Of a stretch of 64,000 nucleotides of DNA, positions 1 through 64,000 are shown piece by piece. Below the pieces are notes generated by a model. The model had not been told where the DNA came from and searched no databases. It saw only the letters and a list, made by a program, of their open reading frames with translations. Positions within the stretch are counted from its first letter, which is position 1. Every line of letters begins with the position of its first letter. Where the stretch lies: positions 43,277 to 107,276 of the IMG/VR virus record IMGVR_UViG_3300050025_000126. One strand, written 5' to 3'. Position numbers and translations under genes: made by a program. Source of the DNA: a virus.

Positions 1-139
1 CTACACCTTTGATATCAACGTCCGACCCTTCTATGTTTGTGTTATAGCAGTGACTACCAGCCAAGGTCAAAAAAATAACGTGTTCTTTCAACCATTTTGG
101 ATTTTGTGGATATTGAAGTGTGTCTAGATCTATTTTCAC
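1..139 (-). CDS. Nucleotidyltransferase, 5' part only (runs off the left edge)
   Basis: The first 46 codons of a minus-strand gene are visible; the rest lies left of the window. It starts with GTG at 139, whose GTGA overlaps the TGA stop of the upstream gene, so the two are translationally coupled. Residues 26-43 read LAGSHCYNTNIEGSDVDI, the G-S...SD-D signature of predicted polymerase-beta-fold nucleotidyltransferases of the RlaP/PF10127 type, which use paired Asp residues to bind metal and NTP. The substrate is unknown. It sits beside a second nucleotidyltransferase. The family call rests on this motif alone. Confidence 0.65.
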   Translation of the reverse strand, partial: MKIDLDTLQYPQNPKWLKEHVIFLTLAGSHCYNTNIEGSDVDIKGV

Positions 140-834
140 TTAAGCCCCGCTTCTATCTGTCCCCTAGTCTTAGACCTATCCTTGGTCAAAGCCCAGTAAA
201 TATCTAATAGGTCGCCAGCGTTTTCAGGAATATAATGAACGTCTACCGCCTTTAACTGATCTAGGAAGTCCTTATAGTCAGTAAAACCTCGTTTGGTCAA
301 ATCAGCCAAGACAGAAATGGTCATGTTGGTCGACTCTCTGCGGCCTAAACCAATCTTCTTGACTACCTTGGGAATTCTAATTAAAGAAGACAAAGGATAG
401 TTAGAGCCCGTATAAGATGTAGTTTGCAAGGCCATATCCCGCTGAAAGCCCTCTGAACAATAAAAAGCTGTCAGGTCGTTCTCAAGGTTCATCCAAACCC
501 CAATTTGGCAATGCGTAAAGTCAAAGCTGTCAACGAGAGCCCTTAAAGTAGGTTTGAAGTATTTACACAATTGGACCTTCTTGTCATCAATTGTAATTGT
601 AGCGGCATTAAGGTCGTTCTTTTTGACCCCCAGCACATCGTTAGCCACTAATTCAAATACGGTTTGGGATTGTTGGGTTGGGTAAAGGTCTAAGTCATCG
701 AATTCCTTAAGTAACCCTCCACCAGCCAAAACGACCGACCTGATGTGCTTGGATAGAAGATAATCCTTAACTGCCCCTCTTACCCTTTGTATCGCTCTTA
801 GTCGGAATTCTTGCTTTAGCTTGTTGTCCATCAC
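136..834 (-). CDS. Nucleotidyltransferase-fold protein
   Basis: A 232-residue protein. Residues 33-51 contain VVLAGGGLLKEFDDLDLY, the hydrophobic strand, GG turn and DxD metal-binding pattern seen in polymerase-beta-like nucleotidyltransferases such as poly(A) polymerase/CCA-adding head domains. A later DFTHCQIGVW strand fits the rest of that catalytic core. It is much shorter than a full CCA enzyme and no RNA-binding tail is recognisable. It overlaps both neighbours by 4 bases (ATGA/GTGA style), forming an operon with the partial nucleotidyltransferase on its left. A role in RNA end modification or repair would suit the phage's tRNA genes and RNA ligases, but that is inference. Confidence 0.6.
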   Translation of the reverse strand: MMDNKLKQEFRLRAIQRVRGAVKDYLLSKHIRSVVLAGGGLLKEFDDLDLYPTQQSQTVFELVANDVLGVKKNDLNAATITIDDKKVQLCKYFKPTLRALVDSFDFTHCQIGVWMNLENDLTAFYCSEGFQRDMALQTTSYTGSNYPLSSLIRIPKVVKKIGLGRRESTNMTISVLADLTKRGFTDYKDFLDQLKAVDVHYIPENAGDLLDIYWALTKDRSKTRGQIEAGLK

Positions 835-1088
835 TTCACAGCCTCAGGTAGGTGCTTCTTCCAAAACTCCGTCATAGCCTGGGCAATCAAAACGCCCACT
901 GTATCCTGCAATTGCTCTGGATACTGCATATAAGAAATTCTACCCCAGCCACGAACCCTAAGGGCAGCGTCGGTATCTTTCAATACGCCGTCTGCTACCA
1001 TATTGTCCTTTGCGTCATAGATATACCCATGAACATATCGGAATGGTGGGTGATACAACGTCAGGGCTACTTTAGTGATTTCGTTCAT
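831..1088 (-). CDS. Hypothetical protein
   Basis: An 85-residue protein of unrecognised family, rich in aromatic residues. A purine-rich AGGAGAAGAAGGG stretch upstream of the ATG serves as ribosome binding site. Its stop overlaps the start of the nucleotidyltransferase gene by 4 bases (ATGA), so it is the promoter-proximal member of that coupled set. No signal peptide, membrane segment or zinc motif is visible. Confidence 0.6.
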   Translation of the reverse strand: MNEITKVALTLYHPPFRYVHGYIYDAKDNMVADGVLKDTDAALRVRGWGRISYMQYPEQLQDTVGVLIAQAMTEFWKKHLPEAVK

Positions 1089-1124
1089 TTCTTGGTTATA
1101 CCCTTCTTCTCCTAAATAGTCAAC

Positions 1125-1466
1125 TTAAAACGGAGCCTTTTCTACTTCTGGCTCTTTGCCTTTTCGGATGGCCCCGTAGTACCTTTGGTTAATTCCGCCA
1201 TCTTTACAATTACAATCGTGACAAAGCAAGGATAATTTACCGTTTCCGTAGTCTTCTTCATATCGCGTCATCCTCATTTGAGGACTTAGCTTCCTAGCCT
1301 CGTATTCCTTGCCAAAGGGATGGTCGAATTCTAAATTTTCGCTGGACCCACACTTTCGGCACTTACCACCTAGCTTTATGATAAGAAACCCACACCTAAT
1401 ATCAAGTCTGGCTTTTGTTTTTAGCCATTCTTTATGATAGTTGCGTTTTCTTTTGTTTTGCGTCAT
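1125..1466 (-). CDS. HNH endonuclease
   Basis: A 113-residue protein with the layout of a small HNH nuclease: a very basic N-terminus, CRKCG (residues about 36-40), the His-containing core LEFDHP, and the second zinc pair LLCHDCN. The four cysteines would bind structural zinc and the DH pair would form part of the metal-dependent active site. It is free-standing and resembles phage homing or nicking endonucleases. A sigma70-like promoter lies about 90 bases upstream (1553-1580), leaving a leader of roughly 80 bases. Confidence 0.75.
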   Translation of the reverse strand: MTQNKRKRNYHKEWLKTKARLDIRCGFLIIKLGGKCRKCGSSENLEFDHPFGKEYEARKLSPQMRMTRYEEDYGNGKLSLLCHDCNCKDGGINQRYYGAIRKGKEPEVEKAPF

Positions 1467-1544
1467 AATTAAGTTCGTCGGTAGAATCTCCTGGTCTCTC
1501 CGACACCCGTCTCAGCCCTAGTAGCCAGGCCTTGGTCTGAAACA

Positions 1545-1922
1545 TTGCAGACATATTATCACATCGGGTTTTTAAGTCAAGAAGTAATCTTAGGGGTAGG
1601 AAAGGCGGGTAGCCAAATCATAATCCCTTCAGATGAAATTGTGTCCAAAAGCATCGTAGGAAAACTTGGGAACAAGGTCCTATGGGCGGTTTCAACCATT
1701 GGAGGACTTTTTCTAGTAGAATCTAGATCTCCAGACGGGTCCAAAACTGTCTTAGGAGCTGGTTCGCACCGAGGTGTCGCTCGCATGGTGGCTAAAAGAC
1801 TACAGCCCGATATCGAATGGACGGTTTTAGAGAAAAACCAAGAAATTGATGAACGCGATGTCGAAGATATTTTACCGTTCTGGATTCAAGTCGTAGAGAT
1901 GGCCCAAAAGAAACTAAGCTAA
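1545..1922 (+). CDS. Hypothetical protein, start uncertain
   Basis: The open frame gives up to 125 residues from a TTG at 1545, but that start lies upstream of the ARYAATCTT element at 1583-1591, which elsewhere precedes plus-strand starts by only a few bases. The part that looks coded begins around QIIIPSDEIV; the in-frame GTG at 1641 is the next usable start and would give 93 residues. The protein is a mixed alpha/beta sequence of no family I recognise. It is followed immediately by the 275-residue gene at 1923, with no gap, so the two are probably co-transcribed late. Confidence 0.5.
   Translation: MQTYYHIGFLSQEVILGVGKAGSQIIIPSDEIVSKSIVGKLGNKVLWAVSTIGGLFLVESRSPDGSKTVLGAGSHRGVARMVAKRLQPDIEWTVLEKNQEIDERDVEDILPFWIQVVEMAQKKLS
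1553..1591. promoter_or_regulatory. Divergent early/late promoter region
   Basis: On the minus strand, TTGACT (1575-1580) and TAATAT (1553-1558) are 16 bases apart, a good sigma70 promoter for the HNH gene at 1125-1466. Directly beside the -35 box, on the plus strand, lies AGTAATCTT (1583-1591), the element that precedes plus-strand units elsewhere in the window. Confidence 0.6.
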
Positions 1923-2750
1923 ATGGAATCTCCTGGTCTAAAGCCTACAGTCAACAGTATTCGTTTCCCTACAGCTACTAGCGTCGCGTTTGACCTACAG
2001 GCTTTCAACGATGGTATTGCCGCTCACGGATTACTTTTTATTCATCTCCGAGCCATGCGTGACCCCGTTGGTTTAATTGATAAATTTGACGCCCGAAGGC
2101 CTAATCCTAGTAGTAAGGAAGCTCTTAATGGATGTATTCATACTCGGGCAGGCATAGTCAGAGCGTTGTGTCTTGGTAACACTAAAGAAACAAAAGCTTC
2201 CGATGCAGGACTAACTGACTCGGCTCAGGCTCAATTCACCCCATTGAGTCAATATGAAGACACAGGTAAAAGAGTGTTCCTGGCCCCTTATGACCGATTG
2301 CTATTGCAAGAAGAATCGGTTTTGGTGACGAGACACGAATTGATAGAAGCTTCCCCCACTGGTATTGACCGTCCAAAATTCCCGGCTGTGGAGATACTAG
2401 ACTGTATCGACGCTAACAGCATCAGGTATCACCAGGGTACCGATTTTGAGATTACTCAAGACGGATTAATTGTATGGAAAGATAGAAGGCCTGGACAAGA
2501 TGTATCCTCTGGGAAAGGAATTGTTTTTGGAATTAGGTACGTCTATAGACCGTTTTGGATTGTCGCTAGGATGATTCACGAAATTAGAATGGTACAATGC
2601 GATAATTTTCTAACTGGCGAACGTACCATGGTCCAAGCGCCTCAATCAGCATTGATCTATCGCGAATTCTATTTTGAAAGCGAAGCCGCTGATTCTGGCA
2701 CTAGAGCGTCAGAAGAAGGCCCTTCCAACGGGCAAATAACTGCTCAATAG
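1923..2750 (+). CDS. Hypothetical protein, probable virion component
   Basis: A 275-residue protein with no signal peptide or membrane segment. Composition and spacing (alternating beta-rich stretches, no nucleotide-binding motif) fit a virion protein, and the plus-strand orientation matches the late structural genes. It starts one base after the stop of the gene at 1545-1922 and is followed by the Ala-rich membrane protein. I do not recognise the family; the structural role is inferred from strand and context only. Confidence 0.6.
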   Translation: MESPGLKPTVNSIRFPTATSVAFDLQAFNDGIAAHGLLFIHLRAMRDPVGLIDKFDARRPNPSSKEALNGCIHTRAGIVRALCLGNTKETKASDAGLTDSAQAQFTPLSQYEDTGKRVFLAPYDRLLLQEESVLVTRHELIEASPTGIDRPKFPAVEILDCIDANSIRYHQGTDFEITQDGLIVWKDRRPGQDVSSGKGIVFGIRYVYRPFWIVARMIHEIRMVQCDNFLTGERTMVQAPQSALIYREFYFESEAADSGTRASEEGPSNGQITAQ

Positions 2751-2757
2751 CAATCTT
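2749..2757 (+). promoter_or_regulatory. ARYAATCTT element (AGCAATCTT)
   Basis: This plus-strand element begins at the last two bases of the stop codon of the preceding gene and lies 21 bases before the ATG at 2779. It has no divergent partner here, which suggests it works on its own as a start signal for the Ala-rich gene. Confidence 0.4.
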
Positions 2758-2778
2758 CCTAAATAGGAGAAATACAAA

Positions 2779-3231
2779 ATGACTGACATCGTAGCCACCG
2801 TAGAAAATGCAGTAAAAGCCGCTGAACCCGTAGTTGTAGCAGAAGCCGCAAAGGTCGAAGCCGCAGTCGCCCCTGTTGTAGCTGTTGTAGAGACTAAAGC
2901 TCAAGAAGTCGCCAAGACTCTATCTGATATGGCTGTAGAAGCTGTTAAGGCCGCTGAAAAAGAACTAGAAGTAGCTAAGGCCAAGGCTGCTACTGTAAAG
3001 GCTGACCTGGAAGCTTCCCTAGCTAAAGAAGCAGACCGCGTTAAATCGGAGCTTGCTAAGATTCAGGCAATTACAGAAGTCAAGAAAGTAGAACAAGCTG
3101 TTGCCTCCGTAGCCAAAGAAGTGGTGGCCGAAGAAGCAACAGTTGTTAAAGGTCATCCTAATCTAGTAGCGCTTGTAATTGCTGTAGTAAGTCTAGCTAT
3201 TGGTGTTGTCGGTACCTTGATTCTAAAGTAA
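2779..3231 (+). CDS. Ala/Lys/Glu/Val-rich helical protein with C-terminal membrane anchor
   Basis: A 150-residue protein. Residues 1-125 are almost entirely Ala, Val, Lys and Glu in an amphipathic pattern (repeats such as AKVEAAVAPVVAVVE and EKELEVAKAKAATVKADLE), predicting long helices or a coiled coil, like apolipoprotein- or phasin-type surface helices. The last 23 residues, NLVALVIAVVSLAIGVVGTL then ILK, form one hydrophobic segment that should anchor the protein in the inner membrane with its bulk in the cytoplasm. A ribosome site (TAGGAGAAA) precedes the ATG. Function unknown. It converges end to end with the next minus-strand gene with no spacer. Confidence 0.7.
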   Translation: MTDIVATVENAVKAAEPVVVAEAAKVEAAVAPVVAVVETKAQEVAKTLSDMAVEAVKAAEKELEVAKAKAATVKADLEASLAKEADRVKSELAKIQAITEVKKVEQAVASVAKEVVAEEATVVKGHPNLVALVIAVVSLAIGVVGTLILK

Positions 3232-4002
3232 TTACGACACCTTGCGGCGGAAGCGTCTCCCCGGAGTGGTGCTACCGGTGCAACTTGGCCAAATAACAGG
3301 AATATAACCAACAGAAGCCTTCACCTTCTTCCATCCGCGCTTACACGTATAATACTGGTCATTTTCCTTAATAACCTCTGTAGGCTCCAATTCTCGATAC
3401 TTAGAGGCCTTCTTTGCTGGCTTCTTTTCAACCACATCTACCAATTCCAACTCATGGTCGGCATACTTAGGCGTATCTCCTCCGACTACCAAAACAAAGT
3501 TGCGCCATGATTCTGGGGCGTCTTTCTCTAGGACCTTAAAGACCTTACCAATTTCGCCCTTGCGTCCTGCGTGAAGAATCTTGACACTTTGACCAACCTT
3601 GAACTTGGTTTCAACGGGCTTAACAATCTTGCGGCGACACCGACCTGCGTTACAAGCTGACAAGTGTTCTGTTCCCGGCTGCGTACAACCGTGGTCATAG
3701 GTATGCCACTCCTTATGGTCGTCTGTCCACTGATCTCCTTTTTGAATGACGTCGCCCACCTTCAAATAATAGTAATCATTATTGGTAGGGTCTGGGCGGT
3801 ACCAGTTCCGACAAATCTCTTCATCCCGCAGAACGTTATTGCCAACATTCCTAGAAATGACCGGCTCTGACTTGGCATACTTGTAGAGCCAAAGGTCGCC
3901 TTCCTTGATAACATCTCCATACTTAAGGAAGCGTCCTGGGGGCAAAACTTCTCGTACTTGCTCTGTCTTGGTGATTTCGCGGGTCCACACATGTTCGTTC
4001 AT
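3232..4002 (-). CDS. GD-W-YRRK repeat-module protein (copy 1, with KOW-like insert)
   Basis: A 256-residue protein made of about three copies of a 50-residue module: an opening Y-x-L-x-x-G-[DE]-x-I-x-x-G-D, a central Trp, and a closing [YR]RRK. Copies lie at about residues 22-70, 76-126 and 200-256. Between the second and third is a domain resembling a KOW/SH3 barrel (KFKVGQSVKILHAG...GKVFKVL). The same module recurs in the proteins at 6418-7398 and 40954-41715. No enzyme motif is present; the aromatic and basic residues suggest a binding module for nucleic acid or protein. It is transcribed from the sigma70-like promoter at 4030-4058. Confidence 0.7.
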   Translation of the reverse strand: MNEHVWTREITKTEQVREVLPPGRFLKYGDVIKEGDLWLYKYAKSEPVISRNVGNNVLRDEEICRNWYRPDPTNNDYYYLKVGDVIQKGDQWTDDHKEWHTYDHGCTQPGTEHLSACNAGRCRRKIVKPVETKFKVGQSVKILHAGRKGEIGKVFKVLEKDAPESWRNFVLVVGGDTPKYADHELELVDVVEKKPAKKASKYRELEPTEVIKENDQYYTCKRGWKKVKASVGYIPVIWPSCTGSTTPGRRFRRKVS

Positions 4003-4029
4003 TGATATTCTCCTGAGTTGTTAAAAGTA

Positions 4030-4070
4030 ATAATACCAAAGGTTCGTAGGCGAGTCAACAACAATCTTTT
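4030..4070. promoter_or_regulatory. Divergent early/late promoter with GTCAACAACAATCTT
   Basis: Minus strand: TTGACT (4053-4058), 17-base spacer, TATTAT (4030-4035), serving the gene ending at 3232. Plus strand: GTCAACAACAATCTT (4054-4068), 10 bases before the ATG at 4079. The plus element overlaps the minus -35 box, so binding for one direction should affect the other. Confidence 0.65.
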
Positions 4071-4078
4071 CTTTAAAG

Positions 4079-4831
4079 ATGTTACCGTCATTTTTCAAGG
4101 AAATTTTAGGAGAGCAAGGCGCCTCAGTAATGATGCAATTGGCCAAGACGTCTAAAGAGCTTGGGGCCTATCTTACTCCTCGCATCATAGTTAGCTGGCT
4201 TAGGCAATCTGAATATGGGGCTATGCCTATTCCCGCTGGTTGCCCTCTTACTTCTTTGACTAAAAACGGATACGGCTATTCTGGCACAAGCAATATCCTA
4301 GGTCAAGATTATTCTTTTAAAAATTCATCGGAAGAACACATTGCAGCAGTTATTGCAGTTGCGTCAAATCAGAAGATAGAGCCGGTCGAGGTCAAAGATG
4401 TCGACCTAGCGAGACTAGCTAAAACCATTGACCTATTGTGTAAAATTGCTTTAAAGGCTCCTAACGACCAACACGAACGCACCCAGACCGCCTCTAATAT
4501 CCAGCCCGAAGAGCCTATCCAACCAGTCCTAAAGCAACCTGCTCAGAATCAAACCAAGACGCCTGTTAAGAGTAGAATCCCTAAGATAAAGAAGCCGTTA
4601 GTTAATATTCAAAAGCCCTTGAAGGTAACCAAGAGCGAATCGGAGAGTCTTTGTTTGGTGTGTGGCGGCAAGATGTTTCAAAAGGGTATTTTCGTTGGTT
4701 GCACTTGTTTTAAGCCGATGGCCAAGAGCGTGAAGACTTCTGTAAGTGGTGGTGGGTATTTACTTACGTTTGATGATGAGTGGGATATGGACGCACATTT
4801 AGCTTTGATTGGAGCTTTGAAACGTGGATAA
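4079..4831 (+). CDS. Hypothetical protein with C-terminal zinc ribbon
   Basis: A 250-residue protein. The N-terminal 120 residues look globular. Residues about 130-190 are a low-complexity linker rich in Pro, Lys and Gln (repeated K-x-P). Then comes CLVCGGKMFQKGIFVGCTCF, a four-cysteine zinc ribbon, and an acidic C-terminus. It overlaps the next gene by 8 bases. A DNA- or protein-binding role is plausible; I do not recognise a family. Expression should come from the GTCAACAACAATCTT element just upstream. Confidence 0.65.
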   Translation: MLPSFFKEILGEQGASVMMQLAKTSKELGAYLTPRIIVSWLRQSEYGAMPIPAGCPLTSLTKNGYGYSGTSNILGQDYSFKNSSEEHIAAVIAVASNQKIEPVEVKDVDLARLAKTIDLLCKIALKAPNDQHERTQTASNIQPEEPIQPVLKQPAQNQTKTPVKSRIPKIKKPLVNIQKPLKVTKSESESLCLVCGGKMFQKGIFVGCTCFKPMAKSVKTSVSGGGYLLTFDDEWDMDAHLALIGALKRG

Positions 4832-5303
4832 CCAAGAAAAACCAAAATGGCGCAACGTATACGAAACTCTTAAACCAGAGGACCACGACCAATTAGAAGC
4901 AAATTCTGCCATTAACGAGTTTAGGGGTGGACTTCCAAAAGAGGAAGCCGAATCCAAAGCACACCAAGACTACCTCAAGAACCACGCTATGGATAGTGCA
5001 GCTTTTCACTATATCGGGATGCGCGCTGCAACAGCCGCTCAACACGAACCAGCCGCCAAAAAACACGGGGCCGCATACTCCTTGGCTATGAAGCACCTCG
5101 GTTTAAACCCGCTAGATGCTCCACCCAAAGAAATACTAGATCGCGTGAAGGATGTTGAAAAGTCTCCGTATAAATTCTCTCCACATAGTGCAGATGAATT
5201 TTTTGTCCCTAAAATGCCACAACTTCCAGAGCCAACAGAAGAACAAAAAACTCTAGAGCTAGTTGAAAAGCTTAAATCTATGCGAACAAACAGTCCTAAA
5301 TAA
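4824..5303 (+). CDS. Hypothetical protein
   Basis: A 159-residue hydrophilic, helix-rich protein starting at a GTG that overlaps the 3' end of the upstream gene by 8 bases, so it is coupled to it. The middle contains an Ala/His-rich helical stretch (HYIGMRAATAAQHEPAAKKH). The C-terminus is Pro/Glu-rich. No known motif is seen. Only 5 bases separate it from the Endonuclease VII-type gene. Confidence 0.55.
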   Translation: MDNQEKPKWRNVYETLKPEDHDQLEANSAINEFRGGLPKEEAESKAHQDYLKNHAMDSAAFHYIGMRAATAAQHEPAAKKHGAAYSLAMKHLGLNPLDAPPKEILDRVKDVEKSPYKFSPHSADEFFVPKMPQLPEPTEEQKTLELVEKLKSMRTNSPK

Positions 5304-5308
5304 CACAA

Positions 5309-6289
5309 ATGTCGCTCTCAGAAACTCCAACGTTTAAAACATGTCCAGACTGTAAAACAAAGAAGCCAAGTTCCGCCTTTAACAAAAATGGAAACAAGCT
5401 TCAAGACTATTGTAAAGACTGTCACTCAAAACGTCAAAAAGCCTCACGCGAAAAAAACAGCAATAGAAAGAACATTGTAATACCAGATTTTAAAACATGC
5501 TCTAACTGTGGCGTTGAAAAACCGTCTTCATGTTTTTGTAGGTCTAGGGGCAATAGAAGCGGCCTTGGCTCTTTTTGTAAGGACTGTCAGTCCAAACACC
5601 AGAAGCGCTCATACGGGAAGAACAAAGCTAGAAAGTATATTTTAATCCCAGACTTTAAGACATGTCCGGGATGTAACATAGAGAAACCGGGTTGTGTTTT
5701 TGGGCAATCTAGGGGCTCGAAGGATGGACTTGGTGTATACTGCAAGGTATGCTCGGCTATTCATAACAGAAAGCGTAGATACGGTGTCACGGAAGAGTGG
5801 TACCAGGCAATCTTACTCGCACAAAATTACTCTTGTGCTATTTGTAAAACCAAGACACCTGGTGGTAAGGGCACTTGGCACACAGACCACAACCATTTAA
5901 CGGGTGAAGTTCGCGGACTGTTATGTAACAACTGTAATTCGGCAATCGGTTGTTTTAAAGATTCTACCTTTTTAATCGATAAAGCAATTAAATATCTAAG
6001 CCTTCCTATGTCGGGTATTGTCTACAAAAAAGCTTCGGCTAAAAACATAAGTGCCGCATTTTTAAAGGCCCAAAACGGTTTGTGTAAAGTCTGCCTAACT
6101 GACCTATCTATAAAGGGCTCTTGTTTAGACCACTGTCACTTAACTGGAATAGTTAGAGGCTGTCTTTGTAGATTTTGTAATTTAGGGTTAGGGCGTTTTG
6201 GGGATTTTGGGGATTCAGCATCAGTAATGCAAAGTGCTATCGAGTATCTAATTAAGTTTGAATCCCTTAAGGTCGCTCCGAAAGTTTAA
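5309..6289 (+). CDS. Recombination endonuclease VII-like nuclease with triple zinc-ribbon N-terminus
   Basis: A 326-residue protein. Residues about 10-50, 60-100 and 108-150 are three copies of a zinc ribbon (F-K-T-C-x-x-C-x(3)-KP ... C-K-x-C-x-S). Next is a typical Endonuclease VII core (CAICKTK ... TDHNHLTGEVRGLLCNNCN), then a second, diverged core (CKVCLTDL ... LDHCHLTGIVRGCLCRFCN). T4 Endo VII resolves branched DNA with one such core; relatives also occur as mobile phage nucleases. The doubling of the core and tripling of the ribbon are unusual. Its 3' end overlaps the convergent gene at 6267 by 23 bases. Confidence 0.8.
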   Translation: MSLSETPTFKTCPDCKTKKPSSAFNKNGNKLQDYCKDCHSKRQKASREKNSNRKNIVIPDFKTCSNCGVEKPSSCFCRSRGNRSGLGSFCKDCQSKHQKRSYGKNKARKYILIPDFKTCPGCNIEKPGCVFGQSRGSKDGLGVYCKVCSAIHNRKRRYGVTEEWYQAILLAQNYSCAICKTKTPGGKGTWHTDHNHLTGEVRGLLCNNCNSAIGCFKDSTFLIDKAIKYLSLPMSGIVYKKASAKNISAAFLKAQNGLCKVCLTDLSIKGSCLDHCHLTGIVRGCLCRFCNLGLGRFGDFGDSASVMQSAIEYLIKFESLKVAPKV

Positions 6290-6425
6290 TAACCTCCGCG
6301 TACCTCTTAGCTGTCATCTTTTTGCCCTTAGCTAATCCTAGGGCTAATAGGTGTCGTTCTTGCCGCCTACGACGTTCAAGAGTAGGATTAGAATTCTTGA
6401 ACCGTGTTCTGGTGCGCTTAGACAT
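6267..6425 (-). CDS. Small basic protein
   Basis: I choose the ATG at 6425 (52 residues, MSKRTRTRF...), which overlaps the upstream stop by 8 bases; a longer frame upstream would run deep into the preceding gene. The protein is strongly basic (clusters RRRR, KGKK) and has no cysteine, so it probably binds nucleic acid. Function unknown. Its 3' end overlaps the convergent Endo VII-like gene. Confidence 0.55.
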   Translation of the reverse strand: MSKRTRTRFKNSNPTLERRRRQERHLLALGLAKGKKMTAKRYAEVIKLSERP

Positions 6426-7398
6426 TAGTCTTATCCTTGCTGTACCATTCTGTGCGAGCCTTGACTGCACCATCAAAGGCCTTAAGGCAATTCGCTAGAT
6501 ACTTGGCCAAAATATAATCCGGTGTGTCACTGCCGTTTTCGAGGGTATACTTCTTAATAAGCAGCTTTAGCTCATGGGTGAAGGTAGTTGACTTTTCTTC
6601 TACTTTGGATTCTACTGGCTTGACGTCTGGAATTGTGGTCTCCTTCTTTACCACACTAGTAATCTTGCGACGATAACGGTCTCCCCCTTTCCCAAATCCC
6701 GAATCTCCTACTTTGGCATTGTAAGGCGTATAATGTCCTGAGGACCCCATCCAGTCGTCACGACGGTATTCAAACTGGTCTCCTTCAATCAACTTCTCCC
6801 CAATGTCCAAATAGCGATGCGTTGCGTCTTGCATACGAATAGGACGACGAATCTCTCCATTCTTTACCCAACTCTTCCCTACAACCATGCCATGCGCCCC
6901 AGGGCTAGTAACGGCTTCCCACACGCCCCTATTATTCTTCCACTGGTCAGTAGTCGTAGTCGCTACTTCGCCCTCTGCAAGAATACGATATTCAATCTTT
7001 TCAACCGGTTTAGCTACAGGTTCAGAGGTCTTAACCTCAACAACAGGCTTGGTAACTCGCGGGCGACGGTATTGGGCCTCTAGAATGTCTTTCTTTTCTA
7101 GAGCTTCCCCGTAAGACGACACAATCTTTTGCCACTCCTTTTGATTCCTACACCGGTATTCGTCACCCTTACGCAGCTTGTCACCAGTGCGTAGCTTGAT
7201 GTAGGGCGAAAGAGTCTTTGGCACAGGACGGCGAAACCGGAATCGCAATACTCCACTGTTTTTCCACTTGTTGGGAGTGTTGATTCCATCTCCGGTCCAC
7301 TTATTTACATCTTCCCACTTATCCTTAAATGGGTATGCCCACTGGTCTCCAAGCTTAATGGCTTCGTCTGCTCCTAAAATTCTATACTTTGTCTTCAT
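6418..7398 (-). CDS. GD-W-YRRK repeat-module protein (copy 2, four modules)
   Basis: A 326-residue protein with four tandem modules at about residues 4-58, 66-118, 135-188 and 192-246. Each opens with a Y-[RI]-x-L/K-L-x-x-G-[DE] type motif and G-D, carries a Trp (EW, KW, DDW) and ends in RRP or RRK. The third module lacks the usual GD (TTTTDQW). The C-terminal 75 residues are helical and unrelated. It is a paralogue of the genes at 3232 and 40954. It overlaps the upstream gene by 4 bases and the small basic gene by 8. Confidence 0.7.
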   Translation of the reverse strand: MKTKYRILGADEAIKLGDQWAYPFKDKWEDVNKWTGDGINTPNKWKNSGVLRFRFRRPVPKTLSPYIKLRTGDKLRKGDEYRCRNQKEWQKIVSSYGEALEKKDILEAQYRRPRVTKPVVEVKTSEPVAKPVEKIEYRILAEGEVATTTTDQWKNNRGVWEAVTSPGAHGMVVGKSWVKNGEIRRPIRMQDATHRYLDIGEKLIEGDQFEYRRDDWMGSSGHYTPYNAKVGDSGFGKGGDRYRRKITSVVKKETTIPDVKPVESKVEEKSTTFTHELKLLIKKYTLENGSDTPDYILAKYLANCLKAFDGAVKARTEWYSKDKTNV

Positions 7399-7808
7399 TG
7401 TAGCGGTACCTCGTTCCTTGTGTCTGCTCGTTTGTATTGTTCCGCTATTGAATTACTACATAAATCAACCAGGTCCTTAATGCACTCCGCTGCGGCATAT
7501 CGAAATGCTGGATAGCTGATTGGTTTTACCGTTAGCATAATCGCTTGGATTAGCTCATTGATTTTGTCTGTTTCATCCTTGATTACATTTAGAATAGTAG
7601 CAGGCCGGGCTTGGTAAGCTTCTCTAAGCATAGAGATTGCTTGGCTTTTGAAAGTCTCCATACGGGCCTCAACTTTTTCATTCAAGGCTGTCATTAATTC
7701 AGTGTAGTCTTCTTCAAACGCCTTAGCCTTAGCTGCTGTGGGTTCTTCCTGGGCCTTGATATGGCCAGTCATTTTAATGTTTCTACGTTGTTTCTTGTTC
7801 AATGCCAT
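7395..7808 (-). CDS. Hypothetical helical protein
   Basis: A 137-residue protein with a basic N-terminus (MALNKKQRRNIKM) and a helical, Ala/Glu-rich body. No cysteine cluster, membrane segment or catalytic motif. It overlaps the repeat-module gene by 4 bases, so the two are coupled. Family not recognised. Confidence 0.55.
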   Translation of the reverse strand: MALNKKQRRNIKMTGHIKAQEEPTAAKAKAFEEDYTELMTALNEKVEARMETFKSQAISMLREAYQARPATILNVIKDETDKINELIQAIMLTVKPISYPAFRYAAAECIKDLVDLCSNSIAEQYKRADTRNEVPLQ

Positions 7809-7817
7809 TATTATACC

Positions 7818-8603
7818 TTAATTTGAGGAAAGGTCAAGGTTTAAGTTTTTGTATATCAGTTTTACCAGTTCTAAGAAGTCCTCATAAGACATAGCCAACT
7901 TGGCGCGATTGCATCTTCCACAACAGGAAACACAATTATCGATCTCGTAACCCTTAGAGTTATCTTTTCTGTCTATACCATTGTAGATGTATATTGATTT
8001 TTCTATGCCTCTAGCGGTTACGGTATTTCCGCTTGATTTAATTATTTGTGAGGGCTCTTTCCCGCAATACCAACACGGCTGCTTTGACAGCCATTTGATG
8101 TCGTCAATGCCTAAAGAAAACGTCAGACTACGTCTTATAGCGTTAGCTTTATAGCTTCGACACAGCCTACGGAAGCTGGATTCTCCATCTGGAAGAGTCC
8201 AATTTGCCATTCTATTACAGCCACAAGATATTCTTCGCCCTTTTCTTAAACAAAAACCAGTTACTAAGACTTCTTTGCCGCAAAAACACTGACAAATCCA
8301 TTCGTATGATTTTTGGGAAGATTTTGATTGACCTATTACTTTAAGATATCCAAAAACAGATCCTATCTTTATAGGTATTTTGTTCTGTTTGCCAACCTTT
8401 CTCATTGTTTCAGATTTAATACATCCACAAGAGGTCCTTTTATGATCTCTTAGGCTTTTGCTTGTAGCCTCTAACGTTTTATCACTACCACACTCACACC
8501 TGCAAAGCCACAGTATTTTATTGCGGGCAGACCTCTTACCGGTTTTATTTAAAACCCTAAGACGACCATATAGATGTCCTGTAATATCTATTTCAGGTGG
8601 CAT
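7818..8603 (-). CDS. HNH homing-type endonuclease with two zinc DNA-binding repeats
   Basis: A 261-residue protein. Two N-terminal repeats (about residues 10-62 and 80-132) follow the pattern YGRL/FGYL-x-V ... W-x-C-x-C-x-CG ... SCGC, a zinc-bound DNA-recognition unit common in phage HNH homing endonucleases. The C-terminal nuclease has CWYCG, then NGIDRKDNSKGY and CCGRCNRAK, giving the zinc pairs and the catalytic region (here IDRKDN in place of the usual DH). It sits directly after the DNA ligase gene, where a free-standing mobile nuclease could have inserted. Confidence 0.8.
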   Translation of the reverse strand: MPPEIDITGHLYGRLRVLNKTGKRSARNKILWLCRCECGSDKTLEATSKSLRDHKRTSCGCIKSETMRKVGKQNKIPIKIGSVFGYLKVIGQSKSSQKSYEWICQCFCGKEVLVTGFCLRKGRRISCGCNRMANWTLPDGESSFRRLCRSYKANAIRRSLTFSLGIDDIKWLSKQPCWYCGKEPSQIIKSSGNTVTARGIEKSIYIYNGIDRKDNSKGYEIDNCVSCCGRCNRAKLAMSYEDFLELVKLIYKNLNLDLSSN

Positions 8604-9764
8604 TTAATCATAATCTCGGATGCTTTTTCCAATAGGGAACCGAGGAATTCCATAGGCGGTAAGTTGCTGATACTTTATTGTAAGTAACTTGTTTTTCCAC
8701 TGTTTTGGTTCGTTAAACAACTCCCTGCGCCTCTCATAAGTAGCCCTTAGGCGTGCTTTAAATTCCGATCCATCCTTGGTCTTACATACAAATGCCCCAA
8801 CCGTTCCGGCGTCCTTACCTCGGCCCTCTTCTGCACCAATTATAGGCCACTCGGCTTCCTCAAAATTCTTTAGTTTTTGTAAATAGTAAGAGCGCTTGCC
8901 TCCTTCGTAAGGGCCATCTCCGCGAACCATAGATCCTTCAAAGTTTCCTTCAAGGTTTTTCTCGTGACACGCCATAATTTCATCGTCATTATGACAGATA
9001 GCCGTTTCTACAGGAACAAGTGGGCCACCAAAGCAATTGTAATTATCCTTTAGCCATCTGTCTCTAACAGAAAAAGTACCTTTATTACTTGGTACGTCAT
9101 AGATATGATAATCCACCTTCTCATGACCTGGTCCAGGTTCACTTTGGCGGATAAGACTCATAAGTTCTTCAAATTGATCGTGATACTTGACTGAATAAGC
9201 CTCTCCATCAAGAACCAGATCGGGATACTTTTTGCCAAAACGTTCTTCAACGGCTTTGACAATATGTGGCAAGGAATTCACCTGTTTTCTGGTGCGACTC
9301 CACAGTGTACACTTACCGTTGCTCAAAACGGCCACTAGACGCGAACCATCATATTTGCTCTGTACGTAAACAGGAAACGTAAGCTTGTGCTTAAAGGTAG
9401 GATAGATTTTAGACGGGGCAAGCATAACATCAACCCCACCTAAAATAACAGTAGAATCAATCTCTCCGTTTTCTGCATCCTCAAGGCTTTCGACGTATTT
9501 CTTCTTTTTTTGTTTGGTCCACCTCGCTTCTGCCTCTGCCAGAGCCTGTTGTGCCGCCGTGGTCGCATTGGCCCTGCCCTGGTTCTTGCCCGACTTAATC
9601 GTCTCAGTGGCTACCTGAATAGCCCCACCAAGTTGACCATGGCTTACCGTGATTTGGTCTCCATTAACCTGAATCTGCCAGGTTTGAATAGCTCCCGTAG
9701 ACGACTTTTTATAGAGAATCGGGAGAGTGTTTGTGTTTACGCCGTTTTTTAGTTCTTGAAACAT
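8604..9764 (-). CDS. ATP-dependent DNA ligase with N-terminal WGR domain
   Basis: A 386-residue protein. The C-terminal two thirds is a nucleotidyltransferase ligase: motif I SKYDGSR with the AMP-accepting Lys at about 137, LDGEAY (motif III), EGSMVR (motif IV region) and a terminal OB fold. Residues about 22-90 form a WGR-like domain (W-Q-I-Q-V-N-G ... G-x-L-G-G), a DNA-end/nick-binding module known from PARPs and some bacterial ligases. It seals nicks during replication and repair. The WGR fusion is uncommon for phage ligases. It lies downstream of the DUF3310 gene in the unit started by the promoter at 10261-10288. Confidence 0.85.
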   Translation of the reverse strand: MFQELKNGVNTNTLPILYKKSSTGAIQTWQIQVNGDQITVSHGQLGGAIQVATETIKSGKNQGRANATTAAQQALAEAEARWTKQKKKKYVESLEDAENGEIDSTVILGGVDVMLAPSKIYPTFKHKLTFPVYVQSKYDGSRLVAVLSNGKCTLWSRTRKQVNSLPHIVKAVEERFGKKYPDLVLDGEAYSVKYHDQFEELMSLIRQSEPGPGHEKVDYHIYDVPSNKGTFSVRDRWLKDNYNCFGGPLVPVETAICHNDDEIMACHEKNLEGNFEGSMVRGDGPYEGGKRSYYLQKLKNFEEAEWPIIGAEEGRGKDAGTVGAFVCKTKDGSEFKARLRATYERRRELFNEPKQWKNKLLTIKYQQLTAYGIPRFPIGKSIRDYD

Positions 9765-9776
9765 ATGTCCTTTATA

Positions 9777-10253
9777 CTACTTCTTGTTCTTTTTGGCAAG
9801 CAATTTCTTTGTACGCTTTGTGATTTCTAGGTCTACGAACAACCTGGCCATACGTAGCCGCTTGGGTTCTTCAAATGCGTCAAAAAACCACAAATAAAAC
9901 AAGGCCTTCTCAATGTTCCTAGGTGCCTTCCCTACGATGGCGACAATCTTATTACCGCTCTGGTGGTTAAGGCACGAAGAGTCTTGCTTCCAGCGATTCT
10001 TTTTGTCTCCCTTACGGAACCTAAGGGTCTTTCCTGTCTGTTGAAAGTATTCCCTATTGACATACCAACGGGCCTTCTTCAAATCCTCTAGGGGGCTCCA
10101 TTTGTTTTCAAAACGGAACAGATACTTAAAGGCGTTCCCAGGATTAAATCCCATATATCCACACATTTCAATTGCTTCTATACCAGAAGGGTGCGAGGTA
10201 TAATGCGCTGGGTGGTTTACGGGATTGTTGACGAGCTTAGACTTTTTGGCCAT
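9777..10253 (-). CDS. DUF3310 family protein
   Basis: I choose the ATG at 10253 (158 residues), because the longer frame would start inside the promoter. The N-terminus has the family pattern NHPAHYTSHPSGIEAIE ... GNAFKYLFRFENKW ... DLKKARWYVNRE, widespread in phages and of unproven function (often called nucleotide-kinase related). The C-terminal half is very basic. The -10 box ends 8 bases upstream of the ATG, so the leader is almost absent. It heads the unit containing the DNA ligase. Confidence 0.75.
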   Translation of the reverse strand: MAKKSKLVNNPVNHPAHYTSHPSGIEAIEMCGYMGFNPGNAFKYLFRFENKWSPLEDLKKARWYVNREYFQQTGKTLRFRKGDKKNRWKQDSSCLNHQSGNKIVAIVGKAPRNIEKALFYLWFFDAFEEPKRLRMARLFVDLEITKRTKKLLAKKNKK

Positions 10254-10260
10254 ACTGGTA

Positions 10261-10288
10261 ATTATACTCCGTTTGTTGAAATTGTAAA
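10261..10288 (-). promoter_or_regulatory. Sigma70-like early promoter
   Basis: Read on the minus strand: TTTACA (10283-10288), a 16-base spacer, TATAAT (10261-10266). The spacer end AACGGAG is shared with the promoter at 59042-59069. It drives the DUF3310/ligase unit. Confidence 0.7.
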
Positions 10289-10294
10289 GCAAAA

Positions 10295-10367
10295 GCCTGA
10301 GGTAGGGATTGCACCTACACCGTCGTCGGTTCTGGCCTACGCCTTGATTGGATACTTGGGCCGAGGC
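10295..10367 (-). ncRNA. Degenerate tRNA-like element
   Basis: A 73-base minus-strand element with a 5-bp T-arm-like hairpin (10302-10318; loop TGCAATC, with G where the T-loop normally has its second T) and possible 7-bp ends (10295-10301 with 10361-10367, one mismatch). No convincing D-arm or anticodon arm. The odd T-loop recurs at 39505-39644. Probably a decayed or non-standard tRNA. Confidence 0.35.
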
Positions 10368-10405
10368 CTTGCGCCTGTCAAGGTTGGTAGGATTACTAAG
10401 ACGAA

Positions 10406-10439
10406 AGTTCCCTTAAGCCGCTAGCAGCACTTCGGAACT
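10406..10439 (-). ncRNA. Hairpin in the RNA array
   Basis: A perfect 6-bp stem (10406-10411 with 10434-10439) encloses a loop containing the palindrome GCTAGC. It lies between two tRNA-like elements and may be a processing or spacer hairpin. Confidence 0.3.
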
Positions 10440-10447
10440 CAGTTCGT

Positions 10448-10568
10448 GTACAGGTTTGGAATCGAACCAAAAATTCCACCGGTTCAAGGTGGTGATTTAC
10501 CTCTGCGTATCTGTAGATGTGGGTGACTATAGATTCCACAACCCAGATTATCTTTAATCTACCTGCAC
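10448..10568 (-). tRNA. tRNA-Phe(GAA)-like, with about 50 extra bases on the 5' side
   Basis: The 3' half is standard: anticodon arm 10476-10492 (5-bp stem CCACC/GGTGG, loop TTGAACC, anticodon GAA) and T-arm 10455-10471 (stem TTTGG/CCAAA, loop TTCGATT). The acceptor 3' strand (10448-10454) pairs fully, with one G-U, only with 10562-10568, about 76 bases upstream of the anticodon arm instead of 26. A nearer 5' partner (around 10511-10517) pairs only 5 of 7. So this is either a tRNA with an insertion in its D side, or a remodelled tRNA-like RNA. Confidence 0.5.
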
Positions 10569-10578
10569 GTATTAAATT

Positions 10579-10639
10579 GGTGCGGAACAGCGTCTTATAC
10601 GGGGCGATAGCGCCTATCTCATATAGGTCCGATGTTCCG
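10579..10639 (-). ncRNA. Short cloverleaf-like RNA ending in encoded CCA
   Basis: A perfect 7-bp closing stem (10583-10589 with 10633-10639) encloses small hairpins (CCTAT/ATAGG; GGCG/CGCC). After the stem the sequence reads CACCA, like a tRNA 3' end, but the element is about 15 bases shorter than a tRNA and shows no standard T- or D-arm. Confidence 0.35.
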
Positions 10640-10643
10640 TTTG

Positions 10644-10742
10644 GGCAGGAGGAAGGAATCGAACCTTCGGTAGAGCGTATTCGTTAGAATCTTGCTCTGG
10701 CGGTCGTAATGCTGCTGTGTCTACCACTTCACCACTCCTGCC
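10644..10742 (-). tRNA. tRNA-Leu-like gene with a broken anticodon stem
   Basis: 99 bases. Acceptor GGCAGGA/TCCTGCC pairs perfectly (extendable to 8 bp), the T-arm is standard (GAAGG-TTCGATT-CCTTC), the D-arm GTG..AGTGGTAGA..CAC matches Leu-type tRNAs, and a long variable arm (AGAGC/GCTCT) is present. In the place of the anticodon arm, GCAGC-ATTACGA-CCGCC pairs at only two of five positions. It is either a pseudo-tRNA or a tRNA-like RNA with another role. I cannot assign an amino acid. Confidence 0.45.
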
Positions 10743-10746
10743 ATAT

Positions 10747-10879
10747 TTGCCCTCTTGTAGCTTTTTATCCGGATTAGTTATGCTACGACTGTAAGGTCGG
10801 TAAACGTCATTCCTTACTGTTCTGCGGATGCTCTCCAGCTGTCAATGACCGACTGGCATATCTACCACCGCAGGGGCAA
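10747..10879 (-). ncRNA. Multi-helix structured RNA candidate
   Basis: A 133-base gene-free stretch with nested complementarity: closing stem 10747-10752 with 10874-10879 (6 bp), stem 10822-10827 with 10868-10873 (6 bp) with an inner CCAG/CTGG stem (10835-10838 with 10853-10856), and stem 10791-10796 with 10812-10817 (6 bp). No tRNA arms are seen. It precedes the tRNA-like elements on the same strand. Confidence 0.4.
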
Positions 10880-10885
10880 TGTTAA

Positions 10886-11134
10886 TTACTTCTTTGCAAT
10901 CGGATTAAACAGACTGAACCCAATAAAGTAAATAGGTACAACTACCGTCTCTACCAAAAGAGCTGTCCAAATAATATTTCCTACGCTTACCTCATAGCGG
11001 ATTGTGGGGTCTTTGTTTTCGTCCTTGTTCAGTAGGCCATATGTAGGCTGACACTTACCTTCGATTACCTTTGGTTCTCCACACCCAACCATTAGACAGG
11101 CGCTTAGAACCACGGCAGCAATCAACTTCTTCAT
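10886..11134 (-). CDS. Small lipoprotein with membrane segment
   Basis: An 82-residue protein. MKKLIAAVVLSACLMVGCG is a lipoprotein signal with lipobox LMVG-C, so Cys18 would be lipidated after export. A second hydrophobic segment (about residues 53-77, IIWTALLVETVVVPIYFIGF) suggests an additional membrane contact. Phage lipoproteins of this size often act in superinfection exclusion, or in lysis as outer spanins; nothing here decides. It overlaps the next gene by one base (TAATG). Confidence 0.65.
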   Translation of the reverse strand: MKKLIAAVVLSACLMVGCGEPKVIEGKCQPTYGLLNKDENKDPTIRYEVSVGNIIWTALLVETVVVPIYFIGFSLFNPIAKK

Positions 11135-11352
11135 TACTCTACCACCGGCTCTTCCACAACCTTCTTGGCCCGTGTCTTGACAGGCACTCCAGTTGCTGCA
11201 CTGCGAAGCTCATACATCCTCTTGAGGCCCATACGGCTACCATGCTTGAGAGCCAGGGCTTCGTTGACGTCCTTTACAGAGCCGCCAGCCTTAAACGCCG
11301 CTAGGGCTTCTGCTTCTCGTTCTTCTACTACATTCTTTGCTAATCGTCCCAT
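11134..11352 (-). CDS. Hypothetical protein
   Basis: A 72-residue helical, charged protein with no recognised motif. It is transcribed from its own near-consensus sigma70 promoter (11375-11402), and is coupled to the lipoprotein gene by a TAATG overlap. The leader ACAAAATCGAAAGG is shared with the gene at 11564, suggesting duplicated promoter-leader cassettes. Confidence 0.55.
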   Translation of the reverse strand: MGRLAKNVVEEREAEALAAFKAGGSVKDVNEALALKHGSRMGLKRMYELRSAATGVPVKTRAKKVVEEPVVE

Positions 11353-11374
11353 TTTACTTCCTTTCGATTTTGTA

Positions 11375-11402
11375 ATTATATCAGGTTTCTTTTTGTTGTC
11401 AA
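11375..11402 (-). promoter_or_regulatory. Sigma70-like early promoter
   Basis: TTGACA (11397-11402), 16-base spacer, TATAAT (11375-11380), read on the minus strand. The stop codon of the upstream small gene lies inside the -35 box. Confidence 0.75.
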
Positions 11403-11554
11403 CCTACGTTTTCGGATTCAGCCGCCAGCACCTTAGTACCGAGCATTGCGTCAAGCTGGGCCTGTTGCTCCTTGGTTAAGGGTTCTCCTAGCTTTGGAAA
11501 ACATCGCAAAACATCGTTCTTCTTTAGGTTCTTTGGTACACTTGTTTTTCCCAT
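11399..11554 (-). CDS. Small protein, 51 residues
   Basis: An ORF from ATG 11554 to TGA 11399 preceded by GGAGCGAA (good ribosome site). The protein begins MGKTSVPKNLKKND and is basic at the N-terminus and acidic at the C-terminus. It fills the space between the genes at 11134 and 11564, and its stop overlaps the next promoter's -35 box. No family recognised. Confidence 0.6.
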   Translation of the reverse strand: MGKTSVPKNLKKNDVLRCFPKLGEPLTKEQQAQLDAMLGTKVLAAESENVG

Positions 11555-11563
11555 TTCGCTCCT

Positions 11564-11764
11564 TCAATTAAGCCACGGATAATAAGTAATGGCCGTTCCA
11601 TCTTCTAGAACGTCCACAAACCATGATTCTTCCCCTGGGTTTACGTCACGTAATACGCCAGCGGTCTTGTCAGATACAATCGCATCCAACATTTTGGCCC
11701 CAGGAAGACATCCTCCGTTGAAGCCAAGCTCTCCGTTCAAAAAGTTCTTTAGATTTGCTTTCAT
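11564..11764 (-). CDS. Hypothetical protein
   Basis: A 66-residue protein beginning MKANLKNFLNGE, mixed alpha/beta, no known motif. The start is supported by AAAGGGAAA upstream and by the promoter at 11787-11814. It is the first gene of the minus-strand unit that diverges from the baseplate operon. Confidence 0.55.
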   Translation of the reverse strand: MKANLKNFLNGELGFNGGCLPGAKMLDAIVSDKTAGVLRDVNPGEESWFVDVLEDGTAITYYPWLN

Positions 11765-11786
11765 ATGTTTCCCTTTCGATTTTGTA

Positions 11787-11825
11787 ATTGTATCATATTT
11801 TTAAACCACGTCAACAACAATCTTT
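11787..11825. promoter_or_regulatory. Divergent early/late promoter with GTCAACAACAATCTT
   Basis: Minus strand: TTGACG (11809-11814), 16-base spacer, TACAAT (11787-11792), for the gene at 11564. Plus strand: GTCAACAACAATCTTT (11810-11825), 6 bases before the ATG of the baseplate gene at 11832. The two elements share bases. Confidence 0.65.
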
Positions 11826-11831
11826 AAAACG

Positions 11832-14800
11832 ATGAGTATTTCGTCGACACCAACGCCCCAGTCGTATCAGCAAATTTTAGGTGCTCAGCTTAACACTGTG
11901 CGTAGTAGACTTGGGTTAAGGAAATTCAAACCAGGTGGCCAATTCCTCACGATTTTCGAGGCTTCTGCCCAAAGTGACGCCCGTATTTCCGCCGACGTTT
12001 TCAAAGGTTTACTATCACAGGACCTGGATGCGTCAGAAGGCATTGTTCTAGACCGTATTGGTAATAGCGAAGGTGTGCCACGACGCAGCAAGAAAGCTTC
12101 TCAGGGTCAGATTACAGTTACCGACCCATCGTTTCAAAAAGTTTCGTCTACTGTATATCATGGTAAGCCAGCTCCTATCGTTGGCTCAGTGTCGGTATAT
12201 GTAAGCAAAGGTAGTACGTTTGATTTAGCCCCTCCCACAGGTCAAGTTTACCTAGGCCGAGGAACAGTTAATTACGAAGGGCCTCTAAGCTATTCAGCTA
12301 AAACAGATTCTGGATCTTGCTGGACTCTGACCCTTTCGTCAACTACTAAATTCCACAACCAAGGCGAATCTGTAATCTTAGCTCAGGGCGGCAATAGGCC
12401 TATCCAAATTGGTCAAATCGTTTCAACTACCCAAGGCGCCTCGACTGCCCCCGTCACCTTTACAACTGCCCAAGCCGCCGCTGTAGCCGATGGTGAAGTA
12501 CAAATAGACCTAGTCCCTATTACTTGTACGGTCGATGGCATTGCCGGTAACCTAGCTCCTAATAGCATCGTCTCGTTTGGCGACTCTCCTCCATTTACAA
12601 ACGCAACAGTTACCAACCCCAAGGCTATTAGCTTCGGTAGAGATGTAGAACAAGACAACGATTACAGAGATAGAATTAGGCAGGCAAGAGCTGACAAGCA
12701 AAGAGGGACAGCTACCGCCATTAAAGGCGCCGTTATTGATATAACTACCTCCGATGAAACCTCTTCTGTTCTTTCAGCTAATGTAGTCAAACGCAAAGAC
12801 AAGCCTACCGTTCTATATATTGATGATGGTAATGGATATGAAGAAAAGTCTGATGGTGTAGGTTATGAAACCGTTGTAGACCAAGCTGCTGGTGGAGAGA
12901 CAGATTTTCTATCTATTATGTCTCCTATTGCTCAGGCCTATGTAGAAGCAACTAACCAAGCTCCTTATACAATTCTAGACGGAACAACTCTTACAATTAG
13001 AGTTGGTGGAGTAAGTTCTACCCACTACTTTGATTCAGCTACTTTTACTTCACCTCTATCTGCGTCATCTTTTGATGTGGTGTCGTCTGTAAATGCTAAT
13101 TCAAGCCTTCTATTCCAGGCTAGACTTGCTCAAAACACAGCTTCAGTTGCTTTCTACGCAAAGTCAGAAACCAATGATGACCTACAGGTTATTCTGGCTC
13201 CAGACCCTACTATGGATGCGGCAGTTGTATTGGGATTAAGTACCGCTCCAGTCTACACTACTTCTCTGTATAGAAACGACGTTCTTCTTTCTAAGGATGG
13301 TCTTTTAGCTCAAGTCGTATCGAATCCTTTCTCTACTTGGTCGCCTTTGTTTACTTCTGAAACCCTTATCGTAAACACTGACGCAACAGGTAATATCACC
13401 GTTACAATTAATGACACGGATTTTCAAAACCTTGGATACCCAGCCCTAAGCAACGCCGACCCTAAGACTTGGGCTGACGTATTGTCCCATAAAATCCCAG
13501 GCGTAACCGCTACAGACGAAATCGACAAAGTAATCCTTACCTCTAACAAAGGCCGCTCTTCGTTAGCGTCTGTTTCTATTATAGGAGGTACTCTTGTAAC
13601 CAAGGGCGTATTTGCTCCTTCTTCTAGTTTTGGTGTTTCTAACGACTATAGCGTAGACCGTTCAGTCGGAGCGATTGCTATAAACACATCTTTGATTCAG
13701 GACGACCTTTTAAGCCTTGGTACTCAATGGTCAGAAGCCTTTATTGAAACCGACTTCGGCTATAACTTTATCGACCTTACCTCTGACGCTTCTTATTATC
13801 TAATTGTTGACGATAATACCTCCGAGATAATCCCAACCAGTATGTTTAGAGCCGGTCTCTTTACGGCACAGCGTTTTGAAAGTTCTCCCCTCTTTACCTC
13901 TTTTGATATTTGTGATGGAACTGCTCCTGGCCCTATTCTTCCAGATATTACAGTTCCTGGCGCAGCTGATGGTGATTGGGTTTTGTTGACTGACCCTGCT
14001 TTTGATCCTACTTGGAAAGGTGTTTACAGGAACAGCGCAGACAACCTAATTAGAATTATCAAAGACGCAGATACAGCTACTAGAATTGGTCATACTTCTA
14101 CAGCTCTGGATGGCACTGCTTCTCTGTTTGTGTTAATTTGCGGCGGGTTAACTACTATTCAAAGCGGCGTTGGTTTGCCTGGGGCCATTAAGGGACGTGG
14201 CGTCACGGGGAATTGTCGTCTATATGATGCTAATTTAGGTGCGTGGATTCAACTACCCGATTTGATTACTCCTAGAGCTTACCACACCGCAACTCTTTTG
14301 CCAAGTGGTAAGGTGTGGATTACTGGCGGATTTGACGCATCTGGCAATCCGTTGGCGTCAACCGAAACTTTCGACCCAACCACAAGAACCTTTACTGCTG
14401 GGCCTCCTCTTCCTATTAGCTCTGTAGACCTTACTCCTCAACCCAGAGTCCACCATACGGCGACCTTGTTGACAAATGGTCAGGTGGTTGTTGTAGGTGG
14501 ATGTAAGACAACCGCTTTGGGTGACTCAGCCCTAAACACAAGCGTTCAATACGAACCAATCACAGGAACCTATCTCCACGACGGCACCCTCCATGTCGCT
14601 AGATATGGGCACCAGGCTCTATTAGACGTCACCCAAGACCTTGTTATTGTTTTTGGGGGTGTCTCTACCATTGCAGCCCCTGCCACGCCTATAACGAGCG
14701 TAGAGAGCTATACAGACACTGTCTCCACTTGGTTTAATAGAGTCCCCATGACCAGTGGCAGGGCGTTCTTTGGTGCTGAAAAGATTCTTGGGGGAGCTAA

Positions 14801-17800
14801 TAGTAAAATCGTTGTAGCCGGTGGCTCGCTGCATCTATTTTCAGACAACTCTGTAACCACTACGGCAGCTACAGGTACGTATCAAACCTATACTCCTGCT
14901 ACCGACAGCTGGACTACAGAAAGCAATATCAACACAAACGTTCCTACTATAACTATAAATTTTGCTCAAAGCGACCTGGTAAGAACTTATACAACAAATA
15001 CCGTTATCTTAGGCGGACTTGCTAGCCAGCTTCTAAAATACAACAATTCAACGGACGCTTGGGACGCTTTAAGTGCCGACCCAGGTATCAGCCTTTATAT
15101 TGTCAGTAGGGAAGGGTTTACAGCATCAGCCCCTATAAGTGGTGGTCCTAAGGGCGATAACTGTGCCTGGTTTGGTGGAGCTATTCCAAACTCGACTTCA
15201 GAACAGAGCTTCCAAGGCATCGCTAACGTAGACTTTTTGGATACGGTGGTAAACCTAAGAAACCATCCATATCCTGTGTTTGCTTCTCTAGCTCTAACAA
15301 ATGGTCGAGTTACCGTTGTAAGAAGCGAAACTCCTCCAGATGTAATTACTGTGCCTGCTAATGGTGGAACTTTCTATACAGCAGATTCCTTTGCTCCAGC
15401 CATTAACTTAATCGCTCAAAACGAAGTAGCAAAAGTAAAAGACACTACCAAGGTAAGGCTGTCAACTCTATCTACCGACGGGTCTATTTCTATTGTTGAC
15501 CAAGACACGACCCTACCTGTATTCGCACCTAAGAAGACAGTTGTAAGTCAAAGGTCCCAGCACGCTATCGTTGTTTCTGGTAGCGATATCTCTGTTCCTT
15601 CTGGATTCCAACTACGCACTGTTTCATCTAAGACGGCCAACTCAACCGGGTTACCTCAATCCGTCATTCTTCCAGACTATGGCCCTGAATTAGACTTAGG
15701 ACACATCCCAGAACCGCTAAATATTAACGGTAAGGTTGTAGGACTAAAAAATATTCCGTTTGGTGGTCCGCCAGTAATTTCCAGATCAACCGATTTTGGC
15801 TTTGGCGACGCTAAAGGTGTTACTTCGCTTATTGGTAGTTTTAGCAGCCCAGGAGTTTTTGAAGAGACCTCAACCTCTACAGTTTCTTCTTTGGGTTCTT
15901 ACCTTGGTCTTCGGTCTGCTTTGCCTGTGACCGTTGGTAACCCCGTTTATGTAGCAGAGCCTTTCAAGTTCTCAGTGTCTGACTTTCTGGACATAACCGT
16001 TGATGGAGACAGCTCTACAAAGCGATTCTCTGTTCCTATGGCTAGAAAGATGACTACTGTTGGTAGCTATCAATCTCCCCTAACGCTTAAAGACGCCGAC
16101 AATTCTAATTCTACGATTGCCACTGCCTTTGGGACTGACTATAGCTTTGACGACTTTGCTATTCTTTCAAGGGCTAGGGTAATTTCAGACCCAGCTGATG
16201 TTAGCAAGCGGGCCTTGTGGCGATATTACCGATACGGTGAAGAGGGCAACTATGCCTCTGTAAGGTACGTTTGGCCAACAGGACCCAACCAACCTATATC
16301 CGTGTCTGCTAGTTCTGTTCAAAAGCCCTCGGACTTTTCTTATTATAAAGGCCTCCCCAAGGCAACTACCGATATCAATATTGGAAGCGGAGCATTGCGC
16401 AAAAACCGTAATATTTCTCTTAATACCAGAATTGGTGTAGGTAAAGGTAGCGTAATCCTTACAAGCAACAACATTTGGACAGTTACATTACAAGTAGGCT
16501 TCACAGTTGTTAATGCTAGTCGACTTGTTCTCAATGGAGACACAACCCTTAATATTACCACTCTGTTTGGTCCAGGTCTACCCGGCCCAGGTCTAAATCC
16601 TGGCGATGTTTTATGGTTTGAGGGAAGTTCTCCGGCTTCTTCTACTTTGCAAACCGGGCAGTTTGTAATTAAAACCATCGCTCCAGCAGGGCCTCCGGGG
16701 GCATGGACAATCACTATCAACTCCATGATGTTGAATGATGGTACGATTTGGCCTCTTACAGCCAATCCCGGTACGATTAGCACAGACCCAAATCAAAAAG
16801 CTAAGTTTGACGATGAAGTTCTTGTAGGAGATTTGATCTCCTTTAATGATCCTACTGGCAATCTGACAAGTGAAGTTATGGCTATTTCGGTTATTGACCC
16901 AAATCGTCAATACATTGAATGTAACGCCGTAAACTTCAACCCAACTCCTGTAAGCACATTAGCTTACGGAACGATGCCCAAGCTAACCGACCTACAAATC
17001 TTTGCTCCAGCTTCAAATACAATTACTTCTGTCGTAGCTGCCGTTAACGCCAATCCTAATAGCCCCATCCAAGGAACTGTGACGGGTACGGGCGCAGGCA
17101 TTATCAATACCGCTAGTTGGGTTTCTGGTTCCAACGCAGATTTTAGGTACAATCTAAGCGACGGTATCAATTACGTAGCAAACACCAACAAGCCCGCTAA
17201 CCCAACCATCCAAACCACGTTCTACCTTAAGTTGCCGGTAACAGGTTCCTTAACAACAAACAACGATTTCGCAAATGAAACGTTTTACGTCATTCCTCAA
17301 TTAGCTTCATCGGTTGTTAAGTGGCTAAACACTCCACCCGTAACGGGTTTGTGGTCAGTTGCGTCAATAACTACTTGCGCGGATGGTAGCAAGGTCCAAA
17401 TTAAATCCAACACTGCCGGAAGCGCCGGGTCAATTCTTGTTGAAGGCGGCACTGCAAATCTAAAAACTGCCGCAGTAATCGGTCAGGCCACAGAAAGTCA
17501 ATTTAACAGCAACCTAACCAGCGGCTTAGTCATTACCACCACAGCCGCTGAAGCTGAAGGGTTTTGCGGCAACTCTTGGGTAGAGCTTAATAATACCGAA
17601 AGACTTCCCAAGCTAGTCGATACTTCTCCTAATTGGTCTGGAAATACAATTACGTCGATTTCTCCTGGTGGTCTAATCACATTTTCAGCTCCTCCCTATT
17701 ACCTTTCTGATCTTGGAAGTGGCTCGCCGGTATTCTTCACTGTAGAAAAAGTAGGCAAATACGTAACTATAAACCTCCTTAAGTCATTCTGCGATATTTC

Positions 17801-18773
17801 TCTATTTCACGCCCCTACAGACTGGATATGGTTACAGGATTCAATTATATCGGGTATCTTCAAAATCCTTAGAGTTTCTCAGACCGAATCGGCCTATACA
17901 TATTGGATTGATTATCCAGAAGCAATTGAATCCACAGCTGGTCATAGCCTAGTCCATACGATTTCTGGATATAGCCCTATCCCAGGCGATACACTATCTA
18001 TTAATAGCAACGTTTTTGGTGAAGCAAATCGTGGTAGTTGGATTGTTACTAACGTAGGCAATGGGTACACGGACAATACTCTAAAGGTGTCTGTGGTTGA
18101 CAAACCTCTTGTTGCCTTTTCGGGTAGTGTATCTACAAAAGTAAAAGATGTCTCTGTTGTAGAAAAACTTCCTTTGACAGCAATCAAGAAATTGTTGTCC
18201 GTATCGCCAAATTCTGCGAACACAGAAAACGCAGACCTTCTCTTGGACGATGCGTCAAACATTGAAAGCTGGAGCCAATCTGCTGGCACCGTGTTGACAT
18301 CTCTAAGCAAGCTGTCCTTCCCAAATACAATTCAAGTGGGCAATGATGCCTATCGTTTCAATACCGGTCTAATCGCAGAGTCAAAGCGCGTCATTTACGG
18401 AGACAGCGCAGACGTTGATAACTACCCAGGTTACGTATCAGATGGAGCAAGAGTCCTAATTCAAGGTCCAACTATCAAGCAAATAAAGCTAATTCTTCAG
18501 GTAAGACTCCAAAGCAACGATATTACATCTGCTGATATCGTAGGGTCTATAAAGTCTGCTGTAGCTGGAGTCGTAAATTCTTCCCCTGTTGGATTCCCGA
18601 TTGCTATTTCAGACATCGTCTCAGCTGCACAAGCCATTAGCGGCGTTATTGCCGTTAGCGTGGTTTCTCCCGCTTACAGCTCTGTGCAAGACCAGATTCC
18701 AGTAAGAGGTCAAGAAAAGGCTATGGTTGTTGACCTTGATAATGATATCAAAATCCTAATCGTAGGTAACTAA
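11832..18773 (+). CDS. Giant baseplate J-like protein with inserted kelch propeller
   Basis: A 2313-residue protein. Residues about 1-340 resemble the N-terminal part of Baseplate_J wedge proteins (early GxxLDRIGN-type helix region, then beta-rich GxxGN segments and DNDYRDRIRQA). The last 120 residues (LILQVRLQSND ... ISGVIAVSVVSP) match the C-terminal J domain. The J frame is normally 300-500 residues; here about 1800 are inserted. Residues about 750-1160 hold kelch repeats (RxxHxxxxL...V-x-GG...YxPxTxxW), predicted to form a beta-propeller. The remainder is beta-rich and Thr/Ser-rich. It should form baseplate wedges, with the propeller exposed and possibly binding host glycans. First gene of the late tail operon. 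Confidence 0.8.
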   Translation: MSISSTPTPQSYQQILGAQLNTVRSRLGLRKFKPGGQFLTIFEASAQSDARISADVFKGLLSQDLDASEGIVLDRIGNSEGVPRRSKKASQGQITVTDPSFQKVSSTVYHGKPAPIVGSVSVYVSKGSTFDLAPPTGQVYLGRGTVNYEGPLSYSAKTDSGSCWTLTLSSTTKFHNQGESVILAQGGNRPIQIGQIVSTTQGASTAPVTFTTAQAAAVADGEVQIDLVPITCTVDGIAGNLAPNSIVSFGDSPPFTNATVTNPKAISFGRDVEQDNDYRDRIRQARADKQRGTATAIKGAVIDITTSDETSSVLSANVVKRKDKPTVLYIDDGNGYEEKSDGVGYETVVDQAAGGETDFLSIMSPIAQAYVEATNQAPYTILDGTTLTIRVGGVSSTHYFDSATFTSPLSASSFDVVSSVNANSSLLFQARLAQNTASVAFYAKSETNDDLQVILAPDPTMDAAVVLGLSTAPVYTTSLYRNDVLLSKDGLLAQVVSNPFSTWSPLFTSETLIVNTDATGNITVTINDTDFQNLGYPALSNADPKTWADVLSHKIPGVTATDEIDKVILTSNKGRSSLASVSIIGGTLVTKGVFAPSSSFGVSNDYSVDRSVGAIAINTSLIQDDLLSLGTQWSEAFIETDFGYNFIDLTSDASYYLIVDDNTSEIIPTSMFRAGLFTAQRFESSPLFTSFDICDGTAPGPILPDITVPGAADGDWVLLTDPAFDPTWKGVYRNSADNLIRIIKDADTATRIGHTSTALDGTASLFVLICGGLTTIQSGVGLPGAIKGRGVTGNCRLYDANLGAWIQLPDLITPRAYHTATLLPSGKVWITGGFDASGNPLASTETFDPTTRTFTAGPPLPISSVDLTPQPRVHHTATLLTNGQVVVVGGCKTTALGDSALNTSVQYEPITGTYLHDGTLHVARYGHQALLDVTQDLVIVFGGVSTIAAPATPITSVESYTDTVSTWFNRVPMTSGRAFFGAEKILGGANSKIVVAGGSLHLFSDNSVTTTAATGTYQTYTPATDSWTTESNINTNVPTITINFAQSDLVRTYTTNTVILGGLASQLLKYNNSTDAWDALSADPGISLYIVSREGFTASAPISGGPKGDNCAWFGGAIPNSTSEQSFQGIANVDFLDTVVNLRNHPYPVFASLALTNGRVTVVRSETPPDVITVPANGGTFYTADSFAPAINLIAQNEVAKVKDTTKVRLSTLSTDGSISIVDQDTTLPVFAPKKTVVSQRSQHAIVVSGSDISVPSGFQLRTVSSKTANSTGLPQSVILPDYGPELDLGHIPEPLNINGKVVGLKNIPFGGPPVISRSTDFGFGDAKGVTSLIGSFSSPGVFEETSTSTVSSLGSYLGLRSALPVTVGNPVYVAEPFKFSVSDFLDITVDGDSSTKRFSVPMARKMTTVGSYQSPLTLKDADNSNSTIATAFGTDYSFDDFAILSRARVISDPADVSKRALWRYYRYGEEGNYASVRYVWPTGPNQPISVSASSVQKPSDFSYYKGLPKATTDINIGSGALRKNRNISLNTRIGVGKGSVILTSNNIWTVTLQVGFTVVNASRLVLNGDTTLNITTLFGPGLPGPGLNPGDVLWFEGSSPASSTLQTGQFVIKTIAPAGPPGAWTITINSMMLNDGTIWPLTANPGTISTDPNQKAKFDDEVLVGDLISFNDPTGNLTSEVMAISVIDPNRQYIECNAVNFNPTPVSTLAYGTMPKLTDLQIFAPASNTITSVVAAVNANPNSPIQGTVTGTGAGIINTASWVSGSNADFRYNLSDGINYVANTNKPANPTIQTTFYLKLPVTGSLTTNNDFANETFYVIPQLASSVVKWLNTPPVTGLWSVASITTCADGSKVQIKSNTAGSAGSILVEGGTANLKTAAVIGQATESQFNSNLTSGLVITTTAAEAEGFCGNSWVELNNTERLPKLVDTSPNWSGNTITSISPGGLITFSAPPYYLSDLGSGSPVFFTVEKVGKYVTINLLKSFCDISLFHAPTDWIWLQDSIISGIFKILRVSQTESAYTYWIDYPEAIESTAGHSLVHTISGYSPIPGDTLSINSNVFGEANRGSWIVTNVGNGYTDNTLKVSVVDKPLVAFSGSVSTKVKDVSVVEKLPLTAIKKLLSVSPNSANTENADLLLDDASNIESWSQSAGTVLTSLSKLSFPNTIQVGNDAYRFNTGLIAESKRVIYGDSADVDNYPGYVSDGARVLIQGPTIKQIKLILQVRLQSNDITSADIVGSIKSAVAGVVNSSPVGFPIAISDIVSAAQAISGVIAVSVVSPAYSSVQDQIPVRGQEKAMVVDLDNDIKILIVGN

Positions 18774-20053
18774 TGTTAGCTATACAAGATGTAGCAAATA
18801 GTAATGGTCCAGCCACCATTGGGACAGATTTCTTACTTAGCTCTATTGAACTGGTAGACGATCAAACTCTTTTGGTTTGGTTTACGAGAAATACCACTGG
18901 GGCAACCACTACCAGCAACTATACTGTGACTGGACCCTCTGCCAGATCTGTAATCTTAGCCCAACAAAATGACCTAAACGGAGCTAGGATATATCTAGAT
19001 CTACCGCTAACGGTAGGCCAATGGACTCTATCCGTAACCTCTATCACATCAAACGACCCAGACGCTTTAACCCTTCCATCAGACACTAAAGTAATTTTCG
19101 ATTTGGTAGATAAGTCTACTCAAGATACTGTAGGCACCAATCTAGTCGAAGCTCCTGTATCAAAATTCATCCCCAAGGAGTTTAGGAACAAGAAGGTAGT
19201 AGGAGCTATCATCGCTGGCTTAGAAACCGGTGACGCTATTGTTAGAGATCAGACCCGCCTAGCTTTTGACCAAAGCTTCTTGTCTACGGCTAGCGGCAAA
19301 TATCTAAACACCAAGGCAAGTGATAGAGGCGTTCCTAAGCCGACGAAACTAGGATTGTCTGACACACAATTCAGAAAACTAGCAATAGATATAACAAACA
19401 GTAAATTGACCAATGCCGCTCTTTTGTCAGTTTTGGAAACTATGTATGGCGAAGATTCAGTAAGAGCCTATGTAGAGACAGAGATGTCGGGACCTTTCCA
19501 ATTATTCGACCAAGGATATCTGGATTTTTTTGTAGACGGCAAACATTCCTTTAGATTTGTAGCAAATATTTCAGGTTACACAACACCGACAGCCGTAACA
19601 TCTGTTGAGTTGTGTAATTCTTTGAACTTTGCTTTTGATAAAAACAGCTTTCCAGCGCATGCAATTATAAAAAGAGAAAAGGTTAGGGTTTACAGTAATA
19701 CGACAGGCATCCAGTCTAAAATATCAATAAAAGGTGGAACACTACAGCCTTACGTCGGATTTGATTTAGATGTTTTTGAAGGAACGGGTTCCTTAAACCA
19801 ACTTTCCAGTGCTTCCTGGACCCTTACCAACCCAAGACCAGGGATAGTAAGATTTACGTTGGTAAACCCAGAGCCTGCTCTCCCAGGAGTTCTAGCTTTC
19901 GTTACAGAAAAAGACTATGTTACTGTAATTGGTAGTGAATTCCCACTACCATTAAGGGGTAGCTACAATCTTGTTGCCGTAAACTGGACACAAACCTCTC
20001 CAACCGTTTGTGTTCAGTGGTTTGAGATTGAATCTTCCTATGTGGTAGTCTAA
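18773..20053 (+). CDS. Baseplate-associated structural protein
   Basis: A 426-residue protein overlapping the J-like gene by one base (TAATG) and the kelch gene by one base. The N-terminal 110 residues are an Ig-like beta domain (SSIELVDDQTLLVWFT...). Residues about 150-235 (IIAGLETGDAIVRDQTRLAFDQ ... DTQFRKLAIDIT) are helical and resemble the bundle that opens the J-like protein. The C-terminal half is beta-rich. Position and overlap argue for a wedge partner, but I cannot name a T4 counterpart. Confidence 0.6.
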   Translation: MLAIQDVANSNGPATIGTDFLLSSIELVDDQTLLVWFTRNTTGATTTSNYTVTGPSARSVILAQQNDLNGARIYLDLPLTVGQWTLSVTSITSNDPDALTLPSDTKVIFDLVDKSTQDTVGTNLVEAPVSKFIPKEFRNKKVVGAIIAGLETGDAIVRDQTRLAFDQSFLSTASGKYLNTKASDRGVPKPTKLGLSDTQFRKLAIDITNSKLTNAALLSVLETMYGEDSVRAYVETEMSGPFQLFDQGYLDFFVDGKHSFRFVANISGYTTPTAVTSVELCNSLNFAFDKNSFPAHAIIKREKVRVYSNTTGIQSKISIKGGTLQPYVGFDLDVFEGTGSLNQLSSASWTLTNPRPGIVRFTLVNPEPALPGVLAFVTEKDYVTVIGSEFPLPLRGSYNLVAVNWTQTSPTVCVQWFEIESSYVVV

Positions 20054-21708
20054 TGAGCATCAACCAAACCTATTTAAAAGATCTGTGGTTCTGGAACCCT
20101 AAGACCAAAAGAATCTTCGATAACGATTTGTGGGCCTCTGTAACTCAAATAGACGGCGTAGCCAAGGTTTCTATTCCCGCGACCTCTCAAGCCGTAAACA
20201 GAACAAACGGATTTGCAGCATATTTAAGGTATCCTTTCTATGTAGAGCCAACTATTGCAATTAGCCCCGCGCCAAGTCAGGTAACCAGATCTTCTCAGGC
20301 TTATTCTGACGCAGAAGGTAATGTTCAACCCAGAATCTCTGCTATTTATTCAGCATCTGCGTTAATTGTAACTTCTGATGGCAACCCCTCCCCGGCCCCT
20401 GGCTTAGATGTAGGTAGCGTTCTATTAGTCGAGGGATCTGTTAATAACGGCCCTAGGGGTTCTACTGCCGCTACTGTCTATCCAGTCGCCCCAGCGGCCT
20501 ATAAACCTCACGTAGGCGCTTTGGGACAGGCGGTAGTAGGCCGTTCTACGACTTCTAATACTCAAAACATGTGGTTTGTTGGTGGGAACGCTAGCTTTGG
20601 CTCAGCGTCTTTATATTCTCCTAAAACAGGCGTTGATTTTGTCCAAGTTACCTTGAATGACGATAGCTCCTTGACGGTTACAGATAGCCTAGTTGGTACC
20701 GTAAATAACCTATTCCCGTCTTGTTGCGTTATTGAAGGGGAGAGATTTCTAGATCAATTATTCTACACAGGCGGAATGACTTCTTGGTCTACCCTTAGCG
20801 CAGCAACAAAAATGATTAGTCCTACAGGCGTAGAAACAGCTGTTACAGACTGCCCAGAAAACGTAACAAAAGCCGCTTGCCTTAGCTCTCCTTACCCAAC
20901 CACAACCTTTCTCCCTACTACAAAACACTATATCACCGTTATCGGTGGGTTAAACGATGCTTTAACAGACTCTAAAGATAGCGTATGGTCGTATGACCCC
21001 TACCTGGACGAATGGGGAACTAACCATCCCTTGATTACTCCTCGTAGAGACCACCAAACGATCAACATTAATGTCAAAAGGGCCAGCAATTGGGATATTT
21101 TAGTTGTTGGTGGTAAAAGGGGCATCTTTTCAAACGGTGGACAATTAGGTCCCGCTCCCTCACCTTTGGGTGTTCCTCTAAATTCTTGCGAAATCATTGG
21201 TGGATTTGGAGGGGCGCCCTCTACCCAAGACCTTTCTCCTCAACGCACAGGTCCTATGGCAGATGCCCGATACGCTTTTGGTATGACGACCTTGCCAGAC
21301 GATAGGGTGTTGGTTTGTGGTGGCATTGGTTACAACCCTAGCTACCCTCAACTCGACCCTGCTGTACCTGAATACAATTACGAGCTGAGTCGTTGTGAGG
21401 TTTACGATCCTGAAACACAACTGTGGACACCTATCCAGCCTATGCTAGAAGCTCACAGCTATTGTGTCTGCCATTGGGTTAAAGAAGCTAACAAAGTGTA
21501 TGTGTATGGAGGATATGGGTCTACATTGATTGAATACCTGGACCTTGACACTATGCTTTGGCACAAATCAGTCTATACCATGCCTTCGCCAGTTGTTGTT
21601 GGTTCTCCTTTTGGTATGGACCACGGTTTTATGGGTCTTATTGGTGGCGGGGCTTATGATACGAATACGGGAATTTTTACTCCTAACGATAACGATATTT
21701 TAATGTAA
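20053..21708 (+). CDS. Kelch-repeat tail protein
   Basis: A 551-residue protein. After a beta-rich N-terminus that probably docks to the baseplate, residues about 165-545 contain five or six kelch blades with the R-x-x-H/A-F...L-x-D-x-R-V-L-V-x-GG...C-E-V-Y-D-P-E-T-x-x-W pattern. Such propellers bind proteins or glycans. It matches the propeller inserted in the J-like protein two genes upstream, suggesting duplication of a receptor- or matrix-binding module. ATG overlaps the upstream TAA. No signal peptide, as expected for a virion protein. Confidence 0.7.
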   Translation: MSINQTYLKDLWFWNPKTKRIFDNDLWASVTQIDGVAKVSIPATSQAVNRTNGFAAYLRYPFYVEPTIAISPAPSQVTRSSQAYSDAEGNVQPRISAIYSASALIVTSDGNPSPAPGLDVGSVLLVEGSVNNGPRGSTAATVYPVAPAAYKPHVGALGQAVVGRSTTSNTQNMWFVGGNASFGSASLYSPKTGVDFVQVTLNDDSSLTVTDSLVGTVNNLFPSCCVIEGERFLDQLFYTGGMTSWSTLSAATKMISPTGVETAVTDCPENVTKAACLSSPYPTTTFLPTTKHYITVIGGLNDALTDSKDSVWSYDPYLDEWGTNHPLITPRRDHQTININVKRASNWDILVVGGKRGIFSNGGQLGPAPSPLGVPLNSCEIIGGFGGAPSTQDLSPQRTGPMADARYAFGMTTLPDDRVLVCGGIGYNPSYPQLDPAVPEYNYELSRCEVYDPETQLWTPIQPMLEAHSYCVCHWVKEANKVYVYGGYGSTLIEYLDLDTMLWHKSVYTMPSPVVVGSPFGMDHGFMGLIGGGAYDTNTGIFTPNDNDILM

Positions 21709-21714
21709 GGAAAC

Positions 21715-22512
21715 ATGGCACCTCCAATTGGGTCATCTTGGAACGCGATAAGGGCTGACATACCTGAATACAACAGATATGACAGTTTAAATTCGGAATG
21801 GCGTGTCAATAGTTATGACGCAAATACCGATACGTTATATTTAACCTCTGCGTCATTAGGAGATTTTACTAATACCGACGTTCGTTGGTCTGATGCTGCC
21901 ACAGACCGACAAGGAGCCAGGTTTGTTCTAGCAAAAGCTGTGCCAAGTTTTGAAGTTGATATTATTGGCCCCTATATTTTTGATTTGGGTCAGCCATTCG
22001 CCGTTAGCGGCGTTAATTTGACCCTTAACCAAGAAGTCTTCAAAGGCCTTTCGTATAATGCCCTCGCCGTGACCGGAGACGCGCATTTGGTAGGTCCTGG
22101 GTGGTTGGTGTTCAATTACGGTTATGCGAGCCAAGAAGGCCCCGTGCGGTGCCTTGGAGCGACTGACGATGTAACCCTTACGATTGACGCTGGCTACAAG
22201 TTCAAAAACATGCTTGGATTTGGAAGCAAAATTAACGTTCTTTTCCAGAGAGCCGCATTTGAGCCTAGCTCGCCCGTTGGTTCATTTTGGCTTACCGCTT
22301 CAAACGCGGGTAGAGCTGCGGCAATTGACTTGTTACGTCAGATTTCAGCAGCGGGCATCGAAATGGATATCACAACGCGTTATCCTGGCGACCGGGGAAT
22401 TGGAGCAGAAGGATTTCCTGTGTCGAATAACTATAAGCTATCCGATATCGTTGAATGCTTTGGTCGAGATGATATTAACGTAGAATTAGAAGAGGCTCGA
22501 AATGGCAATTAG
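21715..22512 (+). CDS. Virion structural protein
   Basis: A 265-residue protein, beta-rich in the middle, with no recognised family. The ribosome site AAGGAAAC lies just before the ATG. It overlaps the next gene by 11 bases. Its place between kelch protein and a tube-like protein suggests a tail or baseplate component. Ends in TAG, showing that TAG is used as a stop in the late genes. Confidence 0.55.
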   Translation: MAPPIGSSWNAIRADIPEYNRYDSLNSEWRVNSYDANTDTLYLTSASLGDFTNTDVRWSDAATDRQGARFVLAKAVPSFEVDIIGPYIFDLGQPFAVSGVNLTLNQEVFKGLSYNALAVTGDAHLVGPGWLVFNYGYASQEGPVRCLGATDDVTLTIDAGYKFKNMLGFGSKINVLFQRAAFEPSSPVGSFWLTASNAGRAAAIDLLRQISAAGIEMDITTRYPGDRGIGAEGFPVSNNYKLSDIVECFGRDDINVELEEARNGN

Positions 22513-22921
22513 CAATCTTGTGACGAGTCCCCATTGCGTTGCTTATGTGAACAGCGTCCCTTTTGCTCGGGTATGTGGCCTTACGTATGATATAGTTTCT
22601 CCTAGAAGAGAACTTCACGGAATAGACATCTTAGAACCCACCGAATTGGTGCCATCAAGTCTTTCTATACATGGTACAATCCAGGTGTATCGTTTGCACC
22701 AAGATGGAGGAGTCGAGGCAGCTGGGTTGGTGGCTACTTGGCAAAAGTTAACCAAGGAGAAGTACGCGAGTTTAATGGTACTCGACAGGGCAACGGACAC
22801 GGTTCTCGTTCAGGTTGACAAATTCTGCGTTAATAATCAATCATGGCGCATTACACCTAAATCATTTGTCCTGGGAACTATAACCTGGACCGGGTTCGGT
22901 TATTCCAACGATTCGGACTAA
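22502..22921 (+). CDS. Small tail protein, possible tube-type fold
   Basis: A 139-residue protein of alternating beta-strands (VAYVNSVPFARVCGLTYDI, ... SLSIHGTIQVYRL, ... FVLGTITWTGFGY), a pattern like short tail-tube or tube-initiator proteins. That fold is inferred from strand pattern only. The 5' end contains AGCAATCTT (22509-22529 region), a copy of the plus-strand element; if it acts as promoter here, the in-frame GTG at 22520 would be the start. I keep the ATG at 22502. Confidence 0.5.
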   Translation: MAISNLVTSPHCVAYVNSVPFARVCGLTYDIVSPRRELHGIDILEPTELVPSSLSIHGTIQVYRLHQDGGVEAAGLVATWQKLTKEKYASLMVLDRATDTVLVQVDKFCVNNQSWRITPKSFVLGTITWTGFGYSNDSD

Positions 22922-22922
22922 T

Positions 22923-22931
22923 AGCAATCTT
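22923..22931 (+). promoter_or_regulatory. ARYAATCTT element (AGCAATCTT)
   Basis: Immediately after the stop of the preceding gene and 8 bases before a short leader ORF at 22940. Same element as before other plus-strand units, without a divergent minus promoter. Confidence 0.45.
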
Positions 22932-22939
22932 TAAAAGGC

Positions 22940-22966
22940 ATGAATACGCCTAAGGATAATTTATAA
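22940..22966 (+). CDS. Possible 8-residue leader peptide (MNTPKDNL)
   Basis: ATG at 22940, 8 bases after the AATCTT element; stop TAA overlaps the ATG of the 708-residue gene by one base. It contains the AAGGA ribosome site for that gene. A similar arrangement occurs at 26905. It may be chance or a coupling device. Confidence 0.3.
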   Translation: MNTPKDNL

Positions 22967-25092
22967 TGGCTGTTAACGCGGACGGCAATTGGCTTGGACA
23001 AGAACGTGTAGACGTCCCCCATCTACGACTCATCGAGTCAGGAGTTCGCTATGACTTCGACTCATTGGCTTATATTTTAGTCGGAGAACAGCCCATGGTC
23101 ATCAAGGGCTTTGAGCTGTTGTCCAACCCTGTAGGTTTTGAAGCTTCTTTACTCACTTTCAAAGTAGCCGGTAGTAAAGTAATCCACCCCCTCGCAAGTG
23201 AATCTGGAAGCATCTTCAGTGTCCCTACCGCGAGAGCAAATGAAGTAATCAACCCCAATATCAATACCAGGGTACTCAGTTCTATTCAGCCCAATTCGGT
23301 TAACTTCATTGGGATTGATCTTCAAAGAAGTCCCGATGCGTCAACAGCCGATGTGGTACAGCTCCTCGATCCTTCTCTAAATCAAGAATCACCACAAAAA
23401 GTTCCTCTTAGGAGAACGCTTGATTACGTTTGGATTGTTTCTGCCGTCGATTTTACCTTTAATCGCTCTGTATGCCCAGTAGCAATTGTAACAACCAACG
23501 CTTTAAATGTTGTAACGGCTTTCCAAGACGCTAGGCCGTTAATGGGGAGACTAACGCCCGGTGGAGCTGTGTCTACCGAAGTCAATCCCTTTGGCTGGCC
23601 CGGTGGTCGTTCTGATGTTACTCTTTCTTCTACTAATCCAATTGTAGGAGACAAGGCCCTCAGGAGCTTTAAGGACATTATCAACGCTATTGAAACAAGG
23701 TTGTGGGAACTTGGAGGTGGGGATTCGTGGTACTCGCCGACAGCAGACAGAAACGTCAATCTACTAACTGGCTCAAGCGTCTTTACTTCTAGTGGTGAAA
23801 GCTTTGAAATCGTTTCCGGTAATCTGCACTGGAAAGGGTTGAAAATATCCTACGATAACTCGTTACAGCACGTTACCTCTATAGTAGATCAAATTACAGA
23901 TGTCCCTGGACTCACTGACCTTATTGACGGCGAGTGTATTTATATCGATTTAGACCGTACCTCTGGTAGTTCTATACATGCCCAAAAAGCCCTGTTATCA
24001 TTCTTGGGTCTAGGTGCAAAGCCTGGTTCTCGTTGGGTTATTGCTTCTAGGATTGGGAGCAATTATTATGTAAATGGCATTCCCTATCCGATTGGTAGTT
24101 CCTTTAGCTTAGCTACAACGTCACATTCGGGCACACTAAAAACCAATTTAGACGTTGCTTCACCAAATCCTATTGCTGCTACTATAGTGCCTTCTGGGGC
24201 ATTTTTCGATTATGCGGCTGGAGTTGTTACAGGAAGAGGCCTCTCAAACAATAGAGACATTGGTTCAGTAAGGACCTTCGACACCAACTCGGATTTACTA
24301 ATAGGTCGTGGAACCGCCGCTGGTGACAACAATGTTCAAATTCATACAGACACGACCACAACTGGGACTGTTGTAACAGGAAGTGGCGATGTTAATCATC
24401 CTTATTTAGCTGTAAACCCAAACGGAAGCGGAATAACCACGTTTAACAGTACTCCGCTCGATTTAGTGTCCTCTAGATATGAAGGAACTAAGTCGTGGAG
24501 AATTGAAGCTATAAACGTTTTGCCATTTATACCATCGGCAGGTTCTTTGAAATACTTTTACAAAAGAGAAAAAACATTTAAAACAGATTGTCGACTGTTG
24601 CTAGACGATCCTGGACCTTTTGCCTACAACGATACAACAAAAACTTTAACGGCGACATCTCATTATGTTGTTTCTATTGATTCGACTGTGATAGGTTTAG
24701 GTGACAGAATATTTGTAAACAATCTCTCAAGTGGTCTATATAATGGTATTTACGTGGTTTCTCAGCTGGGGATATCAGATCCCGGAGGTCAACCGGCAAT
24801 TCTTACCAGAGCATTTGATTGTTGTGGACCTCTTAGCGCCACTGTTTTAAATTTAGGTTATGACGCATTTGATGGAACTTCAGTTAGAATAACCGCAGGC
24901 ACTACATATTCGGGGACTTCTTGGGTTCTGAATGCTCCTAGGGTTGCGGGTAGCGTGGTTCTTAATGGTACAGTGTCAGTTATTTGGAGCCAAATAACAC
25001 CAAGCGATAAAAACGCAGATCAGTTTTGTGTTATGTGGTTTGATGGAAGTTACACACCAATTACAACTAGTCCAGAATATTCATTAACCTAA
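22966..25092 (+). CDS. Tail fibre/baseplate-decoration protein
   Basis: A 708-residue protein. The N-terminal 250 residues would attach to the virion. Residues about 575-675 follow a repeat unit common in phage fibre-type proteins (DRIFVNNLSSGLYNGIYVV ... ILTRAFDCC ... GTTYSGTSWVL). The middle is Ser/Thr/Gly-rich beta structure. No enzyme motif. It is followed, 8 bases on, by the Gly-rich gene. Function inferred from the repeat unit and position in the fibre region. Confidence 0.6.
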   Translation: MAVNADGNWLGQERVDVPHLRLIESGVRYDFDSLAYILVGEQPMVIKGFELLSNPVGFEASLLTFKVAGSKVIHPLASESGSIFSVPTARANEVINPNINTRVLSSIQPNSVNFIGIDLQRSPDASTADVVQLLDPSLNQESPQKVPLRRTLDYVWIVSAVDFTFNRSVCPVAIVTTNALNVVTAFQDARPLMGRLTPGGAVSTEVNPFGWPGGRSDVTLSSTNPIVGDKALRSFKDIINAIETRLWELGGGDSWYSPTADRNVNLLTGSSVFTSSGESFEIVSGNLHWKGLKISYDNSLQHVTSIVDQITDVPGLTDLIDGECIYIDLDRTSGSSIHAQKALLSFLGLGAKPGSRWVIASRIGSNYYVNGIPYPIGSSFSLATTSHSGTLKTNLDVASPNPIAATIVPSGAFFDYAAGVVTGRGLSNNRDIGSVRTFDTNSDLLIGRGTAAGDNNVQIHTDTTTTGTVVTGSGDVNHPYLAVNPNGSGITTFNSTPLDLVSSRYEGTKSWRIEAINVLPFIPSAGSLKYFYKREKTFKTDCRLLLDDPGPFAYNDTTKTLTATSHYVVSIDSTVIGLGDRIFVNNLSSGLYNGIYVVSQLGISDPGGQPAILTRAFDCCGPLSATVLNLGYDAFDGTSVRITAGTTYSGTSWVLNAPRVAGSVVLNGTVSVIWSQITPSDKNADQFCVMWFDGSYTPITTSPEYSLT

Positions 25093-25100
25093 AGGACAAT

Positions 25101-26123
25101 ATGCCAACGCCCGGATTTATAGGAACTGGTTTTTATACTTCAAAGCTGTTGTTTGGTGGACTTTTAGACGGTGGGTTTACCAATCCGTGGGTTGTGTCTA
25201 GTCCAACAAACCTAACCGCAGACTTAATTACTCAAAACATTGTTCTTAATAATGCGTTAAATGTGTATTCTGGCAGTGGTAATCGCGATTGCTACAAGAT
25301 AATCTGTTCAGGCACCCTAACTATAAATAGCGGCGGGTATGTGTCAGCCTCTGCAAATTTATTTAATGGAGGTAATACCACGACGGCTCTTTCGTCTCCG
25401 GGACTTGGTTTTGGTGGGTCTGTAGGTGGAAGTGGGTTTGGTGGTGCCGCTGAATTGGCAGCAGGAGCAGCAGGCGCACCATCTTCTCCACAGCCGGTAT
25501 TCTTAGGTGGCGCAGGAGGCCACGGTGGTACCCGTGGGGGTGATGCAGGGGGGGCTGGAGGAACGTCTTCGCCAGCAAGTATTAACAATCGGTTTCAACC
25601 TTCTATATACGAACACGCTGGAGTTTGGGTTAATCCCGCTATATATGCCGACTCCCCTTCTACTTTTACAAATTGGGCTGGGGCATACGCCCCTGGTTAT
25701 GCTATGGTCCCTGTTTGTGGTGGATGCGGTGGTGGCGGATGCTCAGATATCGGAAGTAACAATAACGGCGCTGGTGGGGCGGGCGGGGGCGTTGTTTACA
25801 TTGCCGCCAATAAGATTGTCATGAATGGCGGTAGTATTTCCGCTAATGGCCAAAGCGCAGGAAATTTAACTGGTGGAGGTGGAGGTGGAGGTGGTGTTAT
25901 AATACTGGTTACAAACGATTTGGTTTTTGTCCCAGGTTCTGGGAGTTCCATTACGGTTAACAAAGGGTTTGGTGGGGGATTAGGTTCTACTGATGGAGGG
26001 GATGGAATGACCGTTCTTTTTAGTGATCAGTTGGTAGCATCGTTTTCCGCCCCCTTAACCGAAATCGTATATAAACAAGCTGTAATAAATTTTCAATTTC
26101 AAGGTAAAAAACTAACAAGTTAA
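25101..26123 (+). CDS. Glycine-rich adhesin-type tail protein
   Basis: A 340-residue protein. Residues about 90-300 are extremely Gly-rich (GFGGSVGGSGFGG, GGCGGGG, GGGGGGGV), like the polyglycine sandwich tips of T-even adhesins and other glycine-rich tail proteins that touch the host receptor. The ends are beta-rich. AAAGGACAAT precedes the ATG. Its last 4 bases overlap the convergent lipoprotein gene. Glycine-rich tip proteins diversify by recombination, which fits its place beside the GC-rich fibre cassette. Confidence 0.65.
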   Translation: MPTPGFIGTGFYTSKLLFGGLLDGGFTNPWVVSSPTNLTADLITQNIVLNNALNVYSGSGNRDCYKIICSGTLTINSGGYVSASANLFNGGNTTTALSSPGLGFGGSVGGSGFGGAAELAAGAAGAPSSPQPVFLGGAGGHGGTRGGDAGGAGGTSSPASINNRFQPSIYEHAGVWVNPAIYADSPSTFTNWAGAYAPGYAMVPVCGGCGGGGCSDIGSNNNGAGGAGGGVVYIAANKIVMNGGSISANGQSAGNLTGGGGGGGGVIILVTNDLVFVPGSGSSITVNKGFGGGLGSTDGGDGMTVLFSDQLVASFSAPLTEIVYKQAVINFQFQGKKLTS

Positions 26124-26833
26124 CAAGCTGGTCCACCGGAAAACTTGTAATTTGGGTAATTTTTACAAGACACAGCGCAGTATCCGCACGAAGCAAAATA
26201 GCTGTCGTCACAAGCTCCTTCATTGGCTAGTGTAGAACAACTATCCCTAGTAATAGCAATCTTTTGATTTAATGAAGTATAACCTAGCTCCAGCAGTCCC
26301 ATAGGTGGCAAAATGTCCTGACAAGCTTCGGGGGTCTTATGTTGTATAAAAACGCTGTACGAGGACGATAGGAGTTCTGGCACGGTACATCCGTCGACAA
26401 ATTCGTCTACCACAACTGCCGTATTTGTAATCGTCAACGTTTTTGTTTTGTCAGATCTGTCTACATAAGTCATTGTTTGGGTTTCTGTTCCCGTGGAGGT
26501 AACCGTGAAGGTAGTGGGGCCAGAAATCGCCGAAGTAAAGGTTTCAGTGTTAGTCTGACTCACTGTCCCAGTATTCGTCTGACTCACTGTCCCAGTATTC
26601 GTATCGCTAACGCTAACGCTTTGCGTATTGGTTTGGCTTTGTGTGTCACTTGAGGTTGCGGTTTGGGTGTTCGTATTAGTCGCTGTACCAAACTTTCCAA
26701 CGCCACCGGTTGAAGTCTGCGTGTCGGTTTGCGTCGAAGATGTGGTCGTAGAAATGCCGTCTCCAACCCCGATGCCGGAACCGCTCATTTCGCATCCGGT
26801 CAAAAGTATAATAGCTAAAAATATGTTCTTCAT
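26120..26833 (-). CDS. Secreted lipoprotein with Thr/Ser/Gln linker and ShKT-like cysteine domain
   Basis: A 237-residue protein. MKNIFLAIILLTGC is a lipoprotein signal (lipobox LLTG-C). Residues about 20-125 are a low-complexity Thr/Ser/Gln/Asn stalk, including a 24-base tandem repeat. The C-terminal 40 residues carry six cysteines in the spacing C-x(8)-C-x(6)-C-x(2)-C-x(3)-C-x(13)-C, resembling ShKT toxin-like domains. It is the only minus-strand gene inside the late tail block and has its own sigma70 promoter, so it is probably an early moron acting at the host envelope, for example in exclusion of other phages. The ShKT call is by pattern only. Confidence 0.65.
   Translation of the reverse strand: MKNIFLAIILLTGCEMSGSGIGVGDGISTTTSSTQTDTQTSTGGVGKFGTATNTNTQTATSSDTQSQTNTQSVSVSDTNTGTVSQTNTGTVSQTNTETFTSAISGPTTFTVTSTGTETQTMTYVDRSDKTKTLTITNTAVVVDEFVDGCTVPELLSSSYSVFIQHKTPEACQDILPPMGLLELGYTSLNQKIAITRDSCSTLANEGACDDSYFASCGYCAVSCKNYPNYKFSGGPAC
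26255..26263 (+). promoter_or_regulatory. ARYAATCTT match inside a minus-strand gene
   Basis: AGCAATCTT in plus orientation, antisense to the lipoprotein gene and about 680 bases upstream of the fibre gene at 26938. Could be a late antisense start or chance. Confidence 0.2.
26554..26601. repeat. 24-bp perfect tandem repeat, two copies
   Basis: Two identical 24-base units (26554-26577, 26578-26601) encode an 8-residue Thr/Ser/Gln repeat in the lipoprotein stalk. Slippage here would change stalk length without shifting the frame. Confidence 0.8.
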
Positions 26834-26859
26834 GATTTGTATCTCCTTAGGTTGGACCT

Positions 26860-26900
26860 ACCATACCACTAGACTTTCTTGGTGTCAACAACAATCTTTT
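26860..26900. promoter_or_regulatory. Divergent early/late promoter with GTCAACAACAATCTT
   Basis: Minus strand: TTGACA (26883-26888), 17-base spacer, TATGGT (26860-26865), for the lipoprotein gene. Plus strand: GTCAACAACAATCTTTT (26884-26900), 4-6 bases before the leader ORF at 26905 and the fibre gene. Confidence 0.65.
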
Positions 26901-26904
26901 TTAT

Positions 26905-26937
26905 ATGCCATCACTTATCTCTTGGGAGCTAAAATAA
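26905..26937 (+). CDS. Possible 10-residue leader peptide (MPSLISWELK)
   Basis: ATG 26905 to TAA 26937, directly abutting the ATG of the fibre gene at 26938, and containing its GGGAG ribosome site. Together with the ORF at 22940 it suggests that plus-strand units may use short coupled leaders. Confidence 0.35.
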   Translation: MPSLISWELK

Positions 26938-28317
26938 ATGCCCAGTCTAGACATCCCCGCCCAATCATTTTCAGTAACAGCAGTTGCTTACGGAGACCTT
27001 ACTGTAGCTGCCAACCCTGGGTACAATGTCAACAATTTGTACAGCGGTTTGATCGGCTACATTGTAGGCCCTGGAGGAACTCCCGCTTCACAACGCATTG
27101 TGATAGAAGCCGTTGTGTCGACTGGCGTTATTAGATGTCGCGTTGCTCCATTTGAAGGAGTTGGAGGGGCTGGTACATCTTTTAACTTCGCTGCTTATAA
27201 CGGGGGCAACCTTACATTTGAAGCTCAATTAGCTACCGTTGCTTCTTTGTATTTAGACGCCGGTCAAATTGCTGGCGGCGATTTAGGTGGTTCTTTCCCT
27301 AATCCAAGTGTAGTTAGTGGGGCGAATATTGTTGCTTCTACTTTGCCTATAGCCACCCCCCTCCAGCCGGGGGCGATGAGCGCCGCCGACAAAGCCAAGG
27401 TGGACAACGTCCCCGCCAACACGAACGCATCGCTGGCTCTCCAGGCTGATGACTATTTCGTCGGAACGGCAGGGGCGGGCGACCTTGCGGCCAATAAGCT
27501 GTGCTACTACGCCGCTGCATCGTCCACGTTGCTCTACGCCAAGGCTGACGCCATTGCGACGGCTCGTAAGATCATGGGTGCCACCACCGTGGCCGTCACC
27601 GCTGGCCAGCAAGCGACGCTCATTCGACTGCGCCAGGCTCGAATCACCGTGGCCGCTGGATGTGCCCCTGTCATTGGTGCACCCGCTTACTTATCGGGAG
27701 CAACCGCTGGCTGCGTGTATCACGCCATCTCGGGCACGATCTATCCGCGCAAGGTCGGGACATTCTTGGAGGGCGCAGCGGACGGCAGCAGCACGGTACT
27801 GGTGCAGCTTTCGCTTGACGACGAACGCGACGACGAACGCCTGTGGGTTATCGCCAACGACACGCTGGCCGCCGCTGCGTCGTCCATCTCCTACGCCACC
27901 ACCCGCGCACTCTGGCGGGAACTTCGCATTGACTGCGACCTCGTCGGCATCGCGCCGGGAGCCGCATCGACAGACATCACCTACCCGTCCGACATGGCCA
28001 GGGGAGCTCTCGTTCTCATCGGTGATGGACCGATCACCTCGTACAGTTCCGGGAAGATCAACTACATGCGCGTCTACAACACCGGGGCGGGCAAGAAAAA
28101 CATGCTCAAGATGGTCGACACGTGGCTGTCTGGGACCATGTGGGACACCAACGCCGAATCGTGGGCGAACAGGGCAGCTCAGAGCGCTTTGGGCTGGTGC
28201 ACGTCCAAGGGGGCGAAGGATGCACCAGCCGACGCCATGGCGTTGTCAACGTCTGGAGACCTGGCATTTCAGATCGGGACCACCGTGCGAATCAGCGGGA
28301 AGGTCAGGCTGCCGTAG
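26938..28317 (+). CDS. Tail fibre, chimeric: conserved N-terminus, GC-rich C-terminus
   Basis: A 459-residue protein. The first 135 residues are encoded by DNA of ordinary composition and end in a collar motif AGQIAGGDLGGSFPNPSV, typical of fibre attachment regions. From about residue 137 the DNA becomes strongly GC-rich and the protein Ala/Thr-rich (LQPGAMSAADKAKVD, a common fibre linker). This is the usual way phages swap receptor-binding parts. The alternative 306-residue frame at 27449 is a GC artefact. It overlaps the tailspike gene by one base (TAGTG). Confidence 0.7.
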   Translation: MPSLDIPAQSFSVTAVAYGDLTVAANPGYNVNNLYSGLIGYIVGPGGTPASQRIVIEAVVSTGVIRCRVAPFEGVGGAGTSFNFAAYNGGNLTFEAQLATVASLYLDAGQIAGGDLGGSFPNPSVVSGANIVASTLPIATPLQPGAMSAADKAKVDNVPANTNASLALQADDYFVGTAGAGDLAANKLCYYAAASSTLLYAKADAIATARKIMGATTVAVTAGQQATLIRLRQARITVAAGCAPVIGAPAYLSGATAGCVYHAISGTIYPRKVGTFLEGAADGSSTVLVQLSLDDERDDERLWVIANDTLAAAASSISYATTRALWRELRIDCDLVGIAPGAASTDITYPSDMARGALVLIGDGPITSYSSGKINYMRVYNTGAGKKNMLKMVDTWLSGTMWDTNAESWANRAAQSALGWCTSKGAKDAPADAMALSTSGDLAFQIGTTVRISGKVRLP

Positions 28318-29753
28318 TGGCTATCACCTATCTGCAAGTCAGCGGCCAGACGTTCCAGTTCAATGCTGACGCGGGAATGGTACCTGCTGCGCTGATGGCG
28401 GCGAGTGCAACCACGGATAGGGTCGCAGACCTGGAAAACTTCGGATTGCAAGGTGGGAACCACGATGACACAGGGGCATTTTCCGATGCCCTGACCAAGC
28501 TCGGGGCGGGCGGGACTATTAGAATACCCACAGGCGACTTTCAGATCGGCCCGCTCGCCATTCCCGCGTCGACGCAAAGCCTGTGCATCGAAGGTGTCCA
28601 GGGCTCCTACGCTCCGTCAGGAATCGGCTCGCGCATCGTGGCCGGTGGGTCAGGGGCCAGTCTTCTAAGTGTCATCGCCAGCACCACTAAGCTCACCCTG
28701 CGAAACGTGGCGCTTGACGGGATGGCACGCACTGATGATGTAGTGCTGTTTCTTCAGCAGGGCGGACAGATCATCGACTTTATTCTCCTGGATGGAGTCG
28801 ACTTCCACAACGTCAAGGCAGGAGGCTCGTTCATCAAGAGTTGGGCTGACGACTTCGTGGGCGGCGAAAACGCCCTGGTGGTGATGCGTGGATGCACGTT
28901 CAACCTAAATGGTTCCGTGTCTCCGTCGTCGAAGGGAAGCGCTCTGAAGTTACGCAACTACGGCGCCTGGGGATGGCTCGCAGAGAAGTGTAATTTCTTT
29001 GGAGGCTCGGGGGACGAAGGCTCCGTGGTGTTGGAATCCGGAGAGCTGACCATCCGCGATGCTGAATTTGAAAACAACTCAGTCCACGACATCGTTATCT
29101 ATGGCGCTTCCAGGTTTCACGGGGACAACATCCATTCGCAGTCCCCCGCCCCCGTGCTGGATATTCTTCCTCCGCTCGACGGGTCCGATACTTCATTGCT
29201 TTGGTTCCGCGACGGGGTGACGGTCGACAATCTCCAGCACCGAACCACCGCCACGCCTCCTGCCTGCAGCGTGCGGGACACCGGCAACTTGCCGCTGCGC
29301 CTGCGCAATGTGAACGGATACGGCGTTCAGATGGAATTCTCTGGTAACAAGGTTTTCGAGGTTGATGGCAACCACGGGGGACTAGTCACGCTCAATGGCG
29401 TGGATACCGTCGCCTCAATGGTTCGCTCTCAAATCATGGGCGATGATGGGCAGGACATCCAGCGGCTCTATTCACGTGACGGAGGCGCCTTCTGGGGAGT
29501 CGGATACACTCCCGCCACGGGGGAGGTCGGCGTGCAGTCGTATCGGTCGGGAATCGGATACCAGAACATGTCATACTCGGCGAGCTTGCATCGCTTCCTC
29601 TTTGGCCCCGTAGAGCTCGGGAAAATTACCAGCCTGGGAACTCCGCCAGCAGGCGCCCTTCGCTTTGGGTGCCTCGACAACGGGTCCGGGAAGATGCAGC
29701 TCGTGGTGCAGTTTCCTACAGGCGCCATCCAAGTGTTAGGGACCGAGCCATGA
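28317..29753 (+). CDS. Tailspike with beta-helix (pectate-lyase-like) domain
   Basis: I choose the GTG at 28317, overlapping the upstream TAG by one base, giving 478 residues; the longer frame to 28122 lies within the fibre gene. After a 40-residue head, residues about 45-70 (LQGGNHDDTGAFSDALTKLG then GGTIRIPTGDF) are the classic N-terminal cap of right-handed beta-helix tailspikes. About 250 residues of short beta turns follow, then a C-terminal trimerisation-like part. Such proteins bind or cleave capsule or O-antigen. No catalytic residues can be assigned. Entirely within the GC-rich cassette. Confidence 0.7.
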   Translation: MAITYLQVSGQTFQFNADAGMVPAALMAASATTDRVADLENFGLQGGNHDDTGAFSDALTKLGAGGTIRIPTGDFQIGPLAIPASTQSLCIEGVQGSYAPSGIGSRIVAGGSGASLLSVIASTTKLTLRNVALDGMARTDDVVLFLQQGGQIIDFILLDGVDFHNVKAGGSFIKSWADDFVGGENALVVMRGCTFNLNGSVSPSSKGSALKLRNYGAWGWLAEKCNFFGGSGDEGSVVLESGELTIRDAEFENNSVHDIVIYGASRFHGDNIHSQSPAPVLDILPPLDGSDTSLLWFRDGVTVDNLQHRTTATPPACSVRDTGNLPLRLRNVNGYGVQMEFSGNKVFEVDGNHGGLVTLNGVDTVASMVRSQIMGDDGQDIQRLYSRDGGAFWGVGYTPATGEVGVQSYRSGIGYQNMSYSASLHRFLFGPVELGKITSLGTPPAGALRFGCLDNGSGKMQLVVQFPTGAIQVLGTEP

Positions 29754-29845
29754 CCACCGACGAGCGCGAGGCGACGAACGAGGAGTAGACCGCGATGATC
29801 GATAAGACCAGGGATGTCACCGACACCGACGAAAGACTAGAGTAG
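29750..29845 (+). other. Two tiny GC-rich ORFs, probable remnants
   Basis: 29750-29788 (12 residues, ATGA overlap with the tailspike) and 29795-29845 (16 residues) share the composition of the imported cassette. They are probably truncated starts of genes that followed the tailspike (for instance a chaperone) in the donor phage. The remaining bases to 29855 hold nothing recognisable. Confidence 0.4.
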
Positions 29846-29854
29846 TACCCAATA

Positions 29855-30712
29855 TTATAGTAGTCCAATCAAGCTAAAGCATTCGTACTCAAGTAGTTTA
29901 GCTTTCAAATTAGAAAAATCTCCGCTTACTTTTACCACCGATTCCTGTTTGAAATCGAGTTGGGGTAGAACAACCTCGTAGTTCTTTTGTACTCTAGATT
30001 TCTCCAACTGTAATTTGTCCCAATTCTTCAAGCTAACGCACTGAGGCTTAATAGGCCCCATAGTCTGATAAAAGGCTTCAGGCGTATCTACATTCAAAGC
30101 GTTTAAAAAAGGTTCTACCTGTTTCTTTGTTAATCTCTCTACCCCCTTGATCCCGTCTGAAGCATCACCAAACAGCGCCTTAGCGAGGTAGATGCGTCCT
30201 GGATTGTTTACTAGGTGATAGGCCTCATAAATATCTGAATCCTCCACAAATCGCTTTAGATTAGGCGAGAACACCTTTACATTGGGGAACTGTAGAAGGC
30301 TCCATAGGTCACGGTCGCCAGTTAGAATAACGCACGGCTTTCCTTGACGCATCTTGACAGCATATGCCATTGCATCATCTCCTTCCTTGCTGTCTTCCAA
30401 GAGATGTAATCCAGGCCATAACCTCAATACCTCGCAAACCTCGGGTAATGGGTCTATGTCTCTAGGAATTCTATTTGCCTTGTAAGTGGGAACAATTGTC
30501 CTTCTGAAGTCTTTAGCATTCTTGCCATCATAGCAAAAACACATAACTACGTTTTGACCAGCCATCTCATTACGCAAGAATGCTAACAGACTAGCAACCG
30601 CTCCAAACACATGCCCGCTAAATCTTCCTTGAGAGGTAGTTAGATTACGATTGGCGTATGCACTTCTGTAGGCAGCGTTACTTACGTCAATTATTAGAAA
30701 CGTGTTAGGCAT
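29855..30712 (-). CDS. 5'-3' exonuclease / flap endonuclease
   Basis: A 285-residue PIN-like FEN-family nuclease. Signs: FLIIDVSNAAYRS with the first metal-binding Asp, FCYDGKNAKDFRR, the acidic cluster SKEGDDAMAYAV, TGDRDLWSLL, and a helix-hairpin-helix segment ALFGDASDGIKGV. It should remove RNA primers and flaps on the lagging strand, like T4 RNase H or the 5' nuclease of Pol I, which matches a phage whose polymerase (family C) lacks that domain. Last gene of the minus unit starting near 32658; one base separates it from the AAA gene. Confidence 0.85.
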   Translation of the reverse strand: MPNTFLIIDVSNAAYRSAYANRNLTTSQGRFSGHVFGAVASLLAFLRNEMAGQNVVMCFCYDGKNAKDFRRTIVPTYKANRIPRDIDPLPEVCEVLRLWPGLHLLEDSKEGDDAMAYAVKMRQGKPCVILTGDRDLWSLLQFPNVKVFSPNLKRFVEDSDIYEAYHLVNNPGRIYLAKALFGDASDGIKGVERLTKKQVEPFLNALNVDTPEAFYQTMGPIKPQCVSLKNWDKLQLEKSRVQKNYEVVLPQLDFKQESVVKVSGDFSNLKAKLLEYECFSLIGLL

Positions 30713-30713
30713 C

Positions 30714-31916
30714 TTATCCCTTTAACATAATGAATTCTTGTTGCCATTCAGCCCCAGAACGAAGAGGTCCGTTCAGGGCATCCTTTTTGATCTTAGATAG
30801 GAGTTTTTTGCCCCCTCCAAAGAATGCCGAAGCCATTTTCCCAACCTCAGCTGGTTTCATTAACCCGATTTCAAACTTCTTGTCAATCCTACCAGAGCGG
30901 ATTAAGGCTGGTCGCAACTTCTCAATGTGATTTGTCGTCATCACCAATATCCTGCCCTCAATAGAGCAAGCCCCGTCAATAGCATTTAAAACAGCTGACA
31001 TTGAAACCGGCGACGTTTGATTGTCTTCTTCTTTATCGTTCTTCTTTTTGTTTTTATTAGACTTATCGGGTGGTTCTAGGACATCAGCGTCTTCAATTAG
31101 TACGATAGCGTTCCTAGGAACATTAGAAAAGGCCTGAGAAAAATTCTGTTCACTGCCGGAAGAAAAGGGGTTTAGAAGGTAGAGGGGCCTATCTAAAACC
31201 GAGGCCATGGTAATCGCCGCAGAGGTTTTTCCAGTGCCAGGAGGTCCGTAGAAAAGATACCCCATTCTGTAGGGTACACCTCTCTTTAAGTACCAACTCT
31301 CATTTTCGCAAAACCATTTAGCGTGGTCAAATATTTCTGTCTTTAATTCTTCTGGGATAAATAAACGGTCCAGGGGTCTTTTCGATCTTGTCTCTATTTC
31401 TGTCCAATATCCATAATTCCCAGTGACATACAGCCTTATCTTGTCTTTCTTGTTTTTTTCTTGTTCCTTCTCGATTTTTTCAATAATATCCAATATCTTC
31501 TTATGGCTTCTGCCAAAAACAGTGAGATAGATGGTCTCCTTTGGCCTTATTGTATAAGCCCCGCTATTTACCTTATCGTCCTGTACTCTTCTTACAAATA
31601 TTGGTAAAACGTTTCCGTCCCAAAAAACATGTTCACCAAACCCAGGAGCGAGTCTAGCTGTGGCTGACCCAATAGAAAAGAACTTCAGATTTCTTGATTT
31701 CTCGGAAAAAGACTGCTGAGACAACCAAACGTTAATTAAATCAAACGCTTTATCTTCTCCAGTTACGGCAAGCGTTATTGTTATTCTTCTCAAAAGGAAA
31801 GAATAAACTTTAATCGGCAATGACTTAAACATGTACATTACCGCACCGGAAATCATTACGGCAATCACGCCTTCCACAACAGGATTTTTGAACAGACCAG
31901 AAAGGAATTCTATCAC
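30714..31916 (-). CDS. BCS1-like membrane-anchored AAA ATPase
   Basis: A 400-residue protein. An N-terminal hydrophobic segment (residues about 13-31) is followed by a BCS1_N-like region (to about 190). The AAA module has Walker A GPPGTGKT (224-231), Walker B AIVLIEDADVL, sensor MTTNH and arginine finger region RSGRIDKKFEIG. A Lys-rich loop (NKNKKKNDKEEDN) interrupts it. BCS1 proteins form membrane rings that move folded proteins; homologues occur in phages and bacteria without known targets. It overlaps the upstream gene by 4 bases. Confidence 0.75.
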   Translation of the reverse strand: MIEFLSGLFKNPVVEGVIAVMISGAVMYMFKSLPIKVYSFLLRRITITLAVTGEDKAFDLINVWLSQQSFSEKSRNLKFFSIGSATARLAPGFGEHVFWDGNVLPIFVRRVQDDKVNSGAYTIRPKETIYLTVFGRSHKKILDIIEKIEKEQEKNKKDKIRLYVTGNYGYWTEIETRSKRPLDRLFIPEELKTEIFDHAKWFCENESWYLKRGVPYRMGYLFYGPPGTGKTSAAITMASVLDRPLYLLNPFSSGSEQNFSQAFSNVPRNAIVLIEDADVLEPPDKSNKNKKKNDKEEDNQTSPVSMSAVLNAIDGACSIEGRILVMTTNHIEKLRPALIRSGRIDKKFEIGLMKPAEVGKMASAFFGGGKKLLSKIKKDALNGPLRSGAEWQQEFIMLKG

Positions 31917-32311
31917 AATGACACCACAGGTCTAAAGCCAGTTACAATTGGAACAGGGCGTTTATTAATTGCAAACGATTCATAGACCAAAGTACTAAAT
32001 TGAGCAGCAGTGAAAGTAGTCCCTAAAGATGGCATGAAGATGTCTCCAATTAAAACAACAGTGGCCAGGTATGAAGGTGCGAATGGGGTTAGCAATCTAA
32101 ACAACACCACGCACATATCCGAGGTAGGCTTTGACAAAATATACGTGGCATGCTTTTCAAAGAAGGCTTGTAGATGCCACCTGTTCATGTAAGGAGAATC
32201 AGCAAACATAGAGTTAAACATCAGCCTAAGCTCTTCCATCTCGTTGGAGTCAAGCTCTTCTAGGCCGGTCAACTCTTCCCAGCTATGCCTAATTATTTTT
32301 GCGGCTTTCAT
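31913..32311 (-). CDS. Hypothetical protein
   Basis: I choose the ATG at 32311 (132 residues, MKAAKIIRHSWEELTG), which overlaps the membrane gene by 23 bases; an upstream ATG 15 bases away is possible. The protein is helical with a hydrophobic stretch around residues 80-95. Family unknown. Coupled by ATGA to the BCS1-like gene, so it may be a partner of that ATPase. Confidence 0.55.
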   Translation of the reverse strand: MKAAKIIRHSWEELTGLEELDSNEMEELRLMFNSMFADSPYMNRWHLQAFFEKHATYILSKPTSDMCVVLFRLLTPFAPSYLATVVLIGDIFMPSLGTTFTAAQFSTLVYESFAINKRPVPIVTGFRPVVSL

Positions 32312-32507
32312 AAAGATTATCCACATAGGCAGAATACATCATAAGAACGAAGACGATTGGCCACACAAACGATAGTAAAACTACCGCTGCATTGTGTTGC
32401 TTCCAGTCAAGACCGTCTTTAAAATAAGAAGTCAACCCTATCTTTAGACCGATTGCTAAACCTACAGCGTAAATGATAAGCACTCGTATCCAATAAAACT
32501 CGTCCAT
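32289..32507 (-). CDS. Small two-helix membrane protein
   Basis: 72 residues from ATG 32507, one base after the stop of the small gene upstream; the longer frame would overlap that gene. Two hydrophobic segments (about 6-22 and 40-58) separated by a charged loop give a hairpin in the inner membrane. Holins can look like this and a lysin gene lies nearby on the other strand, but early strand and operon argue against it. Function unknown. Confidence 0.6.
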   Translation of the reverse strand: MDEFYWIRVLIIYAVGLAIGLKIGLTSYFKDGLDWKQHNAAVVLLSFVWPIVFVLMMYSAYVDNLYESRKNN

Positions 32508-32508
32508 C

Positions 32509-32658
32509 CTACTTCTTCGCTTTCTTCCTTGGTCTATAACTAGGATCGTCCCCGTTAGACAACTCAAACTCGTCTAACAGGTCACTTAGGTTCTCTGGCT
32601 TGTTACCATTAAGTTTTTCTAGCTTTTCTTTTTCGTCGAACGTTAGGTCGTCTTGCAT
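32509..32658 (-). CDS. Small acidic/basic protein, 49 residues
   Basis: ATG 32658 to TAG 32509, with ribosome site AAGGAGC upstream. Acidic body (MQDDLTFDEKEKLEKL ... LLDEFELSNGDD) and basic tail (RPRKKAKK). It is the first gene of the minus unit that includes the AAA protein and exonuclease. No homologue recognised. Confidence 0.6.
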   Translation of the reverse strand: MQDDLTFDEKEKLEKLNGNKPENLSDLLDEFELSNGDDPSYRPRKKAKK

Positions 32659-32681
32659 CGGTGCTCCTTAAATCTGCCTTT

Positions 32682-32721
32682 ATATTACCCTACTTGGATA
32701 TAAAACGCAAGTAGTAATCTT
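32682..32721. promoter_or_regulatory. Divergent early/late promoter region
   Basis: Minus strand: TTGCGT (32705-32710), 17-base spacer, TAATAT (32682-32687). Plus strand: AGTAATCTT (32713-32721), 6 bases before the lysin ATG at 32728. Confidence 0.55.
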
Positions 32722-32727
32722 AGGGAT

Positions 32728-33309
32728 ATGTATCAAGAAAATCGAGTTACAACAAAAGAATTCGGGTCACTGGCTACTAGCTCTGACCTGTTAGTAAACG
32801 TTCCTACAGCTCCTGGACACCCCCAACAACGCCTACATGTAGTTGCCGCTAAACTATTGGTTCCCATGTCTGAAGCCGTACAGAGAGACCTGGGCTTTCC
32901 TCTACTGGTAGCCTCAGGTTGGCGCCCTCATCGTTGGGCGTCTAGAGAACAGTATGAACAGGTTCTGATTCAAAAATATGGAAGCGTAGCTAAAGGTAGA
33001 TTATATTTGGCTTTTGACTCACCACATGAAACGGGCCTAGCAATGGATCTAGGTTGTGGCGGACTTGAACCAGTTTCAGCAACAATTGAGAAGCAAAAAT
33101 CAACCCCTCTGTTTAAATGGCTTGTTGAAAACGCTTATAAATACAATTTCACTCCATACCGCGTTGAGTCATGGCACTGGGAATGTCGGATTAGCTTAAA
33201 CGCATACGATTCTGGAGTAGCAGACAACACCACTCCAGAACCCGTAACTACTTGTATGGACCCAAATGACGTTTGTATCGAAACGGTTACAGCCCCGCTA
33301 ATGCCCTAG
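32728..33309 (+). CDS. VanY/LAS-type D-Ala-D-Ala carboxypeptidase, probable endolysin
   Basis: A 193-residue protein with the LAS metallopeptidase signature: SGWRP, then HETGLAMDL (H-x(6)-D zinc ligands) and SWHWEC (catalytic Glu context and third ligand His). These enzymes cut peptidoglycan peptides, as in phage L-alanoyl-D-glutamate or D-Ala-D-Ala endolysins. No signal peptide, so release would need a holin. It stands alone on the plus strand in a minus-strand region with its own late element. Its last 23 bases overlap the convergent gene. Confidence 0.8.
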   Translation: MYQENRVTTKEFGSLATSSDLLVNVPTAPGHPQQRLHVVAAKLLVPMSEAVQRDLGFPLLVASGWRPHRWASREQYEQVLIQKYGSVAKGRLYLAFDSPHETGLAMDLGCGGLEPVSATIEKQKSTPLFKWLVENAYKYNFTPYRVESWHWECRISLNAYDSGVADNTTPEPVTTCMDPNDVCIETVTAPLMP

Positions 33310-34741
33310 CTCTAATTACGTCAAATCCTTCTTCGTAGACAAACTTACCGTCTACCCAAACCGGTTGCAAAACGCTTAGGGCTTCTTGTTCTGGTGTTGC
33401 CTGGCTTATTAGTTCAAGCTTACCGTTTGCATTAGGAATCACGGCTAGGCGACCTTTAGCAGAATTCTTCATGCCGTTATCTGTAATTGGCTTCTTGAAA
33501 ATGTCGTAGCCTTTGCCATCGATCTGAACCCAGGTAGCCTTCATGGCGAAACCAAAGGTGTCTCGCGTCACGTATTGATATGTGAAGCTGCCGATACCAA
33601 AGACCATATTGCCAGAAGCAAAGCCTTTCTTGGCCAAACCGTTGCAAATTGCCTCACAGCGCTCAAACGTAATAGAGTCGCCGTAGATGCATCCGATGTG
33701 CTGGTCAAGTAGTCGGTGCCCGGTATTAGTTTCCGTGCCTCCAAAGACGTCCCAGAGGCATTCCACGACGCCTTTATAGGCAGGGCTGCCAACGGCTGCG
33801 TCTGGGTCGCCACAGATAATCTTTACAGGGTCTCCGCTATCTGGCCGAATGACCACTTTGCCATAACGCGCCATAATCCTAGTCTTAAGGGCTGGCAGAA
33901 TCTTGGTGAGAACGGCCCAAAGGTCCCAAGTATCTGACACAATGCTTACAATGCCAGCAGGGTAGAGGTCAAGAAGACGTTCAAAGGTCTGCTGTTCGGA
34001 CATTTCGCCACCAGCACACATGACGCTGTGTTCGGTTGCCGCAACGCTTCCACCAATAAAATAATCTGAAGGTGGAGTATAGTAATCCTCAACAAAATCC
34101 AAGGCCGGAACCGTATCTGTACCGATAAAATACAACAAGTGCCCCGCTCCAGACGACGCAGCCGCTTCAGGACAGCCCATACCACGGAAGCTAAAATCAT
34201 GTCCCTGCCAGCCGACAAACCCATCGGGGCTACCAGTTAGCTTGGCCTTCTCATTCAAAAGCTTGCGCATCCTAGAAGCAGTAGTAGCAGATGTACAAGG
34301 CATCCATAGGACGCAAGACATAATTGTCTCAAAGTAGTTGACCAACCAGGCAAAATCTTTGTGGGTGTTTTCAACTGTCAGCATCGGGCAGCGAAGGGGG
34401 ACCTTAGAACCCTCCTTGACGGCAGAAAACTTGAGAGGCAGGTAACCTAAATTGTGTAGTTCGCGAATGTGGTCTGAGCCAATTTGGTTTGGGCCAAGAT
34501 AGCCATTGACACGCTTGGTATATCGGTCGCAGACTTCATCAACGTTAGAGGTAAAGAACTTGTTCCACTCTGCCATCATGTACTTCTTGAGGAAGAACTG
34601 GAGGCCGAAGAAAACAACCTCGTCCTGGGCAGCGATACGGGACATCCTGGGGGTCCAGTTGCTGTATACAAATTCCGTACATGTAGGATATTGACGCCTA
34701 TGGTCAAATTTGTATCCGTCAATCATAGTTTCTGGCTTCAT
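33287..34741 (-). CDS. Nicotinamide phosphoribosyltransferase family enzyme, probable Namat of NARP1
   Basis: A 484-residue protein with NAMPT-family motifs: GTDTVPALD, AATEHSVM with the catalytic His, and RPDSGDPV with the catalytic Asp. NAMPT joins nicotinamide to PRPP to make NMN. In the phage NARP1 pathway a family member (Namat) instead joins nicotinamide to ADP-ribose-pyrophosphate, restoring NAD+ directly after host defences cleave it. The adjacent, 1-base-overlapping PRPP-synthetase-like gene is the NARP1 partner arrangement. Which substrate this enzyme uses cannot be read from the motifs. Confidence 0.8.
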   Translation of the reverse strand: MKPETMIDGYKFDHRRQYPTCTEFVYSNWTPRMSRIAAQDEVVFFGLQFFLKKYMMAEWNKFFTSNVDEVCDRYTKRVNGYLGPNQIGSDHIRELHNLGYLPLKFSAVKEGSKVPLRCPMLTVENTHKDFAWLVNYFETIMSCVLWMPCTSATTASRMRKLLNEKAKLTGSPDGFVGWQGHDFSFRGMGCPEAAASSGAGHLLYFIGTDTVPALDFVEDYYTPPSDYFIGGSVAATEHSVMCAGGEMSEQQTFERLLDLYPAGIVSIVSDTWDLWAVLTKILPALKTRIMARYGKVVIRPDSGDPVKIICGDPDAAVGSPAYKGVVECLWDVFGGTETNTGHRLLDQHIGCIYGDSITFERCEAICNGLAKKGFASGNMVFGIGSFTYQYVTRDTFGFAMKATWVQIDGKGYDIFKKPITDNGMKNSAKGRLAVIPNANGKLELISQATPEQEALSVLQPVWVDGKFVYEEGFDVIRARALAGL

Positions 34742-35610
34742 TAGTAATTACCTTTCATCAATTGTTCACAAATTTCAATAACTTTTACACCTGGAATGTC
34801 TTCTGGCCGATTTACAATCGAATCAGTAGTATATACGTTTTCAAACCGCTTAGTCAAGGCTTTCGTTCCTTGGCTGAAAATACCGTGAGTTACAAAAAGG
34901 TCCGCATTAATATTGCTCTCTGCTAACTTATCACCGAGGCCTAGAAAGGTTCCTCCACCGTCGCAAATATCATCCACAATCAAAACCTTGTCTGTAGGGG
35001 CAAATGGTTCATGACCAAATCCTGTAATTTTGCCGTCTTTGACATCTCTAGACTTCCAGGCGTGGATAAGAGGAACCTTCATAGCCTTAGCAAACATCCC
35101 AGCACGCTTTTCAGCTCCTGCGTCTGGGCTAACTACCGCGCAATACTTTGGTTGGTAAAAATATCCAGAAAGGTGAAAAGCTATGTCGCTATGGACGACT
35201 TCGCAATTATTGATAAGGCCTGCAATTACCTCAGAGTGTGGGTCCAGGACGATAACCTTCCTAAACTGACGCTCATTAATCATATTAGCTACAGACTTAG
35301 CTGTAAACAAGAAGTCTCCTGTATTGTTCAAACGGTCTTGTCGTGCTCCTGGAACCGAGGGAAGGACGAGTGTTGGCAGGTCGTATCCACGCCACTTAAA
35401 GGCATCTACAAAAAACAATGCAGCAAGTAAATCTGTCATTGTAAGAGGCCTTACGAGGATAGATTTAAGGCTACCTTCAAATGGCCGAGCCTGACCCATA
35501 ACGTAATACTTTGGGTGTTGTACAATAGGAACATTGTCAGGATAGACGTTGTTGTCGATCTCGATAATTTGATTGGTGTTTGTTAGAGCGTGGATTCTTA
35601 CGTTTTTCAT
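34741..35610 (-). CDS. Ribose-phosphate pyrophosphokinase family enzyme, probable Adps of NARP1
   Basis: A 289-residue protein of the PRPP synthetase family: DLLAALFFVDAFK, PSVPGARQDR, VLDPHSEVI, SPDAGAEKRA and the PRPP loop VLIVDDICDGGGT. PRPP synthetase transfers pyrophosphate from ATP to ribose-5-phosphate; the NARP1 relative Adps does this to ADP-ribose. It precedes and overlaps the NAMPT-family gene by one base (ATGA-like junction), so the two are made together. The pair should keep NAD+ available during infection. Confidence 0.8.
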   Translation of the reverse strand: MKNVRIHALTNTNQIIEIDNNVYPDNVPIVQHPKYYVMGQARPFEGSLKSILVRPLTMTDLLAALFFVDAFKWRGYDLPTLVLPSVPGARQDRLNNTGDFLFTAKSVANMINERQFRKVIVLDPHSEVIAGLINNCEVVHSDIAFHLSGYFYQPKYCAVVSPDAGAEKRAGMFAKAMKVPLIHAWKSRDVKDGKITGFGHEPFAPTDKVLIVDDICDGGGTFLGLGDKLAESNINADLFVTHGIFSQGTKALTKRFENVYTTDSIVNRPEDIPGVKVIEICEQLMKGNY

Positions 35611-35624
35611 GGACGTACTCTACC

Positions 35625-35921
35625 TTATTTCTTGTCTTTTGGCAAGTCTTTTATTCGATAGGTTGCCGGTTTGTCATTACTGTAAATCTGAACTAGAAGC
35701 GGGGTATTGGGGCGGTCGTGTCCCTCATGATCCTGGCAAATCTTATTCCAAATCCTTACCGCTTCATAAAGAGTTCTTGCCTTCGATTGCCACGAGAAGG
35801 TACATTTAGGATTGGAGCAAAAGATAAGAATAGTTCCCTTGCCATCAATTCTAATTCCCCAGCCGCAAGTACACTTCGGGCAGTTAGAGGGCTCATTCCA
35901 TTCGACAAGTTTAGTCGGCAT
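35625..35921 (-). CDS. Lar-like (restriction alleviation) zinc protein
   Basis: A 98-residue protein with a CPKC (residues about 14-17) and a second Cys pair (CSNPKC), followed by ALYEAVRIWN, close to the A-V-x-x-W-N tail of the Lar restriction alleviation family (CP.CG ... A...AI..WN). Lar proteins modulate type I restriction; many phage members are uncharacterised. The zinc-binding and WN motifs are visible; the antirestriction role is inferred. Its ATG overlaps the end of the 30-residue gene upstream. Confidence 0.6.
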   Translation of the reverse strand: MPTKLVEWNEPSNCPKCTCGWGIRIDGKGTILIFCSNPKCTFSWQSKARTLYEAVRIWNKICQDHEGHDRPNTPLLVQIYSNDKPATYRIKDLPKDKK

Positions 35922-36003
35922 ACTTCTTTAACATTTTTCTCATTGCTTGAATATCTTTCAATAGGCGGTATTGCCATACGTTTAGGTTGACCTTGCTGTC
36001 CAT
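35911..36003 (-). CDS. Small protein, 30 residues, possibly leaderless
   Basis: ATG 36003 to TAA 35911, encoding MDSKVNLNVWQYRLLKDIQA and ten more residues ending KKYAD, an amphipathic basic helix. It overlaps the Lar-like start by 11 bases. The promoter -10 box (36010-36015) ends only 6 bases before the ATG, so transcription would begin at or beside the start codon. Function unknown. Confidence 0.5.
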   Translation of the reverse strand: MDSKVNLNVWQYRLLKDIQAMRKMLKKYAD

Positions 36004-36009
36004 GATCAC

Positions 36010-36049
36010 ATTATAGTATTTTAGATACAAATAGTCAACAACAATCTTA
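36010..36049. promoter_or_regulatory. Divergent early/late promoter with GTCAACAACAATCTT
   Basis: Minus strand: TTGACT (36033-36038), 17-base spacer, TATAAT (36010-36015), for the 30-residue/Lar/NAD unit. Plus strand: GTCAACAACAATCTTA (36034-36049), 5 bases before the HNH gene ATG at 36055. Confidence 0.65.
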
Positions 36050-36054
36050 CAGCT

Positions 36055-36681
36055 ATGAATGAAATTGCCCCCATAGAAGGTCTATATCAAGTTTTGTTAA
36101 AGTGGTGCCCCAAATGTAAACTAGAAAAACCTGTTGATATGTTTGGTAAAAGCCGAAGGACAAAAGACGGATTACGCTGGTGTTGTAAATTGTGTAATAA
36201 CATATCTTCGATAGCGTACAACGAAGCTCACCCGGACCAGATAATCGCGAGTAAAAAATTGTGGCGTGAAAACAACAAAGATCGAATTCTAGCCAAATCA
36301 AGATTATGGCGCCATGCTAATAAGCCAAAGATAAACGCAAGAGAAAAAAACCGAAGACTGACAGACCCACAACATAAACTGTCGAGCAACCTAAGATGTA
36401 GGGTTAACGCAGCTATTAAAAGTGGTCGCAAGGCTGGCTCTGCTGTAAGAGATTGTGGATGCTCTATGGAGTTTCTGAAAGCTTATTTGGAGGCCAAATT
36501 TCAGCCAGGCATGAGTTGGGGCAATTGGGGACGCAAGGGTTGGCATATCGATCACATCACCCCGTTAGACGCCTTTGACCTTACCAATCGTGAACAATTT
36601 TTAACAGCAAACCACTACACCAATCTTCAACCTTTGTGGTGGCAAGATAATTTATCAAAACATAATTCGATTAATTTATGA
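36055..36681 (+). CDS. HNH endonuclease with N-terminal zinc ribbon
   Basis: A 208-residue protein. The N-terminus has CPKCKLEKPVDMF ... CCKLCN, a zinc ribbon of the type tripled in the protein at 5309. The C-terminus WHIDHITPLDAFDL ... LQPLWWQDNLSKHN is a HNH core with the catalytic DH. Basic in between. A free-standing mobile nuclease on the plus strand in a minus-strand region, with its own late-type element. Converges with the RNA ligase gene 3 bases away. Confidence 0.8.
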   Translation: MNEIAPIEGLYQVLLKWCPKCKLEKPVDMFGKSRRTKDGLRWCCKLCNNISSIAYNEAHPDQIIASKKLWRENNKDRILAKSRLWRHANKPKINAREKNRRLTDPQHKLSSNLRCRVNAAIKSGRKAGSAVRDCGCSMEFLKAYLEAKFQPGMSWGNWGRKGWHIDHITPLDAFDLTNREQFLTANHYTNLQPLWWQDNLSKHNSINL

Positions 36682-36683
36682 CT

Positions 36684-37787
36684 TTATTCAGTTATACCGA
36701 TTAGTTTCATGTATGCGCCTAGAGACAGTTTAGGTGATGTCAGACATTGAGCGGCTGACGCTCCGGTCTTGCGCATCTGGAAGAGAATAGAGGCGAACGG
36801 ATACTTGGTAGCTTCCAGGGCGAATTCCTTTTGGTTCTCAATATGCTTGATAGACTGATATGCCATAAATGCCGTGAAGCGACAATTAGCGTCTAGCTCG
36901 AAAATCTCGTCAAAAATCTTCCTCAATTCTGGGAAGCTATTGAGGGCCAACCCAAATTCAGAGGCTTCCCCCTTCCTAATTATTTCGCACATTCTCTTCT
37001 TGGACAAAGAGTCCTTGGCGTGGTGCAACATAACGTAGGCTGGCGACTTGATTTTAACACGGTTGAAATTGGCGTCAACTACAACGTACCCCTCGTGCTC
37101 CAAAGGATTAAGGGCTTCTGCTGCTTTGATACAATCATCAACAGAATGGAGAGGAAAGCTCTTAGGACAGGGGGTGTTGAGCTTATGTCCTAGCCCCAGC
37201 ATATTGGGAGTTAGCTCCTGTAGAGTGGTGTTGTCCCTAGCTCCTAGTAGCCAAATTTTACAATCCTTATGGTCGACTACAACCCTATTGAAAGGTGTGG
37301 TTAGTTCAAAAATCCAGGTGTAGCTTGGGCCTAAAAATTCAATCGTTGCTTTTTGGGCTTTAACAGTCTCCCAGAATAGCTCCTTGAAGGTCTTGCCAAA
37401 GCCGTTTACTTCACCAGATGCGTCAGGGGTTCCAGATGTTGCAATGTGCCACTTGTTGTCGTAATGGTAAAGCAGAATGAGGCTTCCGTCAATTTTTTCT
37501 TGCACCTCCGCAGTAAGCCAGTCGATGTTTGCGGCTAATGATTCGCTCTGGTTGTGGATTTTTTTAAATCCCATTGCCACAACGTTCCAATTGTCCGATT
37601 CGTCAAGTATGATTCCTCGGGCCTCTTGAACGATAGGCTCTTTGAACGGTGAGTCAATTTGATTATATTTAAAAAGACAAAGCTGCGGGTATTCACCGTG
37701 GCGCTTACAATCAATAGCAAAACGAGACTTTAGCTCTTCGATGCCATTTGGCGTTTCTCGTAAGAATTTTTGAGTTTCTAGTTCCAT
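36684..37787 (-). CDS. RNA ligase, T4 Rnl1 family
   Basis: A 367-residue protein. Motif I EKIDGSL places the AMP-accepting Lys at 98; the upstream KKIHNQSE and the downstream WIFELTTP and EGYVV, VKIKS segments fit motifs Ia, IIIa, IV and V. T4 Rnl1 repairs tRNA cut by host anticodon nucleases, together with a kinase-phosphatase. The adjacent second RNA ligase, tRNA cluster and HAD phosphatase support an RNA repair role. No overlap with the neighbour at 37843. Confidence 0.8.
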   Translation of the reverse strand: MELETQKFLRETPNGIEELKSRFAIDCKRHGEYPQLCLFKYNQIDSPFKEPIVQEARGIILDESDNWNVVAMGFKKIHNQSESLAANIDWLTAEVQEKIDGSLILLYHYDNKWHIATSGTPDASGEVNGFGKTFKELFWETVKAQKATIEFLGPSYTWIFELTTPFNRVVVDHKDCKIWLLGARDNTTLQELTPNMLGLGHKLNTPCPKSFPLHSVDDCIKAAEALNPLEHEGYVVVDANFNRVKIKSPAYVMLHHAKDSLSKKRMCEIIRKGEASEFGLALNSFPELRKIFDEIFELDANCRFTAFMAYQSIKHIENQKEFALEATKYPFASILFQMRKTGASAAQCLTSPKLSLGAYMKLIGITE

Positions 37788-37842
37788 GATTCTGTGATTC
37801 TTTTAATTAACGCTTCCAAATATCTTCAAAAATACAAGGGAA

Positions 37843-38826
37843 TTAAGCACTCTTTCTCAAAAGATACCCCTCGCCAATCATCTTTAGGATAACTCTGCCG
37901 CACTTGTGGTCCCATCGCTCTTTAATGGGCCGTGCAACGAACCCCTCTCGCACGTGGTCAGCGTTCGGCAATGTCGTCTTGCCTTCGGCCAAGGACAGTA
38001 AATTTTGCGTCCAAGGGCCTCTGTATAGCTCTGGAGCTGTATTGAGGTCTAGCTTAGATATTAGAGCCCTGAAATCGTCATAGTCTAAGTAACGCCGTGT
38101 GTTTACATACATTGCGTCAAAGCAAATAAGTTTAACGCCAGAAGTAATACCATAACGCAAGTCTTGAACCTGGCCGTAAGCCTCTCCATAAACAGCAATG
38201 TCTGGAATAGTAGCTAATTTTTCTTGCAAAAAGTAATCTGACGCCAACTTCCACCACAAATTACGTTCGTCAAACTTTTTAACGTTCTTGTGCGATCCAA
38301 CCCACAACCGGTTGTTTTTAAACAGGAACCTTGAGTTTGATCCGTGTACCTTCTCGGTTAAGACCACTTCCTCACCCGTAACAAAGACCCCCTTATGCTT
38401 CCTAAGCCCCTCAATGTCAGTATAGACAGGTAGGAACCCTGGGTCAGATTCGTTTTCGGTATTCATATATTCAGCCCGGTCTAGTTCTGGCTCCCACTTT
38501 TCAATGCCGAGCACCTTTTGGACGTTTTGGCCCTCTATCCATTCTGGCAAAGCCTTGGTAAATAGCCCCATAGAAAATACACCACGAAGCTTCCTGGCCT
38601 TAATGCGTCGGTGACCACTTAGAAAGGCCCATTCAGGCGAATCTGGCACAATAGAGTCAACTGGCACATAAGTTGCAAGCTGGCCTTCTTCAAAGTCTCC
38701 TGTGCGAAAAATAACAGGATACCCTAGCTCCTTATCCCCATCAATATAGGTAATAGACAAGGTATCAGCGTTAGGGTGCTTTTCTACTGGGCCTATTTTT
38801 ACGACTCTTACATTAAATTCACTCAT
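37843..38826 (-). CDS. RNA ligase with N-terminal OB-like domain (Rnl5/DraRnl-like)
   Basis: I choose the ATG at 38826 (327 residues); the longer frame runs into the tRNA cluster. The N-terminal 110 residues (VVKIGPVEKHPNADTLSI ... RTGDFEEGQLATYVPVDSIV) resemble the OB-like domain of Deinococcus RNA ligase and tRNA-binding domains. The ligase core has motif I TEKVHGSN (Lys about 159), VYGEAYG (motif III), EGFVARP (motif IV) and KCGRVILKMI (motif V). Such ligases seal 3'-OH/5'-P nicks in RNA. It is the first gene downstream of the RNA cluster. Confidence 0.8.
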   Translation of the reverse strand: MSEFNVRVVKIGPVEKHPNADTLSITYIDGDKELGYPVIFRTGDFEEGQLATYVPVDSIVPDSPEWAFLSGHRRIKARKLRGVFSMGLFTKALPEWIEGQNVQKVLGIEKWEPELDRAEYMNTENESDPGFLPVYTDIEGLRKHKGVFVTGEEVVLTEKVHGSNSRFLFKNNRLWVGSHKNVKKFDERNLWWKLASDYFLQEKLATIPDIAVYGEAYGQVQDLRYGITSGVKLICFDAMYVNTRRYLDYDDFRALISKLDLNTAPELYRGPWTQNLLSLAEGKTTLPNADHVREGFVARPIKERWDHKCGRVILKMIGEGYLLRKSA

Positions 38827-38839
38827 ATTTATCCTTTTG

Positions 38840-38927
38840 TAGAGGTAGTAGGAGTTGAACCTACACAAACCTTGTTAGGGTCTCACGTTTATAGAACATG
38901 GGCTTTAACCAATTAAGCTATACCTCT
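38840..38927 (-). tRNA. Type II tRNA, loop TCTATAA (UAU by position), identity uncertain
   Basis: 88 bases with complete arms: acceptor AGAGGTA/TACCTCT, D-arm GCTT/AAGC with GG, anticodon stem CATGT/ACGTG (one G-U), T-arm GTAGG-TTCAACT-CCTAC, and a 19-base variable arm. By standard numbering the loop TCTATAA gives anticodon UAU but puts C, not U, at position 33. If the loop is read one base later, U33-CUA would be an amber-reading anticodon. No encoded CCA. Confidence 0.7.
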
Positions 38928-38944
38928 GAAATAATTAAGTTTTT

Positions 38945-39018
38945 GTGACCCCAACAAGATTCGGACCCACGATTTTTCAATTATAGATTGAAAGCCTTAA
39001 CCGCTTGGCCACACCTCA
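38945..39018 (-). tRNA. tRNA-like gene, good 5' half, defective 3' half
   Basis: D-arm GCC-AAGCGGTTAA-GGC (38994-39009) and anticodon arm TTCAA-TCTATAA-TTGAA (38976-38992) are intact and resemble Gln-type tRNAs; the loop equals that of the neighbouring tRNA. The T-arm pairs almost only by G-U, and the expected acceptor strands do not pair. Likely a damaged tRNA or one completed from elsewhere. Confidence 0.45.
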
Positions 39019-39151
39019 GTATTGGTGCCCGATTTTTCGTCACGAGCAACGCTACCAGCACAAGCCACCTATAGACGGTGTAGAGCGTTAGACTGGTAAG
39101 GTGATCAACCGCCAAATCTACTGCCGTGCTTACCTAACTTTTCATTAAGCG
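39019..39151 (-). ncRNA. Gene-free structured stretch ending in CACCA
   Basis: No ORF. The minus strand carries a 6-bp GGTAAG/CTTACC stem, a possible 7-bp AGCACGG/TTGTGCT pair 74 bases apart, a CACC-GTCTATA-GGTG hairpin, and a terminal GGGCACCA like an encoded tRNA end. No full cloverleaf can be drawn. Confidence 0.3.
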
Positions 39152-39225
39152 TGACGCCACCAAGACTCGAACTTGGGACCTACGGTTTAGGAAACCGTTG
39201 CTCTTTCCGGCTGAGCTATGACGCC
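39152..39225 (-). tRNA. tRNA-Arg(CCU)
   Basis: 74 bases, standard cloverleaf: acceptor GGCGTCA/TGGCGTC (two G-U), D-arm GCTC..GAGC, anticodon arm ACGGT-TTCCTAA-ACCGT with anticodon CCU reading AGG, T-arm CCAAG-TTCGAGT-CTTGG. CCA is not encoded. The best-formed tRNA in the window. Confidence 0.9.
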
Positions 39226-39286
39226 AAAATAGGAGCAGGAGACTAACCGACTGTCTTACAGCTTCCCGTATGCGAACGCATCTTGT

Positions 39287-39310
39287 TTGGCTGCCAGGGA
39301 TTGAACCTGG
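39287..39310 (-). pseudogene. tRNA 3'-end fragment (T-arm and acceptor strand)
   Basis: T-arm CCAGG-TTCAATC-CCTGG followed by CAGCCAA, a tRNA 3' half. The 5' half cannot exist here because tRNA-Phe ends 13 bases upstream. Probably a remnant, or half of a permuted or recombined tRNA. Confidence 0.45.
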
Positions 39311-39322
39311 GTTCCCGCTTTG

Positions 39323-39396
39323 CCCCTCCCCGTAGAATCGAACTACGACCTCTGCCTTTTCAGGGCAGCGCTCTAACCAATTGAGCTAGTGGAGGG
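39323..39396 (-). tRNA. tRNA-Phe(GAA)
   Basis: 74 bases: acceptor CCCTCC/GGAGGG, D-arm GCTC-AATTGGTTA-GAGC, anticodon arm CTGCC-CTGAAAA-GGCAG with anticodon GAA, T-arm CGTAG-TTCGATT-CTACG. The seventh acceptor pair is A-G and there is one extra base before the D-arm. CCA not encoded. Confidence 0.85.
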
Positions 39397-39504
39397 AAAT
39401 TGGTGCGCGCCGCACTGTTGGATTATGCTATCCTAATTGTTAAATGGTTGCAACCAATATTTACAATTATGGATCAGGATTGTCACCTGAATCTGCGCGT
39501 TTGT
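39397..39504 (-). ncRNA. Gene-free structured stretch ending in CACCA
   Basis: Contains hairpins GTGCG/CGCAC (39403-39415), the palindrome TGGTTGCAACCA (39445-39456) and a 5+7+5 stem-loop (39474-39490). The 3' end reads GCGCGCACCA just before tRNA-Phe. Not a standard tRNA. Confidence 0.3.
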
Positions 39505-39644
39505 GATATGAATAGGAGTTGCACCCAGCCGAAGATACCTTCATCTTAAATGTACCTCTCTTCGGTTCAACTGCTTGAATCTAGCGGCGATCACTCCGCG
39601 TAGTCATTCAAGCCGTAGCAGATTCTACTCTGCCAGTTCATACC
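39505..39644 (-). ncRNA. 140-base five-helix RNA, tRNA-like at its 3' end
   Basis: First element after the promoter at 39668-39696. Helices: closing 39505-39511 with 39638-39644 (7 bp, one G-U); 39618-39622 with 39629-39633; 39573-39580 with 39606-39613 (8 bp perfect) with inner GCGG/CCGC; 39529-39535 with 39559-39565 (7 bp perfect); and a T-arm-like hairpin with loop TGCAACT. This is twice the size of a tRNA with enlarged arms. No ORF of note inside. Confidence 0.5.
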
Positions 39645-39667
39645 GTTATTTTGTTTTCGATTTATGT

Positions 39668-39696
39668 ATACTAACCTATCCCCAACCCACTGTCAA
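39668..39696 (-). promoter_or_regulatory. Sigma70-like promoter of the RNA cluster
   Basis: TTGACA (39691-39696), 17-base spacer, TAGTAT (39668-39673), minus strand. Expected start about 39661, some 17 bases before the 140-base RNA, so the cluster 39644-38840 is probably one early transcript. Confidence 0.7.
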
Positions 39697-39699
39697 CTT

Positions 39700-39876
39700 T
39701 TATTTTCCCCAAACTAAATCTAATTCTTCTTCAGTCAAAGGCACAAGTTCTCCGTCTACCTTCTTAAAATAATGCCCGCTGCCTTGACGCAACTTACCTG
39801 GAGAACAATCGCCGCCGTTTTTCATAAATTCATCAATAATTCTACAAACTTGCTCGGTTTCTTCCTTAGTAGGCAT
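39700..39876 (-). CDS. Small hypothetical protein
   Basis: I choose the ATG at 39876 (58 residues), two bases after the stop of the HAD gene; a longer frame to 39969 would overlap that gene by 91 bases. The protein is helical then charged (MPTKEETEQVCRIIDEFM ... LTEEELDLVWGK). No family recognised. Its stop lies next to the RNA-cluster promoter. Confidence 0.55.
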   Translation of the reverse strand: MPTKEETEQVCRIIDEFMKNGGDCSPGKLRQGSGHYFKKVDGELVPLTEEELDLVWGK

Positions 39877-39878
39877 GG

Positions 39879-40331
39879 CTAAGCTGTCTGCTGCCTTACG
39901 ATAGCGTCTAGGTGGAATAAAATAGCTGCTACGATTTGGGTATCGTTCATTTTCTTTTCTTCTCGCCATTCTCTAATTGTCTTAGCTAGGCGTTCTTCCC
40001 TGGTCATGCCCGTATTGGCATCGATGTGTTCGGCTCTATCGTCCAACAGCACATCAAACATGGTTTTTTGACAAGTAACACCAAGCTCTTGGCCCAAATG
40101 CTTAACGCACCACTTCTTAACTGCCTTTGTAGCCGCTTCTACATCGGCCAGCTTAGTATACCTGGAATCAGGGCTAATGCGAGCCGTAAAAATCGTTATC
40201 TTGTCTCCATTAGCTAGCCAGGTCTTAACCTTCTTGAGCATTTCTGGGATTGGCTCACCAATATGTGTAGGACCTTCCCACACATCAAAATGCGCAAGAG
40301 TCCTATCTAGGTCTACAAATCGTTCTCTCAT
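39879..40331 (-). CDS. HAD-family phosphatase, possible polynucleotide 3'-phosphatase
   Basis: I choose the ATG at 40331 (150 residues, MRERFVDLDRTLAHFDVW); the longer frame lacks homology-like sequence. FVDLDRTL is HAD motif I (nucleophile Asp and acid Asp), ITIFTAR is motif II and FDVLLDDRAEH motif III/IV. The compact size and TAR motif resemble the phosphatase part of T4 Pnkp and stand-alone phage HAD proteins. With two RNA ligases downstream it may heal RNA ends, but a nucleotidase is also possible. Confidence 0.65.
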   Translation of the reverse strand: MRERFVDLDRTLAHFDVWEGPTHIGEPIPEMLKKVKTWLANGDKITIFTARISPDSRYTKLADVEAATKAVKKWCVKHLGQELGVTCQKTMFDVLLDDRAEHIDANTGMTREERLAKTIREWREEKKMNDTQIVAAILFHLDAIVRQQTA

Positions 40332-40339
40332 AATGCTCC

Positions 40340-40954
40340 TTAGAATGAAACAGACAGCTGCAAGCCTGCCCCAGGTTGCGATGTAGCCCACAGCCCTGCG
40401 TTTAGAGGCCCGATAATCTTTCTTTCGGCAAAGGCTCCCACAATCAATCCTGGGACGCCTGTAATCAATCCTGAGGCGTTGTAGCCATATCCTCCCAAGA
40501 CACCTACGCGCCAATTCTTAGAATTATTGATAACAACGGTTTTGGAGTGTTCTTCGGCTCGGTAGTCGTCCAGGACCTTTTTGATGTCGGTAAGTTGGGT
40601 AGTTTTGGTTTCGTTGGTGGTATCTGTGTGTTGCTGTGTGTCTATGTGGGAGTGGTCGGTTTCGGTCTCGATTTTTGTACCATCCGGTTTAATTGTAACC
40701 AACCTTACAACATCTCTGTCAACAAACTTGGTCTTGTCCTGTACTTGTTTTAACAGTTTATCAATATCTAGCTGCTGTACCACCTGGGTGCTTTCATGGT
40801 GGACTTCAACCACCTTGTCAACCGTTACGATCTTTGTGTGTTCAGGTGTAGTATATCTACCTCCAAGAAAAGCCAAAGCAGCGACAATTACAATAAAGAA
40901 CGGTCCCTTAACAAAACCCTTCCAGTCAATATTGCTCAAAGATGTAATATTCAT
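40340..40954 (-). CDS. Membrane-anchored coiled-coil protein with Gly-rich C-terminus
   Basis: A 204-residue protein. One N-terminal membrane helix (residues about 17-33, GPFFIVIVAALAFLGG) would leave the rest in the periplasm. Residues 40-140 are charged, helical and Thr/His-rich. The C-terminal 55 residues (WRVGVLGGYGYN ... GPLNAGLWATSQPGAGLQLSVSF) look beta-rich and outer-membrane-like. The layout recalls spanin-type or scaffold proteins bridging the envelope; unproven. It overlaps the repeat-module gene by one base. Confidence 0.55.
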   Translation of the reverse strand: MNITSLSNIDWKGFVKGPFFIVIVAALAFLGGRYTTPEHTKIVTVDKVVEVHHESTQVVQQLDIDKLLKQVQDKTKFVDRDVVRLVTIKPDGTKIETETDHSHIDTQQHTDTTNETKTTQLTDIKKVLDDYRAEEHSKTVVINNSKNWRVGVLGGYGYNASGLITGVPGLIVGAFAERKIIGPLNAGLWATSQPGAGLQLSVSF

Positions 40955-41715
40955 TAGCTAATCTTTCTGCGGTATTCAAAAGGCTTATTTTTACCAAGGT
41001 CAAACGTTCTAGGGGAGCCAGCACACTCACCTACATTACAAGACGGCAGCCATTCTCCCGTAGGAACATTAAAGCACTCGTCACCAGCTCTAATTTCTTC
41101 TCCCGCCTTGAGATAATGATATTCGCTCTTAATTGGCCGTCGATACTTACCAAGGGACCTTTCATCCATTTTCTCGTGTGTCCATGTTGTAAGCGACCAC
41201 TGACCGTGCCACAACAGCTCGTCCCCTAAGTTTTTCTGAATGTAATCGTCTACAGTCAGCATACGATATTGAACAACTGGCTTTTCGTTGACCGAAGCCT
41301 TAGCCTTCAATTCATTAATTTCCGCCATTGCGTTGGCTAATTGGTCTTTGAGGGTTGAGACCTCTTGCTTAAGCTCAAAAACCTGTCCGTTGAGGTAAGC
41401 TTCTGTGATTTTGTTATTCAGACTTGACAAAAAGTTATGGTCAACCTTCCTACGATAGCAGCCCTTGTCAGCCTGGAACTTTGACACAATCGCGTCAATG
41501 TTGCCATTCTTGCACTTTTCCCAGCGGCCACTGCTACAACAATTTTCAATAAAGACCTCGTCGCCTTCCTTGGTGAATTCTCCGGCTTGAAGGTAATAGT
41601 AATTCGGGTCTTCTTCTGCTACAAAGGAAGGGCTGTCCAATATAAACATTCGTGGGTCTGGAAGGCGAAGGGGCGAGTATCGATAGTAAATAGGGTCGTA
41701 GTAATGATAGTTCAT
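40954..41715 (-). CDS. GD-W-YRRK repeat-module protein (copy 3)
   Basis: A 253-residue protein with three modules (about residues 38-92, 148-195 and 198-253): Y-Y-Y-L-Q-A-G-E..EGDE..W..YRRK, then VQYRML..GDELLWHGQW..YRRP, then YHYLKAGEEIRAGDE..W..YRRK. A helical linker (residues about 95-140, heptad-like) separates the first from the second and may dimerise. It also has a Tyr/Pro-rich N-terminus. Paralogue of the genes at 3232 and 6418, although 33 kb away. Function unknown. Confidence 0.7.
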   Translation of the reverse strand: MNYHYYDPIYYRYSPLRLPDPRMFILDSPSFVAEEDPNYYYLQAGEFTKEGDEVFIENCCSSGRWEKCKNGNIDAIVSKFQADKGCYRRKVDHNFLSSLNNKITEAYLNGQVFELKQEVSTLKDQLANAMAEINELKAKASVNEKPVVQYRMLTVDDYIQKNLGDELLWHGQWSLTTWTHEKMDERSLGKYRRPIKSEYHYLKAGEEIRAGDECFNVPTGEWLPSCNVGECAGSPRTFDLGKNKPFEYRRKIS

Positions 41716-41718
41716 GTG

Positions 41719-42291
41719 TTATTTCTTTCCTTTACGTTTCTTTGTTTGTCCAAGTATTCCATCCGCTAGCCCGTAGCCACAAGCTACGTTCGCGTCCATA
41801 TAAGTCTCATTATTGCCCAAATTCTTTACCTTGTCAACCGTTAGTTCACTTTTTTCTGCTAATTTTTCGTAGTACATATTCGTCAAAAAGTTTTCTTCCT
41901 TTAACGCAACGTTTATCTTGTCCAGGGGGCCGGTGTAAGAGGCTGTACCGTCGTGTATCATAAAACGGCAATTTGGAGAAAGCAATCGAGTATCACAGGC
42001 TTGTAAAACTAACGCAGCGATAGACATACATTGACCGTAAGCCTGGCCAATCACCTTGGAGCGCGTTAAACAAATTGCGTCATAGATTGTCCACCCAGCC
42101 GCTTCTTCCCCGCCACCGCTACTAATTATCAATGTGATGTTGGCTTTCTTGGCTCGGTCTAACTTCCTTAAGGCTAATATTACCTGAGAAGCGGTGCTAC
42201 TGTCTATATCTCCAAACAAAAAGATTTCTCTGGCATTCTCGTCCATCGCCACAGCTACAGTTTCTAATTCGGTTGCTCCACAGTGTGCCAT
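41719..42291 (-). CDS. ClpP-like serine protease
   Basis: A 190-residue ClpP/S14-fold protein: IFLFGDID, LIISSGGGEEAAGWTIYDAI, the nucleophile context GQCMSIAA (Ser90) and FMIHDG (His113). By alignment with E. coli ClpP the catalytic Asp position falls in NNETYMDA and reads Glu162. It could act as a protease subunit with a host or phage AAA partner, or as a maturation protease, though prohead proteases usually sit beside capsid genes rather than replication genes. Confidence 0.75.
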   Translation of the reverse strand: MAHCGATELETVAVAMDENAREIFLFGDIDSSTASQVILALRKLDRAKKANITLIISSGGGEEAAGWTIYDAICLTRSKVIGQAYGQCMSIAALVLQACDTRLLSPNCRFMIHDGTASYTGPLDKINVALKEENFLTNMYYEKLAEKSELTVDKVKNLGNNETYMDANVACGYGLADGILGQTKKRKGKK

Positions 42292-42299
42292 AGTACTCC

Positions 42300-43775
42300 T
42301 TACTCAATGTTAGAGATATCTGTGATATTCCGTTCCAAATTAACCCAATAAGGCAATTCGCCTTTCAAAGACTCCCACTTTTGCCCATTCTTGCTCAATT
42401 TACCAACAGAATAATAGGGGCTATAGGTATTGGTGTAAGTATGAAAAAAGGTCATCCCCGTATAGTAAAGCAATCCGCCGTCTAACCTGGACTTAACCGC
42501 CTTAATAAGAGTAGGACTGCCAACAGCCCTTGAATCCGCAGAAGTAACCCCTTCGACTTTAGACATCATAATACCGGTAGTGGCCGTTTTGAACAAATTA
42601 GACGCACCGTGAAAATCTTCCATCTCGGGAACGAGTCCTTGCGACCTACCAGACTTCTTTAAGTGAGCAACGCATATCACGGGGATTTTCAGGACCTGTG
42701 CCGTCTGTCTAACTCGTTTAATAAGAGCGGATAACTCGGCTACTTCGTTTCTTGCATCCAAATCAACGAAGTGAATGTGGTCTAATACAATTAGCCTAGA
42801 CTTTCCTTTTAGAGCATAGACAGCCCTATCAAAATCTTCCATATCGAAATCGGTCCTGGACCGGTAATAAGCATGGAGAGTTGAGTATTCCTCTTTGAAT
42901 AGCTTGTTAGCTCTATCACGATATGGGTCTAGTTCCTTTTTCAAGAAGTTCTGTCGCCATCGTTTATAGCTAATCATTCCGCGAGGAACGCCTTCGGGGT
43001 GGTCGTCTTTGTACCACTGCGCTATATATCCATACTTGAGACGTCGTGCTATTTCGTTTGGTTCTGCTTCTAGGGCGAAATAGTGTACAGGAAACTTCTT
43101 TTCCCTGGCTACTTCACTTGCTATTAGTTTAGCCATTTCGGTTTTACCAGCGCCCGAAGTAGCTCCCAATAGAATTACATCTGTAGGCAGAATCATACCT
43201 AATGAATCTTGCAAAAATGTACAACCCGCATAAGGGACAGACCATTTGGCGTCTTCGTCTCGCTCAGCTTCCTCTTCTAAGATACTATCCGCTACAGACC
43301 TAAAGCAATCTGCCCCCATTCCAGTAACGGCATCTATCCTTTGTAGGGCGAGGGCGTTCTTTTGCCATAGTTCAAAAGCCTCGGTGTAATTACTAGAATT
43401 GAATTTTTCGTTTAATTCTTTAATTCCTACGAATATTGTTCTTGCTTTTGCCCAATCGGCAAGTTTTTTCTCTAGTACGTCCCAGGGGTGGTGTTTCTTT
43501 GACTCGATGCATTTGGTTAATGCTCGCTGGGTGGCCCCCTTGATAAGGTCGTCTTTGATACTCTCTAAAAGCTCCTCTAGGCTATAGGGGGTTCTTTTGA
43601 AATGGTTCTTAAAGTCAACAAGTTTCTTATATGCTTCTGCTACTGGGGGTGAAGTAATCCAGGCTGCTGTAAATCCGACTTCATGCAGCATATCCCAAAC
43701 ACGTGGATGCTGCAATGCGTGACCTATTGCCGCTTGTTGCTGGGGTTCAGAGAGGTGAATTGGTAAATCTGACAC
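42300..43775 (-). CDS. dnaB: Replicative DNA helicase, DnaB family
   Basis: A 491-residue protein. The N-terminal 150 residues are the helical DnaB_N-type domain. The RecA-like motor has Walker A GATSGAGKT, YFALEAEPNEIARRL (H1a region), RLIVLDHIHFVD (Walker B/H2) and VICVAHLKKSGR (H3), with a G-S-N arginine-finger region GASNLFKTATTGIM. It should unwind DNA as a hexameric ring and work with the primase encoded just upstream (25 bases away). Part of the continuous replication operon 42.3-54 kb. Confidence 0.9.
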   Translation of the reverse strand: MSDLPIHLSEPQQQAAIGHALQHPRVWDMLHEVGFTAAWITSPPVAEAYKKLVDFKNHFKRTPYSLEELLESIKDDLIKGATQRALTKCIESKKHHPWDVLEKKLADWAKARTIFVGIKELNEKFNSSNYTEAFELWQKNALALQRIDAVTGMGADCFRSVADSILEEEAERDEDAKWSVPYAGCTFLQDSLGMILPTDVILLGATSGAGKTEMAKLIASEVAREKKFPVHYFALEAEPNEIARRLKYGYIAQWYKDDHPEGVPRGMISYKRWRQNFLKKELDPYRDRANKLFKEEYSTLHAYYRSRTDFDMEDFDRAVYALKGKSRLIVLDHIHFVDLDARNEVAELSALIKRVRQTAQVLKIPVICVAHLKKSGRSQGLVPEMEDFHGASNLFKTATTGIMMSKVEGVTSADSRAVGSPTLIKAVKSRLDGGLLYYTGMTFFHTYTNTYSPYYSVGKLSKNGQKWESLKGELPYWVNLERNITDISNIE

Positions 43776-43800
43776 TTCAAACCATTCTACGCCTTAGGCG

Positions 43801-44811
43801 TTAAAAAGTCAACGGCTTAAACCAAAGGTAAAGCTTACCTCTAACCATTCTTTCGCTACTTTGGATAGCCTTTAAAGCATCTTCCATTGAAAGCGACCCT
43901 AGGTCTACTTTCTCTTTGTCTGATTCTGGTAGATTAACGCGATAAAGTTCTACGTCATCGCCAAGTTTGTAAAGAAGCGAGTCTAGCTCAGTAAAGGCAT
44001 CCTGGTCAAGGCCTACATAGACTTTTTTTATGCCAGACCTAAGGAGAGTTGCTATGTGGGCGCTGCTGATTGATTTACCCATTGCGGCAATATTGCCTCC
44101 TGCGTAATGGGCTTTGATTGCGTCGATTGGCCCCTCGCATAAAACCGCCGATTCTACCCCTATCAATCTGTTAGCAAACATAAAAACTTTGTCCCTGGGC
44201 AAATTGGGGCTAGACCAGGTCTTAGGTTTTTCTTTTACCTCGTCATCTATCAAAAACCGGTTGGGGTCGATTGTCCTGTATTGCCAACCTAGAAGGTCCT
44301 CCCCAACATACACTGGGAAGGCCACAGCTCGATTCTGGGGCGAGTATCTAATCTGGTAGACGTTTGCTATGTCTAAGGGGATTCCTCGCTTCTGGAGGTA
44401 AATGGCGCCGTTTTGGGAACCTGAGTCATCTATGGGTAGGCAATGGTAGGGCCATGTAAGTACAGGTGGCTTAATAACTACCTCATCTTCAATTTCCTCC
44501 CCTTCCTCCAAAAAGTCTTTCATCACCAGCTCTACATAGCTGGCCCGTTCTTGCTCCGACCCATACAAACTCTCTTTAACTTGCTTTAGAGGCAAGTCCG
44601 TAAGCTCTATAATAGCATACTCGACATTACCACTAAACCCCTTATCAGTAACACACTTAAAGCACCTAAACCGACCATCTGATTTTCTGATATAGAGCTT
44701 GTCCTTACCTCCACACAAAGGACAGTTAAACATAAAGGACTGGGATGTTTCTTTGAATGATAATCCCAAGTCCTTTATGTACTGCGCCAATTTATTTGGC
44801 AGCAGCTTCAT
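43801..44811 (-). CDS. dnaG: DNA primase, DnaG-type
   Basis: A 336-residue protein: zinc-binding CPLCGGKDKLYIRKSDGRF..CFKC at residues about 31-56, an RNA polymerase-like domain with the TOPRIM motifs LCEGPIDAIKAHYAG and VYVGLDQDAF. It is shorter than bacterial DnaG (about 580) and lacks an obvious C-terminal helicase-binding domain. It makes RNA primers at the fork. One-base overlap with the RecA-like gene (TAATG type). Confidence 0.9.
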   Translation of the reverse strand: MKLLPNKLAQYIKDLGLSFKETSQSFMFNCPLCGGKDKLYIRKSDGRFRCFKCVTDKGFSGNVEYAIIELTDLPLKQVKESLYGSEQERASYVELVMKDFLEEGEEIEDEVVIKPPVLTWPYHCLPIDDSGSQNGAIYLQKRGIPLDIANVYQIRYSPQNRAVAFPVYVGEDLLGWQYRTIDPNRFLIDDEVKEKPKTWSSPNLPRDKVFMFANRLIGVESAVLCEGPIDAIKAHYAGGNIAAMGKSISSAHIATLLRSGIKKVYVGLDQDAFTELDSLLYKLGDDVELYRVNLPESDKEKVDLGSLSMEDALKAIQSSERMVRGKLYLWFKPLTF

Positions 44812-45950
44812 TACTCTACTTCGTCTTCGGGAGAGTCTTCACCTTCAAATGGGTCAGCAGGCAAAACAACTGTTCCGGTCGTTTTCTCTCGCTCAATTAG
44901 TCCAGCTAATACAATCTTTTGTAGGTCTGGGCGTGTAGCCAAAGCGTTCAATGTAGCTGGCTTGCCTGTGAATTCTTCTGAACCGATTTTGTAGGTTAGC
45001 TTGTTAGGACGTTCGATAATGCCCCAGTTCTTACCAAGCTTGAACACTTCTTCGTGTTGATTGACAAACCCCTTGGTGTAGTCAAAGGTCGCTTCCGATT
45101 GCCGGTTAGCAGGGCCAAGGGTGTTCCCACCCATAAAGAATCGAATCTTATGGCCAGTACGTTCGGCGTTATCTTTACCTTCAGACATATCCAGCTTGGT
45201 TTCGTCTACTAGTTTGTTTTCTAGTTCGTCTACGTTACCAGTCTTAGTTACGTTACGCTCCACGTTAAGAATGAATTCGCAGAGATGCTTTACCGCCATT
45301 GCAGCAGCTGGCTTCTTCTTGTTGCCACGCATAATTTCTGCTTGGTCCATTTCATCTCGGGCATGAGCAGTGAGGTACAAATGGATACGCTGCTTAAACA
45401 ACATTTCACGAATCGATTGTAAACCAATTTGCAAAGTCATGGCGTGGTCGCCAATTTGGAAGTTAGAGACGGACTTCTGAACAGCTGTCCTACGACCCAT
45501 AAGCATTGAAATTGAATCAATGCCCATTAGCTTAACGTTGCCACCTTGCTGAATAATATCCATGACGTCATTATTAATAACGTCGAACACCTTTTCAGGC
45601 TTGTTGGTTTGGAATACGATATAACGGTCTAGATCAATTCCATAGGCAGCAGCATGAGCTTCGTCGAGCTGGCCATCGTCACGGAATTCTGTGTCAAACT
45701 TAATCGCAATTGAGTCTTTCCACTTTTGATGCATCTGGCCAACTAAGTCATAGAACAGTACAGACTTCCCAGCCTTTTGTTCTCCCCAAGCCAAAGTCGT
45801 ATACCCCAAAGGAATACCGTGATTCTTTCCCCACAACCAGTTAACCCCAGGGCTAGAAGACCTAATTAGATTGTCTGGCGCCCAAACATCGAATCGTTCC
45901 GTAACTGCGTTTTCAAGCTTCCGTAATTTCGCTGCAAATTTATTGGCCAA
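44811..45950 (-). CDS. RecA/UvsX-like recombinase
   Basis: A 379-residue protein. Walker A is GEQKAGKS, Walker B LMGIDSISML, and the L1/L2 region carries RAMTLQIGLQ-like and AVKHLCEFIL segments. The start is TTG at 45950, preceded by GGGGAT; no ATG fits the conserved N-terminus. It is closest in layout to RecA/UvsX proteins of phages that promote strand exchange in replication and repair. The C-terminus is acidic (EGEDSPEDEVE), as in RecA. Confidence 0.8.
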   Translation of the reverse strand: MANKFAAKLRKLENAVTERFDVWAPDNLIRSSSPGVNWLWGKNHGIPLGYTTLAWGEQKAGKSVLFYDLVGQMHQKWKDSIAIKFDTEFRDDGQLDEAHAAAYGIDLDRYIVFQTNKPEKVFDVINNDVMDIIQQGGNVKLMGIDSISMLMGRRTAVQKSVSNFQIGDHAMTLQIGLQSIREMLFKQRIHLYLTAHARDEMDQAEIMRGNKKKPAAAMAVKHLCEFILNVERNVTKTGNVDELENKLVDETKLDMSEGKDNAERTGHKIRFFMGGNTLGPANRQSEATFDYTKGFVNQHEEVFKLGKNWGIIERPNKLTYKIGSEEFTGKPATLNALATRPDLQKIVLAGLIEREKTTGTVVLPADPFEGEDSPEDEVE

Positions 45951-45959
45951 TTGTATCCC

Positions 45960-46034
45960 CTATCGTAATAGTAAAAGTGTAAACAGTAACCCAGCTAGAA
46001 TAATAGCTCCAACAATTTCGGTCCAGGTTCTCAT
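45960..46034 (-). CDS. 24-residue single-helix membrane microprotein
   Basis: ATG 46034 overlaps the TGA of the upstream gene (ATGA), stop TAG at 45960. MRTWTEIVGAIILAGLLF then six residues gives one transmembrane helix. The tight coupling on both sides supports it as a real gene. Function unknown. Confidence 0.55.
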   Translation of the reverse strand: MRTWTEIVGAIILAGLLFTLLLLR

Positions 46035-46606
46035 TTTGCTCCAAATCCTGGTGGTAGGGGGTCTGAGTCTTGTTCTACTTGTTTTTGTGTTGGTGGAGGA
46101 GCAAACGATTGTGGCTTATTTGCGTCCCCATAATGTTGCCCAGGTAGACTTGGGCCTGTTACCAACTTCTTAACGCTGTTGTAAGCGTTGTAGAAGGCTT
46201 CCATTTTACCCCTTAGCGTGTCCAAAATAAAGGAAATTTCGTCTAACCGGTCTTTTGTTGCCTGAACTGTAGGGTCTTTCTGTACAAAGGCAGCTCTTAA
46301 ATCGGCACTGGCTTTGGTATGGCCAAGTTTTTGTAGAGCCTCTTCGGTACAAGCAAGCTTGGCGTCTGCAATAGCGTTCTTGTGGTGATTGTCGGCAATA
46401 TTCTTTTGGTAGGTTAACTGGGTAACAGACCTGTTGAGTTTAAGCCACACCGCATTAAACGTTGATAACATCTCTGGCGCCGTAAACTGATTTACAATTG
46501 CAACATCTTGAAGCCTTAATTCAGCCTGTACAATTTCCTCAATGTTGATAACAATTTTGTTCTTGCCATCTCCAGTAGGAACTAGATAGTTTGTTTCTTC
46601 GGTCAA
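46031..46606 (-). CDS. Hypothetical replication-region protein
   Basis: A 191-residue protein, helical in residues 20-145 (probable coiled coil), with a Pro/Gln-rich tail ending LPPGFGAK. The ending echoes the LPAGFGD near the N-terminus of the single-strand binding protein encoded upstream. Placed between recombinase and SSB genes, it could be a recombination mediator or SSB partner, but no UvsY-type similarity is evident. Confidence 0.5.
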   Translation of the reverse strand: MTEETNYLVPTGDGKNKIVINIEEIVQAELRLQDVAIVNQFTAPEMLSTFNAVWLKLNRSVTQLTYQKNIADNHHKNAIADAKLACTEEALQKLGHTKASADLRAAFVQKDPTVQATKDRLDEISFILDTLRGKMEAFYNAYNSVKKLVTGPSLPGQHYGDANKPQSFAPPPTQKQVEQDSDPLPPGFGAK

Positions 46607-46672
46607 GATACCTCCAAAAAGAAAAGCTAGCCAGAGACGAAAGGAGCACCGCCCCTGGCTAGCACGAACAGT

Positions 46673-47704
46673 TTACGTCCAGAGGTCGTCGAAGTTTTCT
46701 GGAGCCGGTGGGGCCTTGGGCTCTTCCTTGGGAGCCTCGACCTTTGCGGGTTCAACTTTCGGTGTCTCTGTAGGTGTTACAACTACACTCTTCTTGGACT
46801 CGCCCGGTGTTGCAGACTCTCCCGTAGCTACCCCACCCGTGTAATCAACATCGTCAACCGGAGCCGCCTTCTTCTTTTCGACTTCTAGAATGAGGTCTAC
46901 TTCCTTGGGGTCTGGACTGCCCTTGCCAGCCTTATCTAGAGCCACCAGGGCGTTGATTTGCTCAACTGTAATACGGTTCTGCTCCCGTAGGTCCTTAAGG
47001 TCAGGAATGCGTCCTGCGGCTTCCATAAGCTGTTCGTCTGAAATACGATGGATATCCTTGATTTCGGAACCGTCGGCTTGAGTAATGCGGTTAACCACTG
47101 CCTTGTCAGAAGTAGGAGAGGCCTTGCCAGTACGAGTGAACTTGAACCAGACACCCTTACGACCAGCAGGCTTGATAAGCTCTGTAGTACCAGGGTAGGT
47201 TTGTGTTCGTAATTGACGCATCTCTTCCTTAAGGCTCTTAACGAAATTGTAAGGAGCTACAAAGATACCAAACTGCCCTTGCTTATTAATGCAAGGAATA
47301 CGGAACTTACCATCTAGACCGTGGTCATCCTTCCAGGCCTGAAGCTTCTTACCCATTTCTGAATTAGGGTCAGTTGCCTTAATCTTTTCAATAAAAGAGT
47401 TGCGATATGTACAAGCAGGGCACTCCGTTGTAATCATCCCGTAATTCTTCTCTTGAATACAAAGGAATGGGTGATAGGCCTTCTTGGAAGGGTCTTTGTC
47501 GTTGATACCATTCCAGCCATAGTGAAGAGCCCAGTACAGCCCGAAATCATCAAGCTGCAACAGAGACTTCATCATAGGAAGGACTCGTAGGATATGCTCA
47601 TCTACTTCACCGTCCTTGATGTTCTTGAACTTCCAGATTTCATACTTTTGCGACATACCACTTGGGTCGCCAAATCCTGCGGGCAATTCGTTGTCATTAC
47701 TCAT
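46673..47704 (-). CDS. Single-stranded DNA-binding protein (gp32-like)
   Basis: A 343-residue protein. The core (residues about 20-200) has the aromatic- and Cys-containing pattern of phage SSBs of the gp32 type (HPFLCIQEKNYG ... CPACTYRNSF), where a CxxC pair may help bind zinc. The C-terminal 60 residues are Pro/Glu/Lys-rich and end in the acidic tip ENFDDLWT, the usual protein-docking tail. It coats single strands and recruits recombination and replication proteins. One base separates it from the next gene. Confidence 0.75.
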   Translation of the reverse strand: MSNDNELPAGFGDPSGMSQKYEIWKFKNIKDGEVDEHILRVLPMMKSLLQLDDFGLYWALHYGWNGINDKDPSKKAYHPFLCIQEKNYGMITTECPACTYRNSFIEKIKATDPNSEMGKKLQAWKDDHGLDGKFRIPCINKQGQFGIFVAPYNFVKSLKEEMRQLRTQTYPGTTELIKPAGRKGVWFKFTRTGKASPTSDKAVVNRITQADGSEIKDIHRISDEQLMEAAGRIPDLKDLREQNRITVEQINALVALDKAGKGSPDPKEVDLILEVEKKKAAPVDDVDYTGGVATGESATPGESKKSVVVTPTETPKVEPAKVEAPKEEPKAPPAPENFDDLWT

Positions 47705-47705
47705 T

Positions 47706-47957
47706 CTACTTCTTCTCCTTTTTTACTTTCTTCTTTGGTTTTAGGTCTTCGACCTTTTCTTTTGCTTGATGGGCCTCTTCGCCCAGTTTGAATTCGGGGT
47801 ATTTATTGATAAGCTCTTCTGTCTTTAGTTTTACTAGAAAATCTTCTAAAAACGATTTAACGTCCTTTACAAATTCAATCCGTGCTCCGTAACTCATCTT
47901 CCCTAGTTCGTAAACAAAGGCGTAAATTCTGGGTTGCTCGTCGGTTACTTTATTCAT
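47706..47957 (-). CDS. Hypothetical protein with Lys-rich tail
   Basis: An 83-residue protein. Helical body (residues 10-60) and a C-terminus of mixed Lys/Glu repeats (KPKKKVKKEKK). It overlaps the gene upstream by 8 bases. No recognised family. Confidence 0.55.
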   Translation of the reverse strand: MNKVTDEQPRIYAFVYELGKMSYGARIEFVKDVKSFLEDFLVKLKTEELINKYPEFKLGEEAHQAKEKVEDLKPKKKVKKEKK

Positions 47958-48690
47958 CTGTGCTTTCTACTTGTACTGGCTTTTGGGCCTTAAACAACGC
48001 TACAATCTTTGCTGCCGTGGGTACAAACCCTACAGGTAGGACACAGTCTGAAGACCTACTAAAAAGTGTTGCAATTGCGTTTCGCTCTTCCATTGACCCA
48101 ACTCCAGTTACCATTACGGGGATTTGCTTAGAATCGATTTCATTCCGTACTATACCATCTACAAGGGTCTTAGTCAAGAGGTCAATGTTGGCTTGGTCCC
48201 CTACCCGACATTCACGAAGAATACTTCTAATGTGAGCTAGTGTAGCTGCTGCATCCTTACAGACAGCTTCACGGAACTTTGGAGACTCAATCTCCATATA
48301 GCCCAGGTCGGTAGCAATCTGAGAAATCTTCTGGACCATCAAGCTATATTGAGTAGTGCAAAAAAGACGGTCAGCACTATAGGAGGGCTCGACTAGATCA
48401 GTAATGGATTGATAAAGCTGTGCTGCGTCTAAAACCACTCCCTCGTTATCATTAAGGAACTTGGCCGTGCTTTCCATAGCCTCCTTGTCTCCACTTACAA
48501 ACAATCCAACCAAATTAGAAGGAATTACAATTGCCCTCATTTCGTCTAGGAGCCTGGGAAGCTTCTCCGACGCCTGGATAACTTGTATCTGTACCGCTGG
48601 CCTTTGACCATAAGGAACAGCTTCAATCTCCTGTGAGATGACTTGGTTTGTGTTCTCGATGTCCTTACTAACTTCTGCAATTGTTCTCAT
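47950..48690 (-). CDS. Hypothetical protein
   Basis: A 246-residue, mostly helical soluble protein within the replication operon. No Walker motif, zinc site or membrane helix. Cysteines are scattered rather than paired. Overlaps the gene downstream by 8 bases. Context suggests a replication or recombination accessory role; nothing in the sequence specifies it. Confidence 0.55.
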   Translation of the reverse strand: MRTIAEVSKDIENTNQVISQEIEAVPYGQRPAVQIQVIQASEKLPRLLDEMRAIVIPSNLVGLFVSGDKEAMESTAKFLNDNEGVVLDAAQLYQSITDLVEPSYSADRLFCTTQYSLMVQKISQIATDLGYMEIESPKFREAVCKDAAATLAHIRSILRECRVGDQANIDLLTKTLVDGIVRNEIDSKQIPVMVTGVGSMEERNAIATLFSRSSDCVLPVGFVPTAAKIVALFKAQKPVQVESTDE

Positions 48691-48699
48691 AAATCTCCT

Positions 48700-48885
48700 T
48701 TAGTTCAATACTATCGTTGCTTCTGCTTCTTGTTTTACTTGTGCTACCGACTTGCCCAAAAGGGTCTCTAGAAACACCAGATGCTTGTGTTGGTGTTCAA
48801 GTAATTGTAAACTAGAGTTAAGCTCCCTGGTAAGCTGTCGGATTAATCTTTGGTCTCTTGTGAGCGGCTTACTTTGTTTCTTCAT
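48700..48885 (-). CDS. Small coiled-coil protein
   Basis: A 61-residue helical protein (KKQSKPLTRDQRLIRQLTRE ... heptad leucines). Overlaps the polymerase C-terminal gene by 17 bases, so it is coupled to it; a polymerase accessory role is possible but only by context. Confidence 0.5.
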   Translation of the reverse strand: MKKQSKPLTRDQRLIRQLTRELNSSLQLLEHQHKHLVFLETLLGKSVAQVKQEAEATIVLN

Positions 48886-51151
48886 CTTTTACCTTTTCTA
48901 CGGGGCCTCTAATTAATTGTAATTTGCGGAAACTCCAGCCTTTGTTCAAGTCGGTTTTGGTAATTACTCCGACTATAATTGAACCGACCTTCAAATTCGT
49001 TACTTCTGCTGGGTATCCTCCATCTTGACCTGGCCATGATACCACTTCTTTTTTGAAACCGCAAGCGTCGATGAAAACTTTCTTGGCCGACTTGGATTTG
49101 TTTTGGTAGGAGAACGTCTCCAAATTGTCTACATGTCCTACAATTGCACACTTGAACCCGTTCTGTGGCAGTTCCAACGCCGTGTCCACATCAACAAGGT
49201 CTGCTCTACTTACAACCCTATCTACTGAATCAACCTCTTCTCTAGCTTCTCTGCTCCAGGCCTTGTAGTGGTAAAGCAAATCTCCCGTTTCGTTTTCGGT
49301 AAAATAAAGCCCATCGTTTACCGACATCAAATTCCTAATATCCTCTGAATAAGCAGGCAATACATCTTTCTTTACCTGGAAGCGCCCCAATGCGTCTAAT
49401 GTAGGATATTGGACCTTTGACTTGTTATACTTTTTCCCTTCTGCCAGCGTATAACGCTTTAGCAGTGTCTGGTATTGCTCGATTCGTTCTGCGATTGATA
49501 AATTGGGGTCGAACAAGCTGTCCAAAATCCCAGCGACAAACAATGTATGCATAGTTCCAATTGTAATAGCACTTCTACGCCACTTACCCTCTACCGCCCC
49601 AGCCTTCCTATACTCCACAATCTTCTTGCAAAAATCGTCTGCCGATTCGTAAGGCGCATATTGATTGAGCTGGGCATGGGCCGTTTCACCAATACCATAG
49701 CACAAATCAATAGGGGCTCTAATTCTATCACCTACAATAGCCCAAGTAGGCTTAGACAATTTGATATCTGGTAAGTCTACGATATTTTCGACGTAAGGCC
49801 AGAATTTTTCTGTCACTTCTTCTTTTTTAGCGTTTTTTAATACGCTACACCACCACTCTAAGGGATAGTAATGCTTGAGCCAGGCACAAGCATAAGAAAT
49901 AACTACATATCCCACACTGTGTGCTTGGCAAAAAGAGTAAGCAGAAAATTCGAGTAAGCCAGACCACACTTCTTTTGCCTTATTTAATCCAATCTTAGGT
50001 GCGGCACGTTCGGTGAAAAAGGTGTATAATTTTGCCATTTCTTCGGGCTTCTTTTTTGCTGACAATCGGCGAAACGCTTCCGCTTCGCCTCCTGTACACC
50101 CGGTTAGATTTTGATAAACCTTCTGCAACCCCTCCTGGAATACAATTAGACCATAGGTGTCAGGAAGAAGAGCGTCAAATTCTGGTAAAATGTCTTTACT
50201 ACCAGGAAGGCCTCTAACCCTTCTAGCGTACTCTACTAACAGATTGTGTTTCTGCCCTGGTACGTCTGGATTGCTGACCACATAATTAAGCGGTCCAGGG
50301 CGGTCCAGGGCGGTAAAAGCTGCCATAGCCGCAATGCTATTGATTCCAGGAGTACCGTCGGGCCTTATGTGGTTAAATTGTCTTAGCCACTGAACGGCAG
50401 ATGCTGTGTTATACTGAAATACGGTTTCTGTTTTACCTTGACTGACATCTTTGTACACATCTAGATCTGTCGGAAGGTCCCAGATATCAACAAAATTATG
50501 GGAGACAGGGTCTAGAACAAGCCGGTGAGAGGGCACCTTGCGACCGTTTACGTTTTGTTCTACGGGGGACAATTGATTCTTTCTGCTGGCAATCAATTGT
50601 AAACACGATTGAATGTCCCTTAAACACAGCACGACAAGAAAATCAAACTTTAGAGCGCCTACATTTTCAATTTCTGAACCAGTAAAGGCTGTTACCTTAA
50701 TTCCAGATACGGACGTAATAGGGATAAAGTCACTGATTGGTTTGGGAGCAATTACGAATGCAGAAGCGTGCCTTCCTCTTTGACGTGGAAGTGCTAGTGC
50801 AGACTTGGCTATAGCCCACTGTTCTGGATATTTACTAATGTAGGTCTTTAGGGCCTCGTCCCTCTCGATGCTGCCCTGATGGTTGCCTTCATCGTCAGAC
50901 CATCCCATGATAAACCTTAGGTCCGAAAGCCCCTGAGGAGGCATTTCAAATTTCTTTACAAGGTCTTCGATATCTTGAGGGACCACCCCTAGAGTAAAGC
51001 GGGCCACGTCCTTAACACTGTTCTTTAGCTTAAGTGTAGTCAAAACACTTACCTGCGCCTGGCAATCTCCAAATCTTTCCTGAAGCCAGCCAGGGAAATA
51101 TGGCTTAAGGGTGCCATTTTTAGAACTATTTGTTATTTTTGCGAATTTCAT
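48869..51151 (-). CDS. dnaE: DNA polymerase III alpha, C-terminal part (split DnaE)
   Basis: I choose ATG 51151, overlapping the stop of the N-terminal part by 4 bases (ATGA); a TTG 15 bases upstream is also in frame. The 760-residue protein starts with a 19-residue lead (MKFAKITNSSKNG...) and joins the alpha-subunit sequence at GWLQERFGDC, continuing through palm, thumb and fingers (ALKFDFLVVLCLRDIQ, holding the third catalytic Asp by alignment with E. coli D555; LDRPGPLNYVV; YGLIVFQEGLQKVYQ; FRRLSAKKKPEEMAK; AHSVGYVVISYACAWLKHYYP) to a terminal OB-like region. It lacks the first two catalytic Asp, which lie on the other polypeptide. Confidence 0.85.
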   Translation of the reverse strand: MKFAKITNSSKNGTLKPYFPGWLQERFGDCQAQVSVLTTLKLKNSVKDVARFTLGVVPQDIEDLVKKFEMPPQGLSDLRFIMGWSDDEGNHQGSIERDEALKTYISKYPEQWAIAKSALALPRQRGRHASAFVIAPKPISDFIPITSVSGIKVTAFTGSEIENVGALKFDFLVVLCLRDIQSCLQLIASRKNQLSPVEQNVNGRKVPSHRLVLDPVSHNFVDIWDLPTDLDVYKDVSQGKTETVFQYNTASAVQWLRQFNHIRPDGTPGINSIAAMAAFTALDRPGPLNYVVSNPDVPGQKHNLLVEYARRVRGLPGSKDILPEFDALLPDTYGLIVFQEGLQKVYQNLTGCTGGEAEAFRRLSAKKKPEEMAKLYTFFTERAAPKIGLNKAKEVWSGLLEFSAYSFCQAHSVGYVVISYACAWLKHYYPLEWWCSVLKNAKKEEVTEKFWPYVENIVDLPDIKLSKPTWAIVGDRIRAPIDLCYGIGETAHAQLNQYAPYESADDFCKKIVEYRKAGAVEGKWRRSAITIGTMHTLFVAGILDSLFDPNLSIAERIEQYQTLLKRYTLAEGKKYNKSKVQYPTLDALGRFQVKKDVLPAYSEDIRNLMSVNDGLYFTENETGDLLYHYKAWSREAREEVDSVDRVVSRADLVDVDTALELPQNGFKCAIVGHVDNLETFSYQNKSKSAKKVFIDACGFKKEVVSWPGQDGGYPAEVTNLKVGSIIVGVITKTDLNKGWSFRKLQLIRGPVEKVKDEETK

Positions 51152-54100
51152 TGGTTGTTCCACCAAGGAACGAAATCTATGTTTTCTTCTACCACTTTTT
51201 TAATAGGAAGTACACCTTTTTCTGTTTCTACTCGAAAATCTTCCGGGAGAACATGTTTTGTGCCATCTTCCGCCTCAACCTCTACGACATCACAGTCCTT
51301 GCCGCAAAGAAGATCTCTATTAGAGAAATCCAAATCCACGTCTGGCATAGTGTGGGACTTAATTCTGTCCAATGTAAGAAACCTGTCTAGGCTAAGTCCA
51401 TGTTGAATGGGGTCAATCGAGGTGATACCTAACAGATAAGAAAGTAACACACCTCCTGCGCTATTGTGTACCGCGTATTCAGAGGTCAAAAAGGAATGGT
51501 CATGTTCAACTTCGAGGTCAAACACCTCTTTTATTGATGAATATTCCTTACTTAAAACAGTAGACCAATATCCTATAGTTGATTCATTGGACCATCTAAA
51601 CTCTATTTTATAACTTCTATTACATAGATATTTTCCACGATAAAAAGGCTCTCTTGTATTTACAGACGATGGGATTCCAAACCTTAGAAGAGCTTCCCTA
51701 AAAGAATCCTTCAGAAGCACGCTGGTTGTATCGAAGGTGTAGCTTGGTCTTCCCTTTCCTTTTTTAGGTTTTTTTGTGTGACCATCAGAGTCCATGAGGC
51801 CCAGGAGGAGTGATTTTAGCAAATTTTTTGGCCAATTCAACCACTCTTTCGGGATGTATTTTGTTCCAGAAGAGTTTTTGTACAACGGAAACAAGCTCCG
51901 GAATAGTTTACACAGAATACTTGAACTTGCCATCAGCTGAACTAGTTTTTTAGTCTTGTGTTGGACCTCAACAGGTTTAGATACGCAGTAAGGGGCTAGA
52001 ATGGCTTTTATCTTTTCTATGCCGTCACGATCTTTTGTGTTGAACGCAACCCCTAGTCGTTGTTCTTTGTTTATCCAACCGTCCCCAATCCACCGACCCA
52101 GAAGATAGGAAAAATCTTCAGAGACGTTAATATACCTTGGGTGGTTAACAGTTTTGGGGGTCCTCCATTCGTCGACCGTGAGACCAACCTTACTTAGTTC
52201 ATCGTTTATTTTAGATAAAGCTAGAATGCTTCTTGTGGCTTTTCTCCCATTTTTCATAACAAGAGGCGGGACGTATCCGTTTCTGACTTTCCCTAGAAAG
52301 GTCCTGTTCCCACCGAGACGTCTTCCTCCAGGTATTTCGCTGATAAAAGTCCGTGAGATAATCTTCGACTCTTCAACGTCCACCCCGTCGTGGACAAACT
52401 CAGCCAAGTCTAACGGGTCTGGGGAAACTTCTTTTACCAAAATTCTAGGAGTGAAAACAACATCTCCGACTTTAAGAGCATCCGCTTCTATCCAGCTCGG
52501 GACCCATTTTTCATCTTTCCAAACCCTGATACTGGACAGAGTTGATTTGCTGAGCCTTTCCAATCCGGCAATTTTCGATCTTTTGAAACCGTATACTTTG
52601 TGGTCTTTTGTTAGAAGAAATGGAGTGTGTTTGTAGGTTGTCTTAAGCTTCACGCATTCTTCGTCTGTGTTGTATTTGAAAGTGTTCGTAACTTTGCGAA
52701 CATTTCCCTGGTGGGAGTAAACTTCATCACCGACTTTTATGTCTCTTATTTTCCTGTACCCACATGTTGTAAGAATTAAGGCGTCACCTTCTAGACAGCC
52801 TCTGGAACTGCCGACAAGAACGCCCTGGTTTTCATACAAACGGCATTGCTCCTCGCACGTAAAGAAGTAGGGCAATAGGTCCACTGTTCCGTTACGGTGG
52901 AACAGCTGTATCTCCTGCTTTAACCTAGCAATATACCTGGGGTCATCTTTAGGCATTCTGCCATGTTGTTCGATAAGTTTCTTGGTGTGACCTAAGGTAT
53001 CTTGGGGATAGAACTTTGTGGGTAGTTGTAGGGTGTTGTCGAATTTGAAGTCTTTGAACGAATCTCTAAACGCATAGCTGTTGTCAACCCAAGATTCAAA
53101 TTCTTTTTCTGAAATATTATGTTTCTCTTTGAAGTGAGCAAAGGCTTCGTCACTTGAATATCGGTGATACGAGGATGCGAACCGCCAGTCCCCCATTTGA
53201 GAAAGTTTTACATCCTGGACGATTTTCATATTTGGTGACGCGAAGTGACAATCGTCCGAGACAACTATGGGTAGGTTATATTTTTTTGCCATACCCATCA
53301 TGAAAACGTTTACCCCCCATTGCAGGTCGCCTCCTGGGGCCGCTGGAGAGCAATCATTTTGTATAAAACCTTCGTGCTTACGAACACCTATAATAGGTAG
53401 AGGAACCTCAACGTCAGTCCAGGTGTGAAAGTTCTTGATAGCCAACAGTGTTAGCTTCTTTTTTCCATTCCACTTGTCGGCTAACTCCTCGGCTTTAATC
53501 TCCCCATCTTCGGTTTTTAGGGTCTTGCCGTAGTAGAACTTCAGAGTCTTTTTTGCTTCACCTTCTCCGACCTCGATAAATACTCCTTTAGAGAATTCTC
53601 GGTCACACACATGAGGAAACACCTCAACAATCATTCTGTCACCAAACAGATGATGAAGTCTTTCAAAATAGCCCTTGGCTGCGCCTAGCTTAACGCTAGC
53701 GGGGCTCTCGGTGTTGATTAGGTGTCGGCTGACCATTCCAACCAAACACCCTGATCCAACAGTTGTTTTAGTTGCAGCAAGCTCTTCCAAATCCGACCAA
53801 TCAAACAGTGGCTTGCGCTCTGAGCCGTGGATTTCCGCTCTATCGTCAGCCTTAGATAAAAGTTTGACGCCTTTAAGATAAGCGTCGTAATTTTGAAAAC
53901 CTAACGTGATGTGGTAATATTTATTGTAAGAGTAAAACGTTCCATCTGGATGGTCAGCCTTCCAGTTATCCTTATCCATGCCACGGGGCACGGTGTCAGT
54001 TTTAGGAATGCCTAATCTAGTTAGAATAGGACAATCGTTTGACCTAAAATACGCCTCAATACCTGGAATTGCGATTAGATTGTTCTTTTTTGCAAGTGCA

Positions 54101-54249
54101 GAGATCCTGTAAATAGCGGCCAGACTTCCGTGGTCGGTTGCTGTAATGGCTCCTGTACCTAGTTCTATTTCTCTAGCACAAAAGGCCTCTGGAGTAGAGG
54201 CTGAGTCTAGAGACATTACGTGGACGTGTGGAGAAACAAAATTCTTCAA
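51148..54249 (-). CDS. dnaE: DNA polymerase III alpha, N-terminal part with intein (split DnaE)
   Basis: A 1033-residue precursor. Residues 1-70 and on are a PHP domain (SPHVHVMSL, TATDHGS). Extein continues to GSSRG, is interrupted by an intein (485-929), resumes at SAGGVLLSYLLGITSIDPI and reaches MPDVDLDFSNRD, which contains the first two catalytic Asp (E. coli D401/D403). It then ends, not in polymerase sequence but in a 42-residue tail (from Cys992) resembling the end of split-intein N-fragments (VVEVEAEDGTKHVLPEDF; VETEKGVLPIKKVVEE). Residues about 215-299 form another insertion of similar character. Coupled by ATGA to the C-terminal part. Confidence 0.85.
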   Translation of the reverse strand: MKNFVSPHVHVMSLDSASTPEAFCAREIELGTGAITATDHGSLAAIYRISALAKKNNLIAIPGIEAYFRSNDCPILTRLGIPKTDTVPRGMDKDNWKADHPDGTFYSYNKYYHITLGFQNYDAYLKGVKLLSKADDRAEIHGSERKPLFDWSDLEELAATKTTVGSGCLVGMVSRHLINTESPASVKLGAAKGYFERLHHLFGDRMIVEVFPHVCDREFSKGVFIEVGEGEAKKTLKFYYGKTLKTEDGEIKAEELADKWNGKKKLTLLAIKNFHTWTDVEVPLPIIGVRKHEGFIQNDCSPAAPGGDLQWGVNVFMMGMAKKYNLPIVVSDDCHFASPNMKIVQDVKLSQMGDWRFASSYHRYSSDEAFAHFKEKHNISEKEFESWVDNSYAFRDSFKDFKFDNTLQLPTKFYPQDTLGHTKKLIEQHGRMPKDDPRYIARLKQEIQLFHRNGTVDLLPYFFTCEEQCRLYENQGVLVGSSRGCLEGDALILTTCGYRKIRDIKVGDEVYSHQGNVRKVTNTFKYNTDEECVKLKTTYKHTPFLLTKDHKVYGFKRSKIAGLERLSKSTLSSIRVWKDEKWVPSWIEADALKVGDVVFTPRILVKEVSPDPLDLAEFVHDGVDVEESKIISRTFISEIPGGRRLGGNRTFLGKVRNGYVPPLVMKNGRKATRSILALSKINDELSKVGLTVDEWRTPKTVNHPRYINVSEDFSYLLGRWIGDGWINKEQRLGVAFNTKDRDGIEKIKAILAPYCVSKPVEVQHKTKKLVQLMASSSILCKLFRSLFPLYKNSSGTKYIPKEWLNWPKNLLKSLLLGLMDSDGHTKKPKKGKGRPSYTFDTTSVLLKDSFREALLRFGIPSSVNTREPFYRGKYLCNRSYKIEFRWSNESTIGYWSTVLSKEYSSIKEVFDLEVEHDHSFLTSEYAVHNSAGGVLLSYLLGITSIDPIQHGLSLDRFLTLDRIKSHTMPDVDLDFSNRDLLCGKDCDVVEVEAEDGTKHVLPEDFRVETEKGVLPIKKVVEENIDFVPWWNNQ
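51151..51276 (-). other. Hint/split-intein-like tail of the DnaE N-terminal part
   Basis: Encodes residues 992-1033. It begins with Cys directly after the polymerase sequence and its 45 residues align by eye with the last part (block B onward) of DnaE-type IntN fragments: V-[VF]-E-x(3)-E-D-G-T/S ... then x-G-x-L-P-I-x-x-[IV]. Block A and the first 50 residues of a normal IntN are missing. Confidence 0.45.
51463..52797 (-). mobile_element. Intein with LAGLIDADG endonuclease in DnaE
   Basis: Codes for residues 485-929 (445 residues). Starts CLEGDALILT (block A), has LTKDHKVY (block B), two LAGLIDADG motifs (LLGRWIGDG about 716-724; LLLGLMDSDG about 814-823), and ends FDLEVEHDHSFLTSEYAVHN followed by Ser (+1). 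All splicing residues are present, so it should be active in splicing; insertion is at GSSRG/SAGG in the polymerase palm region. Confidence 0.9.
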
Positions 54250-54254
54250 AATAC

Positions 54255-54464
54255 CTACTTTAGCTCTGCTGCAACCTTGGCCATGGCGCCCTCAATGACA
54301 ACCTTAGCGTTTACCTCTTGGTTGTGGGCAGCTTCTTTTTCTTTAAGCTGCTTAACCAATGTGTCAATTTCGTGTTTAATATTCTTGATGTTTTCTACCT
54401 TACGACCTCTGTCAATGGACAGTCTAGCCAAGGTATCATACGGGTCTTCTTTTGTATCAGACAT
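54255..54464 (-). CDS. Small coiled-coil protein
   Basis: A 69-residue, fully helical and charged protein (KVENIKNIKHEIDTLVKQLK ...) just upstream of the polymerase gene. GGGGGTAAAC precedes the ATG. Possibly a small structural or regulatory subunit; no family recognised. Confidence 0.55.
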   Translation of the reverse strand: MSDTKEDPYDTLARLSIDRGRKVENIKNIKHEIDTLVKQLKEKEAAHNQEVNAKVVIEGAMAKVAAELK

Positions 54465-54474
54465 GTTTACCCCC

Positions 54475-54600
54475 TTAAAGTCTACTAATTACAACGGCCC
54501 AGTTTGCGATTGCAAGAAAGAGTAAAAAGAACGCTTGCCACAATTCTCTTTTAGCAAAGCTACGTCCTGCTAAGTTAGCGCACCACATAGCAATGGCCAT
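54475..54600 (-). CDS. Small membrane protein, 41 residues
   Basis: ATG 54600 to TAA 54475. Two hydrophobic patches (MAIAMWCANLAG; AFFLLFLAIANWAVVI), the second a clear membrane helix. The start is the first ATG in frame after a stop; the ribosome site is weak, so the 5' end is uncertain. Confidence 0.45.
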   Translation of the reverse strand: MAIAMWCANLAGRSFAKRELWQAFFLLFLAIANWAVVISRL

Positions 54601-54628
54601 ACCATAAACGATCCAAAATATATATCCA

Positions 54629-54796
54629 TTAAATCCTACTTTCTTCCCACGCTTCTTCGAGGTGAGAGGCTAAAGAATAGCACAGCAGCCCGCACAAAGC
54701 AAACGTTAAAAGGTCTCCGTCACAAAAAGCTCCGACGGCATGCGTTCCAAAGAACGCAGCAGCAAAGCCATGAACACAAGCAGAAAGGTATCTCAT
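54629..54796 (-). CDS. Small Cys-rich membrane-type protein, 55 residues
   Basis: ATG 54796 to TAA 54629. MRYLSACVHGFAAAFFGTHA and LTFALCGLLCYSLASHL are hydrophobic segments; five cysteines; acidic tail. Fills the space between the coiled-coil and HTH-like genes. Function unknown. Confidence 0.5.
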   Translation of the reverse strand: MRYLSACVHGFAAAFFGTHAVGAFCDGDLLTFALCGLLCYSLASHLEEAWEESRI

Positions 54797-54804
54797 ATTT
54801 CGTA

Positions 54805-55014
54805 CTATACGCCCATTTGAGCGCGAAGTACAGAGATAATTTTTTGATAACGAATTTCTACTTCTTCTTCGGTGATATTGAGGGCTTGGGCGATGATGTG
54901 AGCGGGGGCGCCTTCGGGGTAGCGTTTTTCTAACGCAGTTATACTATTACCATAACGCTTAACAGCAATATAGTCTGGCAGTGTTTCTAGCATGTTTTGT
55001 ACATCTTGCGTCAT
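54805..55014 (-). CDS. Small helix-turn-helix-like protein
   Basis: A 69-residue protein. Residues about 34-60 (GAPAHIIAQALNITEEEVEI) fit a helix-turn-helix of the type seen in sigma region 4 and small regulators. It overlaps its upstream neighbour by 4 bases (ATGA). A DNA-binding regulator of phage transcription is possible; the call is by pattern. Confidence 0.5.
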   Translation of the reverse strand: MTQDVQNMLETLPDYIAVKRYGNSITALEKRYPEGAPAHIIAQALNITEEEVEIRYQKIISVLRAQMGV

Positions 55015-55400
55015 TGACTTCCGTGGAGGCCCGAAACGTTAGCTTCTGCTTTTGCCAGCTGCTTTGCCAAGGCTCCATAAGAATCTTGGTACAGTTTTTG
55101 CATCTTTTTTACGCTTAGGAGCGCCGCCTGGATAACCGACTTGTGAGACTTCGCCTGCTCTAAAAAATTCTCCAAGGTGTTGACATCCTTGCAAGTAGCC
55201 AAATATTCATCTCTATTGACTAAATCCTTGTCCTTGCAATCTTTACGCCTCTTCTTGGCTACTTCCAAGCCTTCTTTAGTTGTTACCTCGGTTACGATAG
55301 CTTTATCTAGGTCAGCTTGAGTATGTTGGATTCGTACTTCTAAGTTTTGTAGCTCTACGTGAACTACCCCCATTTTGCTCGTTATTTCGGTGGCGGTCAC
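55011..55400 (-). CDS. Coiled-coil protein
   Basis: A 129-residue protein predicted as two antiparallel helices (heptads from residue 10 to 115, with KKRRKDCKDKD in the turn), a layout like the arms of SbcC/Rad50 in miniature. It lies between the SbcD-like phosphoesterase gene and the HTH-like gene, overlapping both by 4 bases. No ATPase motif, so it is not SbcC. Confidence 0.55.
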   Translation of the reverse strand: MTATEITSKMGVVHVELQNLEVRIQHTQADLDKAIVTEVTTKEGLEVAKKRRKDCKDKDLVNRDEYLATCKDVNTLENFLEQAKSHKSVIQAALLSVKKMQKLYQDSYGALAKQLAKAEANVSGLHGSQ

Positions 55401-56506
55401 AGCCCCTCAAACGGCTTGATAATATCATTATATTTGGGTTTCTTATCAGCTTCATCAACCAGAATGAGTCTAGAATCGCCTACAGCATGAGATTCAGTAG
55501 ATTCCGCAATCCACTGGCCACAAGTATTGTCAGGGCTTCCAATGCTAAGAGCGTAAGCGTCAGGGGGTACTAGACACGAATTGGTAATCATAGTGACATT
55601 GCCAGGTAGAACAGTCATCGAGGCCGTATGGATGTGCCCACAAGCATACACTTGAAAGGGCGCTCCGATATTACGAGCTGAATTCCACTTAGCAATCTGT
55701 TGAGCTAGACTTGCTACGTTAATAGACTTACCTGGATACCCTGGTTTAAGTACGGTATCACCGTGGGTACCAAACAGCTTGTTATTGAACAGAGGTGTGA
55801 TGTAATAAGGAGTCTTAGGAATGAAGAACTTGCAATTGGTAACACCTGAGTTTAACACAGCCGTCTTTACAGAATAATAAATCATCGTCTCGATACTATC
55901 AAACTTCTGCTGGACAGCACGATCAGGGTGACGCATCATATTGCGACCATGGTTTCCGCTTGCGCAATAGATATCAACGTTGGGGTATTGAGCGGCTTCA
56001 AACATGATATACTGCGTAAGATAGTGTACGGCAGCCGCAAATTGAATAGCTAGAGGTTCACCGTCTCGCGGGTCGTGAAGCATCCCTTGAATAATATCCC
56101 CAAGAAGATGAATTACTAGTTTGGTTTCTTGGCGATACGTAGTTTTGTAATCTGCTACTTGTTCTGCAACAACTCCTAAACGACGACTCTCTTGAATAGT
56201 GTTGTATTCCATCGGGCATTCATAGGGGTCTAGGTGAGAGCCGAAATGAAGGTCGCTTAGAAAGTTGTTTAGAATCCTCTTGCTTGGGCTATGTAGTCTC
56301 TTCCCCGTGTATTTTGGAGGAACACACCAACCCTTACTAAATACCTTAGACAACGACTTTTGCAGTTCTTCTACAACGATAAGGTCTCTAGCTGTAGCTA
56401 CTGCAACTCGTTTATCGATACTTCCTCGGTTGGAACCCCTTAACTCGCCAGCCTTCTCTAACAAATGGTCTCGTACATGCTTCTCGGAAATCGTATGTTT
56501 TGACAT
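55397..56506 (-). CDS. Calcineurin-like metallophosphoesterase (SbcD/Mre11-like fold)
   Basis: A 369-residue protein with the ordered metal-binding motifs SDLHFGSH, LLGDIIQGM, SGNHGRN, GTHGD and CGHIHTA. It could be a nuclease subunit or phosphatase. No SbcC partner is in view, although a small coiled-coil gene is coupled to it by a 4-base overlap. The N-terminal 80 residues are basic and extra to the family core. Confidence 0.75.
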   Translation of the reverse strand: MSKHTISEKHVRDHLLEKAGELRGSNRGSIDKRVAVATARDLIVVEELQKSLSKVFSKGWCVPPKYTGKRLHSPSKRILNNFLSDLHFGSHLDPYECPMEYNTIQESRRLGVVAEQVADYKTTYRQETKLVIHLLGDIIQGMLHDPRDGEPLAIQFAAAVHYLTQYIMFEAAQYPNVDIYCASGNHGRNMMRHPDRAVQQKFDSIETMIYYSVKTAVLNSGVTNCKFFIPKTPYYITPLFNNKLFGTHGDTVLKPGYPGKSINVASLAQQIAKWNSARNIGAPFQVYACGHIHTASMTVLPGNVTMITNSCLVPPDAYALSIGSPDNTCGQWIAESTESHAVGDSRLILVDEADKKPKYNDIIKPFEGL

Positions 56507-56542
56507 TGTTCCTCTGTTTAAAGATTGCTGGCGAGCTGCTAC

Positions 56543-57208
56543 TTATTGAGCTACGTTTTCTACTGGAAATCCTTTTGCGTCTACAGCTGGTACCACTGTA
56601 AACTCGGCTTCTTGAATTTGCCCTTCAGCAATTGGTTCTACAGGTGCAATGTACCCTGAGGTGGCTGGTTCACATTCCTCGTAAATCTCCAAGATTTCAA
56701 TCGTTCCGCCTTCAGTGGGTAGTTGCTCTACATCGCCAATCTTCTTGCCCAATAGAATTGCTTGAACTTCTGGCTTGAAATTACCAAAAGGCAAATAACT
56801 CTTGGTGGGATACATTGGGCTACCGTCCGACTTCTTCATAGTCGTAACCACGAGGCTCTTGTCGTTCACTTCAAAGGTCTTCATTAAACGACCTTCTGAA
56901 TAAGCCTTAGCTACATTAGCGCCTTGTTCAGCGGCGTTGTCTTCTAGAAGCTTGATACGAACAGCCTTAGCAGCTTCAGCGACCTTCTCTACTCCAACTA
57001 CATTAGAAATGCCCTGGAGAATAATCGAAGTGTCGTCCAGGCGTGAGGTAAGCTGGTTGATTTCGTTTTGCATAGCTCGGGCTAGTGCGTTATGGGCTTC
57101 GATAATCTTTTGGATATCTTCAGCGATAAGCCCACGCTTCTTGTTATTGCCTAGACCGTCCTGGCCCTTGTTCAACTGCTTAGATAGTTTCTTGCTTGGT
57201 CGTGTCAT
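56543..57208 (-). CDS. Coiled-coil protein with GreA/GreB C-terminal-like domain
   Basis: A 221-residue protein. Residues about 30-75 are a coiled coil. Residues about 145-185 (NFKPEVQAILLGKKIGDVEQ ... GGTIEILEIY) resemble the FKBP-like C-terminal domain of GreA/GreB elongation factors (L-x-G-K-x-x-G-D-x-V ... E-I-L-E-I). Gre factors bind the secondary channel of RNA polymerase; a phage relative could alter host transcription. The match is short and by eye; an FKBP-like fold of other use is possible. Confidence 0.45.
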   Translation of the reverse strand: MTRPSKKLSKQLNKGQDGLGNNKKRGLIAEDIQKIIEAHNALARAMQNEINQLTSRLDDTSIILQGISNVVGVEKVAEAAKAVRIKLLEDNAAEQGANVAKAYSEGRLMKTFEVNDKSLVVTTMKKSDGSPMYPTKSYLPFGNFKPEVQAILLGKKIGDVEQLPTEGGTIEILEIYEECEPATSGYIAPVEPIAEGQIQEAEFTVVPAVDAKGFPVENVAQ

Positions 57209-57287
57209 TCTTTGTTTCCTTTTGGTTAATCCTGTTGTTTACAATTGTTAAAACTTCTTCTAACTGAGCCTTAATCTCTTTAAGGCC

Positions 57288-57986
57288 TTAGGTATCTTCA
57301 ATCTTTACGTCGCTAAAGTAATTAAGAACTTGGGCAAATGCATCAACTAGAACTTCTGGATGTTGATGTGTGAATCCGGTCCATTTTTGGCACCTTACGT
57401 TCATCCCATTTTGCTTATCCAAAACTTCAATAAGCTCTTCCATGGTGCGAGCCTTATTGAGTTGCCGCTTGATTACCTTGTGCAAGCCTAATTTGTCTTT
57501 GAGAACCTGGACTCCATTGAATAGAGTTACGACCTTGCCTTCTTCGAGTTCTTTTAGGGCATCTTCTACTGCTACTCCATACTCTGCGCCTGTGAATTTC
57601 TTACTGTCTGCACCATAGTCGTCGAGAGTGGGTACGTAATGTTTGCCGTTTTCTTCTACCACATCGCCAATTGGAGCAAGTGTAGACAAATCTCCTACTT
57701 CTTTGAATGGGGTTATGCATTTAACATCTCTTGCATCCAGCAGTTGAGCCTTTAAGAAACGAACAGAACATTGGTCAGAGTCGAACCCACAGCCGTTATC
57801 AGGATAATCGTTTGACAAATACATATCACACTTGTTTATGAGTGCGTCTACAGCTGAATTAGTATCTAGCTCCTGCTTAGCTTCCTTATCGCCCGCTAAA
57901 GATTTGGTTGCTAATTCTTGTAGCGCCGCTTCCCAGTCTTTATAGATACGAGTAAACTCCAAAGAACCAGGTTTGATTTCTTCCAT
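57288..57986 (-). CDS. Hypothetical protein, paralogue of the next gene
   Basis: A 232-residue acidic protein. Residues about 108-175 (VVEENGKHYVPTLDDYG ... LFNGVQVLKDKLGLHKVIKRQL) match the C-terminal region of the gene at 57988 (VIEENGQQYKVHYVDMPN ... LSNGIQVFKDGALIRKVIKSAL). The N-terminal part has a Cys-rich patch (NKCDMYL ... NGCGFDSDQC). After its TAA the frame stays open for 33 more coding-like codons. Function unknown. Confidence 0.55.
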   Translation of the reverse strand: MEEIKPGSLEFTRIYKDWEAALQELATKSLAGDKEAKQELDTNSAVDALINKCDMYLSNDYPDNGCGFDSDQCSVRFLKAQLLDARDVKCITPFKEVGDLSTLAPIGDVVEENGKHYVPTLDDYGADSKKFTGAEYGVAVEDALKELEEGKVVTLFNGVQVLKDKLGLHKVIKRQLNKARTMEELIEVLDKQNGMNVRCQKWTGFTHQHPEVLVDAFAQVLNYFSDVKIEDT

Positions 57987-57987
57987 T

Positions 57988-59034
57988 TTACTTAATCCTC
58001 AATATTGATTGTAACGTTGGGTATCTCGTTGTTGCCTCTAACGCATTATTCTGAGTAATTGTAGACATCTGGTCATTGCTAGGGAACGGTATCCTACCCG
58101 GAATGTTTGTGTTGCTTGTTAGCGCGCTCTTGATTACTTTTCGTATCAAGGCCCCGTCTTTAAACACCTGGATACCATTGCTTAATAGACAGGTTGCTTT
58201 GTCTGCCATTTTTCTGATCTTACCACCATCCATAATGCCGAATTCGTCGATATTGGGCATATCTACGTAGTGGACCTTGTATTGTTGTCCGTTTTCTTCT
58301 ATGACGCTTTTTTCGGCTGGTAAGGTTAGGGTAACTGGACCTGTAGGGATAGGCTTTTTAACTTGTTGCGTCTTTTGTGCTGGCTTGGGAGCGGGCTTAA
58401 CGGTTGGCTTTGCTTGAACTACCTCCTCGGGTACCTTTCGGGTCTGTAGCTGTGGGCGCTTGGCCGGGGCTACAGGAGGCTTCTTTGCCGGTGCTGGGGG
58501 TACGGGGGCAACTTGCTTTGGAACGGGCTTAGGTTGCAACTGGGGCGCTTTGGGAGCGTCTAGAAGCTTGGGTGTCTTTAGGATTCTGTTGGCTAGTTCT
58601 CTAAGGGCCGTAATTTCATCTGGAGAAAAGTCTTTTTCGACTTCTGACGTTACAACTGGAGCAGGCCCAGCCCCAGAAAGGATTAGATATTGCTTCTTGA
58701 CAAAATCTTTTAGCTCTGCTTCAACTTCTAATACTAATTCGCTGTCACCGTTGAAGAAATGCCCCTTAATCAATTCCCGGTAAAGAATGGCCTTTGACAG
58801 CCTGCGTTCTGCTTCGGCGAATTCGTTATCTAATTCTGTTGCTTCTTCTACTGGACGTGTCTCTAAATCTTCGATAGCCGAATCGGGTTCTGGGCCTGGC
58901 TCTGGATAAGTACCATCGTCTGGAAGTAAAGATTCCGGTTCTTGTACAGGAGCAGTTTCAAAACCGTATTCCTGCATTATTTGTTCGGCGGCTTTATCTT
59001 CAGTAAGCGGCGCGTCAGTATCAAGTAGGCCCAT
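57988..59034 (-). CDS. Hypothetical protein with Pro-rich linker
   Basis: A 348-residue protein: acidic N-terminus (Glu/Pro-rich), helical middle (about 75-150), a Pro/Lys/Ala-rich linker (about 165-230) and a C-terminal domain shared with the downstream gene. This build suggests a scaffold that links partners through a flexible arm. It is transcribed from the consensus-like promoter at 59042-59069. Confidence 0.55.
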   Translation of the reverse strand: MGLLDTDAPLTEDKAAEQIMQEYGFETAPVQEPESLLPDDGTYPEPGPEPDSAIEDLETRPVEEATELDNEFAEAERRLSKAILYRELIKGHFFNGDSELVLEVEAELKDFVKKQYLILSGAGPAPVVTSEVEKDFSPDEITALRELANRILKTPKLLDAPKAPQLQPKPVPKQVAPVPPAPAKKPPVAPAKRPQLQTRKVPEEVVQAKPTVKPAPKPAQKTQQVKKPIPTGPVTLTLPAEKSVIEENGQQYKVHYVDMPNIDEFGIMDGGKIRKMADKATCLLSNGIQVFKDGALIRKVIKSALTSNTNIPGRIPFPSNDQMSTITQNNALEATTRYPTLQSILRIK

Positions 59035-59041
59035 TTTTATA

Positions 59042-59069
59042 ATTATACTCCGTTGTTAGAAAATGTCAA
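59042..59069 (-). promoter_or_regulatory. Consensus sigma70 promoter
   Basis: TTGACA (59064-59069), 16-base spacer ending AACGGAG, TATAAT (59042-59047), minus strand. Both boxes match consensus exactly, the strongest promoter in the window. It drives the operon running towards the polymerase genes. Confidence 0.8.
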
Positions 59070-59076
59070 CAGAAAA

Positions 59077-59721
59077 TCAACAATATCCCGTTTTAGCAAA
59101 GATTTCATGTTGAGAGTTGCCCATAAACCCAGGTGCCACTCCTAAAGCGGTCAGACACAAATGACTGACTTCGTGCTTTACTAATCCAAGGAAGGTAGTT
59201 TTGTCTGCTACGATTTTCTTATCGTAAACTACGTAGATGTTTTGCCCTTCTTGAATGCCCAATGCCTTGCCACTAAACGACTGGTTGCCGTATACAATCA
59301 CCTTAGACGAACAAATAATGGTAGCCCCGCTAAAAGCACTAGCAATGAGAGCCTGAGCAGAATTGGCAGTTAGGTTTAGGTTCTTGATTGCCCAATCCTT
59401 CCAAAAGAATGCCGCATCGTCACAAACTTGGTCAATGTCTCTAAACGGAACATCTACCACATCATTAGGCAACACAGCCGTTCCTAGCCTAGTCTGAAAA
59501 GCGTTATTCCAGGTCTCAATGAACATTGCCCTCCAAACATATCTAGTAGCAATTAAAGCAAGGAACACGGCGGCCACAATTCCAAAGACTAAGAACCCCT
59601 GCTGGTCATAGCCATGGACGCTTGCGTATGTAATAGCCTTAACAGCCGCTCCACCAATGATAGCTACAATTAATGCCCAGGGCCAACTGTCAGTGAATGT
59701 TATAATTGATTTCTTTACCAT
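59077..59721 (-). CDS. Membrane-anchored zinc metalloprotease-like protein
   Basis: A 214-residue protein. Two membrane helices (residues about 13-31 and 42-60) are followed by a soluble domain with HEVSH at 183-187, the HEXXH zincin signature, within LVKHEVSHLCLTALG, and a possible third ligand at His205/Glu206. Such an enzyme could process envelope or phage proteins at the membrane. No known phage family comes to mind. Coupled closely to the ribonucleotide reductase gene (12 bases). Confidence 0.65.
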   Translation of the reverse strand: MVKKSIITFTDSWPWALIVAIIGGAAVKAITYASVHGYDQQGFLVFGIVAAVFLALIATRYVWRAMFIETWNNAFQTRLGTAVLPNDVVDVPFRDIDQVCDDAAFFWKDWAIKNLNLTANSAQALIASAFSGATIICSSKVIVYGNQSFSGKALGIQEGQNIYVVYDKKIVADKTTFLGLVKHEVSHLCLTALGVAPGFMGNSQHEIFAKTGYC

Positions 59722-59733
59722 TTTGTTTTCTCC

Positions 59734-62577
59734 TTAACGAACAGGGCAACTTCCTGACTCACATTCGGTTCCTTCAATTGTTCCAGCTTCTTCTATATTA
59801 TCAAAATCAATAGGCTTTACTTTAGCAGACAGCTTTTCATATTGTTCTTCTGTAATTGCTTCCTTTGGAGCCTGTACAAACCCATGGCCCGTATGTCTTA
59901 GGAAGCTGACGGTCTTGATTTCGGACAGGTTGTTTGTAAGCCATTCTTTAATAGCTGGGATATCTCCATCTTTATAGTAGGCCGTTACAGAAATACTTTG
60001 GTCTGCCCAGTGTTTTTGAGCCATCTTTACTGCGTCTAGTTGTTTCCAAGTATCGAATCCTGAATCAGCGCATGGAACACCCTCAGGAGTCTTTACATAG
60101 AAATCGACGACCATAGTGTCGGGATCTAGGCTACCATCTAGACGCTTTTGAGGTTCGATATGGTGCCCGGCTTTTTGTAGTTTAGGCACTAACGGGTCGT
60201 TACCAGCGATTCTTATGCGTTGAATGAAATATTTGCTGTACGCTGGATGAATTCCTTCACACGGACTATCAAAGGCCTTGCTCAAGCTACCTGAAGGCTT
60301 GATTACGGTTGTTCTGACACTAGGGTCTATATTTAGCTCTTTGGAGTAAGTGATATTCTCTTCTTGAATTTTTGCGTATACGTAATCGAGAATGTCTGGA
60401 TTAAACAAATCTAGCCTTTGTAGGCACCCTGTGATTCCTGTCCCAATACGATGGTTTCTATTAACCACTTCCTGTACTTGGGGCCAGTGGTACTTTTCCA
60501 TCGATACCCGCTTGCCCCAACGATGCATCAGCCTAGCAGCTTCTGCAAACTCATTCTTGTCTGTAATGAAAGTGAGGTTAATATCCTGTAGATTGCAAGA
60601 TTCAGCATTTTCTAAGGTGGCTTCCCCGCAATTGCTTACATGTAGACCGCCAGTCCAATAGGTATGATCCTCTGATTCAACTGTAATGTCAAAGACTGGT
60701 TCCTCTTTGATTGGTATGACCTCTACAATGTCAAAGGTCTTTTTGGGTGTTTTTTCTTTATGAATTTTAACAACTATGGTCTGTAGCTTTTCTGCTTTAT
60801 AAGAGTGTACGAATCCGATTAGTTGTTCAAATTTTCTTTTGCCAGCCCCATAAGCGATGTTTAGGTCGTAACTCTGCCTACAAGTATACTTGCCGTTGTT
60901 GAACTCTATCTCTTTCGACCTATTGGTAGTGTAATACGAAGCTATTCCTAACGAAGATAGCATTTCCTGAACAGCCTCAATAACAAAGAATGAAGTAGCC
61001 TTTAAAACTACTCTACCTCCTGGAGTAGAACCATTAGCTGAATACAAACCGCGAAGAAATCCTCGTACCTTCTTTTCGTTGCCATACCTAAACCGGTCGG
61101 GAACTTTCCTGTCATAGGTTTTAGGAAGGGGGCCTTGTATTGTAGTTTTGATCTCCCAAGAAAAGGGACCGACGCCGGGTCTATAGACTTTAAACAGGTG
61201 AGAAACTTCACTATTCTTTACAATGCATTCGTCTTTTTCGCCAATACAAAGTAGCGTTAAATCGCCCGATGCCTTGTGCGTCGTTCCGTCTCCAAACACC
61301 ATTCCGTCCATGACATCCTGAGGTTCTAACGGAATCGGTACCCCCAGATATGGGGGAAGACATATGTCAATATTTTTTGCTTTCTTGGCCTCTACCTTTA
61401 CACCATTCGATACAACTCTATGGTTTTCTGTGCCGTAAAAAGTTCCAGCTTTTGTTTTGTAGGCGTTTACCTGTTTTGTCCCGGTATTTGTTTTCTTAAT
61501 TACGCTAGTCCAGCGTGTTCCGGACCATATAAGATCTCCAACATTAATTTTTTCTATTGTAGAAATGCCATTTGGTGTTAGAACAGTTGCCCATCCGGGC
61601 TGACATGGATTTACTACTGCTGCATAGTCTTTCTTTTCTTCTCCCATACGACCGTACTTGCGAATGTTTGGAAGATTGATAATACCAAATGCTTCACCTT
61701 GCTTATAAGTCTCCCAGAACAGAGGTCTCAGGTCGTGCTCTACATCTGAGGCAACGATTGAAAAGTTAGCCATGCTTCGATAGGTTGGTATTGACCCAAG
61801 GTCCCAACGCTTAGCCTTGAGAAATTCGCGGTCCCATGCATCGCCTTGAATTAGTATCGCACTTCTACGCACATTTCCTGACACTACCATCTGTGCAACA
61901 CAACAGATAAGGTCCGCCATGTCAATTGGTCGTAGCTTCTTACCTTGTCTAGCCGTAAATACTCCACATAGGTTTTCTACCATACGAACCAAAGGCCTAG
62001 GACCTGAACTAATGCCACCAAACCCAGCAATAATCTCCCCAGGTCCTCTTACACAGATCGTACTATAACTAAATCCCTTGCCAGTGACAAACCAAGCTTC
62101 TAAAACCTTGTACAGTAACCGACACCATCCTTCTCTTGTGTCAGGAACAATAAAATCCGTATCCTTAGTTAAACGATGGGTGATAACAACATCCTTCTTA
62201 ATCTTAGGAAGTTGGTCTACGTATTTGGACTCAACACTAAACCCAACTCCTCCACCTAGCATAAGAAGGTCTGCTGCAATTACTAAATTGTTCCAGTCGT
62301 CTCCTAAGAATCCCCAGCAATTAGTGAGCGCTGCCCCACCTAACTTACTCTGATTCTTGGTCCCAGAAATCCAAAGGCCCCTTCCCGCAGGAGATGCCTT
62401 GCGCTCCAGCATAAAATATCGCAGACGTTCAATTTCCTTGTCTGTTACGTTATGCCCCCTTACATTACCTGTAATTACTCGTTCTACAATTTCGGGGTAG
62501 GTTTCAATTCTATTTCCGAAAGGTCTAGCATAAGTCCTGGAAATTACTACGTTAGCTAGATTACTAATTTGTGACAT
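59734..62577 (-). CDS. nrdJ: Ribonucleotide reductase, class II (adenosylcobalamin), with intein
   Basis: I choose ATG 62577 (947 residues; MSQISNL), as the longer frame overlaps the upstream gene more. The mature enzyme (about 622 residues after splicing) resembles monomeric class II reductases: ASPAGRGLWISG, GGGVGFSVES, SGNVRRSA, NP-CGEATLENAESCN active site, and the redox tail CESGSCPVR. No NrdB/NrdD-activase partner is nearby, as expected for class II. It makes dNTPs from NTPs using vitamin B12, independent of oxygen. The intein interrupts the catalytic NP-C motif. Confidence 0.85.
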   Translation of the reverse strand: MSQISNLANVVISRTYARPFGNRIETYPEIVERVITGNVRGHNVTDKEIERLRYFMLERKASPAGRGLWISGTKNQSKLGGAALTNCWGFLGDDWNNLVIAADLLMLGGGVGFSVESKYVDQLPKIKKDVVITHRLTKDTDFIVPDTREGWCRLLYKVLEAWFVTGKGFSYSTICVRGPGEIIAGFGGISSGPRPLVRMVENLCGVFTARQGKKLRPIDMADLICCVAQMVVSGNVRRSAILIQGDAWDREFLKAKRWDLGSIPTYRSMANFSIVASDVEHDLRPLFWETYKQGEAFGIINLPNIRKYGRMGEEKKDYAAVVNPCQPGWATVLTPNGISTIEKINVGDLIWSGTRWTSVIKKTNTGTKQVNAYKTKAGTFYGTENHRVVSNGVKVEAKKAKNIDICLPPYLGVPIPLEPQDVMDGMVFGDGTTHKASGDLTLLCIGEKDECIVKNSEVSHLFKVYRPGVGPFSWEIKTTIQGPLPKTYDRKVPDRFRYGNEKKVRGFLRGLYSANGSTPGGRVVLKATSFFVIEAVQEMLSSLGIASYYTTNRSKEIEFNNGKYTCRQSYDLNIAYGAGKRKFEQLIGFVHSYKAEKLQTIVVKIHKEKTPKKTFDIVEVIPIKEEPVFDITVESEDHTYWTGGLHVSNCGEATLENAESCNLQDINLTFITDKNEFAEAARLMHRWGKRVSMEKYHWPQVQEVVNRNHRIGTGITGCLQRLDLFNPDILDYVYAKIQEENITYSKELNIDPSVRTTVIKPSGSLSKAFDSPCEGIHPAYSKYFIQRIRIAGNDPLVPKLQKAGHHIEPQKRLDGSLDPDTMVVDFYVKTPEGVPCADSGFDTWKQLDAVKMAQKHWADQSISVTAYYKDGDIPAIKEWLTNNLSEIKTVSFLRHTGHGFVQAPKEAITEEQYEKLSAKVKPIDFDNIEEAGTIEGTECESGSCPVR
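60631..61605 (-). mobile_element. Intein in the ribonucleotide reductase active site
   Basis: Codes for residues 325-649 (325 residues). Begins CQPGWATVLT, has GTENHRVV (block B), two LAGLIDADG-like motifs (MDGMVFGDGT about 423-432; FLRGLYSANG about 507-516, the second lacking its acidic residue) and ends GGLHVSN then Cys. The penultimate His of most inteins is Ser here. The +1 Cys is the enzyme's own active-site residue. Confidence 0.85.
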
Positions 62578-62830
62578 TTTTCTTAAAGACTCCATAATAC
62601 AGTAAAATGACCCAACACATAAAACCAACTAGATAATTGCAAAACAAAACCGTGCTGAACCCATAGGACAACAGCAAGAACAAATATTGTACCATAGTAC
62701 CAAGGCAAATGACAAGGGAGATATCGACCGGAGTGCCTAAAGATTTGCCAGCTTTGATAGTTCTAATTACAGCTGGTAAGGCGGCGAAAGCAAACAGTGC
62801 TCCGCCAATAAGACCTAGGAGGGAGAGCAT
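62564..62830 (-). CDS. SemiSWEET/PQ-loop-like three-helix membrane protein
   Basis: An 88-residue protein with three membrane helices. Residues 5-40 (GLIGGALFAFAALPAVIRTI and KAGKSLG) match the PQ-loop/SemiSWEET pattern of a helix ending in P, then R-x-I-K-x-x-K-S. Full SemiSWEETs are about 90 residues and work as dimers moving sugars. Rare in phages. It overlaps the resolvase gene by 1 base and the reductase by 14. Confidence 0.6.
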   Translation of the reverse strand: MLSLLGLIGGALFAFAALPAVIRTIKAGKSLGTPVDISLVICLGTMVQYLFLLLSYGFSTVLFCNYLVGFMCWVILLYYGVFKKNVTN

Positions 62831-63432
62831 TACTTACCGTCACAAACAGAACAGCCTTTGATATATGCCGACCCTAGACAGATAGCGTCAGCAATGTCAT
62901 TGTCCTTGATCTTGAAGTCTAAATTGTAATTCTCATTTACCCACCTTACCGACAAATGTTTCTTGGTGATCTTGCCCTTAATTCCGAGCTTTGCCTTGTC
63001 CATTTTTCTGCCAGCACTAGCAGCCAAAGACTTTTCCACATTGAGTTTATGATTTGCCTTCTTGTCTTCCTTGGACATGGCCATGCCAATAGTTTTACAC
63101 CACTCTGAGCTATTGACATAAAAGACCTTGCCGTTAAAATATGTGGATAGACGAATTAGCAAATTACAATGTAAAAACTCAAGGACCTTTTGGGTGTATC
63201 TTGCCCTTGACCCATTGGTCTCTTCAACCACAATCACGTCTGGTTTTTCGTTATCTGCTAGTTCCAAAAGACGTTGCGTCATAGCTTCTGTGGCATACAA
63301 ATAATTCCAAGGATAGGTACCATACTCCTGGATTTTTTGTGGATTCTGAATTAGGCCGTGTCTGACTAGCTTTCCTTCTTCAAACACAGCCCACCCGGTT
63401 TTAGTAGAAACGTCTAGCGCTAAGACCTTCAT
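62830..63432 (-). CDS. RuvC-like Holliday junction resolvase
   Basis: A 200-residue RNase H-fold protein: LALDVSTKTGWAVF with the first catalytic Asp, VIVVEETN with the Glu, and a C-terminal IKDNDIADAICLG with the final Asp pair. It should cut four-way junctions before packaging. RuvC-type rather than the Endo VII type, although an Endo VII-like protein is also encoded at 5309. One-base overlap with the downstream membrane gene. Confidence 0.75.
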   Translation of the reverse strand: MKVLALDVSTKTGWAVFEEGKLVRHGLIQNPQKIQEYGTYPWNYLYATEAMTQRLLELADNEKPDVIVVEETNGSRARYTQKVLEFLHCNLLIRLSTYFNGKVFYVNSSEWCKTIGMAMSKEDKKANHKLNVEKSLAASAGRKMDKAKLGIKGKITKKHLSVRWVNENYNLDFKIKDNDIADAICLGSAYIKGCSVCDGK

Positions 63433-63438
63433 GAGGAC

Positions 63439-63798
63439 TTAAGATTGCTTCTCTTCTTCTAGAAGTCGCTTGGCCGCTGCGCTTAGAAAGACCTCGGCAT
63501 CGGGCACATCCTCACCTCTTGATTTTAGGTTGTCTACCAAAAACTCAATCTTAGTAGTGTTTACCTTCTTGCCCTCGGTATAGCCCTTGTTGGCTTCCTT
63601 GACTTGTTCCTTTAGCTTGGCTAAATCGGGGTCCATCTTCTGGGCCATATCAAGCATAACGGTGGCAATCGCGACACTGGTAATCTCTTTATAGATAACC
63701 TCTGTCTTTGCTGCTAGCTGGCTCTGACGCCATTCCTCTGGCAGAATCTTGGCGTACTTCTTTAACTGCTTTTGTCGGGAATCTTCTTCTACTGACAT
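63439..63798 (-). CDS. Hypothetical helical protein
   Basis: A 119-residue charged helical protein with no recognised motif. GAGACCGAACC precedes the ATG, which overlaps the end of the upstream gene by 10 bases. Six bases separate it from the resolvase gene. Confidence 0.55.
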   Translation of the reverse strand: MSVEEDSRQKQLKKYAKILPEEWRQSQLAAKTEVIYKEITSVAIATVMLDMAQKMDPDLAKLKEQVKEANKGYTEGKKVNTTKIEFLVDNLKSRGEDVPDAEVFLSAAAKRLLEEEKQS

Positions 63799-64000
63799 GG
63801 TTCGGTCTCCTTCTTTCCGTGATGTTCTAAACAGTCCTCAGTTATACAATTACCTTCGTGGTCTACTTGGACGAATCCACACCCCTCACAGATTACATTT
63901 GCGTATAATCCGTTTTTGGTATCTTCTGGTGTTGAATGACCCTTGTGGTCTCCATAGTCGTCACCAAAGTTATCGATTGAACATTGTTTGCAAAAATCTG
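63789..64000 (-). CDS. Zinc-ribbon protein, 3' part only (runs off the right edge)
   Basis: The last 70 codons of a gene beginning beyond the window, ending with TAG at 63789. Visible Cys pairs CKQC and CEGCG, plus CITEDC, indicate one or two zinc-binding ribbons; the segment is acidic and Gly-rich. The start and function cannot be seen. Confidence 0.6.
   Translation of the reverse strand, partial: DFCKQCSIDNFGDDYGDHKGHSTPEDTKNGLYANVICEGCGFVQVDHEGNCITEDCLEHHGKKETEPCQ

Follow-up and report, generated by a model that had tools for sequence, protein, structure and literature searches.

Does the pair of PRPP-synthetase-family and NAMPT-family genes in this phage DNA encode a plain NMN-salvage route, or does it encode the NARP1 pathway, an already known, published system that is common in phages? 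We analysed a window of 64,000 nucleotides, meaning the whole stretch of bases 43277-107276 of a 107,276-bp IMG/VR virus record whose completeness is uncertain. The contig outside the pair, read in stretches and through family searches, has genes for baseplate, helicase, primase, DNA polymerase and recombinase functions, those of a tailed phage. The preliminary description had reported the two genes as overlapping by one base and had favoured NARP1. The pair and its overlap are confirmed by the ORF coordinates, the TAATG junction and the PHROG and PDB matches described below, and both ORFs are intact, with open frames, at the positions first given for them (Table 1).

Table 1. Features of the predicted NARP1 locus, numbered on the 64,000-nucleotide window.
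Feature	Position	Strand	Basis or remark
Adps gene: predicted ADP-ribose pyrophosphate synthetase, PRPP-synthetase fold, 289 aa	34741..35610	-	PHROG, clade, residues, AF2 model
Namat gene: predicted nicotinamide ADP-ribose transferase, NAMPT fold, 484 aa	33287..34741	-	best PDB match, clamp motif, tree
TAATG junction: Adps stop and Namat start share one base	34739..34743	-	direct sequence reading
98-aa ORF, 14 bases upstream of Adps	35625..35921	-	Cys pairs suggestive of zinc ribbon
Putative sigma-70-like promoter TTGACT-17-TATAAT	36010..36038	-	5' of 98-aa ORF, Adps and Namat; 11/12 consensus

On the coding strand the Adps/Namat junction reads GGTAATTACTAATGAAGCC, and the overlap is exactly one base, at 34741, because the last A of the Adps TAA is also the A of the Namat ATG. 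A Shine-Dalgarno-like AAAGGT lies just 5' of this junction. The 98-aa ORF, for which Pfam and PHROG searches gave no match, is probably the first gene of the Adps-Namat transcript; a homologue (52% identity) stands at the same place in the related locus L005 and is not found in L006 or L007. The putative promoter is the best among 17 promoter-like sites in the region (mean of 11 in shuffled sequence), as ranked by consensus match only.

The 484-aa product matches PHROG 448 'nicotinamide phosphoribosyl transferase' (E 4e-187), and its best PDB match (E 3e-151) is 9W5X/9W5W, the phage SPbetaL1 Namat bound to nicotinamide and to NAD+ (PMC12774641). Namat owes its use of ADPR-pyrophosphate (ADPR-PP) to an adenine clamp, made of a helix motif rich in aromatic residues, GSX-phi-X-phi-X-phi-TRD, together with a stacking residue, which in SPbetaL1 is Arg40 of the beta1-beta2 loop (PMC12774641). 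In alignment columns numbered as in SPbetaL1, the motif of the window protein is complete, as GSFTYQYVTRD, and R40, F392, Y396, T398, R399 and D400 are all present. Its Arg at aligned position 40 sits in NWTPRMSRI, and is one of the loop forms that we took to mark NARP1 (Arg40 of SPbetaL1, or Lys/Tyr and then a stacking residue). The Nampt-like catalytic core is identical (D13, Y15, F189, R192, D215, the catalytic His, R306 and D308), and all clamp and core residues of PMC12774641 are kept except A362, a position occupied by Ser in the window Namat as in each of the eight further phage Namats of the comparison, those of ICP1 and DyoEdafos among them. Human Nampt and five phage Nampts, used as controls, show GG-type motifs (GGGLLQ..RD or similar) and a shorter loop in the alignment. 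The molecule in 9KE8 groups with SPbetaL1 Namat yet has GAQTYQRNTRD. In the Namat tree the window protein falls inside the set spanned by the Namats of SPbetaL1, DyoEdafos, ICP1 and VpaE1 (the last a phage of the same genus as Bas63).

For the 289-aa product the matches are PHROG 619 'ribose-phosphate pyrophosphokinase' (E 1e-60) and TIGR01251 (E 9e-29, below the family's curated cut-off), and an AF2 model with a mean pLDDT of 91 has only PRPP synthetases as best PDB matches (TM 0.71-0.78). Its catalytic R90, D92, H125, K186, R188, D213 and D214 are the same as in Prs; R96, D98, H131, K194, R196, D220 and D221 of E. coli Prs (alignment numbering) are invariant in 58/58 Adps-type sequences, the window protein included. 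Adps and Prs differ at about fifteen conserved positions, and the window protein carries the Adps letter at each; its Adps-only residues include S126, A166, G193, I215, C216, G218 and F222. The most telling difference is in a loop that reads VDDICDGGGTF against VDDMIDTGGTL in Prs, with Gly218 in place of Prs Thr225 and an invariant Phe222. The Prs loop binds the 5'-phosphate of ribose-5-phosphate, at the place where ADP-ribose carries its ADP. We tentatively suggest that the Adps loop, through Gly218 and Phe222, might be what lets ADP-ribose into the ribose-5-phosphate site of a PRPP-synthetase fold, a reading that we hold with rather more doubt than conviction. If true, this loop would be the still undescribed Adps counterpart of the Namat selectivity clamp; neither PMC12774641 nor a further search led us to a solved structure behind Adps specificity.

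Phylogeny, which the preliminary description had proposed as a check, was run for both proteins. A tree joining the window Namat to human and phage Nampt was rejected (AU p 8e-6), and the window Adps lies in the phage Adps clade, its joining to Prs being rejected as well (AU p 0.003). The Adps clustering is the weaker of the two because its tree has several long branches and only a few Prs controls, mostly gammaproteobacterial.

These residues and trees bear directly on the plain NMN-salvage reading, in which a true PRPP synthetase would feed a true Nampt and host enzymes would turn the NMN into NAD+. The two folds are also those of Prs and Nampt, generic profiles name the proteins ribose-phosphate pyrophosphokinase and nicotinate/nicotinamide phosphoribosyltransferase, and characterised Namat retains PRPP-dependent NMN synthesis in vitro (PMC12774641), so that some NMN output by the window Namat is possible. 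However, the clamp residues, which are absent from Nampt, are all present here, the PRS-family protein carries the Adps-only residues, and clustering with the genuine enzymes fails for both proteins. Moreover, the Nampts of phages phi-Grn1, KMI9, Aes012, CcrBL9 and Mx1 are without the clamp, and no PRPP synthetase is annotated in the flank shown for any of them; a search of the whole Mx1 record gave none either. We therefore regard plain NMN salvage as highly improbable.

The preliminary description had also leaned on the lack of an NMN adenylyltransferase in the window. This extends to the whole 107,276-bp contig, where PF01467 gave no match at E<=1 and 14/14 control genomes matched; it is the weaker argument for NARP1 because the host could supply such an enzyme. 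NARP2-type systems (Schizotequatrovirus; Mx1) resemble the window pair in that they also rebuild NAD+ from nicotinamide, but they do so with an NMN adenylyltransferase and a clamp-less Nampt, neither of which is found here.

Among annotated phages, Myxococcus phage Mx1 is also alone in having a DNA polymerase that aligns with that of the window phage over most of its length (40% identity), and the two have in common the gene order nuclease, polymerase, SSB and RecA-like protein. Mx1 encodes a clamp-less Nampt (GGALLQMVNRD) and an annotated NMN adenylyltransferase; no Adps was found in a profile search of its whole record, which was run without a positive control, the same profile recovering distant Prs elsewhere. 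Because the window carries predicted NARP1 and Mx1 a NARP2-type system, two routes of refilling NAD+ appear to exist in phages with a common replication module. At 48869-54249 the window DNA polymerase III alpha gene is broken into two ORFs that overlap in different frames, the Mx1 gene being uninterrupted. The first of these ORFs contains, at residues ~485-929, an intein-like insertion that matches Hint and LAGLIDADG. A B12-dependent-type ribonucleotide reductase ORF at 59734-62628 also has a LAGLIDADG insertion, probably another intein.

The two families are also found together. In 73/80 IMG/VR relatives found by Namat, an Adps-type gene precedes the Namat gene on the same strand; conversely, the fetched stretch contains a NAMPT-family gene in 78/80 loci found by Adps, with the Namat motif in 77/78, the remaining ORF being truncated and its motif unreadable. 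Drawn as they are from near relatives of the query proteins, these counts are no census. Because of this co-occurrence we consider that Adps and Namat are inherited as a unit, which fits two steps joined by a private intermediate. By tblastn, relatives of the window Namat occur in 1938 phage records and those of Adps in 1412, numbers that include distant Nampt and Prs homologues; among 50,697 phage records there was no DNA-level relative of the window phage. The pair stays adjacent in relatives with 91 and 82% Namat identity, both frames are open and all catalytic residues are intact, observations that leave a decayed, non-functional operon with next to no probability.

Some relatives have altered clamp regions. 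In L025 (4974-7295) a 773-aa Namat ORF holds an intein-like insertion of ~285 aa exactly inside the clamp motif, GSF/TYQHVTRD; it starts with Cys, ends with His-Asn before Thr and has LAGMLDGEG within, and a Pfam intein search gave no match. In the Namats of L063, L069, L070, L072, L074, L075, L077, L078 and L080 the clamp helix is lengthened by seven inserted residues (e.g. GSFTYQGAVTPDAIITRD), and most of these loci have their Adps gene several hundred bases or more upstream. Such Namats possibly have a different donor preference.

Among characterised systems, the SPbetaL1 and DyoEdafos pairs yield NAD+ from ADPR in vitro (PMC12774641, PMC13232231), and by genetic evidence NrsAB of ICP1 restores NAD+ and defeats SIR2-HerA in infection (PMC11559045). 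The SPbetaL1 operon is likewise made of two genes, Adps first, and its Namat has the six clamp residues listed above and the motif GSFTYQY-TRD; its sequence has diverged, however, only the window genes overlap by one base, and the window phage is unrelated to SPbeta. Nearest in the trees is the DyoEdafos pair (gp77, gp79; PMC13232231), whose Namat is 54% identical to that of the window. Unlike the window operon, it has a RyDEP gene between its two genes, and it has His at the position of Tyr396, where SPbetaL1 and the window have Tyr. ICP1 NrsAB (PMC11559045) has the same gene order and motif class as the window pair but differs from it in two clamp residues, with Lys at 40 (Arg in the window) and Tyr at 392 (Phe in the window).

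Taken together, the clamp residues, the trees of both proteins, the Adps-only residues and co-inheritance support the NARP1-type reading of the preliminary description. The window pair is very probably a NARP1 system that would rebuild NAD+ from ADP-ribose and nicotinamide and so counter NAD+-depleting defences. Adps would transfer pyrophosphate from ATP to ADP-ribose, giving ADPR-PP, and Namat would combine ADPR-PP with nicotinamide straight into NAD+, without passing through NMN or needing an NMN adenylyltransferase. ADP-ribose and nicotinamide are the leftovers of TIR, SIR2 and SEFIR NADase effectors, and because these leftovers are the predicted substrates of the pair, the phage would refill its NAD+ pool and survive the depletion. 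We infer both reactions, and the role in counter-defence, from descent and residues; that the pair is expressed during infection is likewise an inference.

A NARP1 pair could instead serve mainly in general NAD+/ADPR housekeeping during infection, and not against a dedicated defence. Bacterial chromosomal NARP1 exists, with homeostasis as its proposed role (PMC12774641), and NAD+ drops during infection by a related Pakpunavirus with these genes (PMC12846349). Against this, the close relative ICP1 needs its pair specifically on SIR2-HerA hosts, the pair being costly where the defence is absent (PMC11559045). In addition, L006 and L007, which with 82% Namat identity belong to the nearest relatives, carry directly after Namat a gene of the RyR-domain family, known to neutralise Thoeris signals (L006:6391-6825 and L007:6198-6470; PF02026, E 6e-14 and 8e-12), with the catalytic and ligand residues H75, W78, H100 and D117 of RyDEP conserved. 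RyDEP proteins either break down or sequester the cADPR signals of Thoeris and are able to feed NARP1 (PMC13232231). Housekeeping as the main role is thus unlikely, and we keep to NARP1 as a counter-defence. In the window the slot after Namat is empty, the Namat stop overlapping a convergent VanY-type gene, and the contig holds none of the RyR-domain, macro-domain and Nudix helper genes known to feed NARP1.

The surroundings of the operon hold further genes. Upstream of it, at 36684-38868, are two different RNA-ligase genes (PF09511, PF09414), beside tRNA genes at 38839-39396; the two ligases possibly repair RNA and so counter tRNA-cutting defences. In Adele, DyoEdafos and NiceHouse, too, NARP1 has RNA ligase or kinase genes as neighbours. 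We considered a link between RNA repair and NARP1 and claim no such association, because crude similarity searches, which had no background for comparison, found an RNA ligase or kinase in just 9/80 relatives. An HNH/endonuclease VII-type gene on the opposite strand (36055-36681) separates the RNA ligase from the operon; it is likely a mobile insertion, because it is present at the same place in L005 yet missing from L006 and L007. At 30714-31916 the phage encodes a BCS1-like AAA ATPase whose N-terminal domain is of the BCS1 type (PF08740).

As a NARP1 pair, these genes would extend the system to a deep, uncultured lineage of tailed phages. The comparison of residues, for its part, offers a concrete proposal for how Adps may choose ADP-ribose, a question left open by PMC12774641.

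Follow-up and report, generated by a model that had tools for sequence, protein, structure and literature searches.

RNA C of phage T4 has been without an assigned function for about 50 years. Bacterial tRNA-Sec is a class II tRNA that combines an 8-bp acceptor stem with a 6-bp D stem, a long variable arm, a UCA anticodon loop, a 5-bp T stem, and G73. For RNase P, the CCA-adding enzyme, and T-loop modification, a 12-bp stack together with a T loop makes a substrate of tRNA maturation. The role of T4 RNA C (rnaC, species 1 RNA) is called unknown both in a review and in recent transcriptomics, and its assignment to the late RNAs is supported by a Northern blot (PMC3014915, PMC9697503). YrlA RNAs, 90–150 nt in length, are noncoding tRNA mimics that possess a T, an acceptor, and a D arm (PMC8394870, PMC7790460); it has been proposed that their tRNA-like domain inhibits an anticodon nuclease competitively (PMC7790460). 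The tRNAs of phages have been reported to counter tRNA-cleaving immunity (PMC10264068, PMC11555353).

The 64-kb stretch of viral DNA analyzed here (the window) is contained in a 107-kb environmental virus record and carries a gene set for phage replication and tails. Between 39.7 and 36.7 kb, its minus strand encodes a tRNA cluster and, behind it, two RNA ligases, with an RNA of tRNA-like shape (E1) at the head of the cluster (Table 1). E1, which is known from only two contigs (the window and the viral locus L002), is a real and conserved structured RNA of the minus strand that lies directly behind a conserved sigma70-type promoter.

Table 1. Coordinates of E1, its promoter and arms, the neighboring genes, and other tRNA-like RNAs. 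Positions without a locus prefix refer to the window.
Feature	Position	Strand	Evidence or remarks
E1, 140-nt tRNA-shaped noncoding RNA	39505..39644	-	Homolog L002:4904-5042; 40/40 consensus pairs kept
-35 hexamer TTGACA	39691..39696	-	Identical in L002
-10 hexamer TAGTAT	39668..39673	-	17-nt spacer; identical in L002
Short leader ACATAAATCGAAAACAAAATAAC	39645..39667	-	First 22 bases: 19 identical in L002
Acceptor-like helix, 5' strand GGTATGAA	39637..39644	-	8 bp; pair probability 0.68-1.0
Acceptor-like helix, 3' strand TTCATATC	39505..39512	-	Followed by discriminator-like A (39504) and CA
D-arm-like hairpin, GGCAGA/TCTGCT	39617..39634	-	6 bp; loop of 6 nt in the window, 4 nt in L002
Anticodon-arm-like long arm	39574..39612	-	7 bp, internal loop GACTAC/TAG, 4 bp GCGG/CCGC, 8-nt loop
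Variable-arm-like arm	39529..39565	-	7 bp, symmetric internal loop, 4 bp
T-arm-like hairpin TGGG-TGCAACT-CCTA	39513..39527	-	Counterpart in L002: TGGG-TTCGACT-CCCA
E1b, permuted tRNA-like cloverleaf, separate from E1	39399..39503	-	z = -2.8; window only
tRNA-Phe (anticodon gaa)	39322..39396	-	ARAGORN
E2, circularly permuted tRNA-like cloverleaf	39226..39323	-	Conserved; homolog L002:5042-5142
tRNA-Arg (cct)	39151..39225	-	ARAGORN
RNA ligase gene, downstream, same direction	37843..38868	-	PF09414, E = 6e-24; phrog_968
T4 Rnl1-like RNA ligase gene	36684..37787	-	PF09511, E = 1e-15; phrog_562
Oversized tRNA-like RNA	10568-10448	-	121 nt; descriptor, among the clearer matches
Oversized tRNA-like RNA	L047:11717-11874		158 nt; descriptor, among the clearer matches
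Oversized tRNA-like RNA	L077:14613-14755		143 nt; descriptor, among the clearer matches
Oversized tRNA-like RNA	L077:14935-15035		101 nt; descriptor, among the clearer matches
Oversized tRNA-like RNA	L032:16235-16344

Promoter, strand, and gene neighborhood

The promoter that the initial annotation had placed at 39668-39696, at the head of a 140-base RNA, is present as TTGACA-17-TAGTAT (39696-39668) and conserved in L002: the two contigs share both hexamers (-35, 6/6; -10, 6/6; 12/12 in all), whereas the spacer has diverged to 4/17 identical positions at unchanged length. In both contigs, E1 is the first element past this promoter and begins 23 nt downstream of the -10 box; the intervening leader is presumably cut away by RNase P. 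No terminator-like site was found beside E1 on the same strand.

All 40 base pairs of the consensus structure (see below) are standard on the minus strand, whereas the complement retains only 36 and 34 of them in the two copies. Although the opposite-strand fold of the region is also stable (z = -4.2), the G-U pairs, which would be nonstandard on the plus strand, and the promoter assign E1 to the minus strand; the G-U pairs rule out an RNA of the plus strand as its identity.

In addition to the tRNA genes for Phe and Arg, the cluster contains two tRNA-Ile-like genes (38954-39070 and 38840-38927, minus) with UAU anticodon-like loops, one of which scores below the Rfam cut-off (24 bits), while the other has an unusually long variable region. 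The TTG listed as the start of the first RNA ligase gene overlaps the tRNA-Ile, and the ATG at about 38826 is probably the actual start. A P-loop kinase and a calcineurin-like phosphatase are encoded elsewhere on the contig, on which no TROVE (Rsr) protein was found. In L002, a second tRNA-like element (E2) and three tRNAs come immediately after E1, with no spacer in between. In other parts of the window (48869-54249 and 59734-62628, minus), the translations indicate a DNA polymerase III alpha-like protein that is divided between two overlapping frames; both this protein and a ribonucleotide reductase-like protein seem to contain intein-like insertions.

A class II tRNA plan with enlarged arms

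E1 has the helix order of class II tRNAs, with the acceptor first, then arms in the places of the D, anticodon, and variable arms, and a T arm last. In both copies, the T arm is stacked directly on the acceptor, which results in 8 + 4 = 12 bp as in tRNA, and the A and CA that follow the acceptor are also seen behind some of the neighboring tRNA genes. The D-like loop is devoid of a GG motif. A 7-nt anticodon loop on a 5-bp stem is absent from E1, which has instead a long arm, with one compensatory pair between window and L002, that harbors the most conserved block of the RNA (ACGCGGA..GA.CGCCGCTAGATTCA). The variable-like arm shows three compensatory pairs, and its apical loop lies inside a conserved UUUAAG.

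The T loop is canonical in L002 (UUCGACU) and reads UGCAACU in the window, with a G in place of U55. The T arm of L002 (UGGGUUCGACUCCCA) is matched by that of the Rfam tmRNA model RF00023 (tRNA clan). Owing to a competing pairing, the pair probability of the T stem is only ~0.04 in the window, compared with 0.78-0.98 in L002. A pairing between the D loop and an internal loop of the window (GUAG/CUAC) was rejected, as it is not conserved in L002.

The five helices and the loop lie where the initial annotation had located them, on the minus strand. The cloverleaf-like plan with a T-arm-like hairpin that had been proposed is confirmed with one correction: a five-arm consensus that includes the T arm is backed by L002, but the minimum-free-energy structure of the window lacks this arm. 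The class II plan and the canonical T loop of L002 had both been overlooked.

Conservation of the fold

With a minimum free energy of -47.0 kcal/mol, E1 is considerably more stable than its shuffled sequences (-34.2 +/- 3.6 kcal/mol; z = -3.5), among which 0 of 200 were as good, and its z score is lower than that of each of the 457 tiled 140-nt windows on the minus strand of the 64 kb. The homolog in L002, which has the promoter and the upstream genes in common with the window, shares 77% identity with E1, with indels between the copies; E1 is therefore not coding, and a coding sequence is ruled out as its identity.

The consensus structure comprises 40 pairs in seven helices, all of which are kept in both copies. 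The 13 substitutions in paired columns touch nine pairs, four with double and five with single compatible changes, and break none; the remaining 31 of the 40 pairs are invariant. When 13 substitutions were placed at random in simulations, a mean of ~32 of the 40 pairs was kept, and full retention occurred in none of 20,000 trials, irrespective of the starting copy. Sliding the pairing partners by 1-3 columns reduced the paired fraction to 34-49%. Covariation is limited because only two E1 sequences are known, and their comparison demonstrates a selected structure but not each single helix. The covariance analysis with a related virus that had been suggested for this RNA thus came out in favor of the fold, with compensatory changes in L002 and 40/40 pairs kept.

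E1 was not matched by the tRNA covariance model (RF00005) and reached the gathering score of none of 4227 Rfam families, and ARAGORN called neither a tRNA nor a tmRNA, which agrees with the earlier description of the RNA as neither a tRNA nor a recognizable tmRNA.

Distribution of E1

A blastn search of E1 against 50,697 phage records returned only chance pieces. In pattern scans of IMG/VR with the core and the 5' end of E1, L002 was the only true relative; an early scan with a pattern from the 3' side gave no match, and a scan of genome contigs was overrun by high-GC chance matches. Scans with the RNA ligase and an 89-aa open reading frame yielded no relatives. The scan with a NAMPT-like gene, through which L002 was collected, provided 80 viral loci and that with the upstream phosphatase-like gene seven, but E1 was present only in L002. 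A match of 22 bits to the E1 model in the locus L012 was rejected, since it covers an ordinary tRNA. In the relative L003, the upstream gene is accompanied by tRNA-Arg and tRNA-Ile but not by E1, which is therefore dispensable. In L252, a close relative of L003, tRNA-Arg breaks off about halfway (L252:1540-1590): a stretch that is almost the same as in L003 gives way to unrelated sequence, so that the tRNA cluster has been lost in L252.

Further tRNA-like RNAs in the cluster and in other loci

E1 is adjoined by further tRNA-like RNAs, which the initial annotation had missed, as it had the analogy with T4 rnaC (see below). E2 is packed between tRNA genes without spacer; it starts with the 3' strand of the anticodon arm, continues with T arm, acceptor hairpin, and D arm, and closes with the 5' strand of the anticodon arm, which is the arm order of the tRNA-like domain of YrlA. 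Three compensatory changes distinguish the copies in the window and L002. The same fold occurs between two tRNA genes of a third locus (L024:498-583; 16 bits with the E2 model). The 3' flank of E2 is CTTATTTT in L002 and L024 and CCTATTTT in the window. The YrlA model did not match E2 and gave a weak match of 12.8 bits in L024. E2 is either a permuted tRNA or a module of the YrlA kind that lacks Rsr; ARAGORN called no permuted tRNA on the doubled sequences of E2 and E1b. A scan with an E2 hairpin pattern found no match, but the spacing of the pattern was one base longer than that of L002, so that L002 itself was missed. The D and T loops of E1b are degenerate, and the element is missing in L002, where E2 directly follows E1.

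Another conserved element (E3) is located between tRNA genes of the window (39152-39020, minus) and of L003 (L003:5870-6030). It contains the hairpin GCTTA..TAAGC and TGGTAGCGTTGnnCGTGACGAAAAATCGnnCACCAA as well as a compensated hairpin (GCTCG/CGGGC versus GTACG/CGTAC), and has no match in Rfam.

Oversized RNAs with tRNA-like ends were also found, in the window and in related viral contigs, with a descriptor that demands a T loop with G53-C61, a perfect T stem and acceptor of together 12 bp, a length of 100-200 nt, and no match to a normal tRNA at the same place. In 1.57 Mb of sequence, it yielded 15 matches, compared with 1-2 in shuffled sequence, and recovered both copies of E1; the descriptor was tuned to accept the loop of E1, and some of the 15 matches are duplicates, chance matches, or merely long tRNAs. 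The RNAs from the window, L047, L077, and L032 listed in Table 1 (101-158 nt) have perfect acceptor and T arms and were missed or miscalled by ARAGORN.

Possible function of E1

The best explanation, to which we assign a probability of roughly 0.5, is that E1 is a tRNA-derived noncoding RNA that is processed like a tRNA and serves as a tRNA mimic, encoded in one operon together with tRNAs and RNA ligases. Because its anticodon loop is lost, E1 cannot decode codons, and we infer that its use must therefore be that of a mimic. The transcript would probably undergo cleavage by RNase P at the 5' end, trimming, and addition of a CCA tail in the same manner as a tRNA, resulting in a stable RNA of ~140 nt. 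More doubtful is the next step, in which the mature mimic might act in trans and tie up a host factor that recognizes tRNAs at their elbow or acceptor end. The likeliest target of such a decoy would be a tRNA-directed nuclease or an enzyme of tRNA decay or processing, with replacement tRNAs and RNA-repair ligases encoded in the same operon. The spare tRNAs, the two RNA ligases, the kinase, and the phosphatase represent a setting that is compatible with a defense against tRNA damage. Points against a tRNA mimic are the T arm of the window, which is unfavored by energy, the G in place of U55, and the lack of a GG in the D loop to which the T loop could dock.

The main rival to a mimic is a function in cis, where E1 would cap or lead the tRNA-ligase transcript at its 5' end, protect it from 5' decay or determine the order of processing, and be functionless once released. 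The location of E1 immediately behind the promoter in both contigs would suit this role, but we consider it rather unlikely, as the 12-bp tRNA-like end exceeds the needs of a leader hairpin and the strand offers no terminator-like site beside E1. Moreover, the nearest analog, T4 rnaC, sits at the 3' end of its cluster, so the position of such RNAs is not fixed. It is quite improbable that E1 is a functional, aberrant tRNA or a tRNA with a removable insert in the anticodon arm. Such an RNA would share the class II plan, the T arm, and the discriminator A, and the two RNA ligases downstream and the kinase and phosphatase elsewhere on the contig would be in keeping with it; however, neither ARAGORN nor the tRNA covariance model recognizes E1, no Rfam intron family matches, the D loop lacks the GG, and the anticodon-like arm is among the most conserved parts of the RNA and not a drifting insert.

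Conservation also speaks against a decaying tRNA-like relic that is functionless today and merely carried along with the cluster. Although the deviating T loop of the window and the absence of E1 from L003 could be accommodated by decay, the retention of all consensus pairs and both promoter hexamers at 77% identity, next to a diverged spacer, renders this explanation very improbable. The least credible candidate is a ribosome-rescuing RNA in the form of a minimal tmRNA: the T arm is the sole part of E1 that matches a related Rfam model, that of tmRNA, but there is no sign of pseudoknots or a tag domain, G3-U70 is lacking (position 3 is U-A), and there is no tmRNA call by ARAGORN. The same features rule out tmRNA proper as the identity of E1.

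Comparison with known tRNA-like RNAs

E1 shares the acceptor-T arm stack and the T-loop sequence with the tRNA-like domain of tmRNA but differs in the absence of an mRNA-like domain and of the alanine identity pair. With tRNA-Sec, it has in common the 8-bp acceptor, the 6-bp D stem (loop length 4 nt in L002, 6 nt in the window), and the long variable arm; by contrast, the T stem has only 4 bp, the discriminator is an A, a long arm replaces the anticodon arm with its UCA loop, and there is no Rfam match. Like YrlA, E1 is a noncoding RNA within the range of 90–150 nt that has T, acceptor, and D arms and would mimic a tRNA, but YrlA binds Rsr and is permuted, its T arm, acceptor, and D arm being enclosed by a basal stem, whereas E1 is unpermuted; the order of YrlA is found in E2.

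The closest parallel is T4 rnaC (L243:2409-2547), an RNA of 139 nt in the tRNA cluster of T4 that is conserved in >600 phage records and whose ends form an acceptor-like stem and a canonical T arm. Both RNAs are ~140 nt long, belong to a phage tRNA cluster, possess a tRNA-like acceptor but no anticodon loop, and have interior arms far larger than those of a tRNA; the canonical T arm is common to T4 rnaC and the E1 of L002. The two differ in that T4 rnaC has one very long arm and one hairpin between acceptor and T arm, where E1 has three arms, in the T stem (5 bp in T4 rnaC, whereas E1 ends with 8 + 4 bp), and in their location at the 3' and the 5' end of the cluster, respectively. Homology was rejected: a model built from seven rnaC sequences of Tevenvirinae finds T4 and Moon but neither copy of E1, and there is no sequence match. 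E1 therefore works like rnaC at most, and no membership in its family is shown. In the alignment of T4 rnaC sequences, an invariant TTGACG in the apical region of the long arm is complementary to an invariant CGTCAA in the loop of the second hairpin, also in fGh-Ecl04, where the rest of the long arm has diverged; through these motifs, a loop-loop pseudoknot may form in T4 RNA C.

It is a speculative generalization that many phages encode long tRNA-derived RNAs without anticodon function before or between their tRNA genes, either linear (E1 and T4 rnaC) or permuted (E2), which would be matured by the tRNA enzymes of the host and protect the phage, as decoys or guards, from immunity directed at tRNAs. 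The retention of the acceptor-T stack with loss of the anticodon points to enzymes of tRNA processing and tRNA-directed defense, and the shared features provide a search rule that has already yielded more candidates. E1 and T4 RNA C agree in size, setting, and tRNA-like ends although their sequences are not homologous, which suggests that RNAs of this type recur under selection instead of being an oddity of T4.
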